From positions 1 to 64,000 of the forward strand of contig SOJW01000040.1 in assembly GCA_004375895.1 (NCBI GenBank): a stretch of 64,000 nt of DNA. Reading direction: 5' to 3'. Source of the stretch: Candidatus Stahliibacteriota bacterium (lineage in GTDB: Bacteria > Hydrothermota > Tepidihabitantia > B3-TA06). The notes under the pieces were generated by a model. It ran no database searches, was not told the DNA's origin, and saw only the letters and a program-made list of their open reading frames with translations. Made by a program: the position numbers and the translations under genes. Below, piece by piece: positions 1-64,000 of the stretch. The first letter of the stretch is position 1. Each line of letters opens with the position of its first letter.

Positions 1-2
1 TG

Positions 3-311
3 ATGGTGGATGAGGATAAAAGGATTACCGCCATCTCAAAGGAACTCGATCCAAAGGTAAGTGAAGGGGAGTATATAGGGCTTGCCAGATTCGGGAAGGG
101 GTTTTCTAAGGCGTTCTTTGAGAAGATGGACGAGATGATTGATGCGGGTCAAAGGGACGTTTGGTATGAGCAAGCGATAGCCCGGATACTGGATGAACAC
201 CCCCTCTACGCCTTGAGCACCAAAGGATTGCCCTGGATAGAAGTAGACACCTTTGAAGATTTAGCTCGCGCTGAAGAGGTGGCGAGAGCCATTGAAAGAG
301 AGGAGGCGTAG
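3..311 (+). CDS. C-terminal part of a sugar/choline-type nucleotidyltransferase (5' end outside window)
   Basis: Tail resembles NTP_transferase/LicC-like proteins (WYEQAIARIL...PWIEVDTFEDLARAEEVA); stop directly abuts the ATG of the next gene. Confidence 0.65.
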   Translation: MVDEDKRITAISKELDPKVSEGEYIGLARFGKGFSKAFFEKMDEMIDAGQRDVWYEQAIARILDEHPLYALSTKGLPWIEVDTFEDLARAEEVARAIEREEA

Positions 312-1349
312 ATGCCTATCTTTGGAAGCAACGTCTCCTTGCCTATAATGGTGAGGATCGAGGAGAGTCTTTTAGATAAAGTAAACGAGCTCCTCCACGA
401 ATCCAACCTGCTCTTTACCAGACCATTGATCATCGTCATGAAGGAAGTACGTTCCATGGCGGATAGGGTCTCTTCCAGATTCAAGGAACCGCACGTTCAC
501 GAGATAGAAGACAACTCCTATCCCCAGGTCGAAGCGGTTGAGGCGGCTATTGATGAACTTCGACCCGACGTGCTCATCGGGGTAGGCGGAGGCCGGGTGG
601 TAGACGTTGCCAAGTTCGCAGGTTCCCGTCGCATACTGCCAGTGGTGAGCGTGCCCACCTCGCTTTCAAACGACGGGATCTCATCACCTGTAGCGGTGAT
701 TCTTTTCCGCAAAGGCACTCGCAGCATTGGGGTGAATATGCCAACAGCGGTGCTTGTGGAGCTTGAGGCTGTAAGCAGCGCGCCGCAGAGAAACCTCAAG
801 GCAGGTTTGGGGGATCTTCTGTCCAACATCTCCGCAACCAACGACTGGCTTCTGGCTTATCGCCGCACCCATGAACACTACGACACGGTGGCCGCTCTTC
901 TGGCGCGCAAATCCGCATTTGAGATGCTGGATGCGAAGCGGGTGAATCTTGAGGAGATCTCGTTCTTGCGTATCCTCGCCGAGGGCCTGGTGCTCTCCGG
1001 GATCGCAATGGGCATCGCGGGAACCAGCAGGCCATGCAGCGGAGCAGAGCATCTTTTAAGTCATGCCTGTGATGAGCTTTATGAGTGCGAATCGTTACAC
1101 GGCGAACAGGTGGCGATGTTCGCGCTCTTTACCTCTATATTACAGAAGGAGCCCTCCGCCTCAGCCCAGGCGAAGTTCCTGCGAGCCAACGAGTTGATTG
1201 CCGCCCCTAAGGATATAGGGATAGGGTTCGAGGAGTTCACAAAGATCGTCGCACACGCCCCTTCCACCCGTCCCGGCCGGTACACGGTGCTCGATGAGGT
1301 CTCGGAAGCCGATATCGAGAATGCCTACCGCAAAGCGTACGGACAATAA
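312..1349 (+). CDS. egsA: sn-glycerol-1-phosphate dehydrogenase (EgsA/AraM-like, iron-containing ADH superfamily)
   Basis: GVGGGRVVDVAKFAG, PVVSVPTSLSNDGISSPVAV and GAEHLLSHACDE motifs. Confidence 0.85.
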   Translation: MPIFGSNVSLPIMVRIEESLLDKVNELLHESNLLFTRPLIIVMKEVRSMADRVSSRFKEPHVHEIEDNSYPQVEAVEAAIDELRPDVLIGVGGGRVVDVAKFAGSRRILPVVSVPTSLSNDGISSPVAVILFRKGTRSIGVNMPTAVLVELEAVSSAPQRNLKAGLGDLLSNISATNDWLLAYRRTHEHYDTVAALLARKSAFEMLDAKRVNLEEISFLRILAEGLVLSGIAMGIAGTSRPCSGAEHLLSHACDELYECESLHGEQVAMFALFTSILQKEPSASAQAKFLRANELIAAPKDIGIGFEEFTKIVAHAPSTRPGRYTVLDEVSEADIENAYRKAYGQ

Positions 1350-1350
1350 C

Positions 1351-2784
1351 TTATGATCTCTCTGCGTGAACGCTTTTGCCCTGCCGAGTGGTAACCTGTC
1401 TTCGTCGACGTTGAGATTGCAACGGTGTTCGATGGGGGAGTTTAGGGAAGAAAAACTGTTTGCGGTCGTCAATGGATAAGGTATTAATGGGGCCCTTTAC
1501 TAGGTTTTGCCACAGGAAGCGTGGTCCCTGCGCGCGCAGTTCCTCCCAGAAGAGCCGTTTAAGACCGCTGCGGTAAACGTCAAAGGGTCTGTTAAGGAAG
1601 GCTCTTACGGACTTTGCAAGATAATGCATTTGGGTAGATGATATAAGAGGATGTTTCCAAACTAGATGTTTAACATCGTAGTGGCGATAGGTACGATCGA
1701 AGATGCCGTATTTTGAGTCCAACTCATCCCACAGTTGAGTTTGGGGAAAGGGTGTGATGATGTTTGCAGTATGAGCATCAAAACCTACCTTTTTGAGTTG
1801 AATAGCATCCTCAATAGTCTCCTCTGCGGTCATATTCTCGTAACCTACCATGAAGGCTGCTATCCGGTACATACCCGGTTTTTCACGGGTGCGGCGGGCG
1901 AATTCCAACACCTGCCAAACCTTCTGTTTTTTCCGTACGATGTCCAGCGCATCCTGTTTCAGGGACTCTACCCCGATTGAAGGCAGGCGCAGACCTCGTT
2001 CATACCAGGTATCAAGATTAGCAAGAAAAATCGATGCACGAGACAGAGCCCACCAGCGGAACTTATAACGGGCTAAGAGATTGGTGATTTTATCTGCAAA
2101 CTTAGGGTAGATGCCGAATAGCTCGTCCAAAACCACTATCTCACTGATTCCCAGTTTGTGGTAGTATTCGAGTACCCGTTTGATGCTTGTAAAGTTGATT
2201 GTGAAATGCCTCTTTACAAACGCTGTGTTCTGACAAAAAGTGCACTCGAACGGGCATCCGTGGGCGGTATAGATCATGCCAAAAGTCAGGTGGCGAAGAG
2301 CCGGGAAGAGGGAAAAGTGAACCATCATTGCCGGATGCTCTACCTCGTTATCGGGTACACAGCGCCCAAAAACCCTGGCAATTTTATCTTCTGCGGATCC
2401 GATAAAGACACGATCCACCAGTGAGGGAATACTGTAGTCAAGCGCTCCGTAGTTGCCGGCCCATATTTCTTTTATCCCATGACGTCTGGCTTCTTCGATC
2501 ATCCGTATAATCTCACCGATCTGTTTCTGGTAGAAGCTGAATCCGACCACGTCCCAGCCTTCTTTTAACTTTTCTACATACTCATACCACAAGGGGTGTT
2601 CAAGTATTTCAACCTGAGGTACGTTTTGTTTAATGAAACGCAGTCCGGGACTTATCCTGCAGAAGGAACGTGCTCTGGGGAATTTAAAGGCGCTTACAAT
2701 ACCACTGACACTGAAATAATCGTTCTTATAGCGTCGGTAAGAGGTGCATAAGAGCACTTTTGGATTTGTAGAAAGTCCTTTCAT
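1351..2784 (-). CDS. Radical SAM protein (B12-binding-type architecture), paralogue 1
   Basis: CPFECTFC (CxxxCxxC) motif, GYENMTAEETIEDA; start at 2784 preferred because of a GGAGGAGG site upstream. Confidence 0.85.
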   Translation of the reverse strand: MKGLSTNPKVLLCTSYRRYKNDYFSVSGIVSAFKFPRARSFCRISPGLRFIKQNVPQVEILEHPLWYEYVEKLKEGWDVVGFSFYQKQIGEIIRMIEEARRHGIKEIWAGNYGALDYSIPSLVDRVFIGSAEDKIARVFGRCVPDNEVEHPAMMVHFSLFPALRHLTFGMIYTAHGCPFECTFCQNTAFVKRHFTINFTSIKRVLEYYHKLGISEIVVLDELFGIYPKFADKITNLLARYKFRWWALSRASIFLANLDTWYERGLRLPSIGVESLKQDALDIVRKKQKVWQVLEFARRTREKPGMYRIAAFMVGYENMTAEETIEDAIQLKKVGFDAHTANIITPFPQTQLWDELDSKYGIFDRTYRHYDVKHLVWKHPLISSTQMHYLAKSVRAFLNRPFDVYRSGLKRLFWEELRAQGPRFLWQNLVKGPINTLSIDDRKQFFFPKLPHRTPLQSQRRRRQVTTRQGKSVHAERS

Positions 2785-2877
2785 GAAGGCCTCCTCCTTC
2801 ATACTTAGGTCTTTCTCTTGAAAGATGCACTCTCTTTTGCCCGATTTGCAAAAAGAGATTGCAATAGAAAGCCAATC

Positions 2878-2905
2878 ATATTACTGCAATATTTTAATAT
2901 GTCAA
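2878..2905 (-). promoter_or_regulatory. Sigma70-like promoter for radical SAM paralogue 1
   Basis: Minus strand TTGACA-N16-TAATAT. Confidence 0.6.
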
Positions 2906-3087
2906 CCCCCTGGCCCCTAAAATCTCTACCCCTACTGTCCGACTTCTATTGTCCTTCGGACAATTTAGAAGTTTCGGCCTTTAGCCAAAACTTCACCCCA
3001 CAAATCCGCATCGCATCAGGTCAAAACAGAAGGCAACGACGCGGTCGTCGCACTGCATAGAGAAGGAAATGTGTGTGGTGATTTATT

Positions 3088-3169
3088 GGGGTCCCCGCGC
3101 GACTGCGCAGCAGGCGTGTGGGGTGTATATTGGGGTCCCCGCATGGATGCGTAGCAGACATGTGGGGTC
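3088..3169. repeat. Two tandem copies of the GGGGTCCC...TGGGGTGTA hairpin repeat (family G)
   Basis: GGGGTCCCCGCGCGACTGCGCAGCAGGCGTGTGGGGTGTA followed by GGGGTCCCCGCATGGATGCGTAGCAGACATGTGGGGTCA. Confidence 0.8.
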
Positions 3170-4448
3170 AAAAGAAGACCTGCTTGCGGTCGTTGATGAA
3201 GAGGGCGGCAATCGGGCCTTTAATCAGGTTGCGCCAGATGAAGCCTGCGCCGTCCTGGCGAAGCCCGCCCCAGATGAGTCTCGAAAGACCCTTATAGATG
3301 AAGTCAATAGGCCTGACAAGAAGTTTTATTATGGTGTTTTGAAGGTAGTGCATCTGTGCCGGTGAGATGTGGGGATGGTTCCAGACCAGGTGTTGTAATT
3401 TGTAATGACTGTAGTCGTGGTCAAAGATACCGTAGCGGGAGCTTAGCTTGTCCCACAACGGTGTCTGAGGGAAGGGTGTGATGACGGATACGGCGTGGGC
3501 GTCAAAGCCCGCCTGTTTGAGGCGAGCAGCATCTTCTAATGTCTGCTCAGCGGTCATGTCCTCGTGTCCGGTCATAAAGTAGCCTATCCGATACATGCCG
3601 TGCTTTTCGCTCGAGCGGCGGCAGAACTCGTAGATCTCCTCAGTGTTCTGTCGCTTATTCATCCCGTCAAGAGAAGTTTGCAGCATGGACTCCACGCCGA
3701 CAGATGGGATGCGCAGCCCGCGTTCATGCCACGTATCCAGATAGCGCACAAACAGCGAGGCGCGCGACTGAGCCCACCAGCGGAACTTGTAACGGGCAAA
3801 CAGACGGGTAAGCTTATCCGTAAACTCGGGGTAGATGCCGAAGAGTTCATCCATGGGAAACAGGTAGGTGACCCCCAGCTTCTTGTAGTAGCGCAGAACT
3901 CGCTCGATGCTTTCGAGGTTGATCGTGAAGCGGTGGCGTTCGAAGACAGGGGTCTGACAGAATGAGCACTTGTAAGGACAGCCGTGCGCGGTGTATAACA
4001 GGCCGAACGTAGCGTCGCGTATACCGGGGATGAGGGAGAAATGAACCATCATCACCGGATGCTGGATATCTTCGGGCCGGACCCGATAGCCGAAGACCTG
4101 GGCGATTTCATCCTCCGCAGGTCCGATAAAGACACGATCCACCAGTGAGGGAATACTGTAGTCAAGCGCTCCGTAGTTGCCGGCCCATATCTCGCGCACC
4201 CCATGACGCCGAGCCTCGGCCACCATCCTGCGAATCTCGCCGATCTCGTTCTGGTAGAAGCTGAACCCAACCACGTCCCAGCCTTCGCGGAGCCTGGCAA
4301 CGTACTCACGCCACATGGGATACTCAAGTATCTCAACTTCAGGTACGTTCTGCTTGATGAAGCGCAGCCCGGGGCTTACCCTGCGCGGCGCGTTTGCGAT
4401 GACAATGTAGTCGCCCCGAAAGCGTCGGTAGACGGTGCATAGGAGCAC
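3168..4448 (-). CDS. Radical SAM protein, paralogue 2
   Basis: CPYKCSFC motif; colinear with paralogue 1 over its length (RVSPGLRFIKQNVPEVEILEYP, GNYGALDYSIPSLVDRVFIG). GTG start at 4448; true start uncertain. Confidence 0.83.
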   Translation of the reverse strand: MLLCTVYRRFRGDYIVIANAPRRVSPGLRFIKQNVPEVEILEYPMWREYVARLREGWDVVGFSFYQNEIGEIRRMVAEARRHGVREIWAGNYGALDYSIPSLVDRVFIGPAEDEIAQVFGYRVRPEDIQHPVMMVHFSLIPGIRDATFGLLYTAHGCPYKCSFCQTPVFERHRFTINLESIERVLRYYKKLGVTYLFPMDELFGIYPEFTDKLTRLFARYKFRWWAQSRASLFVRYLDTWHERGLRIPSVGVESMLQTSLDGMNKRQNTEEIYEFCRRSSEKHGMYRIGYFMTGHEDMTAEQTLEDAARLKQAGFDAHAVSVITPFPQTPLWDKLSSRYGIFDHDYSHYKLQHLVWNHPHISPAQMHYLQNTIIKLLVRPIDFIYKGLSRLIWGGLRQDGAGFIWRNLIKGPIAALFINDRKQVFF

Positions 4449-4575
4449 CTTGGGATTGGTTGAGATGCCCTTCGTCAGAGCCGCCCTACCATAACTTCTC
4501 CCTGACCCTGGAAAAGCAAAATCGTAATCATAATGTTAACGTATGCTACTGAAATGTTTCAATCTGTCAACCTAT

Positions 4576-4615
4576 GGGGTCTGGGCACGACTGCGTAGCA
4601 GACGTATTGGGTGTA
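4576..4615. repeat. Degenerate family G hairpin repeat
   Basis: GGGGTCTGGGCACGACTGCGTAGCAGACGTATTGGGTGTA. Confidence 0.55.
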
Positions 4616-4670
4616 GTAAGATGTGGGGGAGTTTCAAGGAAGTCGGTCAAGTGAATAATATAAGCGACTT

Positions 4671-5402
4671 TTACGTGCATTCCGATTCGCGCTCCGCTCT
4701 TTCGGATAGCTCGGCGAATTGAATCGCCCGAAGATAGTAATCTTGATATTTTGGATTTATATTCATCCCGGCAAGATGTTCGTATAGCGAATGCGTATAC
4801 ATCTTTCGCCACTGGCGAGGCCAATCCAATACAAAACCTGGTATGTATTGGGTATTACCTGGCTTACGGTGGGCCGTATAATATAGCACATGTTCTGCCC
4901 TAAAGTAATGCTTGAAAGGGTATTCAGCAAAGGATGGTCCAAACGAGACGCCGAGCCACAGTTGTGTCTTTTCAACACGATCGGCTTCGACTAAAGGGTA
5001 GCCGAGGTATGTTCGTGTTCTGTTGTTCATATAGGCTTCACCAAGGGATATCCCACCGCGGAGTGGTATCCGCATGTTGAGCACTTCGCAAAAGAATTCT
5101 GCGCAGATACTACAGAACGTCCAGAAACGTGCTCTATCGTATATTGCCCAAAAGAGAATGGTATCACTAAAATAAGTTTTGTTGACGACCAATTCGGCTA
5201 AAGCAGTGCCTGTTATGGGGTAACCCTCTTCCGACTCACCGAGTGGTATTGTTGCATCAATTATCAAGCAGTTTCGCCTGCGCCTGACCACTTGAGTCAG
5301 TTGGTTGTATGCAAGTGTAAGATTTCTCAACCCATAAGAGCGAACTCGTTCCCCGAAGCCTAGTACATCAAATAATGCAACAACTGTGAGACGGTTATTC
5401 AC
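4671..5402 (-). CDS. Uncharacterised protein with class III nucleotidyl-cyclase-like features
   Basis: FDVLGFGERV...YFSDTILFW...IPLRGGISLGEAY...YLGYPLVEADRVEKTQ pattern typical of cyclase-fold proteins; 4-bp ATGA overlap with the upstream gene. Confidence 0.5.
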   Translation of the reverse strand: MNNRLTVVALFDVLGFGERVRSYGLRNLTLAYNQLTQVVRRRRNCLIIDATIPLGESEEGYPITGTALAELVVNKTYFSDTILFWAIYDRARFWTFCSICAEFFCEVLNMRIPLRGGISLGEAYMNNRTRTYLGYPLVEADRVEKTQLWLGVSFGPSFAEYPFKHYFRAEHVLYYTAHRKPGNTQYIPGFVLDWPRQWRKMYTHSLYEHLAGMNINPKYQDYYLRAIQFAELSERAERESECT

Positions 5403-5896
5403 CCTTTGAATTTACGTCGCAAGCTGGCGTTTACATGAGTGATATGAATGCCTTGAAGAGAAGAATCTATCTTGATTTCACCTCGCGATGCTAGATTCTT
5501 GAGGATATGTTGAATTATTATGCGTGGTGTACTTAATGCCTGCGCTATGAGAGCATCATTGAGAGCTTCGTTTTGGACGATTTGAGTACATGTTCGATTT
5601 TCAAGAGAATCATAATCGGGGTAAAACTGCTGCAGGTAGGCTTCAAAGCCAATTTCTTCAAAGAACATTACAGGGTTTTTAGGGTATCTGTCGAATCGAA
5701 TATATCCGTGGTTTTCCAGTATTTCAAAGGAATCTTCGATGTCATTTAGTGTGACCTGAGGATAATTTTCTTGAAGCACATCGAGTATCCCTTTGCCTTC
5801 AATGTTAGGAAGTACTCCGTCTTTCAAGGTGGCGTCTCCTGCCATTCTTAAAATCACCGTATCCAACTGTTCTGGTGCGAGGTTGTTATTTCCCAT
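5399..5896 (-). CDS. Hypothetical protein, possible winged-helix-like, co-transcribed with the cyclase-like gene
   Basis: Start MGNNNLAPEQ at 5896 preceded by AGGAGG at 5901-5906; two helical wH-like segments (ILDVLQENYPQVTLNDIEDSFEILENHGYIRFDR; RIIIQHILKNLASRGEIKID). Confidence 0.55.
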   Translation of the reverse strand: MGNNNLAPEQLDTVILRMAGDATLKDGVLPNIEGKGILDVLQENYPQVTLNDIEDSFEILENHGYIRFDRYPKNPVMFFEEIGFEAYLQQFYPDYDSLENRTCTQIVQNEALNDALIAQALSTPRIIIQHILKNLASRGEIKIDSSLQGIHITHVNASLRRKFKG

Positions 5897-5924
5897 TCTT
5901 CCTCCTGTGAATGAAATCGATTTT

Positions 5925-5952
5925 ATTATAAGCATTACTTATGAGGTGTCAA
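5925..5952 (-). promoter_or_regulatory. Near-consensus sigma70 promoter of the wH/cyclase-like module
   Basis: Minus strand TTGACA-N16-TATAAT. Confidence 0.75.
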
Positions 5953-6082
5953 CCCACTAGCCCCTGAAATCTCTTGTCCTTACTGCCCGACTTCGGCGGG
6001 TGTGTTATGTCCTAAAAGTTTGGAGCGAAGGCTCTAAATAATAAAAATGCCCCGAAGGGGTACGGGTGTGTTACGGGTAGGG

Positions 6083-6110
6083 TTGACATCATGGTTATCC
6101 GACCTAATAT
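6083..6110 (+). promoter_or_regulatory. Sigma70-like promoter for the FBP aldolase/phosphatase gene
   Basis: TTGACA-N16-TAATAT; AAGGAGG upstream of ATG 6150. Confidence 0.65.
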
Positions 6111-6149
6111 TGGGGTAAATTCTAATCTCACGGAAATCAAGGAGGATTA

Positions 6150-7241
6150 ATGAACGGAAAGTTAACCCTCTCCGTTATCAAGGCCGACGTCGGCGGCTAC
6201 GTGGGGCACTCGGCTTCTCACCCTGAGGTGCTGGCTAAAGCAGAAGCCATGCTGGATGCGGCTAAACGCGACGGAAAGTTAATTGACTTCTCGGTCCTCG
6301 CCTGTGGTGACGACCTTGAATTGATCATGACCCATACCCACGGCACCGATGCAGAGGCAATCCACAAGCTGGCCTGGGACACGTTCGTTGAAGGGACAGA
6401 GGTTGCCAAGAAACTGAAGTTGTATGGAGCGGGCCAAGACCTTTTAGCCGACGCGTTTTCCGGCAACGTTAAGGGCATGGGACCGGGTTGTGCGGAGATG
6501 GAGTTTGAAGAACGCCCCAGCGAACCGGTAATAATCTTCATGGCCGACAAGACCTCGCCCGGTGCGTGGAACTATCCTTTATACAAGATATTCGCCGACC
6601 CATTCAACACCGCAGGTCTGGTTATTGATCCCTCCATGCACGACGGTTTCATCTTCGAGATCAACGACCCTTACGAGAACAAGAAGGTAGGGCTCAACAC
6701 CCCGGAGGAGATGTATGATCTCCTGGCGCTGATCGGCAGCCACGAGCACTACGTTGTAGACACCATCTATCGCAAGGACGGGCTCCTGGCGGCCAAGGCG
6801 TCTACCCAGAAGCTGGCCCTGATCGCAGGCAAGTACGTGGGTAAGGACGATCCGGTGATGATCGTTCGCGCCCAGGCCGGTCTGCCAGCGGTGGGCGAGG
6901 TTCTGGAGCCGTTTTCATTCCCCCACGTGGTCTCAGGCTGGATGCGCGGCTCACACAACGGCCCTCTGATGCCTGTAAGCTTTGCCAATGCGACACCTAC
7001 TCGATTTGACGGGCCTCCGCGCGTGATCGCGGCAGGATTCCAGCTTGCCGAGGGTAAATTGATCGGCCCGCGCGACATGTTTGACGATCCCTCGTACGAT
7101 AAAGCCAGGGCCATGGCCAACGAGGTAGCCGATTACCTGCGCCGTCACGGTCCGTTCGAGCCGGGCAGACTGCCCGAGGCCGATATGGAGTACACCACCC
7201 TGCCGCAGGTGCTCGAGAAACTTACCGATCGGTTCTCCTAG
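6150..7241 (+). CDS. Bifunctional fructose-1,6-bisphosphate aldolase/phosphatase (archaeal type)
   Basis: MNGKLTLSVIKADVGGYVGHSASHPEVL, CGDDLELIMTHTHG, PLYKIFADPFNTAGLVIDPSMHDGF, AFQLAEGKL/DMFDDPSYD-like family signature. Confidence 0.9.
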   Translation: MNGKLTLSVIKADVGGYVGHSASHPEVLAKAEAMLDAAKRDGKLIDFSVLACGDDLELIMTHTHGTDAEAIHKLAWDTFVEGTEVAKKLKLYGAGQDLLADAFSGNVKGMGPGCAEMEFEERPSEPVIIFMADKTSPGAWNYPLYKIFADPFNTAGLVIDPSMHDGFIFEINDPYENKKVGLNTPEEMYDLLALIGSHEHYVVDTIYRKDGLLAAKASTQKLALIAGKYVGKDDPVMIVRAQAGLPAVGEVLEPFSFPHVVSGWMRGSHNGPLMPVSFANATPTRFDGPPRVIAAGFQLAEGKLIGPRDMFDDPSYDKARAMANEVADYLRRHGPFEPGRLPEADMEYTTLPQVLEKLTDRFS

Positions 7242-8101
7242 TGTTTTCACGCAAGAACCTGCGCCCCGCCCGTAACACCCGCAAGAAGACCAAGCTCAAG
7301 GACGGGCTGTGGCTCAAGTGCGAGAGCTGCGGCGAGATACTCTACCGCCGGGAACTCGATCAATCCTGCTGGATCTGCCCCAAGTGCAACTTCCACTTCC
7401 GGATCGGGCACCGTAAATACATAGAACTTCTCCTGGACGAAGGTGGACTGGAAGAGGTGGATAAAGGCCTGGTGCCTGTTGACCCTTTGCGCTTCCCCAA
7501 GTACAAGGAGAAATACAGATCCTCACGCAAGAAGACCGGCATGGAGGAGGGGATCGTTTCAGGCAGGGCTGTAATTCAAGGGATAGAGGTTATCTTCGCG
7601 GCCACGGACTTCGCGTTCATGGGTGGGAGCATGGGTTCTGTTGTGGGCGAAAGGGTTGCTCGTGCGGCAAGACTCGCTCTTGCCGAACATAAACCGTTCG
7701 TTATGCTTACCGCATCCGGAGGAGGCGCCAGAATGCAGGAAGGGATTTTCTCCCTCATGCAGATGCCCAAGACCTCGGCTGAGGTGGCCCTTCTAAAGCA
7801 GGCGCACATCCCCTACATCAATATCCTGACCCATCCGACGATGGCCGGTGTTATGGCCTCGTTCGCTTCCCTGGGCGACGTAATAATCGCCGAACCCGGT
7901 GCACTTCTGGGCTTTACCGGCCCCCGTGTGATCGAGCAGACTATAGGCGAGAAGCTTCCGCCCGGATTCCAGCGATCGGAGTTTTTATTGGAGCACGGTT
8001 TCGTGGACATCGTCTGCTCCCGCCGTGACCTCAGGGAGACCGTGGCCAGGATCCTGAGCCTTCTTGCCGAACCTCATAAGGAGCCGTCGACTCAAACCTG
8101 A
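7241..8101 (+). CDS. accD: Acetyl-CoA carboxylase carboxyltransferase subunit beta
   Basis: N-terminal zinc ribbon (CESCGE...CPKCNFH), GGSMGSVVGERVARAARLALAEHKPFVMLTASGGGARMQEG. Confidence 0.95.
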   Translation: MFSRKNLRPARNTRKKTKLKDGLWLKCESCGEILYRRELDQSCWICPKCNFHFRIGHRKYIELLLDEGGLEEVDKGLVPVDPLRFPKYKEKYRSSRKKTGMEEGIVSGRAVIQGIEVIFAATDFAFMGGSMGSVVGERVARAARLALAEHKPFVMLTASGGGARMQEGIFSLMQMPKTSAEVALLKQAHIPYINILTHPTMAGVMASFASLGDVIIAEPGALLGFTGPRVIEQTIGEKLPPGFQRSEFLLEHGFVDIVCSRRDLRETVARILSLLAEPHKEPSTQT

Positions 8102-8116
8102 TCGAGAAATTAATTT

Positions 8117-8143
8117 AAAAAGCGGTCCGAAGGGCCGCTTTTT
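8117..8143 (+). terminator. Rho-independent terminator after accD
   Basis: AAAAAGCGGTCC GAAG GGCCGCTTTTT hairpin. Confidence 0.75.
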
Positions 8144-8229
8144 AAGAAGACGCAACCCTAGCGCACTTCTTTTGCTCGTCCAAGCAGGGTCGAAAAATCA
8201 GACCAGTCGGGCTTTCTTTGCGGAACCAA

Positions 8230-8257
8230 TTGACTAATGGTCTTGAAGCGGTATAAT
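8230..8257 (+). promoter_or_regulatory. Promoter immediately upstream of the nucleoside kinase (predicted leaderless)
   Basis: TTGACT-N16-TATAAT; ATG begins 8 nt after the -10 box. Confidence 0.65.
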
Positions 8258-8264
8258 CCACCCC

Positions 8265-9938
8265 ATGATTAAGATCAAGCTGGGACGCGACGCAACAAGA
8301 GAGGTAAAGAAGGGAACGCCGATCACCGAACTGGTTCCAGCGGACCAGCCGGTTATCGCAGCCAAGCTGGAGGGCAAGCTGGTCGGCCTCAATACCCCGC
8401 TCACCGAAGACGCGAAGATCGAGTTCGTTATCGCCACCGATCCTGATGGGCTGCGGGTTCATCAGGAGAGCCTTATCTTCGTTTTGACCATGGCCGCCAA
8501 ACGCACCTTTCCGGAGGCTAGACCTGTGGTTGAGCACTCCACCTCCAAGGGATTCTACTGCACCTTACGGATGGAGCGCACCATGGAGAAGCGCGACGTG
8601 GAGCTACTTCAGGCCCAGATGCTCGGTCTTGTGGCCGACGATGCGCCCATCCGCATGAAACACGCCAGCCGAGATCAAGTAACCGCCATCTGTAAAAAGA
8701 ACAATAACTCCTCCAAGCTGGCGCTCCTGGAATACTCCGACAAGGAAAGCTACGTGATTCATCAATGCGACGATTTCTCCGACTGGACACGTGGGCCTTT
8801 GGTCTCATCCACCGGCTCACTGGCCTCCTTCGAGCTGCGTTACTACCCACCCGGCTTCATCCTGCACTTCCCTACGCCTGAAAGCTTCCCTGAGCTTCCA
8901 CCCTTCGTGGAGCAGCCAAAGCTCTTCCTTGTGTTCCATCACTACGAGGAGTGGGGCGAGGCGCTGGGGATCTCAGATATCGGGCAACTCAACCGTCTCA
9001 TAAGGGGCGGCAAAGGGTTGGAGCTTGTGAACGTGGCCGAGGCTCTGCACGAGAAGTCGATCGCCCGCATAGCGGACGAGATAGCAGGAACACCGATACT
9101 TCCACGCATGGTGCTCATAGGAGGACCTTCATCAGCGGGAAAGACTACGTTCGCCAAGCGCCTGGCTGTGCATCTGCGGGTTAACGGTTTGCGCCCCCAG
9201 CCGCTTTCGATGGACGACTACTTCTTTGATCGCTCACGCACCCCACTCGACGAAGAGGGTAAACCCGACTTCGAAGTCCTTGAAGCAGTTGATCTTGAAC
9301 TCTTCAACCAGCAGCTTGTGCTTCTTCTGGAAGGTAAAACCATAGATAGACCTCGCTTCGACTTTGAACGTGGCAGGCGTTATTTCGACGGAGCCACCCT
9401 GAGCCTGGCCCAGGACGAGATACTCATAGTGGAGGGTATCCACGCCCTTAACCCCCGCCTGACCGCAGCCGTGCCAAAACATCTCAAGTTCAAGATCTAC
9501 GTCTCGGCGCTGACCCAACTCAACTACCATGATCAACGCATCATCTCCACATCGGACACAAGGATGCTGAGGCGGATGCTACGTGACTACCGATACCGGG
9601 CTCATACACCTACCAAAACCCTCCAGCGTTGGTCCAAGGTGCGCAGGGGCGAGGAACGATACGTCTTTCCCTACCAGGAGACGGCGGACGAGATGTTCAA
9701 CTCAGCTTTGATATACGAGCTCTCGGTGATGCGCAACAAAGCCATGAAACTTCTTCATACGGTCCGCACCAAGGGTCTTAAAGCGGAGGCGGAACGCATA
9801 ATATCGCTTTTGGAATTCGTTACCCCAATGGACGATGCCGCGGTACCTCCAGCTTCTATCCTGCGCGAGTTCATAGGCTCAAGCGTCTTCCGCACCCGTC
9901 CCGTAACACCCGTAACACCCGTAACACACCACCCGTAA
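8265..9938 (+). CDS. TGS/ThrRS-like N-terminus plus uridine kinase/phosphoribulokinase domain (nucleoside kinase)
   Basis: GGPSSAGKTTFAKRL P-loop, SMDDYFFDRSRTPLDEEGKPDFE; TGS-like N-terminus. Confidence 0.88.
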   Translation: MIKIKLGRDATREVKKGTPITELVPADQPVIAAKLEGKLVGLNTPLTEDAKIEFVIATDPDGLRVHQESLIFVLTMAAKRTFPEARPVVEHSTSKGFYCTLRMERTMEKRDVELLQAQMLGLVADDAPIRMKHASRDQVTAICKKNNNSSKLALLEYSDKESYVIHQCDDFSDWTRGPLVSSTGSLASFELRYYPPGFILHFPTPESFPELPPFVEQPKLFLVFHHYEEWGEALGISDIGQLNRLIRGGKGLELVNVAEALHEKSIARIADEIAGTPILPRMVLIGGPSSAGKTTFAKRLAVHLRVNGLRPQPLSMDDYFFDRSRTPLDEEGKPDFEVLEAVDLELFNQQLVLLLEGKTIDRPRFDFERGRRYFDGATLSLAQDEILIVEGIHALNPRLTAAVPKHLKFKIYVSALTQLNYHDQRIISTSDTRMLRRMLRDYRYRAHTPTKTLQRWSKVRRGEERYVFPYQETADEMFNSALIYELSVMRNKAMKLLHTVRTKGLKAEAERIISLLEFVTPMDDAAVPPASILREFIGSSVFRTRPVTPVTPVTHHP

Positions 9939-9970
9939 CACTACCAAGAAGAAACGCACTAGCTAATGCT

Positions 9971-10000
9971 TCCTTAAAGCTGCGCAGCAGCTTTAAGGGG
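9971..10000. repeat. Palindrome CCTTAAAGCTGCGCAGCAGCTTTAAGG
   Basis: Perfect inverted repeat with the TGCGCAGCA core shared with other hairpin repeats. Confidence 0.7.
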
Positions 10001-10023
10001 CAAAGAAAGATACAGTCTCCCCT

Positions 10024-10055
10024 GCGATCTTTTCGCCTATGGCGAAAAGGAGCAT
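10024..10055 (+). repeat. Family H hairpin repeat copy 1
   Basis: GCGATCTTTTCGCCTATGGCGAAAAGGAGCAT. Confidence 0.85.
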
Positions 10056-10062
10056 TTATTTA

Positions 10063-10104
10063 GGGGGTCCCCATCGGGTCGTGTAACGACCCGATGGGGT
10101 GTAA
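10063..10104 (+). repeat. Family G hairpin repeat
   Basis: GGGGGTCCCCATCGGGTCGTGTAACGACCCGATGGGGTGTAA. Confidence 0.85.
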
Positions 10105-10107
10105 CGT

Positions 10108-10135
10108 TTGACTTCCCATTATTTCACACTATAAT
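10108..10135 (+). promoter_or_regulatory. Promoter of the rpmH operon
   Basis: TTGACT-N16-TATAAT. Confidence 0.7.
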
Positions 10136-10167
10136 CCTACTCGCAGTTTGACGAAAGGAGAATGTTC

Positions 10168-10305
10168 ATGCCGAAAAGGACCTATCAACCAAGCAACCTT
10201 AAGCGCAAACGCAAGCATGGCTTCCGTAAACGCAACTCGACCTCCACAGGTCGGGCAGTGCTGAAGCGTCGCCGTGCCAAGGGCCGCAAACGCTTATCGG
10301 CGTGA
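10168..10305 (+). CDS. rpmH: 50S ribosomal protein L34 (absent from supplied ORF track)
   Basis: Translates to [45 protein letters not shown]. Confidence 0.97.
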
Positions 10306-10655
10306 GGTTGAAGTTGAATACCGCTCGCTCTGAAAGTCTGCCGCGCTCTGAGATTCTTCGTGGTGATAGAGGTATAAGGGCCGTCCTGGCCGCCGCGCCG
10401 CTGTCCAGTGGAGCCCTCATGGCTTATTTCATTGAGGGGCCACGCCGCAGGGTAGCTTTCTTTGTTCCGAAAGGCATCGGGAAGGCGGTGGCTCGAAATC
10501 GTTATAAGCGCCGCATGCGTGAGATATACAGGCGAATGAAGAGAAAATTCCCAGAGGGCGTGATCATCTTCAGGTTAAAAAACGAGGCTGAGAAGGATGA
10601 GCTTTGCCGGTCTTTCCTCCTATGCGCCCAAAAACTGAGGGGGAAGGATGCGTAG
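10302..10655 (+). CDS. rnpA: Ribonuclease P protein component
   Basis: [23 protein letters not shown] motif; GTG overlaps rpmH stop. Confidence 0.93.
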
Positions 10656-10857
10656 GGTGCTTATCTGGCTCATTCGTGCCTACCAGATCATCTTTGCCGG
10701 AGCCCCGCGCAGTTGCCGCTTCGAACCCACTTGTTCAGAGTATGCAATCCAGGCGATAAAGCACTACGGTGCCTTCAAAGGAACGGCCAAGGCCGCATGG
10801 AGGATTCTGCGCTGCAACCCGTGGAATCCTGGCGGGTATGACCCTGTGAGGTGGTGA
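10648..10857 (+). CDS. yidD: Membrane protein insertion efficiency factor YidD
   Basis: [34 protein letters not shown]...[13 protein letters not shown]. Confidence 0.95.
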
Positions 10858-10858
10858 C

Positions 10859-12628
10859 GTGAGTGATGGACAACAAAAAAGAAGCAATATCTGGTCGACG
10901 ATCATTGTTGTGGTGTTGGTTGCAGGGATGTTGCTTATATTTAACTTTTTAAGGAAAGGCTCAGGTGGATGTATGGGTGAGCCGGCAGGTGAACAATCAA
11001 CGCCTGCTGCGGCTGCAGTTGGAGCAGGCACCAAAGAACCAACCACCGGCAGGGGATCGGAGGAGCGAGCACAGGATGGGCATAAAGCGGATTCAATAAC
11101 ACTTGAGAACGAACACCTCAAGCTTTCATTCCTTGCATGGCCATATCATCCAGGCTTCAGGATCACGAGGGTGGAAATCAAGGACTTCACCCGCAAGAAA
11201 GAAGCCACAAGTACTGAACGAATACCAGTCAACCTTCTTGAGGAGTCAGGTTTTGAGGTGCTGGGCAAGAAGGACACCACCCTTGAGGTCCTCAAGCTTG
11301 GTGATCGAAGTGATAGCTCGGTGACCTTTATTTGGGAGGATACACTGGGTAAGGAAAAGCGCATTACTGTGATTCTGGCCGAGCGGGAGTTAGCGGTTAT
11401 CCAGTCGGATTCGCTTGCTGCGCTCCTCTTCCGTTGTCCAGCCGGGCTTGTGCCGACCGAAGCGTTCTACGAGTATGATTCTAAAAAGAGAGCTTGGATT
11501 TACAATGGGGATAAGACAGAAATCGGTCTTTACCAGGTCTACTACCGGGATGGCCAGAGGGAGGTTAACTATCTGAACGCCAAGCGGATCGGCCAACTAA
11601 AGAAAGGCAACCGCGAGATCGAGCCCGGCCCTTACGAGTGGGTGGCGCTTCGTTCCAAGTACTTTACCGCAATCATATTGCCATCAGAACCTGTGGTTGG
11701 AAAGATAATCCCCAGCGTAACCAAGAAGCAACGTATCGGTCTCTCATTCGACATTGAAGGAGGCCGCGAGTTCAGGCTTTACTTCGGCCCTCAGGACTAC
11801 AACATCCTGACAAAGATGGGGCACAAACTGAACCGGATTGTCGAGCTGGGTGGCTCGGCTTTCCGCTGGCTTGGTGTCATAATCCTCAAGATATTCCAGT
11901 TCCTGAACCACGTTATAAAGAACTACGGGGTAGTAATCATCGTCTTCTCTATACTTATCAAACTCATCTTCCTGCCGCTTTCACAGGTGCAACAGCGTTC
12001 AATGCAGAAGATGCAGGTGCTGCAGCCCAAGCTTAAGGAACTCCAGGAGCGGTTCAAGGACGATAAAAAACGCCTGAACGAGGAAACCATGAAGCTGTAC
12101 AAACTTCACGGGGCGTCGCCGTTCAAGGGCTGCCTGCCCATGCTCATCCAGCTGCCTGTATTCTTCGGGCTTTACGCGGTGCTTCGCAGCGCCATTAGCC
12201 TGCGCGGCGCGCCCTTTGTCAAGCTGTTCACGGTAACTATTGTCAAGAACCCCGAAAAGGCCATCAACATCTTTAACTTCATTAGAATCCCCGCCGGCGA
12301 ATTAACGTGGCTGGCGGATCTGTCTCAGCACGATCCCTTCTACATCCTTCCGGTACTGATGGGCGTGGCCTCTGTAATCCAGAGCCTGCGAACCGCCACC
12401 GACCCACGAAATCGCCTAATGACCTTCATAATGCCGATTTTGATTACTGTAATCTTCCTTAACTTCCCTGCAGGACTACAGTTATACTGGTTTGTTTTTA
12501 ATCTCCTCTCCATTCTGGAGTTTGCGATTTTCAGGAGAGGGGCACGATCTGGAGGAACTCAATGGCAGAAGGACCGAACCAGCAAGATGCCTTCGGTGAA
12601 AAACTTGCCGAAGTCCTCTCGCAGATAG
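10859..12628 (+). CDS. yidC: Membrane protein insertase YidC/Oxa1
   Basis: Periplasmic domain plus FSILIKLIFLPLSQVQQRSMQKMQVLQPKLKELQERFKDDK; operon context. Confidence 0.95.
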   Translation: MSDGQQKRSNIWSTIIVVVLVAGMLLIFNFLRKGSGGCMGEPAGEQSTPAAAAVGAGTKEPTTGRGSEERAQDGHKADSITLENEHLKLSFLAWPYHPGFRITRVEIKDFTRKKEATSTERIPVNLLEESGFEVLGKKDTTLEVLKLGDRSDSSVTFIWEDTLGKEKRITVILAERELAVIQSDSLAALLFRCPAGLVPTEAFYEYDSKKRAWIYNGDKTEIGLYQVYYRDGQREVNYLNAKRIGQLKKGNREIEPGPYEWVALRSKYFTAIILPSEPVVGKIIPSVTKKQRIGLSFDIEGGREFRLYFGPQDYNILTKMGHKLNRIVELGGSAFRWLGVIILKIFQFLNHVIKNYGVVIIVFSILIKLIFLPLSQVQQRSMQKMQVLQPKLKELQERFKDDKKRLNEETMKLYKLHGASPFKGCLPMLIQLPVFFGLYAVLRSAISLRGAPFVKLFTVTIVKNPEKAINIFNFIRIPAGELTWLADLSQHDPFYILPVLMGVASVIQSLRTATDPRNRLMTFIMPILITVIFLNFPAGLQLYWFVFNLLSILEFAIFRRGARSGGTQWQKDRTSKMPSVKNLPKSSRR

Positions 12629-13047
12629 TCTCGCTTGCTGGTTTCCGCGCGCGCATAGAATGGCGTAAACGCAGTGAGAACGAATACTACGTCAACGCCC
12701 GTACGCGGCGCTGGGATGGTCTGCTCATAGGTCGGTTGGGCGAGACCCTGCGGGCGCTTCAGCTGGTGGTGCAGTCAATACTACAGCACCGTTACGGGAA
12801 GACGCCAAACGTTATAGTTGACGTCGGCGGTTACAAGCAGCGGCGTGAGAACTTCCTTCGAAAGAAGTCCATGGCCATAGCCAAGATAGTAAAAGAGACC
12901 GGCCGTGAGATGATGCTTGATCCATTGACTGACAAGGAACGCAAACTGGCAGAGCAAACCCTGGCCGGTATAGAGGGCGTGCGCTCCTACACCATAGGCA
13001 CCGGCTATCGAAAGAACGTAATCATTGCACCCGTTGATGCTCCTTGA
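12562..13047 (+). CDS. jag: KH/R3H RNA-binding protein Jag (KhpB)
   Basis: KH region RLGETLRALQLVVQSI, DVGGYKQRRENFLRKKSMAIA R3H; operon context. Confidence 0.92.
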   Translation: MAEGPNQQDAFGEKLAEVLSQIVSLAGFRARIEWRKRSENEYYVNARTRRWDGLLIGRLGETLRALQLVVQSILQHRYGKTPNVIVDVGGYKQRRENFLRKKSMAIAKIVKETGREMMLDPLTDKERKLAEQTLAGIEGVRSYTIGTGYRKNVIIAPVDAP

Positions 13048-14371
13048 ACGCCTTCAAGATGTTATAGTTGCTCCAGCCACCCCTGGTGGCCGCAGTGCGT
13101 TGGCAATAGTGCGGGTCTCAGGACCCAAGACGCTAAGGATGTGTGATCAGATCTTTAAGGGGCGTAAACGTTTGATCGGAGCACGAGGGCATCAGTTGCT
13201 CAACGGATTCATCGTCGAGGGAGAGGAGATCGTAGATGAGGCCCTAGCCGCGGTTTACCGGGCTCCTCACAGCTATACCACCGAGGATACGGTCGAGTTC
13301 TCGCTCCACGGCAACCCGCTTATAGTGGAGCGGGTAACCGATCTTTTGATCGGGATCGGCGCTCGCCTGGCTCGTCCCGGGGAGTTTACCGAACGCGCTT
13401 TTCTTCACGGCAGGCTGGATGTAACCCAAGCTGAAGCGGTGCTTGCCACGATCGAGGCCCGAACCCTGAAGGGTATCAAGGCCGCTCTGGCACAACTACG
13501 AGGGGATCTTGCAAAAGAACTAGAGGGTCTTTCAGACCGGGTACGCTGGCTCCTAACCCTCCTCCAGGCTCAACTTGAGTTCCCTGAAGAGGACATCCAA
13601 GAGGAGTCCCTTGAGCCCATGTTGGAGGAGCTCATCGCAGACACCAAAAGGCTAGAGCGGGCGTTTCGCCGGGGGCGCAGCCAGCGTAAGGGCTTGGCGG
13701 TCATGATCCTCGGACGTCCTAACGTCGGCAAATCTACCCTCTTCAATGCCCTTCTGGGTGAAGAACGTTCTATCGTAACCCCTGTGCCCGGAACAACCAG
13801 GGATCTTGTAACCGGAACCCTACGTCTCCCCACAGGGCAGGTTCGCCTCTTCGACGGCGCAGGGATTGGAATCGCAGAATCGCTTCCCGATCAGTGCGCT
13901 GTCCGACGTGCAATAGGGGCGGTCAATCGTGCGGATTTCCTCTTGGTTATCCTTGATGCGACCTCAGGGTTTGTCCCGGCAGACGCTGAACTCCTGAAGC
14001 TTTTAAGGAAAAAACCAGGCATGATCGTATGGAACAAAACAGACGCCGTGAAGGAGGTCCCTTCCTTAGAAAACGTCTCCGGCGAGCCTATAGGGATCTC
14101 TGCCTTGAAGAGAAAGAATCTCTCCCCTCTCCTGGATCGCTTAAAGGAAGAAGCCTCAAGCCAGGGGGAGACGTTCTTTGCCAATCGCTTTCAGGAAGAG
14201 CGTCTGGAGCATCTGGCCGTGCATCTGCGGTCTGCTTTGGACGCGCAGTATCTGGATATGAGGGCAAAGGAACTGCGCGAGGCGCTTGCCGATGTCACAG
14301 GCACTGACCGCTCGGCTCTTGACCAACGCATACTTGAAGAGATCTTTTCACGCTTCTGCGTAGGAAAGTAG
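13037..14371 (+). CDS. mnmE: tRNA modification GTPase MnmE
   Basis: IVAPATPGGRSALAIVRVSGP, GRPNVGKSTLFNALLGEERSIVTPVPGTTRD, C-terminal FCVGK. Confidence 0.96.
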   Translation: MLLERLQDVIVAPATPGGRSALAIVRVSGPKTLRMCDQIFKGRKRLIGARGHQLLNGFIVEGEEIVDEALAAVYRAPHSYTTEDTVEFSLHGNPLIVERVTDLLIGIGARLARPGEFTERAFLHGRLDVTQAEAVLATIEARTLKGIKAALAQLRGDLAKELEGLSDRVRWLLTLLQAQLEFPEEDIQEESLEPMLEELIADTKRLERAFRRGRSQRKGLAVMILGRPNVGKSTLFNALLGEERSIVTPVPGTTRDLVTGTLRLPTGQVRLFDGAGIGIAESLPDQCAVRRAIGAVNRADFLLVILDATSGFVPADAELLKLLRKKPGMIVWNKTDAVKEVPSLENVSGEPIGISALKRKNLSPLLDRLKEEASSQGETFFANRFQEERLEHLAVHLRSALDAQYLDMRAKELREALADVTGTDRSALDQRILEEIFSRFCVGK

Positions 14372-14384
14372 GAGGTTATCTAAA

Positions 14385-14786
14385 GTGTATAGACGTGTGC
14401 TTTGCTATGTTGAGGCGGACGAAACCCGCCTCGAGGAACTTGAGGGGCTCCTGGATCTGGCTTCCCAGCTGCAGAGCCGCCTGATCGTGTTGGCGGTCTT
14501 GCCAGAGGAACCCGAAGAGTCGACAAAGGAAGAGAAGGAAAAACGGGATCTCCTCGAAGACAGAATATGGAATTTCCTGTATCAGATCGAGGACGTGGCA
14601 TTCGGAAGGGAACTTAAGATCTCACTTATGCTGGAGGAAGGCAAGCCGGAAGAGACCATCGCCTCGGTGGTTAAGAGCTACGAGGCAGACCTCTGTGTCA
14701 CCTTCCCCTATAAAGAACTTGATGCCGAGCTTCTTTTGCAAAAACTCGGCCCAACTCCCCTGCTCATTTTTAACCAGGAGGGATGA
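14385..14786 (+). CDS. Universal stress protein-like
   Basis: USP-like alpha/beta layout (VLCYVEADETRLEEL..., EETIASVVKSYEADLCV). Confidence 0.6.
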   Translation: MYRRVLCYVEADETRLEELEGLLDLASQLQSRLIVLAVLPEEPEESTKEEKEKRDLLEDRIWNFLYQIEDVAFGRELKISLMLEEGKPEETIASVVKSYEADLCVTFPYKELDAELLLQKLGPTPLLIFNQEG

Positions 14787-15241
14787 TGATTAGTATATCA
14801 GAGGCTATCCGAGAAGAAGGAATTGTGCTTGATCTTAAGGCACAGGAAAAGGTTGCCGTAATCAAGGAACTGGTCTCGGTCATGGTAGATCTGGGGTTAA
14901 TCCAGGACGAAGAAACATTCCTTGTCGACATCCTTAAGCGGGAGAACCTGGAAAGCACAGGTATTGGTCTTGGTGTAGCAATACCCCATGCCAGGACAAC
15001 CGCGACCAGTGAACTTCTTCTTGCCTTTGGCCGCTCCGCCAAGGGGGTTGACTTCAACTCGCTCGACGGCAAACCATCCCACCTTATCTTCCTTATAGCT
15101 GCACCCGAGGAGAAGAAATCACACTACATCATGGCGCTTGCCAGGCTTTCAAAGATACTGCGTAAGGAAGAGATGCGCACCAGGCTGTCAAAAGCAGCTA
15201 CTCCGGCAGAGGTCATGGAAATCCTCAAAGAGGCCGAGTAA
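14783..15241 (+). CDS. PTS EIIA (fructose/Ntr-type) domain protein
   Basis: TGIGLGVAIPHAR active-site region; LIFLIAAPEEKKSHYIMALARLSKIL. Confidence 0.88.
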   Translation: MMISISEAIREEGIVLDLKAQEKVAVIKELVSVMVDLGLIQDEETFLVDILKRENLESTGIGLGVAIPHARTTATSELLLAFGRSAKGVDFNSLDGKPSHLIFLIAAPEEKKSHYIMALARLSKILRKEEMRTRLSKAATPAEVMEILKEAE

Positions 15242-15267
15242 GGCAATCACAACCCATGCGCTGGAAA

Positions 15268-15294
15268 GAAACGACCCTAGGTCGTTTCTTTTTT
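15268..15294 (+). terminator. Rho-independent terminator
   Basis: GAAACGACC CTA GGTCGTTTC TTTTTT. Confidence 0.85.
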
Positions 15295-15299
15295 ATAAA

Positions 15300-15887
15300 T
15301 CAGGGCTGAGGTCGAACGTCAAGCAGGATACGCTTGGCAAGAACCGCCTCGGAACCGAATATCTCCTCGGCCTTGTCGTAGAGTGAAATGAACAACTGAA
15401 GAAAATACTCGCGGATCGCTTCTGGTGCAGGGAATGGCTCTGAGATATGAGGGGTGATCCCTTCCCAGCTAAGTCCAGGCAAGGCATCGTTAAGCTCGCC
15501 AGTCTCTTTCAGGATGGAATCGATCTCGTTCTCCCAAAAATCAGCGTCATGCTCGACGTCAGAGAAAAGATCTACAAAAAGCGCCAGGCGATCCGCTTGA
15601 TGCTCTAGATACCTTTTCAGCGTCTCGCTGCTGTAGAGGAAACCCGTTTGCACAAGCCAGGCTATCGAGTGAAGTCCGATCTCGTAGTCTAGCCCCGAGG
15701 CCAGGATTGCCTCGCGAGCACTACGTTTGCCGTCAACCGCCTCAAGGATCAGTCTGTCTTGCTTGCGCAGAGCCTTGGGGGTCAGCTTGCTCTCTTGGCT
15801 GCTCCTGAACAACTTGGCCTCAAGGGAGCCTATGACAGCCAAAGCCTTCCGAGCACCAAAGGTCAGTCTTCGTTTATTCATCCACAA
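15300..15887 (-). CDS. Hypothetical protein
   Basis: Long ORF in a minus-strand cluster with overlapping ends. Confidence 0.6.
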   Translation of the reverse strand: MWMNKRRLTFGARKALAVIGSLEAKLFRSSQESKLTPKALRKQDRLILEAVDGKRSAREAILASGLDYEIGLHSIAWLVQTGFLYSSETLKRYLEHQADRLALFVDLFSDVEHDADFWENEIDSILKETGELNDALPGLSWEGITPHISEPFPAPEAIREYFLQLFISLYDKAEEIFGSEAVLAKRILLDVRPQP

Positions 15888-16392
15888 GCCTCCTTAGCTT
15901 TTCAAAGGTGGAGGGGTTTCCTTGGATATTGCACTTGCAATTTTCACGATTCAGGTTGGCGCCGCACGAAGGGCAAAGTCCCCGGCAATCCTCGCTGCAC
16001 AGCGGCGCAATCGGCAAAGCTAGAAGAAACATATCCCTCACGATGTCCCTCAGATCAAGCACTTCTGAGTAAAACTCCAGATCGGTTGCATCCTGCTCAT
16101 CTGCATCTTCTTTATTCTTCACCTCGGGCAGGAAGGTCACATCGGCCGAGGCGCAAATATCCTGCCGCATCGACTCACCGCATCGTGAACACGAAAGCTT
16201 CAGGCTGGTTTCGAGATCAAGATGAGCATCGATCCTGTCACCGGTGCGTTCAAGAACGATCTCGCAACGCAGGGGCACAGAAAAGGTATACTCGGCAAGA
16301 TCGAGTTCATCTATATCCGCCTCGATCTCGAAGCGGCTGGAGCCCTCTACAAGCTGGGTGGGCAGAAATACCAGCGAGTCGTTGCGGCTCAT
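15874..16392 (-). CDS. YceD/DUF177 family protein with Cys-rich C-terminus
   Basis: SCSRCGESMRQDI...LDLRDIVRDMFLLALPIAPLCSEDCRGLCPSCGANLNRENCKC. Confidence 0.85.
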   Translation of the reverse strand: MSRNDSLVFLPTQLVEGSSRFEIEADIDELDLAEYTFSVPLRCEIVLERTGDRIDAHLDLETSLKLSCSRCGESMRQDICASADVTFLPEVKNKEDADEQDATDLEFYSEVLDLRDIVRDMFLLALPIAPLCSEDCRGLCPSCGANLNRENCKCNIQGNPSTFEKLRRLVDE

Positions 16393-16784
16393 GAGTCTAG
16401 AACCTCCATCATCCCGAGGACTAAAAGTTCCCTCGCGCGCTTGAAGTGTTCGAACCCTTCCGGGCTCGAGCCGCCCAGAAGCTCCTCGTAGGAGGCAAGA
16501 TCGAGTGCCGCGACCGCCTCACGATCCTTACCTGCGGCTGATCTGCACAGGATATCCGCGGCCACGAACATATGAGGGTCGCAAAGCGCGCACATGAATC
16601 TTATCTTGCTAAGACGCTTCCCATCCAGTTTCCCGTAGAGAAAAAGCTGATCTTTATTGCCCTTACGGGGACAAAGCTCTCCCTTGATTTCCACCTCGGC
16701 GCCTTCTATCTTCCCCATAAGGCTTTCACCCGGATTTGAAAACAGCTCCTTAAAGTAACGAATAATTACAGGCTCTTCCGCCAA
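16389..16784 (-). CDS. NifU/IscU-like protein (divergent)
   Basis: Adjacent to SufS-like gene; FMCALCDPHMFVAADILCRSAAGK resembles the second-Cys region of IscU/SufU. Confidence 0.6.
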   Translation of the reverse strand: MAEEPVIIRYFKELFSNPGESLMGKIEGAEVEIKGELCPRKGNKDQLFLYGKLDGKRLSKIRFMCALCDPHMFVAADILCRSAAGKDREAVAALDLASYEELLGGSSPEGFEHFKRARELLVLGMMEVLDS

Positions 16785-16785
16785 C

Positions 16786-18114
16786 TCAGCCCCCTGTAAG
16801 GGTCGGCAGTTCGGCTATCTCCTCAAGTATCTGGCTCATCGTAGAGGCAAAGAGCTCAACCTCTTCAAGCGTATTGTAGAGATAGAAAGAGGCACGGAAG
16901 AGTGTGGGACGAAAACCCGGCCAGATGCTGTCAAACTGGGGCTCGTGTGCGTGATACCAGGAGTGGACGCAGAAGGTTCCCTTACGGATCATGATGTTGG
17001 CTCTCCCGTCAAGCTTCTCGTCAATGTCAGGTTCGGAATCCGAGAACCGGGTCGCAGGTTTTAGCAGATAGAAGGTGCATATCCCTGAACGTTCCCCAGG
17101 ATCGCTGGGGCCAAGGATACGGATCTCGGGAAATTCGGAAAGCTTCGCTGTAAGTGCACGGTTGAGCACCCGTTCATGTTCCGCGATACGCTCAGACCCG
17201 ACCTCGGCAAGGAAGCGCGCGGCCGCACCTGCGCCGATGATGCCGGCGTAGTTCTGCAAACCGGCCTCGAACTTATAGGGCGAGCGGAAGTAGCGAGGAT
17301 GTCCAAAGAGATGGGTGTCTTCTACCGTGCCTCCACCAACAAGGAAGGGCTGGATCACCTCTTCATCGTTGAGGATCTCCTTTCGTCCGTACAGCACCCC
17401 CACACCCGTAGGTCCGCACATCTTGTGGATAGAGAAGGCGATAAAGTCAACACCCAGTTCTTGCACATTAACCCGTTTGTGCGGCACGCTCTGCGCGGCG
17501 TCAAGGAAAACTAAGGCATCAGGATTATGTGCCTTCGTGAGCTTAACTACCTCTTTTATTGTCGCGTCAGGGATAGCGGTTCCGTCAAGGTTAGAGCTGT
17601 GACAAAGACTCACCATACGCACCTTGCCTTGCTCTTCGTCAAGAATCTTACGGAACTCCTGGAGGCTGAAGCGGCTTTGCTCGTCCGAAGGGATAGGCCG
17701 GTGTTTGGCGACGATACCCCGTTCTGCAAGCTTCTGCCATGGGCAGAGGTTTGAGTTGTGCTCCTTGTCGGTGGTTAAAACAACGTCTTCAGGATTCCAT
17801 CGCAGCGACTGAGCCACCAGATTGATCGCCTCGGTGGTGTTCTTGGTGAATACGATCTCCTTGATGCTAGATGCGCCGATAAGCTGTCTTATGGCCTTCC
17901 TGGACTCCTCGACCCCCTTATCCACCTGGGCAGCGAACCAGTGGGTGCTGCGCTCGCCACAAGCCGGATATCGGTTGTAGTAATCAAGGATAGCATCAAT
18001 AACCGGCTGAGGTTTAAGCGTCATGCAGGCGTTGTCGAAATAGATCGGCGGTAGCCCTCCTCGCTCCTGATTTAAGGATGGAAACAGATTCCGGTAATCT
18101 TTGAGTTCAGACAT
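16786..18114 (-). CDS. SufS/CsdA-like cysteine desulfurase (class V aminotransferase)
   Basis: YFDNACMTLKPQPVIDAI, FTKNTTEAINLVAQSL, DKEHNSNLCPW, FSIHKMCGPTGVGVLYG. Confidence 0.92.
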   Translation of the reverse strand: MSELKDYRNLFPSLNQERGGLPPIYFDNACMTLKPQPVIDAILDYYNRYPACGERSTHWFAAQVDKGVEESRKAIRQLIGASSIKEIVFTKNTTEAINLVAQSLRWNPEDVVLTTDKEHNSNLCPWQKLAERGIVAKHRPIPSDEQSRFSLQEFRKILDEEQGKVRMVSLCHSSNLDGTAIPDATIKEVVKLTKAHNPDALVFLDAAQSVPHKRVNVQELGVDFIAFSIHKMCGPTGVGVLYGRKEILNDEEVIQPFLVGGGTVEDTHLFGHPRYFRSPYKFEAGLQNYAGIIGAGAAARFLAEVGSERIAEHERVLNRALTAKLSEFPEIRILGPSDPGERSGICTFYLLKPATRFSDSEPDIDEKLDGRANIMIRKGTFCVHSWYHAHEPQFDSIWPGFRPTLFRASFYLYNTLEEVELFASTMSQILEEIAELPTLTGG

Positions 18115-18120
18115 CCCCTA

Positions 18121-18148
18121 ATCATAATAAAGATTAGCCGCCTGTCAA
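18121..18148 (-). promoter_or_regulatory. Promoter of the SufS-like gene (predicted leaderless)
   Basis: Minus strand TTGACA-N16-TATGAT; ATG 18114 is 7 nt from the -10 box. Confidence 0.65.
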
Positions 18149-18158
18149 TTGAGGAGAC

Positions 18159-18186
18159 TTGACATCTTAGGGGGTTGAGTTAGGAT
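18159..18186 (+). promoter_or_regulatory. Divergent promoter for the secreted protein
   Basis: TTGACA-N16-TAGGAT; AAAGGAGG before ATG 18206. Confidence 0.6.
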
Positions 18187-18205
18187 AGAGCAAAGGAGGC
18201 GACTG

Positions 18206-19897
18206 ATGAAAAAAGTGGTGTTGATTATGGGAGGGCTGATTTTATGCGGCTCACTTTGGGCAACCGCTCCGATGAGAGAAGGTCCATACCCCAGGGTAGT
18301 AATTCCCTCTCCACTGATGCAGGACACCACAAATCCCTTAAAGCTTCGCTTCAACTACCTTTACGAGTTCGCCCAGATAGCCGGGTTCTGCGCGGATTGG
18401 CAGCTTAACGATCCGGACTCGGCAGATCACGGCGGGATGATAGAGGCGGAGTCGGGAGAACTCTGGGACGTTATCCAGACCGACAACACCCTGGAGGCGA
18501 TCTGGGTGTGGTGTAGATATGGTGAGCTGACCGGGGATACCGGTCGCTTTCGTGATAACATCGAGAAGGCGTGGTTCTACTGCGAGAACTATCCGGCATG
18601 GGAGGAGGAGGGAGATCCAGGCAAAGACTACTACCGCGCTCACAACTGTGCCTGGGGGCTGGCAGCAGAGGAACGCTATCGTGCTGTCTATAACGACGAG
18701 GGCTGGACATGGTACCGGGATTCATGCGCGGAGTTCATAAAAAGCCATCCTTTGGGAACCACCTGGAACATAGACCGCTTCGTGAAGGGCTGGTGTGCCG
18801 GATGGCTCTATCACTACGGTGTCCAGATGGATGATGCCGAGGCTCGCGACAGTGCATGTTCTTTTGCGGATACCCTTCTTGGATGGATAGACAATATGAC
18901 TCCCCGGTATGCACTCACCGACGAGGCTTGGGCGATGTCTGCTGGAACCGTGGTGTGGGGTATCTCGAACTCGGCTTTTCAGCGCGATACCCTTAGAGGC
19001 AAAGAATGGATCGAGGTAAACGGCCCCTACCTTGACACCTTCCAGGAATGGAAGAAGGTTGACTACTTCTCGTGGGACAACGCCTGGAACGTTGCCTACG
19101 CAAACGGGCACGGAGCGATGTACGATATATCGCACGATGCGACCTACGCACGCCACCACAAGTGGCTGACACATAAATTGCTTTCTTATGACACCGACAA
19201 TGACGGCGGTATCATGGCCACCACCCAGGACGCGGACACCACCGACATGAGCTGGGTCTCGGCCTATCTCTGCATGATGGGGCTGGATCGGTTGATCGAA
19301 AAGGTTTGTGACTATGATGCAGGCGCGCTGGAACTTGTAGGGATCTGTGATGGAGATCAGATAGAGCCTGGTAGGAGAATGGATCTGGTTGCTGTGGTTT
19401 CCAACTACGGCCGAGCCCTCCTCAGCAACGTAAAGGTAACGCTTTCAGGAGACGCCTGGGGTTCGGCCACCTCTGATCTACCCTTTCTGGGTATGGACAC
19501 GATAACCCTGGTTACAGACTGGCTTGTGCCTGATTCTGCTGTTCTCACCCTGGCCCTGTCTCATCCCCAGGACGAAGATCACGCTAACGACACATTAATC
19601 GTAAGCTTGAACAAAGCGGCAGGTGTGCTGGAAAAGCAAATCGCTTCTCTCCCCCTACGTTTGGAGGTTAAAAGCTTGACGAATTCTTCATGCCGCATCA
19701 GTTACGCCTTTCCATACGGAAGCAAAGGAAAGCTTGTGCTATACGACGTCCTAGGTAGCCGCATAAAGCAAGAGCACCTGAAAGATCCTGAAGGACAACT
19801 CATGTGGGATCTCTCGGATGTATCGCCAGGCGTCTACTTCCTACATCTCAAGGTTGGTGAAAGAACTACCTGCGAGCGGTTTATCCTTTTGCGTTGA
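18206..19897 (+). CDS. Secreted protein with T9SS-like C-terminal sorting tail
   Basis: Signal peptide MKKVVLIMGGLILCGSLWA; tail KLVLYDVLGSRIKQ...DLSDVSPGVYFLHLKVGERTTCERFILLR. Confidence 0.7.
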   Translation: MKKVVLIMGGLILCGSLWATAPMREGPYPRVVIPSPLMQDTTNPLKLRFNYLYEFAQIAGFCADWQLNDPDSADHGGMIEAESGELWDVIQTDNTLEAIWVWCRYGELTGDTGRFRDNIEKAWFYCENYPAWEEEGDPGKDYYRAHNCAWGLAAEERYRAVYNDEGWTWYRDSCAEFIKSHPLGTTWNIDRFVKGWCAGWLYHYGVQMDDAEARDSACSFADTLLGWIDNMTPRYALTDEAWAMSAGTVVWGISNSAFQRDTLRGKEWIEVNGPYLDTFQEWKKVDYFSWDNAWNVAYANGHGAMYDISHDATYARHHKWLTHKLLSYDTDNDGGIMATTQDADTTDMSWVSAYLCMMGLDRLIEKVCDYDAGALELVGICDGDQIEPGRRMDLVAVVSNYGRALLSNVKVTLSGDAWGSATSDLPFLGMDTITLVTDWLVPDSAVLTLALSHPQDEDHANDTLIVSLNKAAGVLEKQIASLPLRLEVKSLTNSSCRISYAFPYGSKGKLVLYDVLGSRIKQEHLKDPEGQLMWDLSDVSPGVYFLHLKVGERTTCERFILLR

Positions 19898-20228
19898 ACT
19901 CCTGCCACGCGGGAAGGATGACTTTGTAGTAATAGTCTTCGGCCAAGCGTTTACGGTCGAAGCGCTCACCCACTTTTCTTGCCTGCTTTGACATCGCACG
20001 TAATCGAGCCGGATTTCTTAATAGAGCTGCAGTCTCTTCGGCTAGTCGTTTAGGGTCTTGATCCATTATTCCAGCACCATTGCCTACAATCAATTTACCA
20101 CTTTCTATATAAAACTCAGGATACATCAATCCAATTACTGGAAGTCCAGCAGCTAAGTATTCATGCTCTTTTGCTCCAACCGCTCCTATGCAAGTTGTAC
20201 ACCGCTGAATGAGAGAGTTGAAACACAA
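19881..20228 (-). pseudogene. Truncated glycosyltransferase C-terminal fragment
   Basis: KEHEYLAAGLPVIGL...RFDRKRLAEDYYYKVILPAWQEFNAKG closely parallels the C-terminus of the intact gene at 21712-22986; N-terminal domain missing. Confidence 0.8.
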
Positions 20229-20286
20229 CCCGAAAACAAGTTTGTTATGAAACTGTTAAACAAAACAGCGTTGCGTAAGCCTTTAG

Positions 20287-20314
20287 TTGACTTACACCTA
20301 CCGTTCAGTATAAT
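20287..20314 (+). promoter_or_regulatory. Promoter of the GT4 gene (predicted leaderless)
   Basis: TTGACT-N16-TATAAT; GTG at 20320. Confidence 0.6.
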
Positions 20315-20319
20315 ACTTT

Positions 20320-21528
20320 GTGGTTAAACCTTTAAGACTAGGCGTTTTCCTTGATCACAGCCATCTAAGTGACGGGCGCTTTACCGTAACGCAAGATGAA
20401 GCTTTAAAGTTCATAGAAGGTTTGAACCTAGCTGAATCTATTACACAGGCAGTTTCGATAATCCCTGTTGAAAAATTAGATCCGGAAAAGTACAATATAG
20501 TCCTCGAGCAAAGAGGCGTAACTGTGATCCCTTTACCAAGTTGGAGAAACGCTGCCGAAAACGTTCTGTCTTTGTTTTGTGACTTCAGATCTCATTTTGC
20601 TAAAGCTCGTTTATTCGTAGAGAACTGTGACGTAATTTGGTTAAGAATTCCCTCGATGATTGGTCTGTTCTTTTGGTGGGTTGCGAGAAAAAAACGAAAA
20701 CCACTAATTCTTCATGTGGTCAGCAACCTCCTTCTAGCGTCGAAACGATCTAAATATAAAGGGATAGTAAAAGTTTTAGCTCATTTGTTTTTTTTAATTT
20801 ATCATCTAGCTGTTAAAATAATGACTCGTTATGGCCTTGTATTAACAGCCGGGGAAGAATTGAAGAGACTTTACTCGAATCCGTTACATCCCGCATTTTC
20901 AATAGACGACATTCTTATCAAGGAGAAGGATCTACAATCTGTAAAGAAAAAGAGCGGACAAGCGAAGGAAATACTATTTGTGGGAAGGTTTGCTTACGGT
21001 AAAGGGATAGATATTTTAATAGATGCAGTTGGAAATCTAAAATCTGAGTTTCCTGAAATACGTCTTGCGATGGCAGGGGATGGTATTTTATTGGAGGAGA
21101 TGCGTCAACGAGTAGCGACGCAAGGGTTGAATAAGCACGTGAAAATCCTGGGGTTCGTCTCCGCGAGCGGGCCGCTACAAGAGCTTTACAAAAAAACCGA
21201 TATCGCTGTACTACCATCTGATAGTTATCCTGAAGGATTCCCAAGGGTAATTTTAGAGCTTTGGTCAGCCGGGTTACCTCTCATTGCAACTCGTCTAGCC
21301 GGGATACCTTATCGGGTTAAAGATGGCGTCAACGGTTTACTCGTTACCCCAGGGAATCTCAAAGAGTTAACTGATGCAATACGCAAGTTGATTGTCGATG
21401 CGGATTTACGACATCGACTTGCGGAGGGTGGTTCTCGGACTGTAAAAAGATTTACCTTTGAACATCAGGTAGATATTATCAAAAGACTCGTAAAGAGATA
21501 TTATCCGGGGATCTACGATCCTGTTTAA
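20320..21528 (+). CDS. Family 4 glycosyltransferase
   Basis: ILFVGRFAYGKGIDILIDAV, DSYPEGFPRVILELWSAGLPLIATRLAGIP. Confidence 0.88.
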   Translation: MVKPLRLGVFLDHSHLSDGRFTVTQDEALKFIEGLNLAESITQAVSIIPVEKLDPEKYNIVLEQRGVTVIPLPSWRNAAENVLSLFCDFRSHFAKARLFVENCDVIWLRIPSMIGLFFWWVARKKRKPLILHVVSNLLLASKRSKYKGIVKVLAHLFFLIYHLAVKIMTRYGLVLTAGEELKRLYSNPLHPAFSIDDILIKEKDLQSVKKKSGQAKEILFVGRFAYGKGIDILIDAVGNLKSEFPEIRLAMAGDGILLEEMRQRVATQGLNKHVKILGFVSASGPLQELYKKTDIAVLPSDSYPEGFPRVILELWSAGLPLIATRLAGIPYRVKDGVNGLLVTPGNLKELTDAIRKLIVDADLRHRLAEGGSRTVKRFTFEHQVDIIKRLVKRYYPGIYDPV

Positions 21529-21711
21529 ACCAACACGCTACTTCAGGTTGAGATGCAGAACGAGTATGTTGCTTTAACCGGTAAAAATATCACCATGCTT
21601 AGTGGGTTTTAGGAAGTGGGAGAAGCGCTGACCTGCAGAGAGAACCTGAATCCTGATATATCCAGTCGCCCGGCGGCGTTTGCTTTATAAGGCCTGTGAT
21701 TGGCTACTCGG

Positions 21712-22986
21712 CTAAAAATCAGAGATAGATTGTCTTGCGTTGAATTCCCTCCACGCAGGAAGGATTACATTGTAGTAGTATTCTTCGGCAAGACGCTTTC
21801 GGTCGAAACGCATACCCACTTCCCGGGCCCGTTTGGACATCTCGCGGAGCCGGGCAGGGTCTTTTAATAGGTCCACAGTCTTGCGAGCAAGACTTTCTGG
21901 ATCAGGATCTATGATGCCTGCACCATTATCAAGTATCAAACGTTTGGTTTCAACGTAAAAACCAGGATCAAGCAAACCAACGACCGGTAAACCCGCTGCA
22001 AGATATTCGTAGTCTTTCGCGCTAGCCACTCCTTTATGGCTATATACTTCAGGAAATAGGGAATCAATTCCTAATCTCGCTTTTCCAAGATAGTCCGGAA
22101 TCTGCCGTAAAGAAGTCATCCTTTCAAATTCTACGTTCTTACTTAAATCAAACTGTCTTAGACCAAGAATAAACTGACTTCCTAACGCCGTCTCAAGAAT
22201 ATCCGAAAGAAAGAGTAATTTCAGTCTGGGATAAATATCCCTGAGGCAGTGTAAAAACTTAAGCATTAAGACTGGATTTCTTACGGGTATTAATGTTCCT
22301 GAGTAAACAAGGTCAAACTCCTTCTTCACCCGAAGCGCCTTTTCGAAAAGCCTCACATCGCTTCCGTTAGGGATCAAAAAGATTGGCTTTCGCCGATAGC
22401 TGAGGGTTTTTATCAACTCCTTCCGTAACCAATCGGTCACTGTTGCAATTCGTGACGCTTTGCAGAAAAGATGGTAAGAAACGAATCGCATAGAAAGGTT
22501 AAAGATGCGACGCACAAAAGAGCCTTCTTTGAGCGGGAACATCGCAGCAGGTAAGTCCCGTATATCAACAACCAGCGGGCATCCCAGACGACGGGATAAG
22601 AGATAGCCTTCCAGTATCTGCCATGTTGGTGGAAAACTTGCAAAAATAACGTCCACCTTCAAGCCTCGCACGAGGTGCAGCAACTTCGGGAATCTAGAGG
22701 GAAGCTTCAGAAAATCCATGCGTGGTCCAGTAAGAGGAAATGCTATTCGAGAGTAACCCTCGTCGGAGTTCCCAGACTTATGTGTAACTACTGTCACATA
22801 AGCGAGGTTGCTCCAATATCTCGCCAGAGAGTGAATGCGTGAGGATGCTGCCTTGTGGCTGGGGGGGAAATGTTTCTGCTCTACCAGGATGAGGATGTGA
22901 GGCTTACCCTTGTCTTCGCCAACCAAATCTTTGGGGATTCGAGAGAATGGTGTTCCTTTCGAAGCAGAGAGAGCGTACTCGGACAT
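21712..22986 (-). CDS. Glycosyltransferase (GT4-like)
   Basis: DYEYLAAGLPVVGL; -10-like TACAAT 7 nt before MSEYAL favours start at 22986. Confidence 0.8.
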   Translation of the reverse strand: MSEYALSASKGTPFSRIPKDLVGEDKGKPHILILVEQKHFPPSHKAASSRIHSLARYWSNLAYVTVVTHKSGNSDEGYSRIAFPLTGPRMDFLKLPSRFPKLLHLVRGLKVDVIFASFPPTWQILEGYLLSRRLGCPLVVDIRDLPAAMFPLKEGSFVRRIFNLSMRFVSYHLFCKASRIATVTDWLRKELIKTLSYRRKPIFLIPNGSDVRLFEKALRVKKEFDLVYSGTLIPVRNPVLMLKFLHCLRDIYPRLKLLFLSDILETALGSQFILGLRQFDLSKNVEFERMTSLRQIPDYLGKARLGIDSLFPEVYSHKGVASAKDYEYLAAGLPVVGLLDPGFYVETKRLILDNGAGIIDPDPESLARKTVDLLKDPARLREMSKRAREVGMRFDRKRLAEEYYYNVILPAWREFNARQSISDF

Positions 22987-23034
22987 GGCAAGAATTGTAT
23001 CCCTATCGATAACCATTGTCAATTTTTGAGATCT

Positions 23035-24531
23035 TCAGCTTTTGTTCCTGTTGCGCCTGAGCAGCTTGAGAATGAAATTGCGTTCAGAGGGCAGCAGAAA
23101 TCCGAGAAGGAAAAGGATCCCCAGGTAAGCCGCACTCCCCAGACCAAGCTTTAAAAGAAACCCTACCAGCGGAGAGGAAACATGCCAGAAGTAAGAAGCA
23201 GCGGTTATCCCTGCAGATATTAAGGCGATGAGAACAATCCTTTTTGTCTCAAAGGGTATTTTCATTAGACGACGGCTGAAAAAGAACATTGACAAGGCCA
23301 TCGCCCCATAGGAGGCGGCGGAAGCGATGGCCGCTCCCAAAAGCCCTATACGTGGCAGCAAAATCACGTTGGCCCCTACCGCTACACCCGCTCCAATAAA
23401 CGTAACCAGCGTAAAGTAAATTGTCTTCCGTTGAAGATGGCAGGCGGTACCAAGAATAAAGTAGACCGCATAGAGACAAACCCCAAGAACCAGGAGAGGA
23501 ACAAGAGGAGCACCCTGCCAGTACTCGGGGCGCTTTGCAATGAGACGTAGTATCTCGGAGGCCGCTCCCCCAAGTATCACAAGAGCCCATCCCGCGAGGA
23601 AAAGAAAGTAAGTCAAGACACGTGAGATTATATCCGGAAGGTCAGGTTGCTCCTTGACGGAAAATGCGTAAGGCAACCACGCCAAGGAAAGGGGAACGAC
23701 TAAAATAAAAGATACAATGTTGTGAAAATTTAAGGCAAATGCGAAGATACCCACATCTGTATGAGTAAGATAGAGTGGGATGAAGAGAAGTCGATCCAAC
23801 ATCCCTCTTCCCCAGAAGAAAAGAGAGGTAGGGATCAGGGGCAAAGAGTAAGCCAGCATACTCTTTAAGCTTGCAAAAGAAAATTTAATCCCTCGAGAAT
23901 AGATATAGACAAAAGCTGAAGTAACGAGAAGAACAGGCACAACAAGCAAAACATCTACCTCATAAAGCCCCTGTAGCCCTCGTCCGAGAACCACGAGAAA
24001 AACGATGGTCAGAGCCACGCGCACAAGGCTGGTGGAGATAGTAAAAATACTGTACATCCCCGGTCGTTTTTCACTGCGCAGCAAGGCAAGAAAAATTAAA
24101 ACCGCAGGATTGCCCACCGTATAGATCCCGAACAGACGCAGGATCGACCTCAACTCCGCTGACTCAAGCCCCATTATTCTCTGAACGATGGAAGAATGAG
24201 ACAGAAGTGGTGCAAAAACAAGAAGCAAACCGCCAAACAGCAATGAAGCCACTAAGGTGTAGGTAAACGCCGTGGAGACAAGCCGTCGGCGCTCCTCTTC
24301 ACTCGTAGCCTTGTAGTAATCGGCGATCACAGCCTGGTTGAGTGCAAACAGAATAATTATCTGCAGAAATCTGTAAAAAGCTGTGGTGATGGAACGCACT
24401 CCGTAAAGATCTGCCGCAAGGTACGCTACATAAAGAGGAGCAAGCAAAACGCGAATGATCTGGTTGCTGGCGTTGCCTATCCCGTAGATCAGTGTATCTT
24501 TGGAGAGAAGTTTTAGATCACTAAGTTTCAT
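23035..24531 (-). CDS. Polysaccharide/lipid-linked oligosaccharide flippase (Wzx/MATE-like)
   Basis: Multi-TM; MKLSDLKLLSKDTLIYGIGNASNQIIRVLLAPLYVAYL start. Confidence 0.85.
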   Translation of the reverse strand: MKLSDLKLLSKDTLIYGIGNASNQIIRVLLAPLYVAYLAADLYGVRSITTAFYRFLQIIILFALNQAVIADYYKATSEEERRRLVSTAFTYTLVASLLFGGLLLVFAPLLSHSSIVQRIMGLESAELRSILRLFGIYTVGNPAVLIFLALLRSEKRPGMYSIFTISTSLVRVALTIVFLVVLGRGLQGLYEVDVLLVVPVLLVTSAFVYIYSRGIKFSFASLKSMLAYSLPLIPTSLFFWGRGMLDRLLFIPLYLTHTDVGIFAFALNFHNIVSFILVVPLSLAWLPYAFSVKEQPDLPDIISRVLTYFLFLAGWALVILGGAASEILRLIAKRPEYWQGAPLVPLLVLGVCLYAVYFILGTACHLQRKTIYFTLVTFIGAGVAVGANVILLPRIGLLGAAIASAASYGAMALSMFFFSRRLMKIPFETKRIVLIALISAGITAASYFWHVSSPLVGFLLKLGLGSAAYLGILFLLGFLLPSERNFILKLLRRNRNKS

Positions 24532-25637
24532 GCAGCTTGATTTTCTAAGAAGCCAAGCATCTCGCGGCACATGCATTCTGCCGCCCTGCCGCCGCCGAAA
24601 CTTTCGATATCCGGAGATTGTGTTGGGATCGTTTCTTCCCTAATTCCCTCAAGTATCCGTTCCGGATCGATCCCCACGAGGCGATTCCACCTATCCTTTA
24701 AGGTCTCGGGCCACTCGGTCTCCTCCCGAAGCGTAAGACAGGGACGGGAAAGGAAGTATGCTTCGCGCTGCACGCCGCCAGAATCCGTAAGGATCAAGGA
24801 AGCATGTTCCTCCAGCAAAAGCATATCGAGATACGGCAAAGGGGCGATGATATCGATATGGTCGAGTTCGCTACTGGAAAGCTTCTTCAGGGTCTTGGCC
24901 GTCCGGGGATGGCAGGGAAAAATGATACGGGGGTGATTGTCGTGAGCGAGACACTTAATGACCCTTCTCAGGCAGTGCTCCTCGTCGACGTTCGCGGGAC
25001 GATGCATCGTGAGGAGCCAGAAAGGTTCTTCTTCGATATCCAATTTCTTAAGGATGTTGGACTTTTCGCGAGCTATAGGGAGGAAGTGCTGGAGGGTATC
25101 CAGAAGAATGTCCCCGGTGTGAATCACCTCCTCGATCCGTCCTTCGCTTTTAAGATTGGCGACCGCGGTAGGGGTTGGACAGAACAAAATTTCCGAAACC
25201 GCATCGGTTACTATGCGATTTATTTCTTCCGGCATCCGGCGGTTGAAGCTGCGCAGCCCTGACTCCACATGAGCTACCGGAATGTGGAGCTTTACCGCGG
25301 CTAAGGCTCCGGCGAGCGTTGAGTTGGTGTCGCCGTAAACTATGACCAGATCAGGCTTCTCATCCATAAGCACCTTCTCAATCCCAATCATCGCATCGCC
25401 GGTCTGACGGGCGTGGGTTCCTGAACCTACCCCAAGATCGAAGTCAGGACGGTAGTTGAGTTCGTCGAAGAAGACCTGGGCCATGTCAGGACTGTAGTGC
25501 TGACCTGTGTGAAGCTGCAGGTGTTTTATCTCCTGCTTATCTTTGAAGGTCTTGGCAAGCATCGCCGCCTTGATGAACTGGGGACGAGCCCCGACTACCG
25601 AGAGGAGCTTTCTCTGCACTCCAGAACCATCAGGCAT
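24528..25637 (-). CDS. wecB: UDP-N-acetylglucosamine 2-epimerase (non-hydrolysing)
   Basis: VVGARPQFIKAAML, HTGQHYSPDMAQVFFDEL, VYGDTNSTLAGALAAVKLHIPVAHVESGLRS, LTDSGGVQREA. Confidence 0.95.
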   Translation of the reverse strand: MPDGSGVQRKLLSVVGARPQFIKAAMLAKTFKDKQEIKHLQLHTGQHYSPDMAQVFFDELNYRPDFDLGVGSGTHARQTGDAMIGIEKVLMDEKPDLVIVYGDTNSTLAGALAAVKLHIPVAHVESGLRSFNRRMPEEINRIVTDAVSEILFCPTPTAVANLKSEGRIEEVIHTGDILLDTLQHFLPIAREKSNILKKLDIEEEPFWLLTMHRPANVDEEHCLRRVIKCLAHDNHPRIIFPCHPRTAKTLKKLSSSELDHIDIIAPLPYLDMLLLEEHASLILTDSGGVQREAYFLSRPCLTLREETEWPETLKDRWNRLVGIDPERILEGIREETIPTQSPDIESFGGGRAAECMCREMLGFLENQAA

Positions 25638-25729
25638 ATTGAATCATAAAGGGGATTGGTGATATGTCAATACGCACAACTGGGGTGCACCTTCGTTGAC
25701 AGAACACTGGAAGCGAGGTATTATCCAGT

Positions 25730-26935
25730 ATGTGGAAATTCTCGCGCTACGTTCTGCGGCAGTACATCGTCCCTCTTGTGTTTGCCTGGGCGGTCCTTAC
25801 CGGCGTATTCCTTATGGACAGGCTGTTTTTGCTCGTTGATCTCATCATCCGTAAAGGGCTGGCTTTGCAACACGTGTTCGAGATACTGCTTTACACCCTG
25901 CCCTTTGTCATGGCTATGTCTGTCCCCCTTGCCGCCCTTGCAGGAGCGATGATGACCTTTGGCCGATTGGCGCAGGACAACGAGATCCTCGCCTTGCGCT
26001 CGGCGGGGGTACGGCTCTTTTCGGTCTTTGTGCCCATGCTTGGATTTACCGCCCTGCTTGCAGGACTCATGGTGTTCTTCAACCTCTATGTGCTGCCTGA
26101 AGCCAACCACCGCGTAAGGAACATGCTCGCAGACGTCTCAAGCAAGAAGCCAACGGCGCGTCTTGAGGAGGGGCTATTTAACGAAGACTTTCCAGGCTAC
26201 ACCATCTACATTGGTCGAAAGGACGAGCGCCGCTCCAAGATCTACGATGTGATGGTATATGTAAAGAAGAGCACGGTTCCCACGATGATCACAGCACCAC
26301 AGGGTAAACTTGAGGTCACCGCGGATGAACGCTACATGATAATGACTCTCTACGGGAGCGAGATCCATGAACAGGTGGGGGATAACTACCGGCGCATCCA
26401 GTCGGACACGCAGGTAATCAACCTTGAGATAAACACCGAACTTGTAAGGCGGGAACGCAGCAGGCGCTCGGAAAGGGAGATGACACTGCCGATGCTTACA
26501 GCGGATATAGACAAACATAGAAAGAGGATAGAAGGATACGAAGCAGAACTCGCAGAAGTAGGAAGCAACAAGATTAAACGTGAGGAGCTCGATCGTCGCA
26601 TAGCCAGCCTGGGGCGAAGGATCAACCGCCTGCGGGCTGAGATCCACAAATCCATTGCCTTTGCGATTGCGGGAATCATCTTCCTCTGCTTCGGTTCAGC
26701 CCTTGGAGGCAAGCTTCGCCGAGGCGGGATTGGACTTGCGATCGTGTTGAGTCTTATCTTCTTCGCATTCTACTACATCCTTCTCATAGGAGGGGAGAAT
26801 CTTGCCAAGTCAGGCAAGCTGACCGCATGGATCGCGATGTGGATGCCTAACCTCATCTTCCTTCCATTCACTGTTGAGATCTTTGGAGAGGTGTTTTTCG
26901 AGAGCTCCCTCTTTTTGTGGAGGCTGCGCAGATGA
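25730..26935 (+). CDS. lptF: LptF-family LPS export permease
   Basis: YjgP/YjgQ topology: YVLRQYIVPLVFAWAVLTGVFLMDRL...FGRLAQDNEILALRSAGV. Confidence 0.88.
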   Translation: MWKFSRYVLRQYIVPLVFAWAVLTGVFLMDRLFLLVDLIIRKGLALQHVFEILLYTLPFVMAMSVPLAALAGAMMTFGRLAQDNEILALRSAGVRLFSVFVPMLGFTALLAGLMVFFNLYVLPEANHRVRNMLADVSSKKPTARLEEGLFNEDFPGYTIYIGRKDERRSKIYDVMVYVKKSTVPTMITAPQGKLEVTADERYMIMTLYGSEIHEQVGDNYRRIQSDTQVINLEINTELVRRERSRRSEREMTLPMLTADIDKHRKRIEGYEAELAEVGSNKIKREELDRRIASLGRRINRLRAEIHKSIAFAIAGIIFLCFGSALGGKLRRGGIGLAIVLSLIFFAFYYILLIGGENLAKSGKLTAWIAMWMPNLIFLPFTVEIFGEVFFESSLFLWRLRR

Positions 26936-28014
26936 ACCGCATCGATCGCTTCCTTGCGCGAGAGTTCATCCTCTTTGCCTTGCTGGGGTTGGTGACCGTC
27001 GTGGTTATCTACGATCTAATCAACCTTATTGAACGAATGGGTTACTTCCTGCGCCACAAGTCCGCTGCAGTGGAGATATTGCTTTACTACGTCTACGATC
27101 TTCCTGCAACGATTGAACTTCTTCTGCCAGTGGGTTTTGCATTGGGGGTGTTCATAGTGATTGGACGTCTTATCCGCTCAAACGAGCTTGTCCCACTTCT
27201 CGCCTGTGGGGTGAATCTCTACCGCTTGTTCGCGGTTTTCATTGCCGTATCTGCAGCTGTGGCCGCACTGGCCTTCCTCCAGAGCGAGTTAGTGGCGCCT
27301 CGCACCAAGACCCGTTTTGTGGAATACAAGACCGAGACCATTGAAAAGCGCAAAGCCAAACGCAAGCAGATAAAGAACCGGATCTTCTATATCTCGGAGA
27401 GTGGGCGTGTCTACTACATCCGCCAACTTCGTCTTCCCGACAGCCTCGCTCTGGACTGGGTAATATGGGAACTTGGCCCTAAACGCAAGATAGAACGCAG
27501 TATTCGTATAAGGAGCGCAAGATACTCCTCAAGCCAAGGCTGGAAGGGAGAGCAGGTTGAGATTCATGACTTCAGTGGGAGGCAAACAATCTTCACAAGT
27601 TACCCCAGCCGAATTATGTCTGAGGTTACGGAAACACCTGCAGAGCTTGGGGTTCGCACCAAGGGAACCGATGAGATGGGGGTTGGTGAACTTAGAGACT
27701 ACATACAACGCATGAGAGCTGCGGGATCAAACGTGGCGGTGGAGCTTGTCGAGTACCACTTCCGCTTCTCCTCCCCTTTGATTATTGTGATCGTAACGGT
27801 GATCTCACTTGCTGCGGCTACCATGCTCAGAAGGGGGAATATAACCCTGGGGCTCGGCCTGGGGCTTCTTGTGAGTTTCCTTTACTGGGGTGCGCTCCAG
27901 GCGTCACGGGCCTTCGGTTACGCCGGCGCTTTGCCGCCGTGGCTTGCCGCCTGGCTACCGAATATCTTGTTTTCTGGTCTTTCAGGTGTATTATTGGCAA
28001 AAGTCAAACGCTAA
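26917..28014 (+). CDS. lptG: LptG-family LPS export permease
   Basis: MNRIDRFLAREFILFALLGLVTVVVIYDLINLIERM; tandem with lptF. Confidence 0.87.
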   Translation: MEAAQMNRIDRFLAREFILFALLGLVTVVVIYDLINLIERMGYFLRHKSAAVEILLYYVYDLPATIELLLPVGFALGVFIVIGRLIRSNELVPLLACGVNLYRLFAVFIAVSAAVAALAFLQSELVAPRTKTRFVEYKTETIEKRKAKRKQIKNRIFYISESGRVYYIRQLRLPDSLALDWVIWELGPKRKIERSIRIRSARYSSSQGWKGEQVEIHDFSGRQTIFTSYPSRIMSEVTETPAELGVRTKGTDEMGVGELRDYIQRMRAAGSNVAVELVEYHFRFSSPLIIVIVTVISLAAATMLRRGNITLGLGLGLLVSFLYWGALQASRAFGYAGALPPWLAAWLPNILFSGLSGVLLAKVKR

Positions 28015-28027
28015 GCTGGAGGTTTGT

Positions 28028-29089
28028 ATGAAGAGGTTAGGACTTTGCCTCACATTTATCTTGGCTCTTGCAGGCTGCGGTAAGAAACCGGTGCATATAA
28101 TCTACGAAGGCGATCCTATTGCTACCGATACCTTCGGAGGCCGTATATTTACAATAGCCTCGGATCCTTCAAGCGCGGGCCTGGCCATAGGATTCTCCGA
28201 CAGCCTTGTTATGATATGGGATCCGGTTGAACGCAAATCCATAAAGAAAATTCGCCGACACCGCCACATCATCAACGACGTGGCCTTCTCACCCGACGGC
28301 AATCTCCTGGCGGTGGCAGGCGCTGATGAGGTATTAACCGTCAACGACTTGCGTACGGACCAACTCCTCGATTCGATAGTGCTCTTCAATGGTGCGGTGA
28401 CCAGCGTGGACTTCTCATCCGACGGCCGCTTCCTGGCCGCCGGCTTCACCGGCAGTGATGTGGAGGTCTGGGACGTGGCTAAACGCGAACGTTTCGGCGA
28501 GTTCGATGGACACACCGGGGTAGTCACCGATCTGAGGTTCAGACCCGGAACATCCGAGCTCTACACCGCAGGACGCGACAGCCTATTCTATATTGCAGAT
28601 GTGGAGGACACCATCTCCTTCAAATCCAAACAGAACTACGGCTACCTCATAGTGATCGCCTTCTCTCCGGACGGGGAGTACTTCGGCACCGGAGGCACCG
28701 ATAAACTCATAAAGGTATGGAGATGGCTGGGGGAAGAACTCAGCTCCATAGGTTGGTACCAGAGCGATCTCGGAAATGTGCTTGACCTTATCTTCTTGCC
28801 CGACGGCTCAAGGATGGTGGCTGTGGACCAGGAAGGACAGGTTGTCTTCCTAAAGCGCACCGAGCCGGTTGATACAACTAAGGAGAAGGGGCTTGCAAGC
28901 GGAGGGGCATTCAGACTTGGCATCGTTGAAGTCGGACGCTTCAAGGCGCATGATGGAGCCATCCGTGCCTGTGCAATCTCGGCTGACGGCAGCAAGCTTT
29001 ACACAGGCGGCGATGACCGCACGCTCAAGGTGTGGGATACAGAGGCCATCCTTGCCCAACTGAAAGCCAAGGCACCTGAGGAGAAGTAA
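28028..29089 (+). CDS. WD40-repeat lipoprotein
   Basis: Lipobox LALAGCGKK; repeated FSPDGxxLAxxGxDxxxxVWD units. Confidence 0.88.
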   Translation: MKRLGLCLTFILALAGCGKKPVHIIYEGDPIATDTFGGRIFTIASDPSSAGLAIGFSDSLVMIWDPVERKSIKKIRRHRHIINDVAFSPDGNLLAVAGADEVLTVNDLRTDQLLDSIVLFNGAVTSVDFSSDGRFLAAGFTGSDVEVWDVAKRERFGEFDGHTGVVTDLRFRPGTSELYTAGRDSLFYIADVEDTISFKSKQNYGYLIVIAFSPDGEYFGTGGTDKLIKVWRWLGEELSSIGWYQSDLGNVLDLIFLPDGSRMVAVDQEGQVVFLKRTEPVDTTKEKGLASGGAFRLGIVEVGRFKAHDGAIRACAISADGSKLYTGGDDRTLKVWDTEAILAQLKAKAPEEK

Positions 29090-29227
29090 GCTCTTAAACT
29101 CACGAACCTAAAGGCTGCGGGGAGCATCCCAGATGGTTAGTGGTTGGCCGCTATCCAAGCAAAGAAAGAAAATACCCTAACCACATTGAACTCCCCTCAA
29201 AAGGACCCTGGATACGCCTGGCTTGAT

Positions 29228-29785
29228 CTAGTCTTTCTTCCCCTCGATCCGACGAGCCAGGGAGCCAAGCTCATCTATCTTCGGTTGAATATTCTCTATC
29301 TCTTCACGAGGGATACCCTTTTCTTCGAAATCCTTCACCGCACGCTTCAGGCTCCAGAGCTTCATCAGAAAAACATTAAGCGCCCGTTTGCGTCTGCCTT
29401 CGGCCTTCTCTGCCTCCTCGTCTTCTTCCTCACCACGGGCCGCCTCGATCTCCTCAAGCTCGGCGGAGACCGCATCCCCTAAGGCCTCGATATGACGCAG
29501 TAAGCGCTTGGCATCCCCACGGGAAAGATCGTGTTCCAGAAGCACCACAGCCCCGGTAAGGCTCATGGTGCGAACGCCGCCCTCGCGCTTTAATAGGGTG
29601 TCAGGAACGACCACTGTATCCACCACAACCACCGTGTCGACTATCGTATCCACCGCGTGCTGCTCGCTGGTATCCTCTGAGGTCTCATCCTGGATTATGA
29701 CCACTATCTTCTCTTCCCTCGCTTTCCGGCAAAAAATCGCTACCAGAAGCAAAGATAAGGGAAGAAGCAAAACTAACTTCCTCAT
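29228..29785 (-). CDS. Hypothetical coiled-coil envelope protein
   Basis: N-terminal hydrophobic segment, VDTVVVVDTVVVPDT low-complexity and charged helices; overlaps the upstream cyclase gene by 4 bp. Confidence 0.6.
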   Translation of the reverse strand: MRKLVLLLPLSLLLVAIFCRKAREEKIVVIIQDETSEDTSEQHAVDTIVDTVVVVDTVVVPDTLLKREGGVRTMSLTGAVVLLEHDLSRGDAKRLLRHIEALGDAVSAELEEIEAARGEEEDEEAEKAEGRRKRALNVFLMKLWSLKRAVKDFEEKGIPREEIENIQPKIDELGSLARRIEGKKD

Positions 29786-31104
29786 GTCTTAACCTCCTTG
29801 GGTTGAAGTAGTTCAAATACCTCTATCTCGGCATCTCCGTAATCTTCTATTCTTATGCGCCGTGGAAGGAACGTCAAACGCTCGCCCACAAGCTCACGAG
29901 TACGAGCGGATACAAGTATCTCGCCCTGCATAGCCGACTCCTGCAACCGCTCGGCGAAGTTGACGCTCTCCCCTATGATTGTATACTCCATCCTGCGGGA
30001 AGAGCCGATGTTGCCTGCAATGGCCGTACCGGTATGTATCCCCATCCCCATCTGGATCTGGACCTTGCCTTCGTTCTCACGCTGGAAATTCAGACTGGCG
30101 ATTACACGTTTTATCTCAAGGGCTGCCTGACATGCCCGCAAAGCGTAGTCACTCTGAGACAGAGGTGCATTCCAAAAAGCGAGGAAGCCATCGCCTATAA
30201 ACTTATCCAGCACCCCTTCATTCTCGATTATCACGTCAATTATTGGGGCGAAGTAGTGGTTGAGCAAAGCTATGATCTCCTCGGGGGACATATGCTGGGA
30301 AAACTTAGTGAAGCCGCGGATGTCGGCAAAGAGAATCGAGACCTCTCGCCGATCACCCTTAAGATTAACGAATTCCTTTTCGGAGAGTATCTTCTCCGCA
30401 ACCTGACGGGTCACGTATCGTTTGAAGATACCCTTAACGAACTCCCCCTCTTCCAGCCCGCGCATCATCCAGTTGAACGCCTCACTCAAGACACCAACCT
30501 CGTCTCTTGAGGTGATGCTGACCCGGGTAGAGAGATTCCCTCGTCCCACCTCCTGCATCGCAGAGGCAAGTGACCGCAGGGGCTTTGTGCTTTGCCTGAC
30601 GAAGAGAAGGACAAGCGCTATCCCGACCACAAACGCGGCTGCCCCTACAACAACAATCCGCCAGACAAAACCCCATATCCCACGCTCAAGGTTGGCCAAC
30701 GAATAAACAAGGTCTATGGTATATGCCACCTTGTTTGTCTGCGGGTCTTGTATCTCAGTATGGTAACGTCTAGTACGCCCTCCCTCCGGCGTCTCGCGCT
30801 TCTCGCTTAAAACCGTACCGTCTGATGCTATAGCGATCTCCGTAAGCTCAAGATCGTACCCTGCTGCGCTAAACCGTCTGGTTAAGAGATCGGAGATATA
30901 AGCTTCAAGCTCCTCGGAAGCCATATACTTATGTGCAAGATCTATGGAGTTGATTACGTCAAGCACCCTGTATTGGGCATCGCGTTCCTTAGCCTGGATA
31001 AAGAAGTGGGCCGACATCACCAGTACCCCGGCCAGCAGTAGGGCGTAAAGCGCGCTAAAGATTATAACCAGCTTACATGCAAGCCCCATGCCCTGCCTTT
31101 TCAT
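29782..31104 (-). CDS. Membrane HAMP plus class III adenylate/guanylate cyclase
   Basis: HAMP region; VSILFADIRGFTKFSQHMSPEE, FIGDGFLAFWNAP, GIHTGTAIAGNIGSSRRMEYTIIGESVNFAERLQ. Confidence 0.95.
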   Translation of the reverse strand: MKRQGMGLACKLVIIFSALYALLLAGVLVMSAHFFIQAKERDAQYRVLDVINSIDLAHKYMASEELEAYISDLLTRRFSAAGYDLELTEIAIASDGTVLSEKRETPEGGRTRRYHTEIQDPQTNKVAYTIDLVYSLANLERGIWGFVWRIVVVGAAAFVVGIALVLLFVRQSTKPLRSLASAMQEVGRGNLSTRVSITSRDEVGVLSEAFNWMMRGLEEGEFVKGIFKRYVTRQVAEKILSEKEFVNLKGDRREVSILFADIRGFTKFSQHMSPEEIIALLNHYFAPIIDVIIENEGVLDKFIGDGFLAFWNAPLSQSDYALRACQAALEIKRVIASLNFQRENEGKVQIQMGMGIHTGTAIAGNIGSSRRMEYTIIGESVNFAERLQESAMQGEILVSARTRELVGERLTFLPRRIRIEDYGDAEIEVFELLQPKEVKT

Positions 31105-31218
31105 TATTATAGCATACTCCCCATTAAGAACTTGTCAAGACTACAAGCCAAGATGCAGTAAAACGATTGACAAATCCTCCAGGTGGGATATGATTTAGGC
31201 ATAAAAGACGGAGGCAAG

Positions 31219-31689
31219 ATGAAGCATGTGCTTTTAGTGGTCTTGGTGTGTTCAACTGTCTTCTCAGGAGCAGCATTAGCCGCCTATTCAGACCACGGGA
31301 ATATAGGGGCAGGTGTTGTTTTGGGAAAACCTACAGGACTCTCAGGCAAGTTCTGGCTCTCGAGGAAGGATGCTATTGACGCTGCACTCGGTTGGAACTT
31401 CGAGGAGGATCTGTTCGCCCTGCAGGCGGGATACCTGTACAACCATCCTATAGATGTGTCGTCAGGATTCCTCGCTGTCTACATAGGAGCAGGCGGATTA
31501 TTTGAAGCCGTATCTCCATCAGACGAACGACCAATTGACAAGATTTACCTCTCTGGAAGAATCCCGCTGGGTCTTGAGTATATCTACGAACTGATAAGCT
31601 TCTTTGTCGAGGTCGATCCGCTTCTGCTCCTATATCCTGGCCTGGGCTTCGAGTTCGGTGGTGGGGTGGGCTTCAGGTTCTATTTCTAA
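31219..31689 (+). CDS. Small outer-membrane beta-barrel-like protein
   Basis: Signal peptide MKHVLLVVLVCSTVFSGAALA; alternating strand pattern ending GGGVGFRFYF. Confidence 0.65.
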   Translation: MKHVLLVVLVCSTVFSGAALAAYSDHGNIGAGVVLGKPTGLSGKFWLSRKDAIDAALGWNFEEDLFALQAGYLYNHPIDVSSGFLAVYIGAGGLFEAVSPSDERPIDKIYLSGRIPLGLEYIYELISFFVEVDPLLLLYPGLGFEFGGGVGFRFYF

Positions 31690-31706
31690 TTTAAGAAAGT
31701 AAATAA

Positions 31707-31731
31707 AGGAGCGACCTAAAGGTCGCTCCTT
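31707..31731. terminator. Bidirectional-type terminator hairpin
   Basis: AAGGAGCGACC TAAA GGTCGCTCCTT. Confidence 0.75.
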
Positions 31732-31787
31732 ACTTATCTTAAATCCGCGACACCGATTGCGTGGTCCAGCTTTGACTAACAGTGAAG

Positions 31788-32876
31788 CTACTCTTCACCA
31801 ACGACAAAGCGCCAGGCCTTCAACCCCGTTGTATCTTGAGTTGCCTCCCATAAGTCCGTGGGAACCGGTCGCCAGTAGTAGGTAACACCCGCCGATACCT
31901 GGACCGAATACTCCGCAGCCGTCATCAAACTATCCAGCTTCCCCAAATCCGAGACAAAAACTGTCGTATCCTTTTCTGGATCGGGCGCGAAGTAGAGATC
32001 GTAGATAAGTGGATCACCGTCCGGATCATTGGGGCTCCAGAGCAGCTTTAGGGAGCCGCCGGATGGAGGATCTATAGGTGCGAAAGTGTCAGGGGGGGTT
32101 GGCCCATAGGTTGACGGGGTTCTATTGGTATCGCGAGCAAAGTGGAAGACCTCACTTTCAGTCTCCAGGCCATAGGGATCTCGGGTCAAGATCATCCAGT
32201 AATAATCCTGCTTGGGCTCAAGAGAGGTGGTGTCGTGTTCCCACTGAGAGGTTCCCCAGCTGCCGGTATCAGGAACGGTAGCGGATTTGGTGTAATATAC
32301 CGAGTCCATATTGCTGGCGCTTCCTTCGCCGAACCAGACCACATAGGTGAGCTCTTGTACTGGGTACTCGTCAGGATCACTACCTTGCCATCTCAGGATC
32401 ACAGAAGCCGTCTTAACTATCGCCTCATCTGTGGGAATCAGCAAATCAGCCTTGTTGGGAGGATCGTTGGGGATCCTGATGAGGTAGGAAAGTGTCTCGG
32501 AGACCCCTTCGTTTCTAGCCGCATCATACGCCTTTGCACTGATGGTGTATACAACGTTGTCCTCAAGCTCTTGAGTCTGCCACTTGTAGACGTATTCATT
32601 CTCCCCTTCCCCGTTTGGCTCTGTCATGGGTTGTCCCACGTGTTCATCGTTTACAAAGAACCTTACCGTATCTACACCGACGTCGTCAGTGGCTGTTGCG
32701 ATTACTTCCACTATTCCTTTGATGCTGTCACTGAAAAGCTCTGAGCGGTAGTTGTCAGTTGCCTTAACGGTAATCGATATCTCAGGGGGGGTGGTGTCTT
32801 CCGGCTTACAGCCTACGAACACTCCCATAACCACAACCAACATCAAAGTACCCAGAACCACAAAGGTCTTCTTCAT
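31788..32876 (-). CDS. Ig/fibronectin-like repeat lipoprotein
   Basis: Lipobox VFVGCKP; RWQGSDPDEYPVQELTYVVWFG and LLWSPNDPDGDPLIYDLYFA repeats. Confidence 0.8.
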   Translation of the reverse strand: MKKTFVVLGTLMLVVVMGVFVGCKPEDTTPPEISITVKATDNYRSELFSDSIKGIVEVIATATDDVGVDTVRFFVNDEHVGQPMTEPNGEGENEYVYKWQTQELEDNVVYTISAKAYDAARNEGVSETLSYLIRIPNDPPNKADLLIPTDEAIVKTASVILRWQGSDPDEYPVQELTYVVWFGEGSASNMDSVYYTKSATVPDTGSWGTSQWEHDTTSLEPKQDYYWMILTRDPYGLETESEVFHFARDTNRTPSTYGPTPPDTFAPIDPPSGGSLKLLWSPNDPDGDPLIYDLYFAPDPEKDTTVFVSDLGKLDSLMTAAEYSVQVSAGVTYYWRPVPTDLWEATQDTTGLKAWRFVVGEE

Positions 32877-32993
32877 TATGCACCTCCTAACGTGCTTTAT
32901 TTCATCCTAATACTAAAGAATACCCGTGGAGTAAAGCTTGTCAAGACCTGCGGGCTTGACTTCCTGCTTTAATCAGTTATATTTATGATCGTT

Positions 32994-33075
32994 GCCGGGG
33001 TGGTGGAATTGGCAGACACGTACGTTTGAGGGGCGTATGGGTAACTCCGTGCGGGTTCAAGTCCCGCCCCCGGCA
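32994..33075 (+). tRNA. tRNA-Leu (anticodon GAG)
   Basis: GCCGGGG...CCCCGGC acceptor; anticodon loop TTGAGGG; variable arm; GGTTCAAGTCC T-arm. Confidence 0.93.
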
Positions 33076-33083
33076 CTTAAATC

Positions 33084-33111
33084 CTCCTTTTGTCCTTCGG
33101 ACAAAAGATCG
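33084..33111 (-). repeat. Family H hairpin repeat copy 2
   Basis: CTCCTTTTGTCCTTCGGACAAAAGATCG. Confidence 0.8.
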
Positions 33112-33160
33112 GAAAAAGATAGATCGACGGGCTGGCAAAGCCAGTCCTTTCGTTTTTTCT

Positions 33161-33192
33161 GCGATCTTTTCTGCGTAGCAGAAAAGGAGCAT
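33161..33192 (+). repeat. Family H hairpin repeat copy 3
   Basis: GCGATCTTTTCTGCGTAGCAGAAAAGGAGCAT. Confidence 0.85.
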
Positions 33193-33217
33193 ATCATTAG
33201 CCTTCTTTCTCTTGCTC

Positions 33218-33592
33218 CTAATAACCGAGTCTTCTGAGCTCTACGTCACTCAGCCCGAAGAAGTGGCCGATCTCGTGAAGCACAACACGGCGCAGGAGTG
33301 CCTTGATCTCTACAGGAGTCCTGGCGTAGCGTTCAATCAGAGATTTGTAGATAACGATCCGATCCGGCCAAAGACCGTAACCCGTGGCTCCGCGACGCCG
33401 CAGCGGAACGCCGTGATAGAAACCCAACACCCTCCCCCCTATAAACGAGGGTGGATCAGCGGCATCCGGGTAATCCTTGACCGCGATAACGATGTTACGC
33501 TCATCGAGCGCCTTGCGAAACTCCTCGGGCAAACCGTCGATTGTCTCCTGCACGATCCGCTCGAACTCCTCGTAGCTCAGCTTGGAATTCAT
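33218..33592 (-). CDS. Small zincin-like metallopeptidase family protein
   Basis: VVLHEIGHFFGLSD; start MNSKLSYEEFERIV. Confidence 0.8.
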   Translation of the reverse strand: MNSKLSYEEFERIVQETIDGLPEEFRKALDERNIVIAVKDYPDAADPPSFIGGRVLGFYHGVPLRRRGATGYGLWPDRIVIYKSLIERYARTPVEIKALLRRVVLHEIGHFFGLSDVELRRLGY

Positions 33593-34533
33593 GGCCGCGG
33601 ATGGAAGGTCTTGTAGACCTCGCGCAGGTAGGAGCGGTCCACGTGGGTGTATATCTCGGTTGTGGAGATGCTTGCATGCCCAAGCATCTCCTGAACTGCC
33701 CGCAGGTCGGCTCCGCCTTCCAGAAGATGGGTGGCAAAGGAGTGGCGGAAGGTGTGAGGGGTGACGCGGCGCTTGATCCCTGCCGCCTGAACGTAGGAAT
33801 GAATGATTCTCCACGCACCCATGCGAGAAAGTGGCCCCCCACCGCGAACGTTCAAAAAGAGCACGTCTCGTGCCTGACTGTGCGTGCGAAGCAACTTAAA
33901 GCGACCCAGATCAATGTAGCGGCGAACCGCACGGATCGCAGGCTCGCCTAGAGGAACCACCCGTTCCTTATCACCCTTGCCGATGACCCGAAGAAAGCCT
34001 TCGTCTAGATAGATATCCCCCAGACGCAGGCCGATCAGCTCGGATATGCGCAGCCCTGCCCCATAAAGTACCTCAAGCATGGTGTGGTCGCGCAACGCCA
34101 GGGCGGTGGAACGCTCGGAATCCGCGGATCTCTGGGCGTTCAAAGCGGCCTCAAGCACCCTTTTTACCTCATCCACCGAGAGCACCTGGGGCAGCTTACG
34201 AGGCAGCCTGGGCCCGGAGATATTCTCACCAGGGTCATGAGAGAGCTTACCAGTATCGTTGAGGTAGCGCAAAAACATACGTATGGCTGATAGCTTGCGA
34301 GCCACCGAACGGGGAGCAAGCTCTGCCTCGGCAAGGCGTGAAAGGTACTCCCGGAGAAGGGCAGAGGTTACATCGAGGATCCTCTTGCCTTTCTCTCTGA
34401 GAAAAGAGATGAACTGGCCGAGGTCACGCCCGTAAGCATCCACCGAATTCGGAGAGAGCCCACGTTCCGCAACAAGGTAGTTAAGGAACTCCTCAAGCAG
34501 AGGGTCGTCTTTCTTCTTATCAGCGTATATCAA
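33589..34533 (-). CDS. Tyrosine recombinase XerC/XerD-like
   Basis: YLVAERGLSPNSVDAYGRDL, LYGAGLRISELIGLRLGDI, TPHTFRHSFATHLLEGGADLRAVQEMLGHASISTTEIYTHVD. Confidence 0.94.
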   Translation of the reverse strand: MIYADKKKDDPLLEEFLNYLVAERGLSPNSVDAYGRDLGQFISFLREKGKRILDVTSALLREYLSRLAEAELAPRSVARKLSAIRMFLRYLNDTGKLSHDPGENISGPRLPRKLPQVLSVDEVKRVLEAALNAQRSADSERSTALALRDHTMLEVLYGAGLRISELIGLRLGDIYLDEGFLRVIGKGDKERVVPLGEPAIRAVRRYIDLGRFKLLRTHSQARDVLFLNVRGGGPLSRMGAWRIIHSYVQAAGIKRRVTPHTFRHSFATHLLEGGADLRAVQEMLGHASISTTEIYTHVDRSYLREVYKTFHPRP

Positions 34534-35911
34534 AGGTTTGTTCTACCTCAGGAATCTGGATGTTCTCATAGCCCAACTCCCAGACAGCCTCGGCAAGTGC
34601 TTTAGATTGGTCCTCATCCCCATGCACAAGAAAAACCTGTTTCACCTTCTTCGGGTTATAAGCGCGGAAGAACTCCAGAAGATCGTTTTGATCCGCATGA
34701 GCCGAGTACTCGTTGAGAACCTCCACCTGACAGTTCAAGGGATACTCCTCTCCATAGAGACGAACCACCTCAGCCCCCTCCACGATACGCCGACCCAGGG
34801 TGCCTGGTGCCTGGAAGCCGGTGATCAAAACCAGGTTCTTCTCGTCAGGGACGATTTTTTTTAGATGGTGGACAACACGTCCGCCCTCGCACATGCCGGA
34901 GGCGGCGATGATCACGCAGGGACCCTTGATGTCGTTAAGCGCTTTAGACTCGGCAACCGTCTTCACGTAACGCAAACGGAAGAAACCGAAGGGGTCTTTA
35001 TCCTGATCGAGATACTCACGTGTCTCATCGTCGAAACACTCAGGATGCTTTCGGAAGACCCCGGTAGCCTCAAGCGAGAGGGGCGAATCGACCCATATCG
35101 GCATCTGGGGCAGCCTCCCCTCATCCATAAGCTGATGCATGACGAACACAAGCGACTGGGTCCGGCCGACCGAGAAGGCCGGAACGACTATCTTGGCCTT
35201 ACGGTCATAGGCATCTTGAAGGATCTTCTGCAAACATTCTTTTGCTTCTTCAACCGGAGGATGTACCCTGCCCCCGTAGGTTGATTCCGAGATGATGACG
35301 TCAGGATCAGGGACGCGCTCCGGATCGCGCACCACAGGCAGATCAGGCTGGCCCAGATCACCGGTGAAGAGAATACGTCTCCCGTCGATCTCATAGAGCA
35401 CCTGGGCCGACCCAAGAATGTGCCCTGCGTCATAAAAGGTCACGTGGATGCCACGAGCCAACTCACGCCTCTCGTGGTAATGCAGGGGAAGAAATTGCTT
35501 CGCCGCAGTCTGGGCCTCTTCGACAGTGTAGAGCGGCTCTACCAGAGGCTCTCCCCGTCTGGCGTGTTTCTTGTTCACGTACTCGACGTCACGCTCCTGG
35601 ATCTCAGCCGAGTCAAGAAGCATTATCTTTGCAAGATCAATCGTGGCAGGTGTAGCATATATTAGACCCTTGTATCCATCTGCCACCAGCCTGGGGATGT
35701 TGCCTGAATGATCGATATGGGTGTGTGAAAAAACCATAGCGTCTGCATTAAGGGCCGCCTGAGGCACTCGGCTGTTGATCTCAAATGCCTTTTTGCGATG
35801 GCCCTGGAACATTCCGAACTCGGTAAGGACTGAAGCTTTGCGCGTGCGCAGGACGAACTTGGAGCCTGTAACCGTCCTCGCCGCACCGAAGAAGGTCAAT
35901 TTCAAGGACAT
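34520..35911 (-). CDS. MBL-fold beta-CASP RNA-processing exonuclease family
   Basis: FSHTHIDHSGNIP, LYEIDGRRILFTGDLGQ, IIAASGMCEGGRVVHHLK, EYSAHADQNDLLEF. Confidence 0.92.
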   Translation of the reverse strand: MSLKLTFFGAARTVTGSKFVLRTRKASVLTEFGMFQGHRKKAFEINSRVPQAALNADAMVFSHTHIDHSGNIPRLVADGYKGLIYATPATIDLAKIMLLDSAEIQERDVEYVNKKHARRGEPLVEPLYTVEEAQTAAKQFLPLHYHERRELARGIHVTFYDAGHILGSAQVLYEIDGRRILFTGDLGQPDLPVVRDPERVPDPDVIISESTYGGRVHPPVEEAKECLQKILQDAYDRKAKIVVPAFSVGRTQSLVFVMHQLMDEGRLPQMPIWVDSPLSLEATGVFRKHPECFDDETREYLDQDKDPFGFFRLRYVKTVAESKALNDIKGPCVIIAASGMCEGGRVVHHLKKIVPDEKNLVLITGFQAPGTLGRRIVEGAEVVRLYGEEYPLNCQVEVLNEYSAHADQNDLLEFFRAYNPKKVKQVFLVHGDEDQSKALAEAVWELGYENIQIPEVEQTFDIR

Positions 35912-35985
35912 TGCCTAGTTTACATAAAATCAGATCGGATGCAAGGTCCCCCTCCCGATAAAGATAACTGGAGCTGGCCGGTTCC

Positions 35986-36591
35986 TTAAATCCCCCTAAG
36001 CCTCTTACCAGTAAACCCGAAAGGCACGGTGGCCCTGGTAGCGACAATAATCGTTCCCTTTGAACTCAACTCACCCTTCAAGGATCCTTTCTCGAGATGT
36101 GTCTTCAAGACAGCCTCAACGTCGGTCTTGGTCATCCCTTCGAAATGTACCTCGAACTTGGTCGCATACCAGAGTCTTTGCGCCAGAAAACAGTTCTTGA
36201 GTCTCTTACCTGCCTGCGTTTCTAGAAATTTCTCGATTGCCTGGGCTTTCTTTATTAGGGTGTTGGGGTCGTTAAATTCCTTCACCCTGACGTCTTCAAC
36301 TTCGTAAGTGACTGAGCTAGCGTGCTGCAAACCTCCTGAGATGTTCAAACCGAAGTTCTTTGCGCTCGCTTTACCCTTAAGGCTCAATCTGCGGGTGAAG
36401 TTACCTACCACTATGCTGGCGTCGTCAGAGGAAGCCGCCCACTCCGCCTTATCAAGCAGATCATCCAACCTGCCCTCCTCAAATAATCCCCGCCTATCTG
36501 GACATAAGATAGAAGCCGGGTGCAGCCTTCTGGTCGCCACCGGCAAGGAACGTATCCCGTTGCGCTTCAAATATTGCATGTAGGTTGCCAT
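35986..36591 (-). CDS. Uncharacterised protein; tentative gasdermin-like N-domain resemblance
   Basis: YMQYLKRNGIRSLPVATRRLHPASIL, SLKGKASAKNFGLNISGGLQHASSVTYEVEDVRVKEF, IIVATRATVPFGFTGKRL; motif-level impression only. AGGAGG and TTGACA-N16-TATAAT upstream. Confidence 0.3.
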   Translation of the reverse strand: MATYMQYLKRNGIRSLPVATRRLHPASILCPDRRGLFEEGRLDDLLDKAEWAASSDDASIVVGNFTRRLSLKGKASAKNFGLNISGGLQHASSVTYEVEDVRVKEFNDPNTLIKKAQAIEKFLETQAGKRLKNCFLAQRLWYATKFEVHFEGMTKTDVEAVLKTHLEKGSLKGELSSKGTIIVATRATVPFGFTGKRLRGI

Positions 36592-36613
36592 TATCTCCTC
36601 CTTTGGTGAAACT

Positions 36614-36641
36614 TATTATAGATTTTTTTCGTCAAATGTCA
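36614..36641 (-). promoter_or_regulatory. Near-consensus promoter for the 35986-36591 gene
   Basis: Minus strand TTGACA-N16-TATAAT. Confidence 0.7.
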
Positions 36642-36735
36642 AGTTATTTGCAGGTTTGTTTGTCTCCAATACCTCGTTTTAATGGAACCTCTGGCCATAC
36701 CTTGACTATGCCCGAATTCTCGCTATTCTTTTAGT

Positions 36736-37602
36736 ATGCCGAAGTTTACACCTAAAGCGAAGAAGGAGCAAAAAGAAAAACAGGCCCCCAAGCCGCCTGA
36801 GAAGAAAGAAGAACCCAAGCCTGCGGACGAGGAGCTTGAAAAACTGCGTGAACTAGAACGCAAGTTCGGTAAGGCAGGTGGTAGGGAACCCCCAAAAGAG
36901 GGGAAGAAGGAAGAAAAGCAACCCTGGGGGGGGCAGGAAAAGGTATGGGAAAAGATAGAGGGTTCAAAGAGGGGAGAGCAAGGGAAAACCTCGGATAGCC
37001 GTGAGCGAATCATCCGGCATGAGGCAACCCGTCATTACAGGCCGCCTGAGGGGATGATAGGGCGTGGCGAACCCGAATACATCCCCCCCGAGAAGCTTGA
37101 GAAGTGCAAGCGTGAGCTGGCAATGACCGAAGCGCGGCTGCGCACCCTGGAGCGCGAAGAGCATGATATCAACAAGCGGCTTGAGTACCTGCGCAAGGAG
37201 CACTCGGCCATGGAGATGGCTATAAAGGAGAAGACCTACCTTGAGCGGGAGATAGCCGAGCTGCGCGAGGACCGCGACCGGATAAAGTCCAAATTGGACG
37301 AACTCAAGGAGATGGAGGGCGAGCTGGAGAAAAAAACCTGGGAGGAACTTAAGCGCTCGCCCGCCATAGGTGCCAAGATCTCAGCGCTGGAGCGGCGCAT
37401 CCACGAGCTTGAGGGCCAGATCATTGAACTCAACGAGCAGCGTTTGAAGGCGGCAGGCGCTCCTATGGAAACCCCTGAACCGAAGCCCGCTCCCAAACCC
37501 CGGCCCAAGGTAGAGAAACCCGTAACACCAGCACCTCAGCCCAAGCAGGAAGAAAAGAAGAAACCGCCTACCAAGAAGAAAAAACCCCGCCTGACGTTTT
37601 AA
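36736..37602 (+). CDS. Lys/Glu/Pro-rich coiled-coil protein
   Basis: Heptad-rich central region flanked by KEK/PKP low complexity; TTGACT-N16-TATTCT with ATG 7 nt after the -10 box. Confidence 0.75.
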   Translation: MPKFTPKAKKEQKEKQAPKPPEKKEEPKPADEELEKLRELERKFGKAGGREPPKEGKKEEKQPWGGQEKVWEKIEGSKRGEQGKTSDSRERIIRHEATRHYRPPEGMIGRGEPEYIPPEKLEKCKRELAMTEARLRTLEREEHDINKRLEYLRKEHSAMEMAIKEKTYLEREIAELREDRDRIKSKLDELKEMEGELEKKTWEELKRSPAIGAKISALERRIHELEGQIIELNEQRLKAAGAPMETPEPKPAPKPRPKVEKPVTPAPQPKQEEKKKPPTKKKKPRLTF

Positions 37603-37627
37603 TGCACCCCAAAGCAAACTATGTGGA

Positions 37628-37681
37628 ACAGCCTCTCCAGGCTGTCTGTGATATCACGCACAGGCTGGAGAGCCTGTGCTA
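37628..37681. repeat. Inverted repeat ACAGCCTCTCCAGGCTGT / ACAGGCTGGAGAGCCTGT
   Basis: Direct reading of both arms. Confidence 0.8.
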
Positions 37682-37705
37682 CACGCTCGCAGGGACCCCG
37701 AGTAA

Positions 37706-37743
37706 TACCCCAACCAAACGCTTCGCGTTTGGCCGGGGACCCC
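37706..37743 (-). repeat. Family G hairpin repeat
   Basis: Minus strand GGGGTCCCCGGCCAAACGCGAAGCGTTTGGTTGGGGTAT. Confidence 0.8.
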
Positions 37744-37764
37744 GAAAGAAAAATCCCACCCCTT

Positions 37765-37998
37765 CGTCATCGCGAGGAGCGTAGCGACGCGGCGATCTCA
37801 TATATCTTGCCGCGCAGAAAAGAAGCTGCGACCTTTATTCTCCCGCTAACAGAAAAGAGGGCAAACTCTCCGATTGTCAAGAAATGCAAAGGTATTCTTT
37901 TGCTTTAGCGTCGTGCCACATATGAGATTGTTCCGCAAGCGTCACCCTCCGGAGCTTCGTCCTCCATCGCCTTCGGCTCTGTAGTTCTCGCAATGACG
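37765..37998. repeat. MITE-like element with imperfect terminal inverted repeats
   Basis: CGTCATCGCGAGGAGCG...GCGGCGATCTCATAT at left; reverse complement CGTCATTGCGAGA...GCGGAACAATCTCATAT at right. Confidence 0.65.
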
Positions 37999-38061
37999 AG
38001 TGGTGTTTTACTCGCTTTATGAACAGACAAGAGTGTCTGTTCTACCTTCACCCCCTCCTTT

Positions 38062-38221
38062 ATCCTCCCCCATCAAGGGGGAGGTAATATTGTGCTCCTT
38101 TTCGCTTACGCGAAAAGATCGCAGAAAAATAAAGACGATACATTAACCCCCGCAAAGGAGCGAAGCTACTTTGTGGGGGGGCAATCACCCCTCCCTTGAT
38201 GGGAGGGGGTAGGGGGAGGGT
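38062..38221. repeat. CCTCCCCCATCAAGGGGGAGG-type repeats flanking family H copy 4
   Basis: CCTCCCCCATCAAGGGGGAGG and CCCTCCCTTGATGGGAGGGGG. Confidence 0.75.
38094..38122 (-). repeat. Family H hairpin repeat copy 4
   Basis: GCTCCTTTTCGCTTACGCGAAAAGATCGC. Confidence 0.85.
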
Positions 38222-38223
38222 GG

Positions 38224-39477
38224 TTATTCGTACCTTATTGCGTCTATCGGATTCAGCTTGGAGGCCTTCTGCGCCGGGTAGATGCCGAAGAAGATTCCCA
38301 CCGCGGCTGAGAAGCCGAAGCCCAACGCTATCGTCCACCATGGCGATGCGGCGTCAAGAAATTTGACCAGGACCGAAACAAGTCGGGCGATCCCTATACC
38401 CACTATGATGCCTATAAGTCCACCCAGCAGCGCAAGCACCACCGCCTCCATAAGGAACTGGATCATGATGTCACGATCCCGCGCGCCCACCGCCTTGCGG
38501 ATGCCGATCTCGCGGGTGCGCTCGGCTACCGAAACCAGCATGATGTTCATGATGCCGATACCGCCCACGATGAGCGAGATTGCGGCTATCCCCACCATTA
38601 CGATCCACAGGGTTGAGGTAATTCCCTGCAGGGCGGTCATAATCATCTGCTGGGTATTCAGGCCGAAGTCGTTATCCTGGTCGTAGCGTAAACCACGCCG
38701 CAGACGCAAAAGCTCTTCCACATCCTCCATCGCCTTCTCAAGCACCACCCCGGGCTTGGGCAACGCCTCGATGCTCAAACCACCCCAGATGGCGCGCCAA
38801 CCCCGGGGCAAGGGGTTGTATTTGAGATAGGTGGAGACAGGGATAATAATCACGTTGTCCTGGGTCTGACCGAACATGGCACCCTTCTCTTCAAGCACTC
38901 CCACTACGAAGTAACGGTGACCGTCCACGTCCAGCGTCTGCCCCAGCGGATTCTCCGCGCCGAACAGGTTCTCGGCGATATAGGAACCTATTACGCAAAC
39001 CAGACGGCGGTGAAGCCTATCCTCACGGGTGATGAACCGCCCCTGGTCCACCACCCAGTTACCGGTAAGATCCCCGCCCTCGGCAGTACCCTTCAGTTGG
39101 CAGTTCTGGGCCTCATTACCCAGACGTTTAATGGTGCCTACCCCCTTACCTATGCTGGGAACAGCAGCCTCGATGCTAGGAAGTTTGGCAAGAGCTTCCG
39201 CATCTTCGACAGTGAAGTTGGGGCGTTTGCGAAGCTCCTCGAAGTCAAGTCGATGCTGCCCAGGACCGACCTGCCATTCCATCTTCTGGATGTAGATGGT
39301 GCTCGAGCCCAGGGAGGAGAACTCTTCTTGTATCTTTCGGTTAAGACCTTCTAAAAGAGAAAGGATGGTGATCACCGTCATCACCCCGATGATTATCCCC
39401 AGGGTAGTGAGGAAGGAGCGAGATTTATGATGCCGCAGGGTGACCACCGACAGCCCCAGGAGGGCGAGGAAGCTCAT
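38224..39477 (-). CDS. MacB-like ABC transporter permease
   Basis: LRHHKSRSFLTTLGIIIGVMTVITILS, VSVAERTREIGIRKAVGARDRDIMIQFLMEA. Confidence 0.92.
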   Translation of the reverse strand: MSFLALLGLSVVTLRHHKSRSFLTTLGIIIGVMTVITILSLLEGLNRKIQEEFSSLGSSTIYIQKMEWQVGPGQHRLDFEELRKRPNFTVEDAEALAKLPSIEAAVPSIGKGVGTIKRLGNEAQNCQLKGTAEGGDLTGNWVVDQGRFITREDRLHRRLVCVIGSYIAENLFGAENPLGQTLDVDGHRYFVVGVLEEKGAMFGQTQDNVIIIPVSTYLKYNPLPRGWRAIWGGLSIEALPKPGVVLEKAMEDVEELLRLRRGLRYDQDNDFGLNTQQMIMTALQGITSTLWIVMVGIAAISLIVGGIGIMNIMLVSVAERTREIGIRKAVGARDRDIMIQFLMEAVVLALLGGLIGIIVGIGIARLVSVLVKFLDAASPWWTIALGFGFSAAVGIFFGIYPAQKASKLNPIDAIRYE

Positions 39478-40193
39478 ACTATCCTCCCGTCCAATAGATG
39501 TAAGGTGCGCCTGGCGTGTTTGGCGACAGTGTCGTCATGCGTAACTACTATAACGGTCCTTCCCTGTTCGTTGAGTTCATCCAGGAGTGCCATTATCTCT
39601 TCCTCGGTCTTGGTGTCCAGATTTCCGGTCGGTTCGTCGGCCAGAAGTATGGCGGGGTCGTTGGCAAGTCCGCGGGCTATGGCTATACGCTGCGACTCAC
39701 CCCCTGACAGCTCGTTCGGACGGTGATGCCCGCGGTCCACAAGACCTACCTTGGCGAGCATTTCTGCCACGATCTCCTTCCTGCGATCGATAGGGACGCT
39801 TGAGTAGAGAAGCGGGAGTTCGACGTTCTGGGCCGCAGTAAGACGCGGAAGCAGGTTATATTGCTGGAACACGAAACCCACCTCCCGGTTGCGCACCCTT
39901 GCGAGTTGATCGGAATCGTAGCGGGATATCTCCTGTCCCTTGAGGAAGTACTCGCCATAGGTAGGGACGTCAAGACAGCCAAGGATGTGCATGAGGGTGG
40001 ACTTGCCGGAACCTGAGGGTCCCATGATGGCCACGTACCCACCCTCATAAATCTCAAGGTTAATCTCCTTGAGCGCCTCCACCGCGACAGGGCCGCCGTC
40101 GTAGGTCTTCGATAGACCCTGAAGCCTGATTAACGGCTCTACGTCCGGACCCTTACTCTTCTTACCTGGGGGCCGTCGGATCTTTCCTGCCAT
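39474..40193 (-). CDS. MacB/LolD-like ABC transporter ATPase
   Basis: GPSGSGKSTLMHILGCLDVPT, LSGGESQRIAIARGLANDPAILLADEPTGNLD. Confidence 0.95.
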   Translation of the reverse strand: MAGKIRRPPGKKSKGPDVEPLIRLQGLSKTYDGGPVAVEALKEINLEIYEGGYVAIMGPSGSGKSTLMHILGCLDVPTYGEYFLKGQEISRYDSDQLARVRNREVGFVFQQYNLLPRLTAAQNVELPLLYSSVPIDRRKEIVAEMLAKVGLVDRGHHRPNELSGGESQRIAIARGLANDPAILLADEPTGNLDTKTEEEIMALLDELNEQGRTVIVVTHDDTVAKHARRTLHLLDGRIV

Positions 40194-41305
40194 TCGGTTT
40201 CTCCTTTGCTGGGTTTAACCTCGTCTCCGTCTTGAAGTGTTCTCAGCACCTTGTATGGACCGATGATCACAGTCTGGCCTTCCTTTATACCTTCGATGAT
40301 CTCTATGAAGCGTCCGTCCGAGATCCCGGTCTCTATAGAAACCAGTTTAGCCTTTCCGTCTTCAAGAACGAACACCGTCTCCGAGAGCTTCCCCTCGACT
40401 TCACGTCTGCCTATGGCCTGCAGGGGACAGGTGATTACATCCTCGCGCATGGCGGTGGTTATGTCGGCAGAAACACTCATACCAGGCCGCTGTGCAGGGT
40501 CAATATCCACAAGGTCGAGGATCACTTCAAAGTCAGTTACCCCTTCTGCGGCGGAGGTTAGGTTCGTGGAGGGCATGTAACTGATGCTTCTCACCGCGGC
40601 CGCAAATGCGGTGTCAGGCATCGCATCAAGTTTAACCTGTGTGCGCTGGCCGGTCCGCAGATCGACAACGTCGGATTCATCCACATCCACCCTTGCCTGC
40701 ATGGCGGCTAGGTCGGCAATCGTCATCATAATGGTTCCGGGGTTGTTCATGGTGCCCATCATCACCGCCTCACCCTCCTCGATGTTCAAGCGAACCACCC
40801 TGCCGGAGATGGGGGCGTAGATACGGGTCTTGGCCAGTCTGTCCTCGCTCTGATCGAGCTGCGCCTTTGCCACCTCAAATGCGGTTCTGACCCGCTCAAA
40901 CTCAGCGGTGGATATAAGAGTGTCTCGATAGAGAGCTTCTCCTCGTTTGTATGCGGCAGAAGCTTCATCGAAGTTGGCCCGGCTAAGGTCGCGGCTGGAA
41001 AGCAACGCGGCGTCGTCAAGCACGCAGAGAAGCTCGCCCTTGCGAACCTCTTGTCCTTCCTTCACGTAGAGCCTGGAGACGCGGGCAAGGATCTCTGCAG
41101 AGATATCCACCTGATTGGCGGCGCGAAGCTCGCCTGTGGCGGAGACGGTGGAAACTATCCTGCGTTTGCCAAGCTCGGTAACCGTGACCTGAGGTGTCCT
41201 GGGGAGCCTGCACTGAACGACACAGACGATTATCAAAACAAACACCACCCTTGCGGGGATGCCAAGCCTTAAGGCTAATCTACGTTTCCTCTTCTTCTTG
41301 TTCAT
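40139..41305 (-). CDS. MacA-like periplasmic adaptor protein
   Basis: SATGELRAANQVDISAEILARVSRLYVKEGQEVRKGELLCVLDD; APISGRVVRLNIEEGEAV. Confidence 0.92.
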   Translation of the reverse strand: MNKKKRKRRLALRLGIPARVVFVLIIVCVVQCRLPRTPQVTVTELGKRRIVSTVSATGELRAANQVDISAEILARVSRLYVKEGQEVRKGELLCVLDDAALLSSRDLSRANFDEASAAYKRGEALYRDTLISTAEFERVRTAFEVAKAQLDQSEDRLAKTRIYAPISGRVVRLNIEEGEAVMMGTMNNPGTIMMTIADLAAMQARVDVDESDVVDLRTGQRTQVKLDAMPDTAFAAAVRSISYMPSTNLTSAAEGVTDFEVILDLVDIDPAQRPGMSVSADITTAMREDVITCPLQAIGRREVEGKLSETVFVLEDGKAKLVSIETGISDGRFIEIIEGIKEGQTVIIGPYKVLRTLQDGDEVKPSKGETEWQERSDGPQVRRVRVRT

Positions 41306-42573
41306 TTAACCTCCAGTGAAGTTCCCAAAAAGTAGTTAAGCTCTGCGCGGCTGGACCAGTAATCCGCTTTTGCCTGGACCAATGCTCGCTCTGCCTGAAC
41401 AAGCTCAGCCTCCACCTGGAGTAGATCAGCCAATGAGGAGGCCCCCAACTCGTAGCTGCGGAGGCTGAGGCGGTAAACCTCGCTTGATAGTTCAACATTC
41501 TTGGATGCAACCTCCCATCCCTTGTAGGACGAGGACTGGGTAGCGAGTAGTGCGGCCAGACGCTGACGGAAGCTAAGCTCCTGCCGGGCCAGAGTTATCC
41601 TCGAGTTCTTACGCTCCAGCCGAGCCCGGTTGATGGAAAGTATCTTCCCTTTGAGATCAGCTATGGGGAAGCCTATTGCGAGGCCGTAATTCGTAACCCC
41701 ATCGTCCCAATCCGAGAACGCGGGAAGGATCTCTTCCTGGATGAAGTTCTTCGAGGCGGTTAGAGAAAGGGAAGGCAGGATCGAAGCCCACGACCCCAAG
41801 TATGTGAGCTCGGAGGCTTTAACCTGCCGCAGGAGCACGTCGAAGTCCGGGTTCTCGGCTAATATGGCGGCGGAGATAACTGTGGTGGGCAGGGAATAAG
41901 GTTCCTCTACTTGCGGGAGTTTGTCAGCCTCTATGGGCTGCCACTGGGAAAAACCTATGAGATCTGAAAGGATGCGTTGGTTGTTCTCAAGCGAAGTACG
42001 AGCTGAGACGAGTTCCATCTCCGCCGAGAGGAGACTCGCTTCCGCCCTCAACTTATCAGCCTTGTTTGCTGCCCCCAGTTCAAAGCGTTTGGCAACGATC
42101 CGCAGGTTCTCTCTACCACGGTTGTCCCGCCCCTCGGCACTGGCCACCAACGCCTGGGAGGCGGCAAGGTTGTAGTAGAAGTTCTGGACATCCAGGATCA
42201 GCTTGGCCATACTCTGACGAGCCTGTGCACGGGAGACTCCGTTCTGTTGTATGCCTCCGATCAGGCCAAAGATGACGGTAGCATCAACCACAGGTTGGGA
42301 CAGGGAGAACTGAGAGGCCCACATTCCATCACCCAGGTCGGCGAGAGAGGAGTCAGTGGTTGATGAAGATGCAGCGAGGCGAGGCAGTAGTCCTCCCGCG
42401 CCCTCGACCAGAGACTGCGCCCCTTTAGCCTTCTGGATATTCGTCTCATCTACGGCCAAACTTTGTTCCAACGCGATCTCAAGCGCCTCATCCAAGCTGA
42501 GCTTTAGACGAGCAGGCTCAGACTCGACGGACAGGAGCGTTGCCAGTAGCAAAATGAGACCTGTGATGGTCAC
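41302..42573 (-). CDS. TolC-family outer membrane efflux protein
   Basis: LSLDEALEIALEQSLAV; repeated coiled-coil halves; operon with adaptor/ABC genes. Confidence 0.9.
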   Translation of the reverse strand: MTITGLILLLATLLSVESEPARLKLSLDEALEIALEQSLAVDETNIQKAKGAQSLVEGAGGLLPRLAASSSTTDSSLADLGDGMWASQFSLSQPVVDATVIFGLIGGIQQNGVSRAQARQSMAKLILDVQNFYYNLAASQALVASAEGRDNRGRENLRIVAKRFELGAANKADKLRAEASLLSAEMELVSARTSLENNQRILSDLIGFSQWQPIEADKLPQVEEPYSLPTTVISAAILAENPDFDVLLRQVKASELTYLGSWASILPSLSLTASKNFIQEEILPAFSDWDDGVTNYGLAIGFPIADLKGKILSINRARLERKNSRITLARQELSFRQRLAALLATQSSSYKGWEVASKNVELSSEVYRLSLRSYELGASSLADLLQVEAELVQAERALVQAKADYWSSRAELNYFLGTSLEVK

Positions 42574-42742
42574 TCCTTGGTTTAAAATTAAACGATTACA
42601 GCAAGAGTTTTGTCTGCTTGCCAGTATCCTTTTCTATACCCATTAGACACCGGGATTATTCAAAAGTAAAACCTTTCTCTGTCCAACTGGGTTACTGACT
42701 ATACACACTAGACGCAGGAACCCCTCAAAGGTTACATACCTT

Positions 42743-42772
42743 GCTCCTTTTCTCCTGCGGAGAAAAGATCGC
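42743..42772 (-). repeat. Family H hairpin repeat copy 5
   Basis: GCTCCTTTTCTCCTGCGGAGAAAAGATCGC. Confidence 0.85.
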
Positions 42773-42794
42773 ATTATCCTCCATTGATAGTATT

Positions 42795-42829
42795 GATCGC
42801 GGCCTTGCGCAGCAAGGACGTGGGGTGTA
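42795..42829 (+). repeat. Degenerate family G hairpin repeat
   Basis: GATCGCGGCCTTGCGCAGCAAGGACGTGGGGTGTA. Confidence 0.5.
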
Positions 42830-42873
42830 AAGTGGGGGCAACCCGCGGGTCGCCCCCATCAGATTTTGTCTCT

Positions 42874-42905
42874 GCGACCTTTCTCCCTACGGGAGAAAGG
42901 AGCAT
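42874..42905 (+). repeat. Family H hairpin repeat copy 6
   Basis: GCGACCTTTCTCCCTACGGGAGAAAGGAGCAT. Confidence 0.8.
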
Positions 42906-42907
42906 CC

Positions 42908-43987
42908 TTAAAACGCTATCCCGAGCGATGCGCGATGAACCGGTGCTAAATACCAGTGCCACTCGAAGCTGTAGTCAACCCCTACCTCGTAGCTTCCAAT
43001 AGGAATCTTGACACCGAGCCCTGCCGAAGGACCACGGCTGTTGCGGTTAGAAAGCACCTCACGAACGATAGTGGCTGCATCAACGGATGTGTTGTCCTCT
43101 TCGCCTCCAAGCTCAGGTGCGGTGTTGAGTCCGAGACCCAGGCGCAGGAAGAGCGTCTCGTTGAGCCCATACTCCAGGCCGATGGCACCCTTGGCAGGCT
43201 GGTCCGATATATGAGCGAAATCCGCTGTCATTGTAAGACGTGAGGGTGGGCCTTCAACAAGGTCTATGGCCGCACCACCGGCAAACGTGAAGGGCATGTG
43301 GAACGGCTCGGATTTGTAGGTGGATGGTATATCCTCGGTTTGAAGGGTGTCTTTGTTGGTGTTGAAGATCAACCCTTCACCTTTGTAGGTCATGTCCGGA
43401 CCAAAGTGCTGCACCACGAATCCCAACCTGAGGTCGCGGATACCCACATTATAGGTAGCGCCGACATCTAGCGCGAATCCCCAGGCCGCAACTCTGTGCA
43501 GGGTAAGATCGATGACTTTAAAGGTGATACCAGCCGAGAACTTCTCGGTCATCTTGCGTCCATAGGAGACACCAACTGCGTAGTTGTTGGCCGTGTAGTA
43601 ATTGTCCGTACCGTGTTGATGCTCATAGGTTGTGATTTCAATCGGGCCGGAAAGATGTGCAAGAACCTGGAAACCTATCGCATCGAGCTCGCTTAACGGA
43701 ACCACGAGGGCAAGGTTCTCTTCAAGCATACCGGCAAAAAGGATCGCCTGACCGAAGCTCCCAGCTATCCGGTCCATCCTTGCTATCCCGGCCGGGTTCC
43801 AGAATAAAGCGTCCGGTCCATCGGCCAAGGCCGTATAGGCACAACCCATAGCGATGGGACGAGCACCGCCACCCATCGTAAGGAAGGACACTGAGGCCCC
43901 GGATCCGCCCAGACGGGCCGATAGCGGCGTTGCGATCACCGCCAGCGCCAGGACGCTGAGGATAAGGATTCTTCTCTTTGTCTTCAT
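42908..43987 (-). CDS. PorV/PorQ family outer-membrane beta-barrel protein
   Basis: GARPIAMGCAYTALADGPDALFWNPAGIARM. Confidence 0.9.
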   Translation of the reverse strand: MKTKRRILILSVLALAVIATPLSARLGGSGASVSFLTMGGGARPIAMGCAYTALADGPDALFWNPAGIARMDRIAGSFGQAILFAGMLEENLALVVPLSELDAIGFQVLAHLSGPIEITTYEHQHGTDNYYTANNYAVGVSYGRKMTEKFSAGITFKVIDLTLHRVAAWGFALDVGATYNVGIRDLRLGFVVQHFGPDMTYKGEGLIFNTNKDTLQTEDIPSTYKSEPFHMPFTFAGGAAIDLVEGPPSRLTMTADFAHISDQPAKGAIGLEYGLNETLFLRLGLGLNTAPELGGEEDNTSVDAATIVREVLSNRNSRGPSAGLGVKIPIGSYEVGVDYSFEWHWYLAPVHRASLGIAF

Positions 43988-43996
43988 CTATTCCTC

Positions 43997-46900
43997 CTAC
44001 CTGACGATGGCAAACTTGCCAACTTTGGTCTTCTTCTTGCCATCTGCGGTTTCGGTCTCAACCTGCCAGATATACAACCCGCTCGTGCAGTCCAGTCTTT
44101 CGTCGGTTCGCAGGTTCCACTCCTCGGAGCCTGCAGTTCCATACAGGCCTACTCCATCGTGTTCAATCGTACGAATAAGTAGGCCTGCCGTGTTGAAGAT
44201 CCTGATTGTGCACGTAAGGGGTAGACCCTGGAAGATCACGTGGCGGTCATACTGGCTGAGATCCCAGGGGGCACGGACATAGTAAGGGTTGGGGACGACA
44301 CGAATCTCATCCAGCAACGAATCTATGTCCTCTTCACTCATCTGGATGGCAAACGTGGTGTAGCGGAAGCGATCCTCTTCGGTGGTAGCTTTGAGCGTCT
44401 TTATGAGGAACTTCTCTCCAGACACAGGCGGTGAAACCAACGCTACTGTATCAGTTATGATGGAGTCAACTACGTCGTCAGTCTTGAAAGTGTCGATCTT
44501 GATCTGAGTAACCGTGTCCTTGAAGAAGAATGTGAATGCCTCGTCACCCGGCTTCATCTCTGGCCAGTAGATGATGAACTTATCTCCGTTTACGATGGGA
44601 TCACCGGATCCACCACGCCATAAGGCACGTACTGAGTCACCTGTATTGTAGTCCTCAACCTTTACAAGTTCAGGGGGTTCAACTATGGTAATCAGGAAAT
44701 CCATCGTTACAGGAACAGGCCTTCCTTGAATTTCGCCGGTCCAGTCAATATTGAAATGCATGTCGGTAGGGGTGAGTGAATCCTTCTCAAGCCATCCGGT
44801 GTAAAGGGTATCAATCAACTCCTCGACATCCAAAGTATCCATGGAAACCGCTGCTACCTGAACCAGCACTCCGTCGATTATCGGACCGCTCAGCTCACCG
44901 CCGTGCACCAGGAAGCTGTCGAGAACAAGGGAGTCGGCATCAACGTCCTTGAAGTAGGCGTACTTGATGATGTACAAGGTGTCAATCGTCACATCCGATC
45001 CTTCAATAATGGTATCGATCCTAGTCACCGCGCGGAAGCCTACCTCGTACTCGTGACCTGTGATCTCATCCGGGGAGACGAGGCTGTCTTTCACCAGCGC
45101 ACTGCCGTCGCCAGCAACACGAATTACCGGCCCGACCATCGCATCCTGCCAGCCCATCGGGTTGGTGCGAGGAACCGCCCAGTATGTCTTGCCCGTCTTG
45201 CCGCCTTCAAGCGACTCCACACCTTCTGTGGGCTGCTGACGTGAATAGGAGGTAACGGAGTAGTAGTAGATCTGACCGTTGCGAACATCCTCATCGATGT
45301 AGTAGTGACGCACGCCGGCCTGTCCGCCGAGCTGCTCTTTGACGTAGGTTTTAATGGAGAAGACCTCACCGTGGATTGGTTCAAGGATATCCCCGGTGGC
45401 GCCGGAGTCAGGGTTAGAGATACGATACTGCCCGCCGTCTATGAAGATTATATCCCCGGACTCGTAGGGATAGTGGTCCTTGCCATCGCCGCCGCCGGTA
45501 ATGGGCTCTGCATTCGTAACCGAGGTAAGACCCTCAATATCGTCAACGATGGTAGTGATCTGACCGGCCGTGACGTTGCCTATAGTACCTGCTAGCCCTG
45601 CTTCGACATCCACGTCCACCGTGGTTCCCGCAGAATCAATCGCCGCATCTTGCGTAGTCTCGAACTCTACGTATCCGAAGACAGGGTTGTCGGCATCGGT
45701 GGCGACGATCGTAGCTTTGGGGATCTGTGTGCTACCGGCACCCGTAAAGGTCACTTTACCCTTGGCCCTTACCGCTGTAGAGAGAGCCTTGGAGGTGCCG
45801 TTGATTTCGTCAAGCACGCAGTAACCGCCTTCGTCAAGGGCGTCGGGGTTGTAGGACAGCATTCTCTGATCCGCAATATCATAAACGATGTAGTAGGTGT
45901 AGCCCCTGTCCGTCTGGAAGGTGATGGTGTAGGTGTTGGGCTCGAATCCGTACTCGGCTGGCTCCTTTGGATATGATTCGTTATAGTAGAGACCAAGGAA
46001 CTCTATCGTGGCCTTACTTGGCCCGGAGGTATGTTCGACAACCGCCGTATCGGGATTCTCCGAATCCTTCAGATCGTAGTCGCCAAGAAGTTGCCAGGTC
46101 TCTGAGAGCCCTGAAAGACTCTTATAGATCCGGTAACCTTCAAAGGTCGGCTGCCCACTCATAGGATCGATATAGTGCTCAGGTTCACTGCCCCAGGTAA
46201 GATAAACCATGCTGTCACCAGGAATCACTGAAAGAGAAGGATTCGGAGGAGGTGCGTAACCGAAGTAACCGTTCTCGAACTGAACCTTAGCAGACTTGGC
46301 CTTCTCTTTGAGTTCATCAAAGGAGTAGGCGACAATAACCGCGATGGTTAATTCTACCTCCTCACCAGGCTCCAGGTAGGGATAAGGGCCGCAGTTCAGA
46401 AGCATGCGGACGTCGTTGGGCTTATCATAAGTCCAAAACTCCGTATGGGCCATGTAAGCGTACTTGAGGCTGTCCTGACCCTCGAAGTCTATCTCATAAC
46501 CGTTCGGCCAGGTCTCGAAGCCTGTGAGTCCGATATCCAGAGGGGTATCGAGGAAAACAGCACCTATGTATCCTGCCGGGGTAACCCAGCCTTCCTCCGA
46601 GCCGTTGGCATCGTAGGTGTAACCCATGTTGAGTTCCTGATCGAACCCGATCAGATCGTCCCAGAAACCGTCGTCGCCCGGACTTTGACCTCCTTCCCCG
46701 ATGTCGTTGTCCATGAAGAAGGAGAAGTAGACCGAATCCAGCGCGAAGTTGTTCATGTTCTTAATCTTGTAGTTGATGAAGATGTAGGAGTCGTTGTACT
46801 CGTAGTTCCAGGCGTAGGTGCGCTGCTCAATTCGCAGCCCCTGCCCACGCAAATCGTAGGCACCTGTTGAGAGTATCCATATGCACGTGGCGTCACTCAC

Positions 46901-47635
46901 GGGAATCCAGTCCCCACCGCAGGCGTAGCCATCCTGCTGGGAGATGATGTCTCCGTTTCCAAAGGGGCCAGGGCTGACCTCAGGCATCCCTATCGCTCGG
47001 CGGCGAGGGTTGATAGAAGCACTGTCCGTAAACGGCCATAGAACCTGGTAGTCAAGGGGTGTAGTTCCGGGGATGGCAAAAAGCCTTCCGCCTTCACCGT
47101 CATATCCGTAGCCCTCAGGGATGGTCATATCACTGAAGTAAAGCCCGAGGTTACTGATATTTCCAAACCCGCCGGCGTCTTCCATCTCCGGGGCGGCCAT
47201 AGCTCCAATGTCCGAGTTAAAGGCACCCTTGGAGACGTTATAGACCATCTCGTCTCCAACCGGGTAGTGGCTGCCGACCCACAGACCCCAGGCATAGGTG
47301 TAGAACTGCTCCGAGCCTTTGGGATACTCGGCGTTCCTGCCTCTCGTGTCAGGGTAAAGCCTGCTAGACGCTATGGGGAATTCCCCTCTGTATTCGTGTT
47401 CGTCTGCGGCGTGGCGGGCAAAGGTGCCGCCCTGAAGGGTGTTGCTGACCAAGAAGTCTGAGATGTTTCCTGCGTCTACCCACCATATCATCCACCGGGA
47501 CGCCGCCTTATCGGTCTGGATGGTCAAGAGACGGTTCTGGGGTGCAAGCTGAGTGGGGGTATCTCTGGCCAAAAGGGGCATGGTAAGGATCAGCAGACCG
47601 GCTAAAACAAGGATTGGTTTTCTTTTCATCGTCAT
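43997..47635 (-). CDS. Large secreted surface protein with T9SS-like C-terminal tail
   Basis: Signal peptide; tail TCTIRIFNTAGLLIRTIEHDGVG...LDCTSGLYIWQVETETADGKKKTKVGKFAIVR. Confidence 0.85.
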   Translation of the reverse strand: MTMKRKPILVLAGLLILTMPLLARDTPTQLAPQNRLLTIQTDKAASRWMIWWVDAGNISDFLVSNTLQGGTFARHAADEHEYRGEFPIASSRLYPDTRGRNAEYPKGSEQFYTYAWGLWVGSHYPVGDEMVYNVSKGAFNSDIGAMAAPEMEDAGGFGNISNLGLYFSDMTIPEGYGYDGEGGRLFAIPGTTPLDYQVLWPFTDSASINPRRRAIGMPEVSPGPFGNGDIISQQDGYACGGDWIPVSDATCIWILSTGAYDLRGQGLRIEQRTYAWNYEYNDSYIFINYKIKNMNNFALDSVYFSFFMDNDIGEGGQSPGDDGFWDDLIGFDQELNMGYTYDANGSEEGWVTPAGYIGAVFLDTPLDIGLTGFETWPNGYEIDFEGQDSLKYAYMAHTEFWTYDKPNDVRMLLNCGPYPYLEPGEEVELTIAVIVAYSFDELKEKAKSAKVQFENGYFGYAPPPNPSLSVIPGDSMVYLTWGSEPEHYIDPMSGQPTFEGYRIYKSLSGLSETWQLLGDYDLKDSENPDTAVVEHTSGPSKATIEFLGLYYNESYPKEPAEYGFEPNTYTITFQTDRGYTYYIVYDIADQRMLSYNPDALDEGGYCVLDEINGTSKALSTAVRAKGKVTFTGAGSTQIPKATIVATDADNPVFGYVEFETTQDAAIDSAGTTVDVDVEAGLAGTIGNVTAGQITTIVDDIEGLTSVTNAEPITGGGDGKDHYPYESGDIIFIDGGQYRISNPDSGATGDILEPIHGEVFSIKTYVKEQLGGQAGVRHYYIDEDVRNGQIYYYSVTSYSRQQPTEGVESLEGGKTGKTYWAVPRTNPMGWQDAMVGPVIRVAGDGSALVKDSLVSPDEITGHEYEVGFRAVTRIDTIIEGSDVTIDTLYIIKYAYFKDVDADSLVLDSFLVHGGELSGPIIDGVLVQVAAVSMDTLDVEELIDTLYTGWLEKDSLTPTDMHFNIDWTGEIQGRPVPVTMDFLITIVEPPELVKVEDYNTGDSVRALWRGGSGDPIVNGDKFIIYWPEMKPGDEAFTFFFKDTVTQIKIDTFKTDDVVDSIITDTVALVSPPVSGEKFLIKTLKATTEEDRFRYTTFAIQMSEEDIDSLLDEIRVVPNPYYVRAPWDLSQYDRHVIFQGLPLTCTIRIFNTAGLLIRTIEHDGVGLYGTAGSEEWNLRTDERLDCTSGLYIWQVETETADGKKKTKVGKFAIVR

Positions 47636-47647
47636 TCCTCCTCTGGC

Positions 47648-50600
47648 CTAAAAGCTCACACGGATGCCGAAGCGCAGCTCACGCGGACTACCGAACATCG
47701 CCGGATTCTCTGTCACACGGCGCTCCCAGTCAGCAACGTCGGCCTCCCAGTATTCGTATGTATCTGCGAAACCGTAGTTCGCGTAGTTGCGGTAGGTGAC
47801 TTCTTCGTAGACAGGTCGTTTACCATCATCGTCAGGAAAACCGGTGCCGCTGTAGACCTTCGCCACGTTGCGCCAGTCAAAGAGGTTGCGAACATCTACA
47901 TACGCTCCCAGCTTGAGCTTCTTTCCGAGAGGGAACCACTTCTCCAGCTTGGCATCCATGGTCTTCGTGCCCGGCATACGCCGGCTGCCCATGGGTATTA
48001 TGTTACCGCGGGAGTCGGTTCCCCAGTAGGGCTGTCCTGAAGCGTAGTTGAACTGAACGTTCAGGTTGGTCATTCTTAAAGCCTTAACTGAGAAGTCCGG
48101 ATCGAGATAGAAGTTTACGTTCGTCTTTAGCGAGTGGGTGATGTCAAACTCCAACGGGTACTCATGCTTCGGTGGCTCCAGAGCGGTGCCGCGATAGCGG
48201 TAGTAGAACTCCCGGCCTGAAGAACCGGTACCCTTGGCATCCATGAAGGAGTAGGTTATATTCCAGGAAAGGAAGCGTGGTGCCCGACGCACCAAACCCA
48301 CATCGAACCCTTTGGTCTTGGCAAAGTCCTCGATCACATACACGGTGTAGGTTGCAAGTTTACCTTTGTAGATGGTGTTCACACTGCGAGTGGCCAGAAG
48401 GTTCTCCTGATCCTTGTAGTAGCCCTTAAGTTCAAACGCCATGTTCTTGGATATGAGGTACTTGTATCCCGCCTGGTAGAAGATCGTCTTTAAAGGCGGC
48501 AGGTTGGGGTTACCCAAGAGAGGCACACCTACGGTGATATCGGCTTCCAGGTTCTCATAAAGATCCCGCAGGTTGACCGGCTGGAAGAAGTGACCGTAGG
48601 AGGCATACATCATGGATTTTTCAGAGACCGCGAAGGAGATCGAAAGACGAGGGCTGAACTGGAATTTAGGCTTTGCCCGTTCCTTACCGACGTCGATGTT
48701 CTCAGGATCAACAAAGTAGTCGGATGCGGGATGGAAGTAGTCGAAGCGAACACCGGCGTGAAGCTCCATGTCCTCGTATTTGACCTTGTCCTGAACGTAG
48801 GCTGCAGCGATGATCGGTTCCTTGTGGTAGGTATCGTTGTAGGGATTCTCGTTGACGAACTGAATCTCTTTGTAGTCGAGGAAATGGTAGTTCCCGCTGA
48901 CCCCGGCCTTGAACCAGTGAACCTCGTTGGGGTTCCAGTCAACAGCAACATCCGCTATGTACTTGGTGGTGTTACGCTCCGCCCAGGCGGGTAAAAAGTA
49001 ATAACGGAAGCGCCTGAATACGGGCTCGGAGTTATAACGAACGTAGTACAGGTTCCCTGAGCTCTCAAGGCTGTCCTCGTAGGGATTGTCCACGTCCAGT
49101 GTATCGAACAGTGTGTCGCCGTTCTCGATAACGGTATCCACGGGTGCTCGCCAGTCACGGTACTTATCGTAGTACTGTTTGTATAGGTCAAAGTCAAAGG
49201 GGTGGTAGTGCACGCCTACTGTATCCCCGTTTTCATCAAGCGTGGGTCGCCACTCGTTGACCTCGTACCAGCGCCAGTTGAGTGCCTCAAGCTGCTCTTT
49301 CCAGCCTACCCACCGGAAGGCATCGTCCTTATCTATAAGGTAACCGCTTTGTTGGATGTATTCGTTGTGGTAGAACCAGACCGCTGAGTCAGGGTCAGAA
49401 GTGATGCCTGAGTAGCGCTTCCGGATGTCGGGGAAGAAGACCTCCCGGAAATCTTCCTCCTCATCATCCCATACGAGTATCAGGGTGTCGGAAGGGAAAT
49501 AGAAGCTCATAGAATCGGCGTTGTAGAGCCTTCTGAATACCAATACCGAGTCTACAAAGGTGGTATCGCCGACGCTGTTAATGATGGTGTCGGTTTGAGT
49601 GGTATCCCATTCCCACCATTTCTGACCGTAGGCCCAGGTAACCCAGGCCATCAGCTGACGACCGATCATGCGGAACTCGTTGTAGCCTGCGCCATCCATG
49701 TAAGAAGTCTTGGTGTGGGTGTTGAATGTACCCACGTTGACAGTGTAGGCTATCTTGTCAATGCGCTGGTTGACCTTGAGATTCAACTGGTAGTTGTCCT
49801 GGTTAACCATGGGTCCCTTCTGTAACCAGATGCCCTTCGAGTAAACATGGCTATAGCCATGACGCCAGGTGTTCGAGTAGTTGCCTGAGAGGGTGAACTT
49901 CGCCCCGCCCGTGAACGGACGCCAGGCAAGCTTAAGCGTCCCGTTCTTGCGGTGCTGATCGTTGAACGGAAGCCTATCTTCATGCTCCAGGATGTTCCCA
50001 GAGATGAAGAAAGAGGAGCGCGGCAGACCCAAGGGTCCACCAAGGGACAAGGACCCCTTGTTGTGCCACATATCCTCGTTAGGAGCCTTGATCGGGTCTT
50101 TGCTCAACCTCAGGTGGGCGTCGGTCTCATACTCCACCGTGCCCTCGAATCTCTGGCTACCTTCGCGGGTGACGATGTTGATCACCGCCGACATGGCATC
50201 GCCGTACTCGGCATTAAAGGTGCCGGTGTTGATGGTAATCTCCTGGATGGCGGTGTTGTCGATGTAGACGCCCGATTGACCTGTAACAGGATCGTTGGCG
50301 TTGATACCGTCAACCACGTAGACTACCTCGTTGGCTCGACCGCCCTGGATGTGCAGACCAGCCGAGTATCCACTCGCAGTCTCGGTGGCTCCGGCAACAA
50401 GCCTTACGACGTCCTCGTAGTTATCCACCGGCCTACGTGCGATCTCCTCGTGCTCTATGGGAGGTGGTTCCGTGGTGAGAAGTTCCCGCTCGGCCGTAAT
50501 AATCTGCTCAGGCATCCCGATGGCGCCGGGCTTTAGCCTTGCGTCCTGTTTGGTAACCTGGTCGGCCGTAACCTTGACGTTTTTTACCAGGACGGTCTGG

Positions 50601-50857
50601 TAGCCAATCATCGAGAACTCAAGGGCGTATGTGCCGGCACGAAGGTTAGAGATCACGTAGGTTCCATCCGTCCCGGTCGCAGCACCAGTGACAGGTTCCC
50701 CATCTTGTTGCACGGTCACGTTCACAATGGGAAGTGGTTCCCCTGTTTCGGCGTCTCTTACCCGCCCGGTGATCTTCCCCATGATACCGGCCATCAAAAA
50801 ACAGGGAATAAGAAGTAACACCAGGACGAGAAAAACGCCCCTTACTTTTATTCTCAT
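47648..50857 (-). CDS. TonB-dependent receptor with carboxypeptidase-regulatory-like N-terminal domain
   Basis: GKITGRVRDAETGEPLPIVNVTVQQDG; plug VVYVVDGINANDPVTGQ...INTGTFNAEYGDAMSAVINIVTREG. Confidence 0.92.
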   Translation of the reverse strand: MRIKVRGVFLVLVLLLIPCFLMAGIMGKITGRVRDAETGEPLPIVNVTVQQDGEPVTGAATGTDGTYVISNLRAGTYALEFSMIGYQTVLVKNVKVTADQVTKQDARLKPGAIGMPEQIITAERELLTTEPPPIEHEEIARRPVDNYEDVVRLVAGATETASGYSAGLHIQGGRANEVVYVVDGINANDPVTGQSGVYIDNTAIQEITINTGTFNAEYGDAMSAVINIVTREGSQRFEGTVEYETDAHLRLSKDPIKAPNEDMWHNKGSLSLGGPLGLPRSSFFISGNILEHEDRLPFNDQHRKNGTLKLAWRPFTGGAKFTLSGNYSNTWRHGYSHVYSKGIWLQKGPMVNQDNYQLNLKVNQRIDKIAYTVNVGTFNTHTKTSYMDGAGYNEFRMIGRQLMAWVTWAYGQKWWEWDTTQTDTIINSVGDTTFVDSVLVFRRLYNADSMSFYFPSDTLILVWDDEEEDFREVFFPDIRKRYSGITSDPDSAVWFYHNEYIQQSGYLIDKDDAFRWVGWKEQLEALNWRWYEVNEWRPTLDENGDTVGVHYHPFDFDLYKQYYDKYRDWRAPVDTVIENGDTLFDTLDVDNPYEDSLESSGNLYYVRYNSEPVFRRFRYYFLPAWAERNTTKYIADVAVDWNPNEVHWFKAGVSGNYHFLDYKEIQFVNENPYNDTYHKEPIIAAAYVQDKVKYEDMELHAGVRFDYFHPASDYFVDPENIDVGKERAKPKFQFSPRLSISFAVSEKSMMYASYGHFFQPVNLRDLYENLEADITVGVPLLGNPNLPPLKTIFYQAGYKYLISKNMAFELKGYYKDQENLLATRSVNTIYKGKLATYTVYVIEDFAKTKGFDVGLVRRAPRFLSWNITYSFMDAKGTGSSGREFYYRYRGTALEPPKHEYPLEFDITHSLKTNVNFYLDPDFSVKALRMTNLNVQFNYASGQPYWGTDSRGNIIPMGSRRMPGTKTMDAKLEKWFPLGKKLKLGAYVDVRNLFDWRNVAKVYSGTGFPDDDGKRPVYEEVTYRNYANYGFADTYEYWEADVADWERRVTENPAMFGSPRELRFGIRVSF

Positions 50858-51228
50858 GTTGAACCTCCTAGCTTAAGCTGGATGGTTTGCTCAACATACT
50901 CTATGTTAACTGGGGTCGGAATACTCCGATTGGTGGAGATTGAAGCACCTCCTTTTCTTTCGTGTGAGTTTACACTTTGGCATGCAATCATAATACCCGT
51001 CCATTTTTCCGGGCCACCCTAGAAAGCCCGACATTAACCTGCTCCAAAAGGTTACACGGGGAGACAATTCGACTCCTTCGTGCATCCCTTTTTACTTGAG
51101 TATAGGTTTCTTTCCCAACTTGTCAAGAGGTAAGAAGGGTTAATCTAACTGGAATTTCGCCTCAAAAAACGCGCTCATCTGCCAGTACGTAGGTTGACGT
51201 ATCCTCCTCGAGGAGTATTCTAGGGGTT

Positions 51229-51999
51229 ATGGGACGGAAATCTCTTCTTCAAGCAAGTGTCGCAATGATTGTGCTGATTGCGGCAATCTCCTGCACGCCT
51301 CCGGCACAGATCCAGCCCTTCCTTTGGATCAAGTGGATCAAGGCGCTGGAAGGCGACGGGAGGGTCACGGTCCAGTTCTGGCTCACCGAGGAAACCCTAC
51401 TTGATCAGGGCGGCCGATACGGCTACTTCACGCTGCTTCGTGCCGAAGGCGAGGGAAAATTTATCGAGGTAGCCGAGTTATGCCCAATAAATCCCCTGCG
51501 CGTCACCTGGTGCTGGACCGATTCTTCGGTTACGAACGGTAAAAGCTACCGCTATCTAGTGCACGCGATCTTTGCGGTCTTCGATGACCCTGAGGCTGAA
51601 GGCTACTCGGACACGTTAACGGTCACTCCCCAGGCTGGTCTTGCCGACCCTCGCCCCCAACCCCCGGAAAGCCTTAGACATATGCCTTTATTCGAAGACA
51701 CCGTCACCCTTCTCTGGGCAGAGCCTTCTGAACACGACAGCCTCTACTACCTTCTATATTACTCCCCTGCCATCCACGATTTCACCACCTACGAGGAAAA
51801 CCTGGATGGCGCGGGCCACGAGTGGGACCCGACCGGAGGCGATCTTGGAGTGCACCCGGTTCGGTTGGACTCGGCAAGGTATACCTTCTATTGCGACCGC
51901 GACGATAAGACACGCTCCTATCGGATAATCTACTTCGTGGATTCTGTGATGAGCTACCCCTCCGAGATCTTGGAGATAGAACATACCTGGCAGCCATAG
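51229..51999 (+). CDS. Hypothetical lipoprotein with fibronectin-like domain(s)
   Basis: Lipobox IAAISCTPP; predicted leaderless start after TTGACG-N16-TATTCT. Confidence 0.7.
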   Translation: MGRKSLLQASVAMIVLIAAISCTPPAQIQPFLWIKWIKALEGDGRVTVQFWLTEETLLDQGGRYGYFTLLRAEGEGKFIEVAELCPINPLRVTWCWTDSSVTNGKSYRYLVHAIFAVFDDPEAEGYSDTLTVTPQAGLADPRPQPPESLRHMPLFEDTVTLLWAEPSEHDSLYYLLYYSPAIHDFTTYEENLDGAGHEWDPTGGDLGVHPVRLDSARYTFYCDRDDKTRSYRIIYFVDSVMSYPSEILEIEHTWQP

Positions 52000-52221
52000 G
52001 GTCTTCTTTCGATTGCCCTCCGGATCCCTTTCGGCACGAGGCCACCCAAGAGAGATATTTTGAGGAAGGAGTATCACCCCCAGTCAAGCCATCGAACGAC
52101 GGAAGCCGGACTCGCATGAATCCCAATTCAACACCCTCAGTATTGATGGAATCAGTTGTTTAATAAAGGCATCGCCGCTTGATTATTTCAAGATATCCAC
52201 TCCGAAGTCTGTGAGGACAAC

Positions 52222-53373
52222 TCAACGTCTAGCTGTCTCGGTCCACACCGAGTAGTCCTTGCCCCTCAACAGGTTAAAGAAAGCTACTATCGAGGCCCAT
52301 GCGGAAAGGATGAAGTACCAGATGGAGCTAACCAATGGTACATTAAGCTTGCGTTTGGAAACCCACGCCCCAAGGGCACCTGCCAGATAGAACAGGACCT
52401 GGCAGCCGAAGAGTATCTGCCAGAAAAGCGAGGTGGTCACAAGGAAGGCGTTGCTAATAAAGATGAGTATCATGAACACCGGCAGGAGCCAGCGCAAAAT
52501 CTTATGTGACCATGTCTGCCATGAAAGTACGGGGAAGCGGAAGGGATTAAGGTAACGGCCGTTGCGAGCCAGACTCCAGAGCGCCAGGGTGATTGTCCTT
52601 ACCCGACGAGCAAAAAGCGAGGTGGTGGTAGCGGGCGAGAAATCCCTTGCCGAAACCCTGTCGAGTAGCAACACCTTTTTCCCCTGTTCCAGAACCTGAA
52701 GCGGAGCGAGGAAGTCGGCGTCCAGCCGAGGATCTTCTACATTAAAGAGCGCAGGACGGACGGCATAGATCGCTCCGATCACCCCAATCAATCGTCCCAG
52801 AAGACTCTCTGCCTTCCGGGTAAGCATCTCGAAGCGCCAGTAAATCCCTTCGTTACGGCTGATACCCGACTCACCTACGTTCACGTAGTGGATGGTGCCG
52901 GTAGTGGCACCCACCTTGGGATCGGCAAACGGAGCGACAAGCTCATTGAGATGGTGCGGTTCAAGGAGTGCGTCTGCGTCCGTTACCACGAAGATGTCCG
53001 CTTCGCATTGTGCAAGTGCCCTTGCAAGGCCCGCACTCTTGCCCGAACGGCGGGGATTCTCCAATACCCGAAGGATTCCTTCACGCTCGGCACGCCTGAG
53101 AATCTCAAGTGTCTCAGGGGTGGCTGCGTCTGAAACCGCCACCACATCAAGCTTCTCACTCGGATAATCCAAGGCAAGACAGTTCTTGATCTTCTCCTCC
53201 AGCCTCTTACCCTCCCAGCAGCAGGCAAATACAAACATAACACTGGGTAGCTCTTTATAGGTACAACTCCTTTTCCTGCGTCCTCGGGCCGCGGCCATGG
53301 AAAGAAGAATCAAGGGATACCCAAAGAAGGAGTAAAGCAAAAGGAAAGCGGCGCATAGGAACAGGACAGTCAT
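52222..53373 (-). CDS. Family 2 glycosyltransferase (membrane)
   Basis: KLDVVAVSDAATPETLEIL, DIFVVTDADALLEPHHL; C-terminal TM helices; start MTVLFL. Confidence 0.87.
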   Translation of the reverse strand: MTVLFLCAAFLLLYSFFGYPLILLSMAAARGRRKRSCTYKELPSVMFVFACCWEGKRLEEKIKNCLALDYPSEKLDVVAVSDAATPETLEILRRAEREGILRVLENPRRSGKSAGLARALAQCEADIFVVTDADALLEPHHLNELVAPFADPKVGATTGTIHYVNVGESGISRNEGIYWRFEMLTRKAESLLGRLIGVIGAIYAVRPALFNVEDPRLDADFLAPLQVLEQGKKVLLLDRVSARDFSPATTTSLFARRVRTITLALWSLARNGRYLNPFRFPVLSWQTWSHKILRWLLPVFMILIFISNAFLVTTSLFWQILFGCQVLFYLAGALGAWVSKRKLNVPLVSSIWYFILSAWASIVAFFNLLRGKDYSVWTETARR

Positions 53374-53384
53374 TGTCTTAACTC

Positions 53385-53561
53385 CTAAAAGCTCGGGGTG
53401 GTGAAGGCGGCAACACAGTAAAGCCTGACCCTGCGCAGAGGGACCCTCCATGTCCAGGCTCTGGGAAAGCTTATGATCACCTTGCTGGTGGCAGACTCTC
53501 GCATCTTCTTAAGGATAGGCAATGGCTCTTTGACGTAATCAAACGATCCGATGCCAATCAT
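53385..53561 (-). pseudogene. Fragment of a SAM-dependent methyltransferase
   Basis: MIGIGSFDYVKEPLPILKKMRESATSKVIISFPRAWTWRVPLRRVRLYCVAAFTTPSF*; lacks the cofactor-binding N-terminus. Confidence 0.55.
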
Positions 53562-53947
53562 GGTTTCCGCTTCCCTGTCACAGAGATCTTCCTGAAGGGA
53601 GAGACCCTCCCGTAATCAGGATGGAATCCTTCCTCTTCGATCTCCCTTACGAGACCTGGAACCTGCTCGGCGATCCACCCCAGAACGAAAAACGTGGCTT
53701 TGGTGTTATGTATGGAGAGGAGTTTCAATATAAGCCTGGTACTTTGATCTATACGCAGCTCCTGGATGTCCCAATCTTCCCGTCTGACCACATCCCTTAG
53801 GTTATAAACACAGAACCAATCTTCCAGGTCAATTGAGATACCGTTTCTCATCTTTAACCTTTGCAGCCCCATCTGGGTTCTCGATGGACTGAGTTCCACT
53901 AAAATCTTGCCTACTACCCTGCTCTCACTCAACTTAGACCTATCCAT
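53558..53947 (-). pseudogene. Truncated polysaccharide deacetylase
   Basis: GISIDLEDWFCVYNL...TRLILKLLSIHNTKATFFVLGWIAEQVPGLVREIEEEG, then divergent tail and stop. Confidence 0.7.
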
Positions 53948-54248
53948 CGTCTAAGTATAGCCAAAATCCCGGAGGGGGTCAAGCCGAAGTAATATATTTT
54001 CTGGTTCGAAGATGGTAACGTTGGTTAACGTCCACAAGAACGAGGGGCTGAGAGACCTAAAACAAAGTCTGACGAAACAAACGAGAACCCCTGAGCTTTA
54101 ACCCTGAATGCTCTTAGCGAGGGAAGAGAACTAGATAATAAGTCTGTCTCTGTTCCGTTCAGGAACGCAACCTCGGATTAAGGGTCCTTGCCTTTGGCAA
54201 ATCCCCATCCTTCCTTTCCCATACTATTTTTCCCCAGCGCTCGGCGTT

Positions 54249-55016
54249 CTATTGCCGGTCGATGATGATGGTCACCATGCACTCGCAAAGCAAACGCAGG
54301 TTAAGCGGCGAATCCAGGATACGTTCTGCGTCCGCAGCGGAAAGGACGATGTCACAGCGATCACGCCCTGCGGCACGTTCGGCTATCAACCTCAAGGGGT
54401 TGAGTCCAAGCTCCCGGGTTTGGAGCGCGGCCCGCGGTGAGTATGCATAATGCACATAGCCGCGTTCCAACAAAACATCTCTATCCACGTTGCCCGCATC
54501 AAGGATTACGTTACCCTGTGGATCAAGGAGTCGCGGAAAGATACCCGGTCGGAAACCTGTGCCTCGCGCGTCGATAATGAAGCCGGTGCTGGGTATGGAG
54601 CTCAGGTTGTTCTGTTCTGGGCCGGTTGAGGCATCCGGTTCTTGCTCATGCAAAGTAGAAGGTTGCATGGGACGCGGGATGAGTTCTTCGAGGAAGGGAC
54701 CAACCAGGCTTATTACATACTCGTTCTGGACCTCTCCTGCGGTGGAGTAGCGAGTAGAAACGACTTGTGGATATGAGAGCGCGGTTTGGAAATAATTCTG
54801 AGCATCTCGTGAGCGAGCCACCGCATCCCCTAGACTCAACTCCCCGTATAGGGGTATAGTCGCAAGCATTGAATCGAGGCTTGCCTCGAGCTCCCCCTTA
54901 TAGAACGTGTCGCTGGCGAGATTAACCGGTCCATAGAAGTGAACCGAGAGTTCGCTCCAATCCACCTCCAACTCAACACCGCCGATCAATAAGAATGCTA
55001 ACACAAACTGAGCCAT
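54249..55016 (-). CDS. LPP20-like secreted protein
   Basis: DARGTGFRPGIFPRLLDPQGNVI; signal-like N-terminus. Confidence 0.55.
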   Translation of the reverse strand: MAQFVLAFLLIGGVELEVDWSELSVHFYGPVNLASDTFYKGELEASLDSMLATIPLYGELSLGDAVARSRDAQNYFQTALSYPQVVSTRYSTAGEVQNEYVISLVGPFLEELIPRPMQPSTLHEQEPDASTGPEQNNLSSIPSTGFIIDARGTGFRPGIFPRLLDPQGNVILDAGNVDRDVLLERGYVHYAYSPRAALQTRELGLNPLRLIAERAAGRDRCDIVLSAADAERILDSPLNLRLLCECMVTIIIDRQ

Positions 55017-55041
55017 TCAGCCTCCAGTATTAGACACTTCA

Positions 55042-55114
55042 AGCGGACGACGGGACTTGAACCCGCGACCACAGGCTTGGGAAGCCTGTGCTCTACCAAC
55101 TGAGCTACATCCGC
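55042..55114 (-). tRNA. tRNA-Gly (anticodon CCC)
   Basis: Minus strand GCGGATGTAGCTCAGTTGGTAGAGCACAGGCTTCCCAAGCCTGTGGTCGCGGGTTCAAGTCCCGTCGTCCGC; promoter TTGACA-N16-TATACT upstream. Confidence 0.93.
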
Positions 55115-55277
55115 ATCTTTCAAGAAAAGTATAGGCCAGAAAGCGGGTCTGTCAAGAGGACGCATTGCCTCATCAAAAATCCACCTGAAGTTGAGTGGTT
55201 GCCTCACGTAAGAATCCACATGAACGAAGATCTGTATATGATCGTTTCCAAGAGCAACAATTATAGGAGGCGGTCAT

Positions 55278-56441
55278 ATGGCATTGACATTGCAAGCGAG
55301 GAAAGCCGTGACTAAAGAGACTTTCAAGCGCTACCAGAAAGCTCCTAAGAAGGAGAAGACGAGGATACTGGACGAGTTTGTGGCTTTGACTGGCTACACG
55401 AGACACCATGCCTCGTGGGTTTTAATGACCTGGGAGAAGCGCAGGCCCCCAAAGCGCACCAGGTCGAGGCCCCTTATCTACGACCGCAAGGTGTTTAAGG
55501 CACTGCGTAAGGTCTGGATAGTATGCGACTGTATCTGCGGCAAGCGCCTGGCTCCCTATCTTAAAGAGATATTGCCTATTCTTATATCATACGGTGAGTT
55601 AACGGTGGATGGCGAGACCAGGGATAAGCTGGTTAGGATAAGCGCTGCTACTATAGACCGGCTTCTGGCATCGGAGAAGGCGAAGTATAAACTAAAGCCC
55701 AGATCGAAGCCTGGAACCTCACTACTGAATCGGATACCGGTAAAGACGTTCTCACAGTGGGACAGGAGCAAGCCTGGTCAGGTTCAGGTGGATCTGGTAG
55801 AGCATAACGGAGGTATCACCAGAGGCGAATACGCCTGCAGCCTGGTTATGACCGATCCCTTCAGCGGCTGGACAGAGGTTCGTGCAGTAAAGAACAAGTT
55901 AATGTTACTTTTTGCCCAAGGCCAAAAAATCCGCAACGGAAAACAGGTAAGACCAACCTGTGAGTTGTGCTTCCTGCGATCTTTTGTTCCGCAGGAACAA
56001 AAGGAGCATAAAAGGCGTTACAAGAAGAATGATAACTTCTGCGTAGAGCAGAAGAACGGTAACGTAGTGAGAAGAGCCGTAGGTTACGGTCGTTACAGCG
56101 GGGAGCGGGAAGTGAGTATGCTGAACCGGTTGTACGAGTCTCTTAGATTATACGTAAACTACTTCCAGCCCATGATGAAGCTCGCCGAGAAGAGCAGGAT
56201 AGGAAGTAAGGTAAGTAAACGTTACGACGAGGCCAAGACACCTTATCGCAGGCTCCTTGAGTACACAGAAGTTTCTCCAGAGCTGAAGGAGTTTCTAAAC
56301 AGACGGTATGAGGCATTGAATCCAGCGGAGTTGAAAAGAGAAATAACACGTTATCAACAAGAACTATTTACATACTCTTCCCGCAGACGAGGTATAAGGA
56401 AACCTGAGATGGACAAAACCTTACTTTCAGGTAGAATTTAG
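55278..56441 (+). pseudogene. Integrase-core (rve, DDE) transposase lacking the central catalytic segment
   Basis: TGYTRHHASWVL, GKRLAPYLKEILP, DLVEHNGGITRGEYACSLVMTDPFSGWTEVRAVKNK ... YKKNDNFCVEQKNGNVVRRAVGYGRYSGE; expected DSDNGSEF-type motif replaced. Confidence 0.8.
55976..56009 (+). repeat. Family H hairpin repeat copy 7 (inside transposase ORF)
   Basis: GCGATCTTTTGTTCCGCAGGAACAAAAGGAGCAT. Confidence 0.88.
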
Positions 56442-56549
56442 GTGAGGCAACAGGTAATCATCTCAAGTGGATTTTTATGTGAGGCAACAGGAGAGAATTA
56501 ACTTGACAACCTGTATACTCGTCGATAAAATAGTTTAATAGGGTGGATT

Positions 56550-58052
56550 ATGAATAAATCTAAGAACTTGCTCTCAATTATCCTTTTTATGATGACTCTC
56601 CTGCTTCTTGCCGGCTGTAACGTGGAGTCGCGTGCTCTGTGGCAGGTTCGCCATTCACCCAACCCTGAGAAGCGCATGCAAGCGGTCAAGAAGCTGGGAG
56701 AGATCGGGAATGAAGAGGCCGTTTCAGCGCTCATCAAGGCACTGGACGACAAGGATGTCAGGGTTTCCATCACCTCTATGGAGGAGTTAAGTGATCTTGA
56801 GGTTAAGGCAATTGATGACCTGTTAGGCGCTCTGGAACACCAATCCACCGAGGTTCGCAGGAGAGCTATCCAGGCTCTGGGCAGGATGTACGGTGAAGTG
56901 TTCCGATTGATCTATGAGCATAAGAGATTCGATCTTCTCTCCGGCAAGGAAGCCTACGTGGATCGAGTGGGGGTGGGACTGATAGAGAAGCTGGCAGATG
57001 CCGATTACTGCATACGAAAGGCCGCGTGTGATCTCCTTATCAAATGGAGTCGGTGGTGGAAACCCGATTCCACTGCGGCCCAGCCACTTATCCGGGCTTA
57101 CGCCGCTGTCGCATCTGAATCCTTTACGCAGAGTCCCCCGGTGATTGTCGATCCCATGAGTGAAGCCGTCTACCGTACTCCACATGATCGACGACGCGCA
57201 AGGTATCGGGTGATTATCGATCTCATGATGGAGACCGCCGACCCCCGGCTGGTTCCCTCCCTCATCGATGCGCTCGCCAACGAGGATTTCACGGTGAGTG
57301 ATTTAGCCACGAGTGCGCTGGGTCGGATCGGAGGAGATGAGGCGGTCAAGGCGCTTATCTCGATGCTGGACGACACCGGCTCCCACCACCATTACACGGC
57401 CACCCAGGCCCTGGCCAACATCGGGGACAGCGCCGCGATAGAAAGGCTGATCGAAGCCCTCGACGATGAAGATGTGTTTATAAGGCAGTATGCAGCTTCG
57501 GCTCTGGACGATGTGGATGACCGCCGTGCGGTGGATGCGTTGATCAAGGCGCTGGACGACGAATCTTGCCAAGTCAGGGGTGCGGCGGTTTTCTCGCTGG
57601 GCGTTATCCGAGACGACCGGGTGTTGCCCGCTCTCGTTGAGGCGCTTGATGATGATTCGGCCCATGTCCGCGCATCTGCGGCCTACTTCCTGGGCGTAAC
57701 CGGTGACGCGCGGGCATTTAAACCGCTGCGCCGCGCCATGTATGATGACAGTTCTATTGTCCAGGAAAGTGCTATACGGGCATTGGGAAGGCTGGGGGAC
57801 GGGCGGGCGTTTCAGCCTCTCATAAGCATAAGCACACTATCCCATCGTAAGCCGGGCATGAGGATTGCGGCTGCCGGAGCCCTGGGCGAATTGGGAGATC
57901 CACGTGCGGTTCCTTATCTTGAAAGATTGCTGGCCGACGAATATCTGGAAGTTCGCCATGCCGCGGCTAACGCTTTATGGAAGATTACCGGAAGGTCATA
58001 CGAGGTCTCTGAGGAGGGTGCGAGAACCTTTCCGAATGTCTGTTCGCATTGA
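56550..58052 (+). CDS. HEAT-repeat (PBS lyase-like) lipoprotein
   Basis: Lipobox LLLAGCNV; repeated ALIKALDDxxxxVRxxAAxALGxIGD units. Confidence 0.92.
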   Translation: MNKSKNLLSIILFMMTLLLLAGCNVESRALWQVRHSPNPEKRMQAVKKLGEIGNEEAVSALIKALDDKDVRVSITSMEELSDLEVKAIDDLLGALEHQSTEVRRRAIQALGRMYGEVFRLIYEHKRFDLLSGKEAYVDRVGVGLIEKLADADYCIRKAACDLLIKWSRWWKPDSTAAQPLIRAYAAVASESFTQSPPVIVDPMSEAVYRTPHDRRRARYRVIIDLMMETADPRLVPSLIDALANEDFTVSDLATSALGRIGGDEAVKALISMLDDTGSHHHYTATQALANIGDSAAIERLIEALDDEDVFIRQYAASALDDVDDRRAVDALIKALDDESCQVRGAAVFSLGVIRDDRVLPALVEALDDDSAHVRASAAYFLGVTGDARAFKPLRRAMYDDSSIVQESAIRALGRLGDGRAFQPLISISTLSHRKPGMRIAAAGALGELGDPRAVPYLERLLADEYLEVRHAAANALWKITGRSYEVSEEGARTFPNVCSH

Positions 58053-58105
58053 GGATTAGAGAAGAGGGGGGATTTACTTCACGATTGATGAAACTTGGAG
58101 GTTAA

Positions 58106-59416
58106 ATGAATATTAAATCTTTCTTAGCCTTTGCTTTAATTGCTTTAGGTCTTTGCTCCTGTGCCGTGATCAGGGGTATTAAAGGGCTGAAGGAGAGGCC
58201 CCAGGTTATCGAGATATTCGGCACCGAACACTACTACGAGATGGATGCCGGGGCGTGGGAGCCTGAGGAGGTTTACATCCCGTTGGGAGAGAATTTCCAG
58301 TTCTGGTATCTTTGGCAGGGGGAGAGTCAGATCACCTGGCGCACCGAGAACGGGGTCCTTTACCTTAACGGCGAGCCTGTGGGCGTGGATCTGAACAAAG
58401 CCTCTTCTTACAACATTCCCGACCCTTCCGCCATCCGCACTGTCACCACCAACTCCTCATCGACCAGAGGCCTTGATCGGTTCCCAAACCTTAACGCGGT
58501 GGTAATGCACTCCATAGGTCTAAGTGATCGGACCCTTAAAGAGCTCAGTGAATTTCCTGATCTAGGGCTCATCTCCCTTTCCTGTCCGCCTACTCCATCG
58601 GTTCCCTTTTCCCGGACTATCGAGGTAACCAATGAGGGTCTTGTTCACCTTAAGAATCTTCCCCGGCTCAAGGTGCTTTCCCTGGATGACACCAGGATAT
58701 CCAGTGCAGGGCTTATCCACCTCAGGGATGTCGAGAGTCTCAGGTTCTTATCCTTGCGAAACAATATATGTGACGATTATCTGGAGCATTTGGCGGCTCT
58801 GCCCAATCTCAAGGTTCTTTACCTGGATAACACTTATGTTACCTATACCGGCCTGGCAAAGCTTGCCCCGCTTACCGGGCTTAAGGCCCTGGGGCTGTCA
58901 CATACCACGGTGACCGATTCGGGACTTGCGATCATTAAAGGATTCCTGAATCTGCGCTGGCTCTTATTGTCCGAAACCCAGATAACCGATTCGGGTCTTC
59001 GCCATCTTTCCGGTCTGTCCGAATTGCGCTGGCTGGATATCTCCAACAACTTTCTAACCGATAACGCGTTTGTACACATTAAAGGGCTTGGAAAGATGAT
59101 ATGGATTGACCTTTCCGGCAACCGCGTCAGCGATGCGGCCCTTGACAACCTAAAGGGTATGAAGCACCTTCGCTGGATATGGCTTAGGAGTACTCAGATT
59201 ACTGACCAGGGTTTGGTCATCCTGTCTGAATTCAGAAACCTGCATGGGCTCGATCTGCGCAACTGCCGCCGCATCACCGACGCCGGCCTGCGTCATCTAA
59301 AGCGTTGCAAAAATTTGCGTATGGTTCGATTGTATGACACACGGGTATCAAAGAAAGGGATTGAAAGCCTCCGCAAAGCCCTACCCCACTGTGAGGTGAT
59401 TGCCGAACCGTGGTGA
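58106..59416 (+). CDS. Leucine-rich-repeat lipoprotein
   Basis: Lipobox LGLCSCAV; repeated LSxTxITDSGLxxLxxLxxLRWL units. Confidence 0.92.
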   Translation: MNIKSFLAFALIALGLCSCAVIRGIKGLKERPQVIEIFGTEHYYEMDAGAWEPEEVYIPLGENFQFWYLWQGESQITWRTENGVLYLNGEPVGVDLNKASSYNIPDPSAIRTVTTNSSSTRGLDRFPNLNAVVMHSIGLSDRTLKELSEFPDLGLISLSCPPTPSVPFSRTIEVTNEGLVHLKNLPRLKVLSLDDTRISSAGLIHLRDVESLRFLSLRNNICDDYLEHLAALPNLKVLYLDNTYVTYTGLAKLAPLTGLKALGLSHTTVTDSGLAIIKGFLNLRWLLLSETQITDSGLRHLSGLSELRWLDISNNFLTDNAFVHIKGLGKMIWIDLSGNRVSDAALDNLKGMKHLRWIWLRSTQITDQGLVILSEFRNLHGLDLRNCRRITDAGLRHLKRCKNLRMVRLYDTRVSKKGIESLRKALPHCEVIAEPW

Positions 59417-59425
59417 TAGGTTGGT

Positions 59426-59668
59426 TTGGGCTATACCCTGGGCAAGGGCAACATCACCGTATCCGACGAGGGCGAGCCGCGTGTCCGTTTCGAGCTCGCT
59501 GACGGCTCCAAAGGCATCGAGGTCTGCCTGACCGATGAAGCCAAGGCGCGAATAGCTTCTGCTAACGGCTGGGACGAAGCCGATCGGCTGGGCCGCCATA
59601 TGCTTACCGACCCTGAGGAAGAACTCTTTATAGTTAACCACGCCGTAGCTGCAACAGGTAACCCTTAA
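59426..59668 (+). pseudogene. Truncated FmdE-like duplicate
   Basis: TLGKGNITVSDEGEPRVRFEL identical to the intact copy at 59927-60364; N-terminal half absent. Confidence 0.8.
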
Positions 59669-59781
59669 TATCCTCCCAACATGGAGCTTGCACTATCTTA
59701 AGGAGTAAGCCAATGTAGCCTATTTTTGGTGTGGGATTTACGAGGGGGCTAACTTCCACATCTCTTGAGTTATATCTTATC

Positions 59782-59820
59782 GGGGTCCCAGCGGCGTTGT
59801 GAAGCAACGGCGTGGGGTGA
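59782..59820 (+). repeat. Family G hairpin repeat
   Basis: GGGGTCCCAGCGGCGTTGTGAAGCAACGGCGTGGGGTGA. Confidence 0.8.
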
Positions 59821-59926
59821 TTATTTCATCTTCTCCCGGCTGTAGGCTATAATCTCGGCGTAGCGGCAACTCCGCGTTGCCGTTTTATAATCCTTGACTA
59901 GAAAGCCCGCTCGCTTAGAATCGGGG

Positions 59927-60364
59927 ATGCATAAAGAACTCTCGCACGAGGAGACGCTTGCGTTCCTTGCTCGCTTTCACGGACACATCGGGCCTTATCT
60001 GGTGCTTGGCTACCGGGCTGGGGTTATTGCTAATCGTATTCTGGGTGAAGACCCGTTCTGCAAGCGTGCCCATACCATGACCGGATTTAAGCCCCCGATT
60101 TCCTGCTTTACCGACGGTATTCAGCTCGGCTCGTGCTGCACCCTTGGCAAGGGCAACATCACCGTATCCGACGAGGGCGAGCCGCGTGTCCGCTTTGAGT
60201 TAAGGGATGGTTCCAGGTCTCTCGAAATCTCTCTGAGTGACGATGCCAAGGCACGGATAGCTACCGCCCACGACTGGGACGGTGCGGAACGGTTGGCACG
60301 CCAGATGCTTACCGACCCTGAGGAAGAACTCTTCATGCTCACCCACCATACGCCCAGCGGGTAA
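59927..60364 (+). CDS. FmdE-like (formylmethanofuran dehydrogenase subunit E family) protein
   Basis: FHGHIGPYLVLGYRAGVIANRIL...DGIQLGSCCTLGKGNI; TTGACT-N16-TAGAAT 6 nt before the ATG. Confidence 0.87.
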   Translation: MHKELSHEETLAFLARFHGHIGPYLVLGYRAGVIANRILGEDPFCKRAHTMTGFKPPISCFTDGIQLGSCCTLGKGNITVSDEGEPRVRFELRDGSRSLEISLSDDAKARIATAHDWDGAERLARQMLTDPEEELFMLTHHTPSG

Positions 60365-60467
60365 CCCTTCCTCTCCTCCCGGCATGGGGGCTGGCACTGT
60401 CTTGGAGGCAGGATAGCTTCGGTACGGGATGCACGGTGGGACTTCTAAATCCTTGGATTGCATCTTA

Positions 60468-61352
60468 TCATCGTAATAACGTTTCAGATTCCCCTTGCGC
60501 TGGCGCTGTGTTCGATGAATCTGTCTGCTCAAGGCTTGACAGATCAACAGTCCGGCCCGCGCCCAGCCTTAAGAATCTATTCTTGTAGTGCTGTGCAAAC
60601 AGCTCTATCGCTCGGTCGCCTGAGCAGTGGCAGGGTCCGGCGTATCGCACACCCAGTTCACTGAACTCCGAGATAATCCTTTTGATTTGCGCATCACTGT
60701 GTCCCAGGAGATGAAACCCGCCCATCACCAGCAACACCTCCTCACCTGTAAGCTCCTTTGCCTTCTTTACTATATTTACCACCCCGGGATGGGCGCAGCC
60801 GGTGATCACTATCAAACCTTTATCCGTGGGGATTGCAAGGGACTGTTCCTTTATCATGGTTCCCATCTCGCCGGTGGAGAGGGCGTGCTCAGAGATCTTA
60901 GCCGGTCCAGCTACTTCAACGACCTCTGCACCGTGTCCTTTTGCCTCGTTCTTGATACTCGGAGGGAAAGACCTCAGAACGTAAACAGTAACGTTGGGGT
61001 TTGCGGAAAGGAAGCTTGCCAGACCACCTACATGGTCCCCGTGCCCGTGGGAAAGCACAACCATGTCCACTTGCTTGGGATCGATCTCCAGCTTATTCAT
61101 ATTGGACATAAGTATCTCGCCGTCGCCGCCTGTATCGAAGAGGATCGTTTTATCCAATCCTTCGATCAAACAGGCAAACCCCCAGTCAGGCTCAAGACCC
61201 TCCTTCCATAACCGGTTGTCGTAGACGACGGTTATCTTGAGGCCCTCGATACCTACCGTCTCAATCTCTCCAGTCATGAGTTGCTCCTTTGAGCTTGCAC
61301 GGCAACTGGCGATCAACGCCGTTGCTAAGATCGCTAAGATAGCCCTTTTCAC
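60468..61352 (-). CDS. MBL-fold hydrolase lipoprotein
   Basis: LSHGHGDHVGGLASFL, VITGCAHPGVVNIVKKAKEL, MGGFHLLGH; lipobox LIASCRA. Confidence 0.88.
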   Translation of the reverse strand: MKRAILAILATALIASCRASSKEQLMTGEIETVGIEGLKITVVYDNRLWKEGLEPDWGFACLIEGLDKTILFDTGGDGEILMSNMNKLEIDPKQVDMVVLSHGHGDHVGGLASFLSANPNVTVYVLRSFPPSIKNEAKGHGAEVVEVAGPAKISEHALSTGEMGTMIKEQSLAIPTDKGLIVITGCAHPGVVNIVKKAKELTGEEVLLVMGGFHLLGHSDAQIKRIISEFSELGVRYAGPCHCSGDRAIELFAQHYKNRFLRLGAGRTVDLSSLEQTDSSNTAPAQGESETLLR

Positions 61353-61391
61353 CTTTTCCTCCTCCTTGCTACGGAAGCCAAAAAGGATCCT

Positions 61392-61883
61392 CTAAAGCTT
61401 GGCCAGACGCTTCTCGAAGTCTCGAACCTTCCAGGTCTTGCGGATTTTTTCGACGGTGTGACCCTCGGCTTCAAGCTTCTCCGCGTAGGTTTCCATCCCG
61501 CCCGGGAACTTGGGATTGAGTTCACCCTTGGATTTAAGCACCCGCCAGTAGGGGGCGATCCGCTTGCGGCCAGCTGCCCGATCCTCCTCTGCGGCTTTAG
61601 CCACTATATTCAGGAAGATGCCGGTGGTCATCGGGCAGGCTGAGTCCGTGCCGAAATCCTCACACAGCCTGTCCATGATCGCAGATACCGTTGCCAGCTT
61701 GCCTTTCGGTATCTTGCGTACGATCCCGTCGATTATCATGGGTGTGGCAATGATCATCTTGCCCTGCCCGAACCTGGGCTGCATCTTCGGCGGGACATCA
61801 ACCACCTTCGGCTCAGCCGGGTTTTCCATCTTATCCCGCCAGGATTTCTTGGACTTCCAGGTGATCTTGGATTTGGACTTCAT
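61392..61883 (-). CDS. MGMT/alkyltransferase-like fold protein
   Basis: VRKIPKGKLATVSAIMDRLCEDFG, ACPMTTGIFLNIVAKAA, YWRVLKSKGELNPKFPGG; start MKSKSK after AGGAGGT. Confidence 0.65.
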   Translation of the reverse strand: MKSKSKITWKSKKSWRDKMENPAEPKVVDVPPKMQPRFGQGKMIIATPMIIDGIVRKIPKGKLATVSAIMDRLCEDFGTDSACPMTTGIFLNIVAKAAEEDRAAGRKRIAPYWRVLKSKGELNPKFPGGMETYAEKLEAEGHTVEKIRKTWKVRDFEKRLAKL

Positions 61884-61975
61884 GCTCTCTACCTCCTTTG
61901 ATCGGCTTATACTATGCAAAACGAACAAGCTGTCAATGATTCTCTCCTCGGCGTTATCTAACAACGACATCTCTA

Positions 61976-62060
61976 CCCCCTCCCTTGAGTGGAGGGGGTA
62001 GGGGGAGGGTGATTGGGCTCACCTCCTCTTTAATCCTCCCCCATCAAGGGGGAGGATTTT
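61976..62060. repeat. CCCTCCCTT/CCTCCCCCATCAAGGGGGAGG repeat
   Basis: Same palindromic family as at 38.06-38.22 kb. Confidence 0.75.
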
Positions 62061-62108
62061 TACCACCACACCGTCCTTGCGGGACGACGAGGAGACCTCG
62101 AATAACAT

Positions 62109-62158
62109 GTAGTGCGAGGCTTTAGCCTCGCTAGCGAACCTGAAGGTTCGCACTACAC
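62109..62158. repeat. Inverted repeat GTAGTGCGAGGC...GGTTCGCACTAC
   Basis: GTAGTGCGAGGCTTTAGCCTCGCTAGCGAACCTGAAGGTTCGCACTAC. Confidence 0.75.
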
Positions 62159-62168
62159 ACTAGTTAAC

Positions 62169-62198
62169 GCTCCTTTTCGCCCACGGCGAAAAGATCGC
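62169..62198 (-). repeat. Family H hairpin repeat copy 8
   Basis: GCTCCTTTTCGCCCACGGCGAAAAGATCGC. Confidence 0.85.
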
Positions 62199-62229
62199 AG
62201 GGAAAAATCAATGAACGCAGTAGCGCCCT

Positions 62230-63990
62230 CTATTTTTTATTTCGGTTTTCACGGCGAAGGGGCGCATCGCCGGAGGTGTTAAGTATCTCCGCAACCACCT
62301 CCTCAAACTTCCTGGCTTTCCCCTTCTTTAGCATCGCTTCGAATTCCTCGGGTGATAGCTTGGATTTAAGCTCGGCAAGCAGGTTATCTGCTTTATCCCT
62401 GGTGTCTTTTTCTGCGCCAGGGTTCTCAATCACCACCGCGAGAAGTTCCAGCGCCCTATGGGGTTCATCCTTTTGGGCAAGCAGTTGTGCTGTTTCAACT
62501 AAAATGTCTGCTTCTGCCATCACGCGTTTTATTTTGGTTGCTAACTCTAAGGCATCCCGGAAGTAGCTGCCCGCTTCTTCATATTTGCCAAGAGCGCAGG
62601 CAACCTTGCCCAGGCCCTTCAGGGAGAAAGATTTCCCCCATGGATTGTCCATTCCCTTAGAAATTTCCAGACCCTCCTGATGGAACCTTCTTGCTTCCCC
62701 CCAGGCTCCCAGAGCAAAGGCCACATCGCCCATGTGGTTCAAGCAGAAGACCATACCTTCCCGGTCGCCGACTTCCCTGGAGATATCAAGCGCTTCTGAA
62801 AGGAGCCCTCGCGCTCTTTCGTACTCCTTCTTGTAGAGCGCGGCCTCGCTCATGTTTCCAAGAACGATATCCATCCCCCAGCGGTGCCCCAGCTCTTTGT
62901 AAATGGCAAGGCTTTCGGCATAGCAGCGGTTCGCCTCGTCATAGGCTCCCATCGCCAGAAGGGCGTTTCCCATGTTGTTGAGGGTCCTTGCCAGACCTCG
63001 GTAATTGCTCATCTTTCTGTGCACCGCAAGACTCTCTTCACTCTTTGCCCTTGCTTCTTCATACTCCCCCTGATTTATGGCAATACTGGCCAGGCCTGAG
63101 AGGGCATTGCCTATCTTAACCTCGTCGTCGATCTCGCGGCTCAGGACAAGGCTTTCGGCAATAAACTCGCGTGATTTATCGTACTCGCCAAGACGGTGAC
63201 AGATGGTTCCCAGGGCGCTAAGAACAAAGATGATCTCCTTTTTTGCATCGAGCTTACAGAAGACAGGAAGAGTTCTTTCAAGAAGCGACTTGCCCTCCTG
63301 GTAGTCTCCCAGTCGATAGGTGAACGCTGCTTCGAAGGCTCCGACCTTTGCAGGCACCAGACCTTCGCTTCCCTCGATCTCTGCCGCCGCCCAGGAAAAG
63401 AGATCCTTGCCTTCCGCGAAACGCCCTTGGTGTTCGTAGAACAAAGAGAGGCTCTCAAGATACTTGGCGATCGTCACGAGGTCCTTTTTCCCCACCGCCC
63501 AGCGGAATCCCGCACGGATGTTCTCGATCTCGGCTCTGATCTCCTCCAGGGCCTCCTTCTGCCTCGCGCCGGTAAGCTCGGGCTCCCTTTGATCCAGTGC
63601 CTGTCCCTGGTAGGCGGCGTGGAGGTCTTTTGTCTTCCCGTGCTCCTCGGTATCCTCTGCCAGCTTCTCCTCGGAGTATCGCCTTAAGACCTCCAGCATC
63701 TGGTAGCGGCCGGAGACGTCTTTTGTAATGAGCGACTTGTCTATCAGAAGCGAGAGCAGGGGCAGCGAGGCACCTGCAATCCGCTCTGCCGCTTGGCGGG
63801 AGAAACCAGCTCTGAATACCGAGAGCCTGCGGAACGCATCTTTCTCCTTCTCGTTCAGGAGCTTCCATGAGTAGTCGAAAACGAGCTTCAGGCTTCGGTG
63901 CCTTTCAGGAACGTCGCGAAGGGGGGTGGCCAGGAAATCGTAGCCTCGCTCGATCTCCTCGGCAATCTCGGCCAGGGAGAGTGCGCGCAC
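62230..63990 (-). CDS. C-terminal part of a STAND/AAA-type ATPase regulator with TPR array (5' end outside window)
   Basis: Post-NTPase winged-helix segment LVFDYSWKLLNEKEKDAFRRLSVFRAGFSRQAAERIAG...LLIDKSLI, then multiple TPRs; ORF runs to the window edge. Confidence 0.8.
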   Translation of the reverse strand: MRALSLAEIAEEIERGYDFLATPLRDVPERHRSLKLVFDYSWKLLNEKEKDAFRRLSVFRAGFSRQAAERIAGASLPLLSLLIDKSLITKDVSGRYQMLEVLRRYSEEKLAEDTEEHGKTKDLHAAYQGQALDQREPELTGARQKEALEEIRAEIENIRAGFRWAVGKKDLVTIAKYLESLSLFYEHQGRFAEGKDLFSWAAAEIEGSEGLVPAKVGAFEAAFTYRLGDYQEGKSLLERTLPVFCKLDAKKEIIFVLSALGTICHRLGEYDKSREFIAESLVLSREIDDEVKIGNALSGLASIAINQGEYEEARAKSEESLAVHRKMSNYRGLARTLNNMGNALLAMGAYDEANRCYAESLAIYKELGHRWGMDIVLGNMSEAALYKKEYERARGLLSEALDISREVGDREGMVFCLNHMGDVAFALGAWGEARRFHQEGLEISKGMDNPWGKSFSLKGLGKVACALGKYEEAGSYFRDALELATKIKRVMAEADILVETAQLLAQKDEPHRALELLAVVIENPGAEKDTRDKADNLLAELKSKLSPEEFEAMLKKGKARKFEEVVAEILNTSGDAPLRRENRNKK

Positions 63991-64000
63991 CCATGAGGAG

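What the first reader, a model, noticed from the sequence alone, without database searches (positions are those of the whole stretch)
4671..5952. Candidate two-gene signalling or defence module: winged-helix-like protein plus class III cyclase-like protein
Seen: ATGA-coupled genes under a near-perfect TTGACA-N16-TATAAT promoter, bracketed by hairpin repeats. The second protein has FDVLGF, YFSDTILFW and RGGISLGEAY spacing reminiscent of class III nucleotidyl cyclases but no canonical lineage. Established: class III cyclase folds are used in antiphage signalling (for example Pycsar) and in many unassigned prokaryotic proteins. Inference: possible nucleotide-signalling module with an unknown effector.
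Basis: partly seen in the sequence, partly recalled or inferred. Interest (0 to 1): 0.6.

Follow-up and report, generated by a model that had tools for sequence, protein, structure and literature searches.

The report
Mobile cyclase-like pair with TIR-type sensor
A small two-gene insert, present here and absent from the closest relative at this site, pairs a divergent nucleotide-cyclase-like enzyme with a winged-helix-like domain otherwise found attached to bacterial TIR immune proteins; a role in signalling or phage defence is plausible but untested.

Summary
Two overlapping genes (GTGA, not ATGA) lie on the minus strand behind a perfect TTGACA-N16-TATAAT promoter; the flanking hairpins are not above chance. 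The pair is an accessory insert: a same-genus genome keeps about 95% identical flanks (window up to 4572 and from 6078) but has unrelated DNA between them, and the insert is GC-poor (44% against 55-57%).

Gene 2 really has the class III nucleotidyl cyclase fold: AlphaFold pLDDT 89.6, and all 50 best PDB matches are class III cyclases. Both metal-binding Asp are invariant in 28 of 28 relatives, but the catalytic Asn is lost in all 28. It belongs to an unnamed family without a Pfam model, spread over at least eight phyla, phages and a plasmid, usually without a fixed partner. It is not recognised as Pycsar PycC, and no Pycsar effector was found.

Gene 1 is homologous (27-30% identity) to the C-terminal half of TIR proteins that match the bSEFIR defence profile. 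The gene 1-gene 2 pairing was not found elsewhere.

Best reading: a mobile sensor/regulator plus noncanonical cyclase. Catalysis and defence are unproven.

The parts
4573..6077 (.). accessory insert carrying both genes
   Evidence: In same-genus genome G057 the DNA up to window 4572 (96% identical) and from 6078 on (95%) is kept, but 565 bp of unrelated DNA replaces this stretch; GC 44% against 55-57% in the flanks, GC3 0.38-0.45 against 0.70-0.71.
5399..5896 (-). gene 1 (P1), 165 aa, winged-helix-like protein homologous to the C-terminal half of TIR_2 proteins
   Evidence: E 7.9e-15 and 2.3e-11 to G043 and G057 TIR proteins; 8e-8 to Rhodoferax antarcticus plasmid TIR protein WP_244899668.1; weak TrmB HTH match (stronger in relative L017).
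4671..5402 (-). gene 2 (P2), 243 aa, divergent class III nucleotidyl cyclase-like protein
   Evidence: AlphaFold2 pLDDT 89.6; PDB Foldseek hits all class III cyclases; profile match to canonical cyclases E 1.6e-4 against 0.15-0.94 in shuffled controls.
5399..5402 (-). GTGA overlap of gene 1 stop and gene 2 start
   Evidence: Sequence.
5925..5952 (-). TTGACA-N16-TATAAT promoter, 12/12 match
   Evidence: one of two exact consensus matches in 64 kb.
5901..5906 (-). AGGAGG ribosome-binding site of gene 1
   Evidence: Sequence.
5910..5927 (-). dyad AATAAAATCGATTTCATT just downstream of the -10 box, possible operator (inference)
   Evidence: 8 of 9 pairs; 56 of 5000 mononucleotide shuffles of the region as good.
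5928..5942 (-). dyad ATAAG-N5-CTTAT overlapping the spacer and -10 box, possible operator (inference)
   Evidence: Sequence; significance not tested.
5361..5369 (-). codons of D12-V13-L14 in FDVLGF: first metal Asp
   Evidence: D12 invariant in 28/28; aligned with the first metal Asp of canonical cyclases.
5160..5171 (-). codons of F78-S79-D80-T81: second metal Asp
   Evidence: D80 invariant in 28/28; aligned with GD of canonical cyclases.
4977..4991 (-). codons of V138 (position of the canonical Asn) to R142 (position of the canonical Arg)
   Evidence: Asn replaced by I/V/T in 28/28; Arg kept in the window and in 7/28.

Best explanation
A horizontally acquired two-gene cassette of about 1.5 kb. 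Gene 2 is a soluble, noncanonical class III cyclase-family enzyme that binds an NTP through a two-metal Asp site and makes a nucleotide-derived signal, most likely a cyclic mononucleotide. Gene 1 is a winged-helix-like sensor/regulator, the same module that forms the C-terminal half of bSEFIR-like TIR proteins. It would control gene 2 by sensing an invader-related cue or by repressing the shared promoter. Shown: co-localised insert, promoter, class III fold (predicted model), metal Asp, homology of gene 1 to TIR-protein C-terminal halves, mobility of the gene 2 family. Inferred: catalysis, the product, control of gene 2 by gene 1, the receptor (host cyclic-nucleotide-binding proteins are candidates), and any defence role.
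For: Class III fold. Metal Asp 28/28. Profile homology to canonical cyclases with shuffled controls. Insert. Gene 1 homology to TIR proteins with bSEFIR, Thoeris and TIR profile matches. Gene 2 family on mobile or defence-linked DNA: nearest relative (49%) between terminase and portal genes of a phage contig; another inside a phage structural operon; plasmid and phage records; one member between hsdS and hsdR of a type I restriction operon with 4-nt overlaps on both sides; one followed by a gene overlapping by 1 nt that matches a PADLOC TIR effector. The genome has two cNMP-binding-domain proteins. Tree mixes phyla and phages.
Against: The canonical transition-state Asn is absent in all 28 relatives and the Arg in most. 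The gene 1-gene 2 pair was found nowhere else. Neighbours of gene 2 relatives are not enriched in membrane proteins (13 of 41 against 28% background) and most relatives lack an obvious effector. The genome lacks TIR_2 and PycTM hits. No defence genes surround the pair. The gene 1 model alone is poor (pLDDT 50), so the winged-helix fold rests on weak profile matches.
Confidence: 0.42

Rival explanations
1. Gene 1 is an ordinary autorepressor and gene 2 a self-sufficient enzyme carried as phage or plasmid cargo; the two form a transcription unit but not a sensor-enzyme complex.
For: Strong promoter with two dyads; gene 2 relatives occur alone, often in phages; pairing not conserved.
Against: Gene 1's nearest relatives are fused to TIR domains rather than being free repressors; gene 1 aligns over nearly its full length with them.
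Confidence: 0.3
2. Gene 2 is catalytically dead and acts as a nucleotide- or metal-binding sensor, decoy or sponge, with gene 1 as its output.
For: Canonical Asn lost 28/28, Arg lost in 21/28.
Against: Both metal Asp invariant together with R115, A140 and G151. PMC4886424 notes that Asn is missing from several established class III cyclases, citing Rv1900c.
Confidence: 0.18
3. It is a Pycsar system: gene 2 a PycC cyclase, gene 1 its effector.
For: Class III fold and two genes; one distant relative is followed by a TIR-like gene.
Against: No PADLOC match for gene 1 or 2 at E 10 or for relatives; no TM, TIR or cyclic-nucleotide-binding Pfam match in gene 1; no PycTM or TIR_2 hit in the genome.
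Confidence: 0.05

Closest known systems
Canonical class III adenylyl/guanylyl cyclases (for example Rv1264, CyaC, Ma1120, soluble guanylate cyclase)
   Same: Fold, order of motifs, both metal Asp, Arg142 in the window protein.
   Different: No Pfam match; catalytic Asn replaced by Val; C-terminal region with DWPRxWR motif; stand-alone soluble protein.
DUF2652 cyclase-like family (PMC4886424)
   Same: Single-domain soluble protein of about 240 aa; Asp/Asp kept; in its mycobacterial members Asn replaced by Ile with Arg kept.
   Different: Gene 2 did not hit the Pfam model; other taxa; gene 2 family lies on phages and mobile DNA.
Pycsar (PycC plus PycTM or PycTIR; PMC11224242)
   Same: Class III fold with two metal Asp in a small two-gene unit.
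   Different: Not recognised by PADLOC profiles; gene 1 is no known Pycsar effector; no fixed effector next to relatives.
bSEFIR / TIR_2 single-gene defence proteins
   Same: Gene 1 is homologous to the C-terminal half of TIR_2 proteins that match the bSEFIR profile.
   Different: Gene 1 has no TIR or SEFIR domain.

Membership tests
Class III nucleotidyl cyclase superfamily | Class III catalytic fold | tested here: met
   all 50 listed PDB matches are class III cyclases, probability 0.97-1.00 (predicted model, not a solved structure).
Class III nucleotidyl cyclase superfamily | Two metal-binding Asp | tested here: met
   D12 and D80, 28/28; aligned to canonical Asp.
Class III nucleotidyl cyclase superfamily | Transition-state Asn and Arg | tested here: not met
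   Asn replaced by V/I/T in 28/28; Arg present in the window, 7/28 overall. Asn is not universal in active cyclases (PMC4886424), so this lowers the claim of canonical catalysis rather than superfamily membership.
Class III nucleotidyl cyclase superfamily | Cyclase activity as a dimer | not testable with these tools
   Needs purified protein.
Pycsar | PycC cyclase by profile | tested here: not met
   No PADLOC match.
Pycsar | Adjacent PycTM or PycTIR effector | tested here: not met
DUF2652 | Match to the Pfam DUF2652 model | tested here: not met
   No Pfam family at E 10 for gene 2; DUF2652 not among the families matched by 28 relatives.
bSEFIR / TIR defence proteins (gene 1) | TIR or SEFIR domain | tested here: not met
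bSEFIR / TIR defence proteins (gene 1) | C-terminal region homologous to gene 1 | tested here: met
   the TIR proteins match PDLC03957 bSEFIR.
Winged-helix fold (gene 1) | HTH/wHTH fold | tested here: inconclusive
   TrmB E 0.034 for gene 1, 5.8e-4 for relative L017 with HTH_Crp_2 and wHTH matches; single-sequence model unreliable.

The most novel reading that the evidence does not exclude
A new type of nucleotide-signalling defence module in which the sensor half of bSEFIR-like TIR proteins has been split off and drives a noncanonical class III cyclase in trans, within an unnamed, phage-mobile cyclase family.
Probability: 0.17. Interest if true: 0.78.

Novelty: new variant of a known kind. 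Interest (0 to 1): 0.48.

Why it matters
The gene 2 family is widespread (Bacillota, Pseudomonadota, Nitrospirota, Nitrospinota, Chlorobiota, Planctomycetota, Spirochaetota, Verrucomicrobiota, the window's own phylum, and phages), has no Pfam model, and keeps its metal site without the usual catalytic Asn. If active, it adds a mobile branch of cyclic-nucleotide enzymes next to Pycsar. If inactive, it suggests a phage-borne nucleotide sensor or decoy. The link between gene 1 and TIR-protein C-terminal halves gives a direct way to ask what that domain senses, which I could not find answered in the papers searched.

Tried and rejected
Pycsar membership (PADLOC, PycTM and TIR_2 in own genome): rejected. 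Membrane-effector partners of the gene 2 family: several seen, but 13 of 41 operon-like neighbours against 28% background is no enrichment (my own ORF calls and a simple hydropathy test). Flanking hairpins or repeats: not above chance. Real PycC sequences sought through PycTM neighbours in the class of Methylobacter: none of the loci inspected showed a cyclase. Gene 1 in viral contigs: nothing. L007 and L038 hits to gene 2 dropped as false (a methyltransferase-like membrane protein, by eye; a DNA methyltransferase). Gene 1 structure: single-sequence model too poor to search. Profile search of the PDB by sequence found nothing with A5, and only a weak cyclase hit with A1 (5o5k, E 0.79). BFVD search: no match at E 0.001, although guanylate-cyclase-domain proteins are among the top hits. 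TIR-like partner of L004: no PDB relative by sequence, so it rests on the PADLOC match alone.

Full report
Anatomy. Two minus-strand genes share a transcription unit: promoter TTGACA-N16-TATAAT at 5952-5925 (12 of 12), AGGAGG at 5906-5901, gene 1 from ATG 5896 to 5399 (165 aa), gene 2 from GTG 5402 to 4671 (243 aa), overlapping by GTGA. The hairpins are real as short stems but not stronger than shuffled sequence, and no direct repeats bracket the pair. Two dyads lie over the promoter; an operator role is inference.

The pair is an insert. The neighbouring gene on the right (6150-7241) is 98% identical at protein level in G057 of the same genus. There the DNA corresponding to window 2990-4572 is 96% and 6078-8095 is 95% identical, but the 1505 bp with the two genes are replaced by 565 bp of unrelated DNA. 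Three other genomes of the genus align to the sequence before about 1347 and after about 6064 only, with little DNA between in at least two of them. The insert has 44% GC against 55-57% in the flanks, and GC3 of 0.38-0.45 against about 0.71. No target-site duplication was recognised.

Gene 2 is a class III cyclase-fold protein. Pfam, NCBIfam and PADLOC do not recognise it; PHROG_23933, of unknown function, matches it and 23 of the other 27 relatives. The AlphaFold2 model built on 28 relatives has pLDDT 89.6, and the 50 best PDB structures are all class III cyclases. TM-scores are moderate: up to 0.67 by target length, 0.36-0.52 by query length. A profile comparison with canonical cyclases from the same class gives E 1.6e-4, against 0.15-0.94 for 20 column-shuffled controls. 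Only the first motif is aligned confidently by default, but the extended alignment puts D12 and D80 on the two metal Asp, V138 on the catalytic Asn and R142 on the catalytic Arg. D12 and D80 are invariant in 28 of 28; the Asn is I/V/T in 28 of 28; the Arg is present in 7, the window included. Loss of the Asn has precedent: the DUF2652 family has Asp/Asp and Ile for Asn, and its describers note active cyclases without Asn (PMC4886424).

Distribution of gene 2. The nearest relative (49%) is on a phage contig between a terminase-like and a portal gene. Others are in a phage structural operon (L067), a Methylobacter plasmid and a phage record, and between hsdS and hsdR of a type I restriction operon with 4-nt overlaps (L052). 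The tree joins Bacillota, Nitrospirota, Nitrospinota, Chlorobiota, Pseudomonadota and a phage in one supported group with the window protein. Partners vary: an MBL-fold gene in L002, a TIR-effector-like gene in L004, PIN-domain genes, or none. Membrane-protein neighbours are not enriched. So gene 2 behaves as mobile cargo without a fixed partner.

Gene 1. Its relatives in other genomes of the phylum and on a Rhodoferax plasmid are TIR_2 proteins, and gene 1 aligns along nearly its whole length with their C-terminal half. These TIR proteins match PADLOC bSEFIR and several other TIR-defence profiles. TrmB, HTH_Crp_2 and wHTH matches in one relative suggest tandem winged helices, but this is weak and the single-sequence model is unreliable. 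None of 10 genomes with gene 2 relatives held a gene 1 relative; that search had no positive control inside the set. In the window's phylum the two families overlap only in the window genome among convincing hits.

Mechanism. I think the most likely arrangement is a sensor or regulator (gene 1) controlling an NTP-using enzyme (gene 2). Supporting facts are the shared insert and transcription unit, the intact metal site, and the occurrence of the gene 1 module on TIR proteins. Steps not shown: catalysis, product, complex, trigger and receptor. The genome has three matches to canonical class III cyclases and two to cNMP-binding domains, so a cyclic nucleotide could act through host receptors. 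It lacks TIR_2 and PycTM hits. The autorepressor rival is nearly as likely.

Verdict. The cyclase-fold identification is right, the defence reading is plausible but unproven, and the claim of a conserved two-gene module is not supported. Novelty lies in the unnamed mobile cyclase family with a noncanonical active site and in the sharing of the gene 1 domain with TIR proteins.

Noticed in passing
window 29782-31104 (-): Canonical class III cyclase (membrane/HAMP-type N-terminus by eye, GESVNFAER motif); three PF00211 matches in the genome in all, and two cNMP-binding-domain proteins.
   Followed up: partly
window 1350-6077: Variable spot between an alcohol-dehydrogenase-like gene (312-1349) and the gene at 6150-7241: two radical-SAM-like genes plus the pair here, at least one radical-SAM-like gene in G057, little or nothing in other genomes of the genus.
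   Followed up: partly
L052 4498-5307: Gene 2 relative inserted with 4-nt overlaps between hsdS and hsdR of a type I restriction operon in Parvibaculum.
   Followed up: partly
L018 707-1504: Unannotated 265-aa gene overlapping the end of the G057 TIR plus winged-helix-like gene; no Pfam or PADLOC match.
   Followed up: partly
window 55278-56441: Integrase/transposase-like ORF close to tRNA-Gly at 55042-55114; judged by eye.
   Followed up: no
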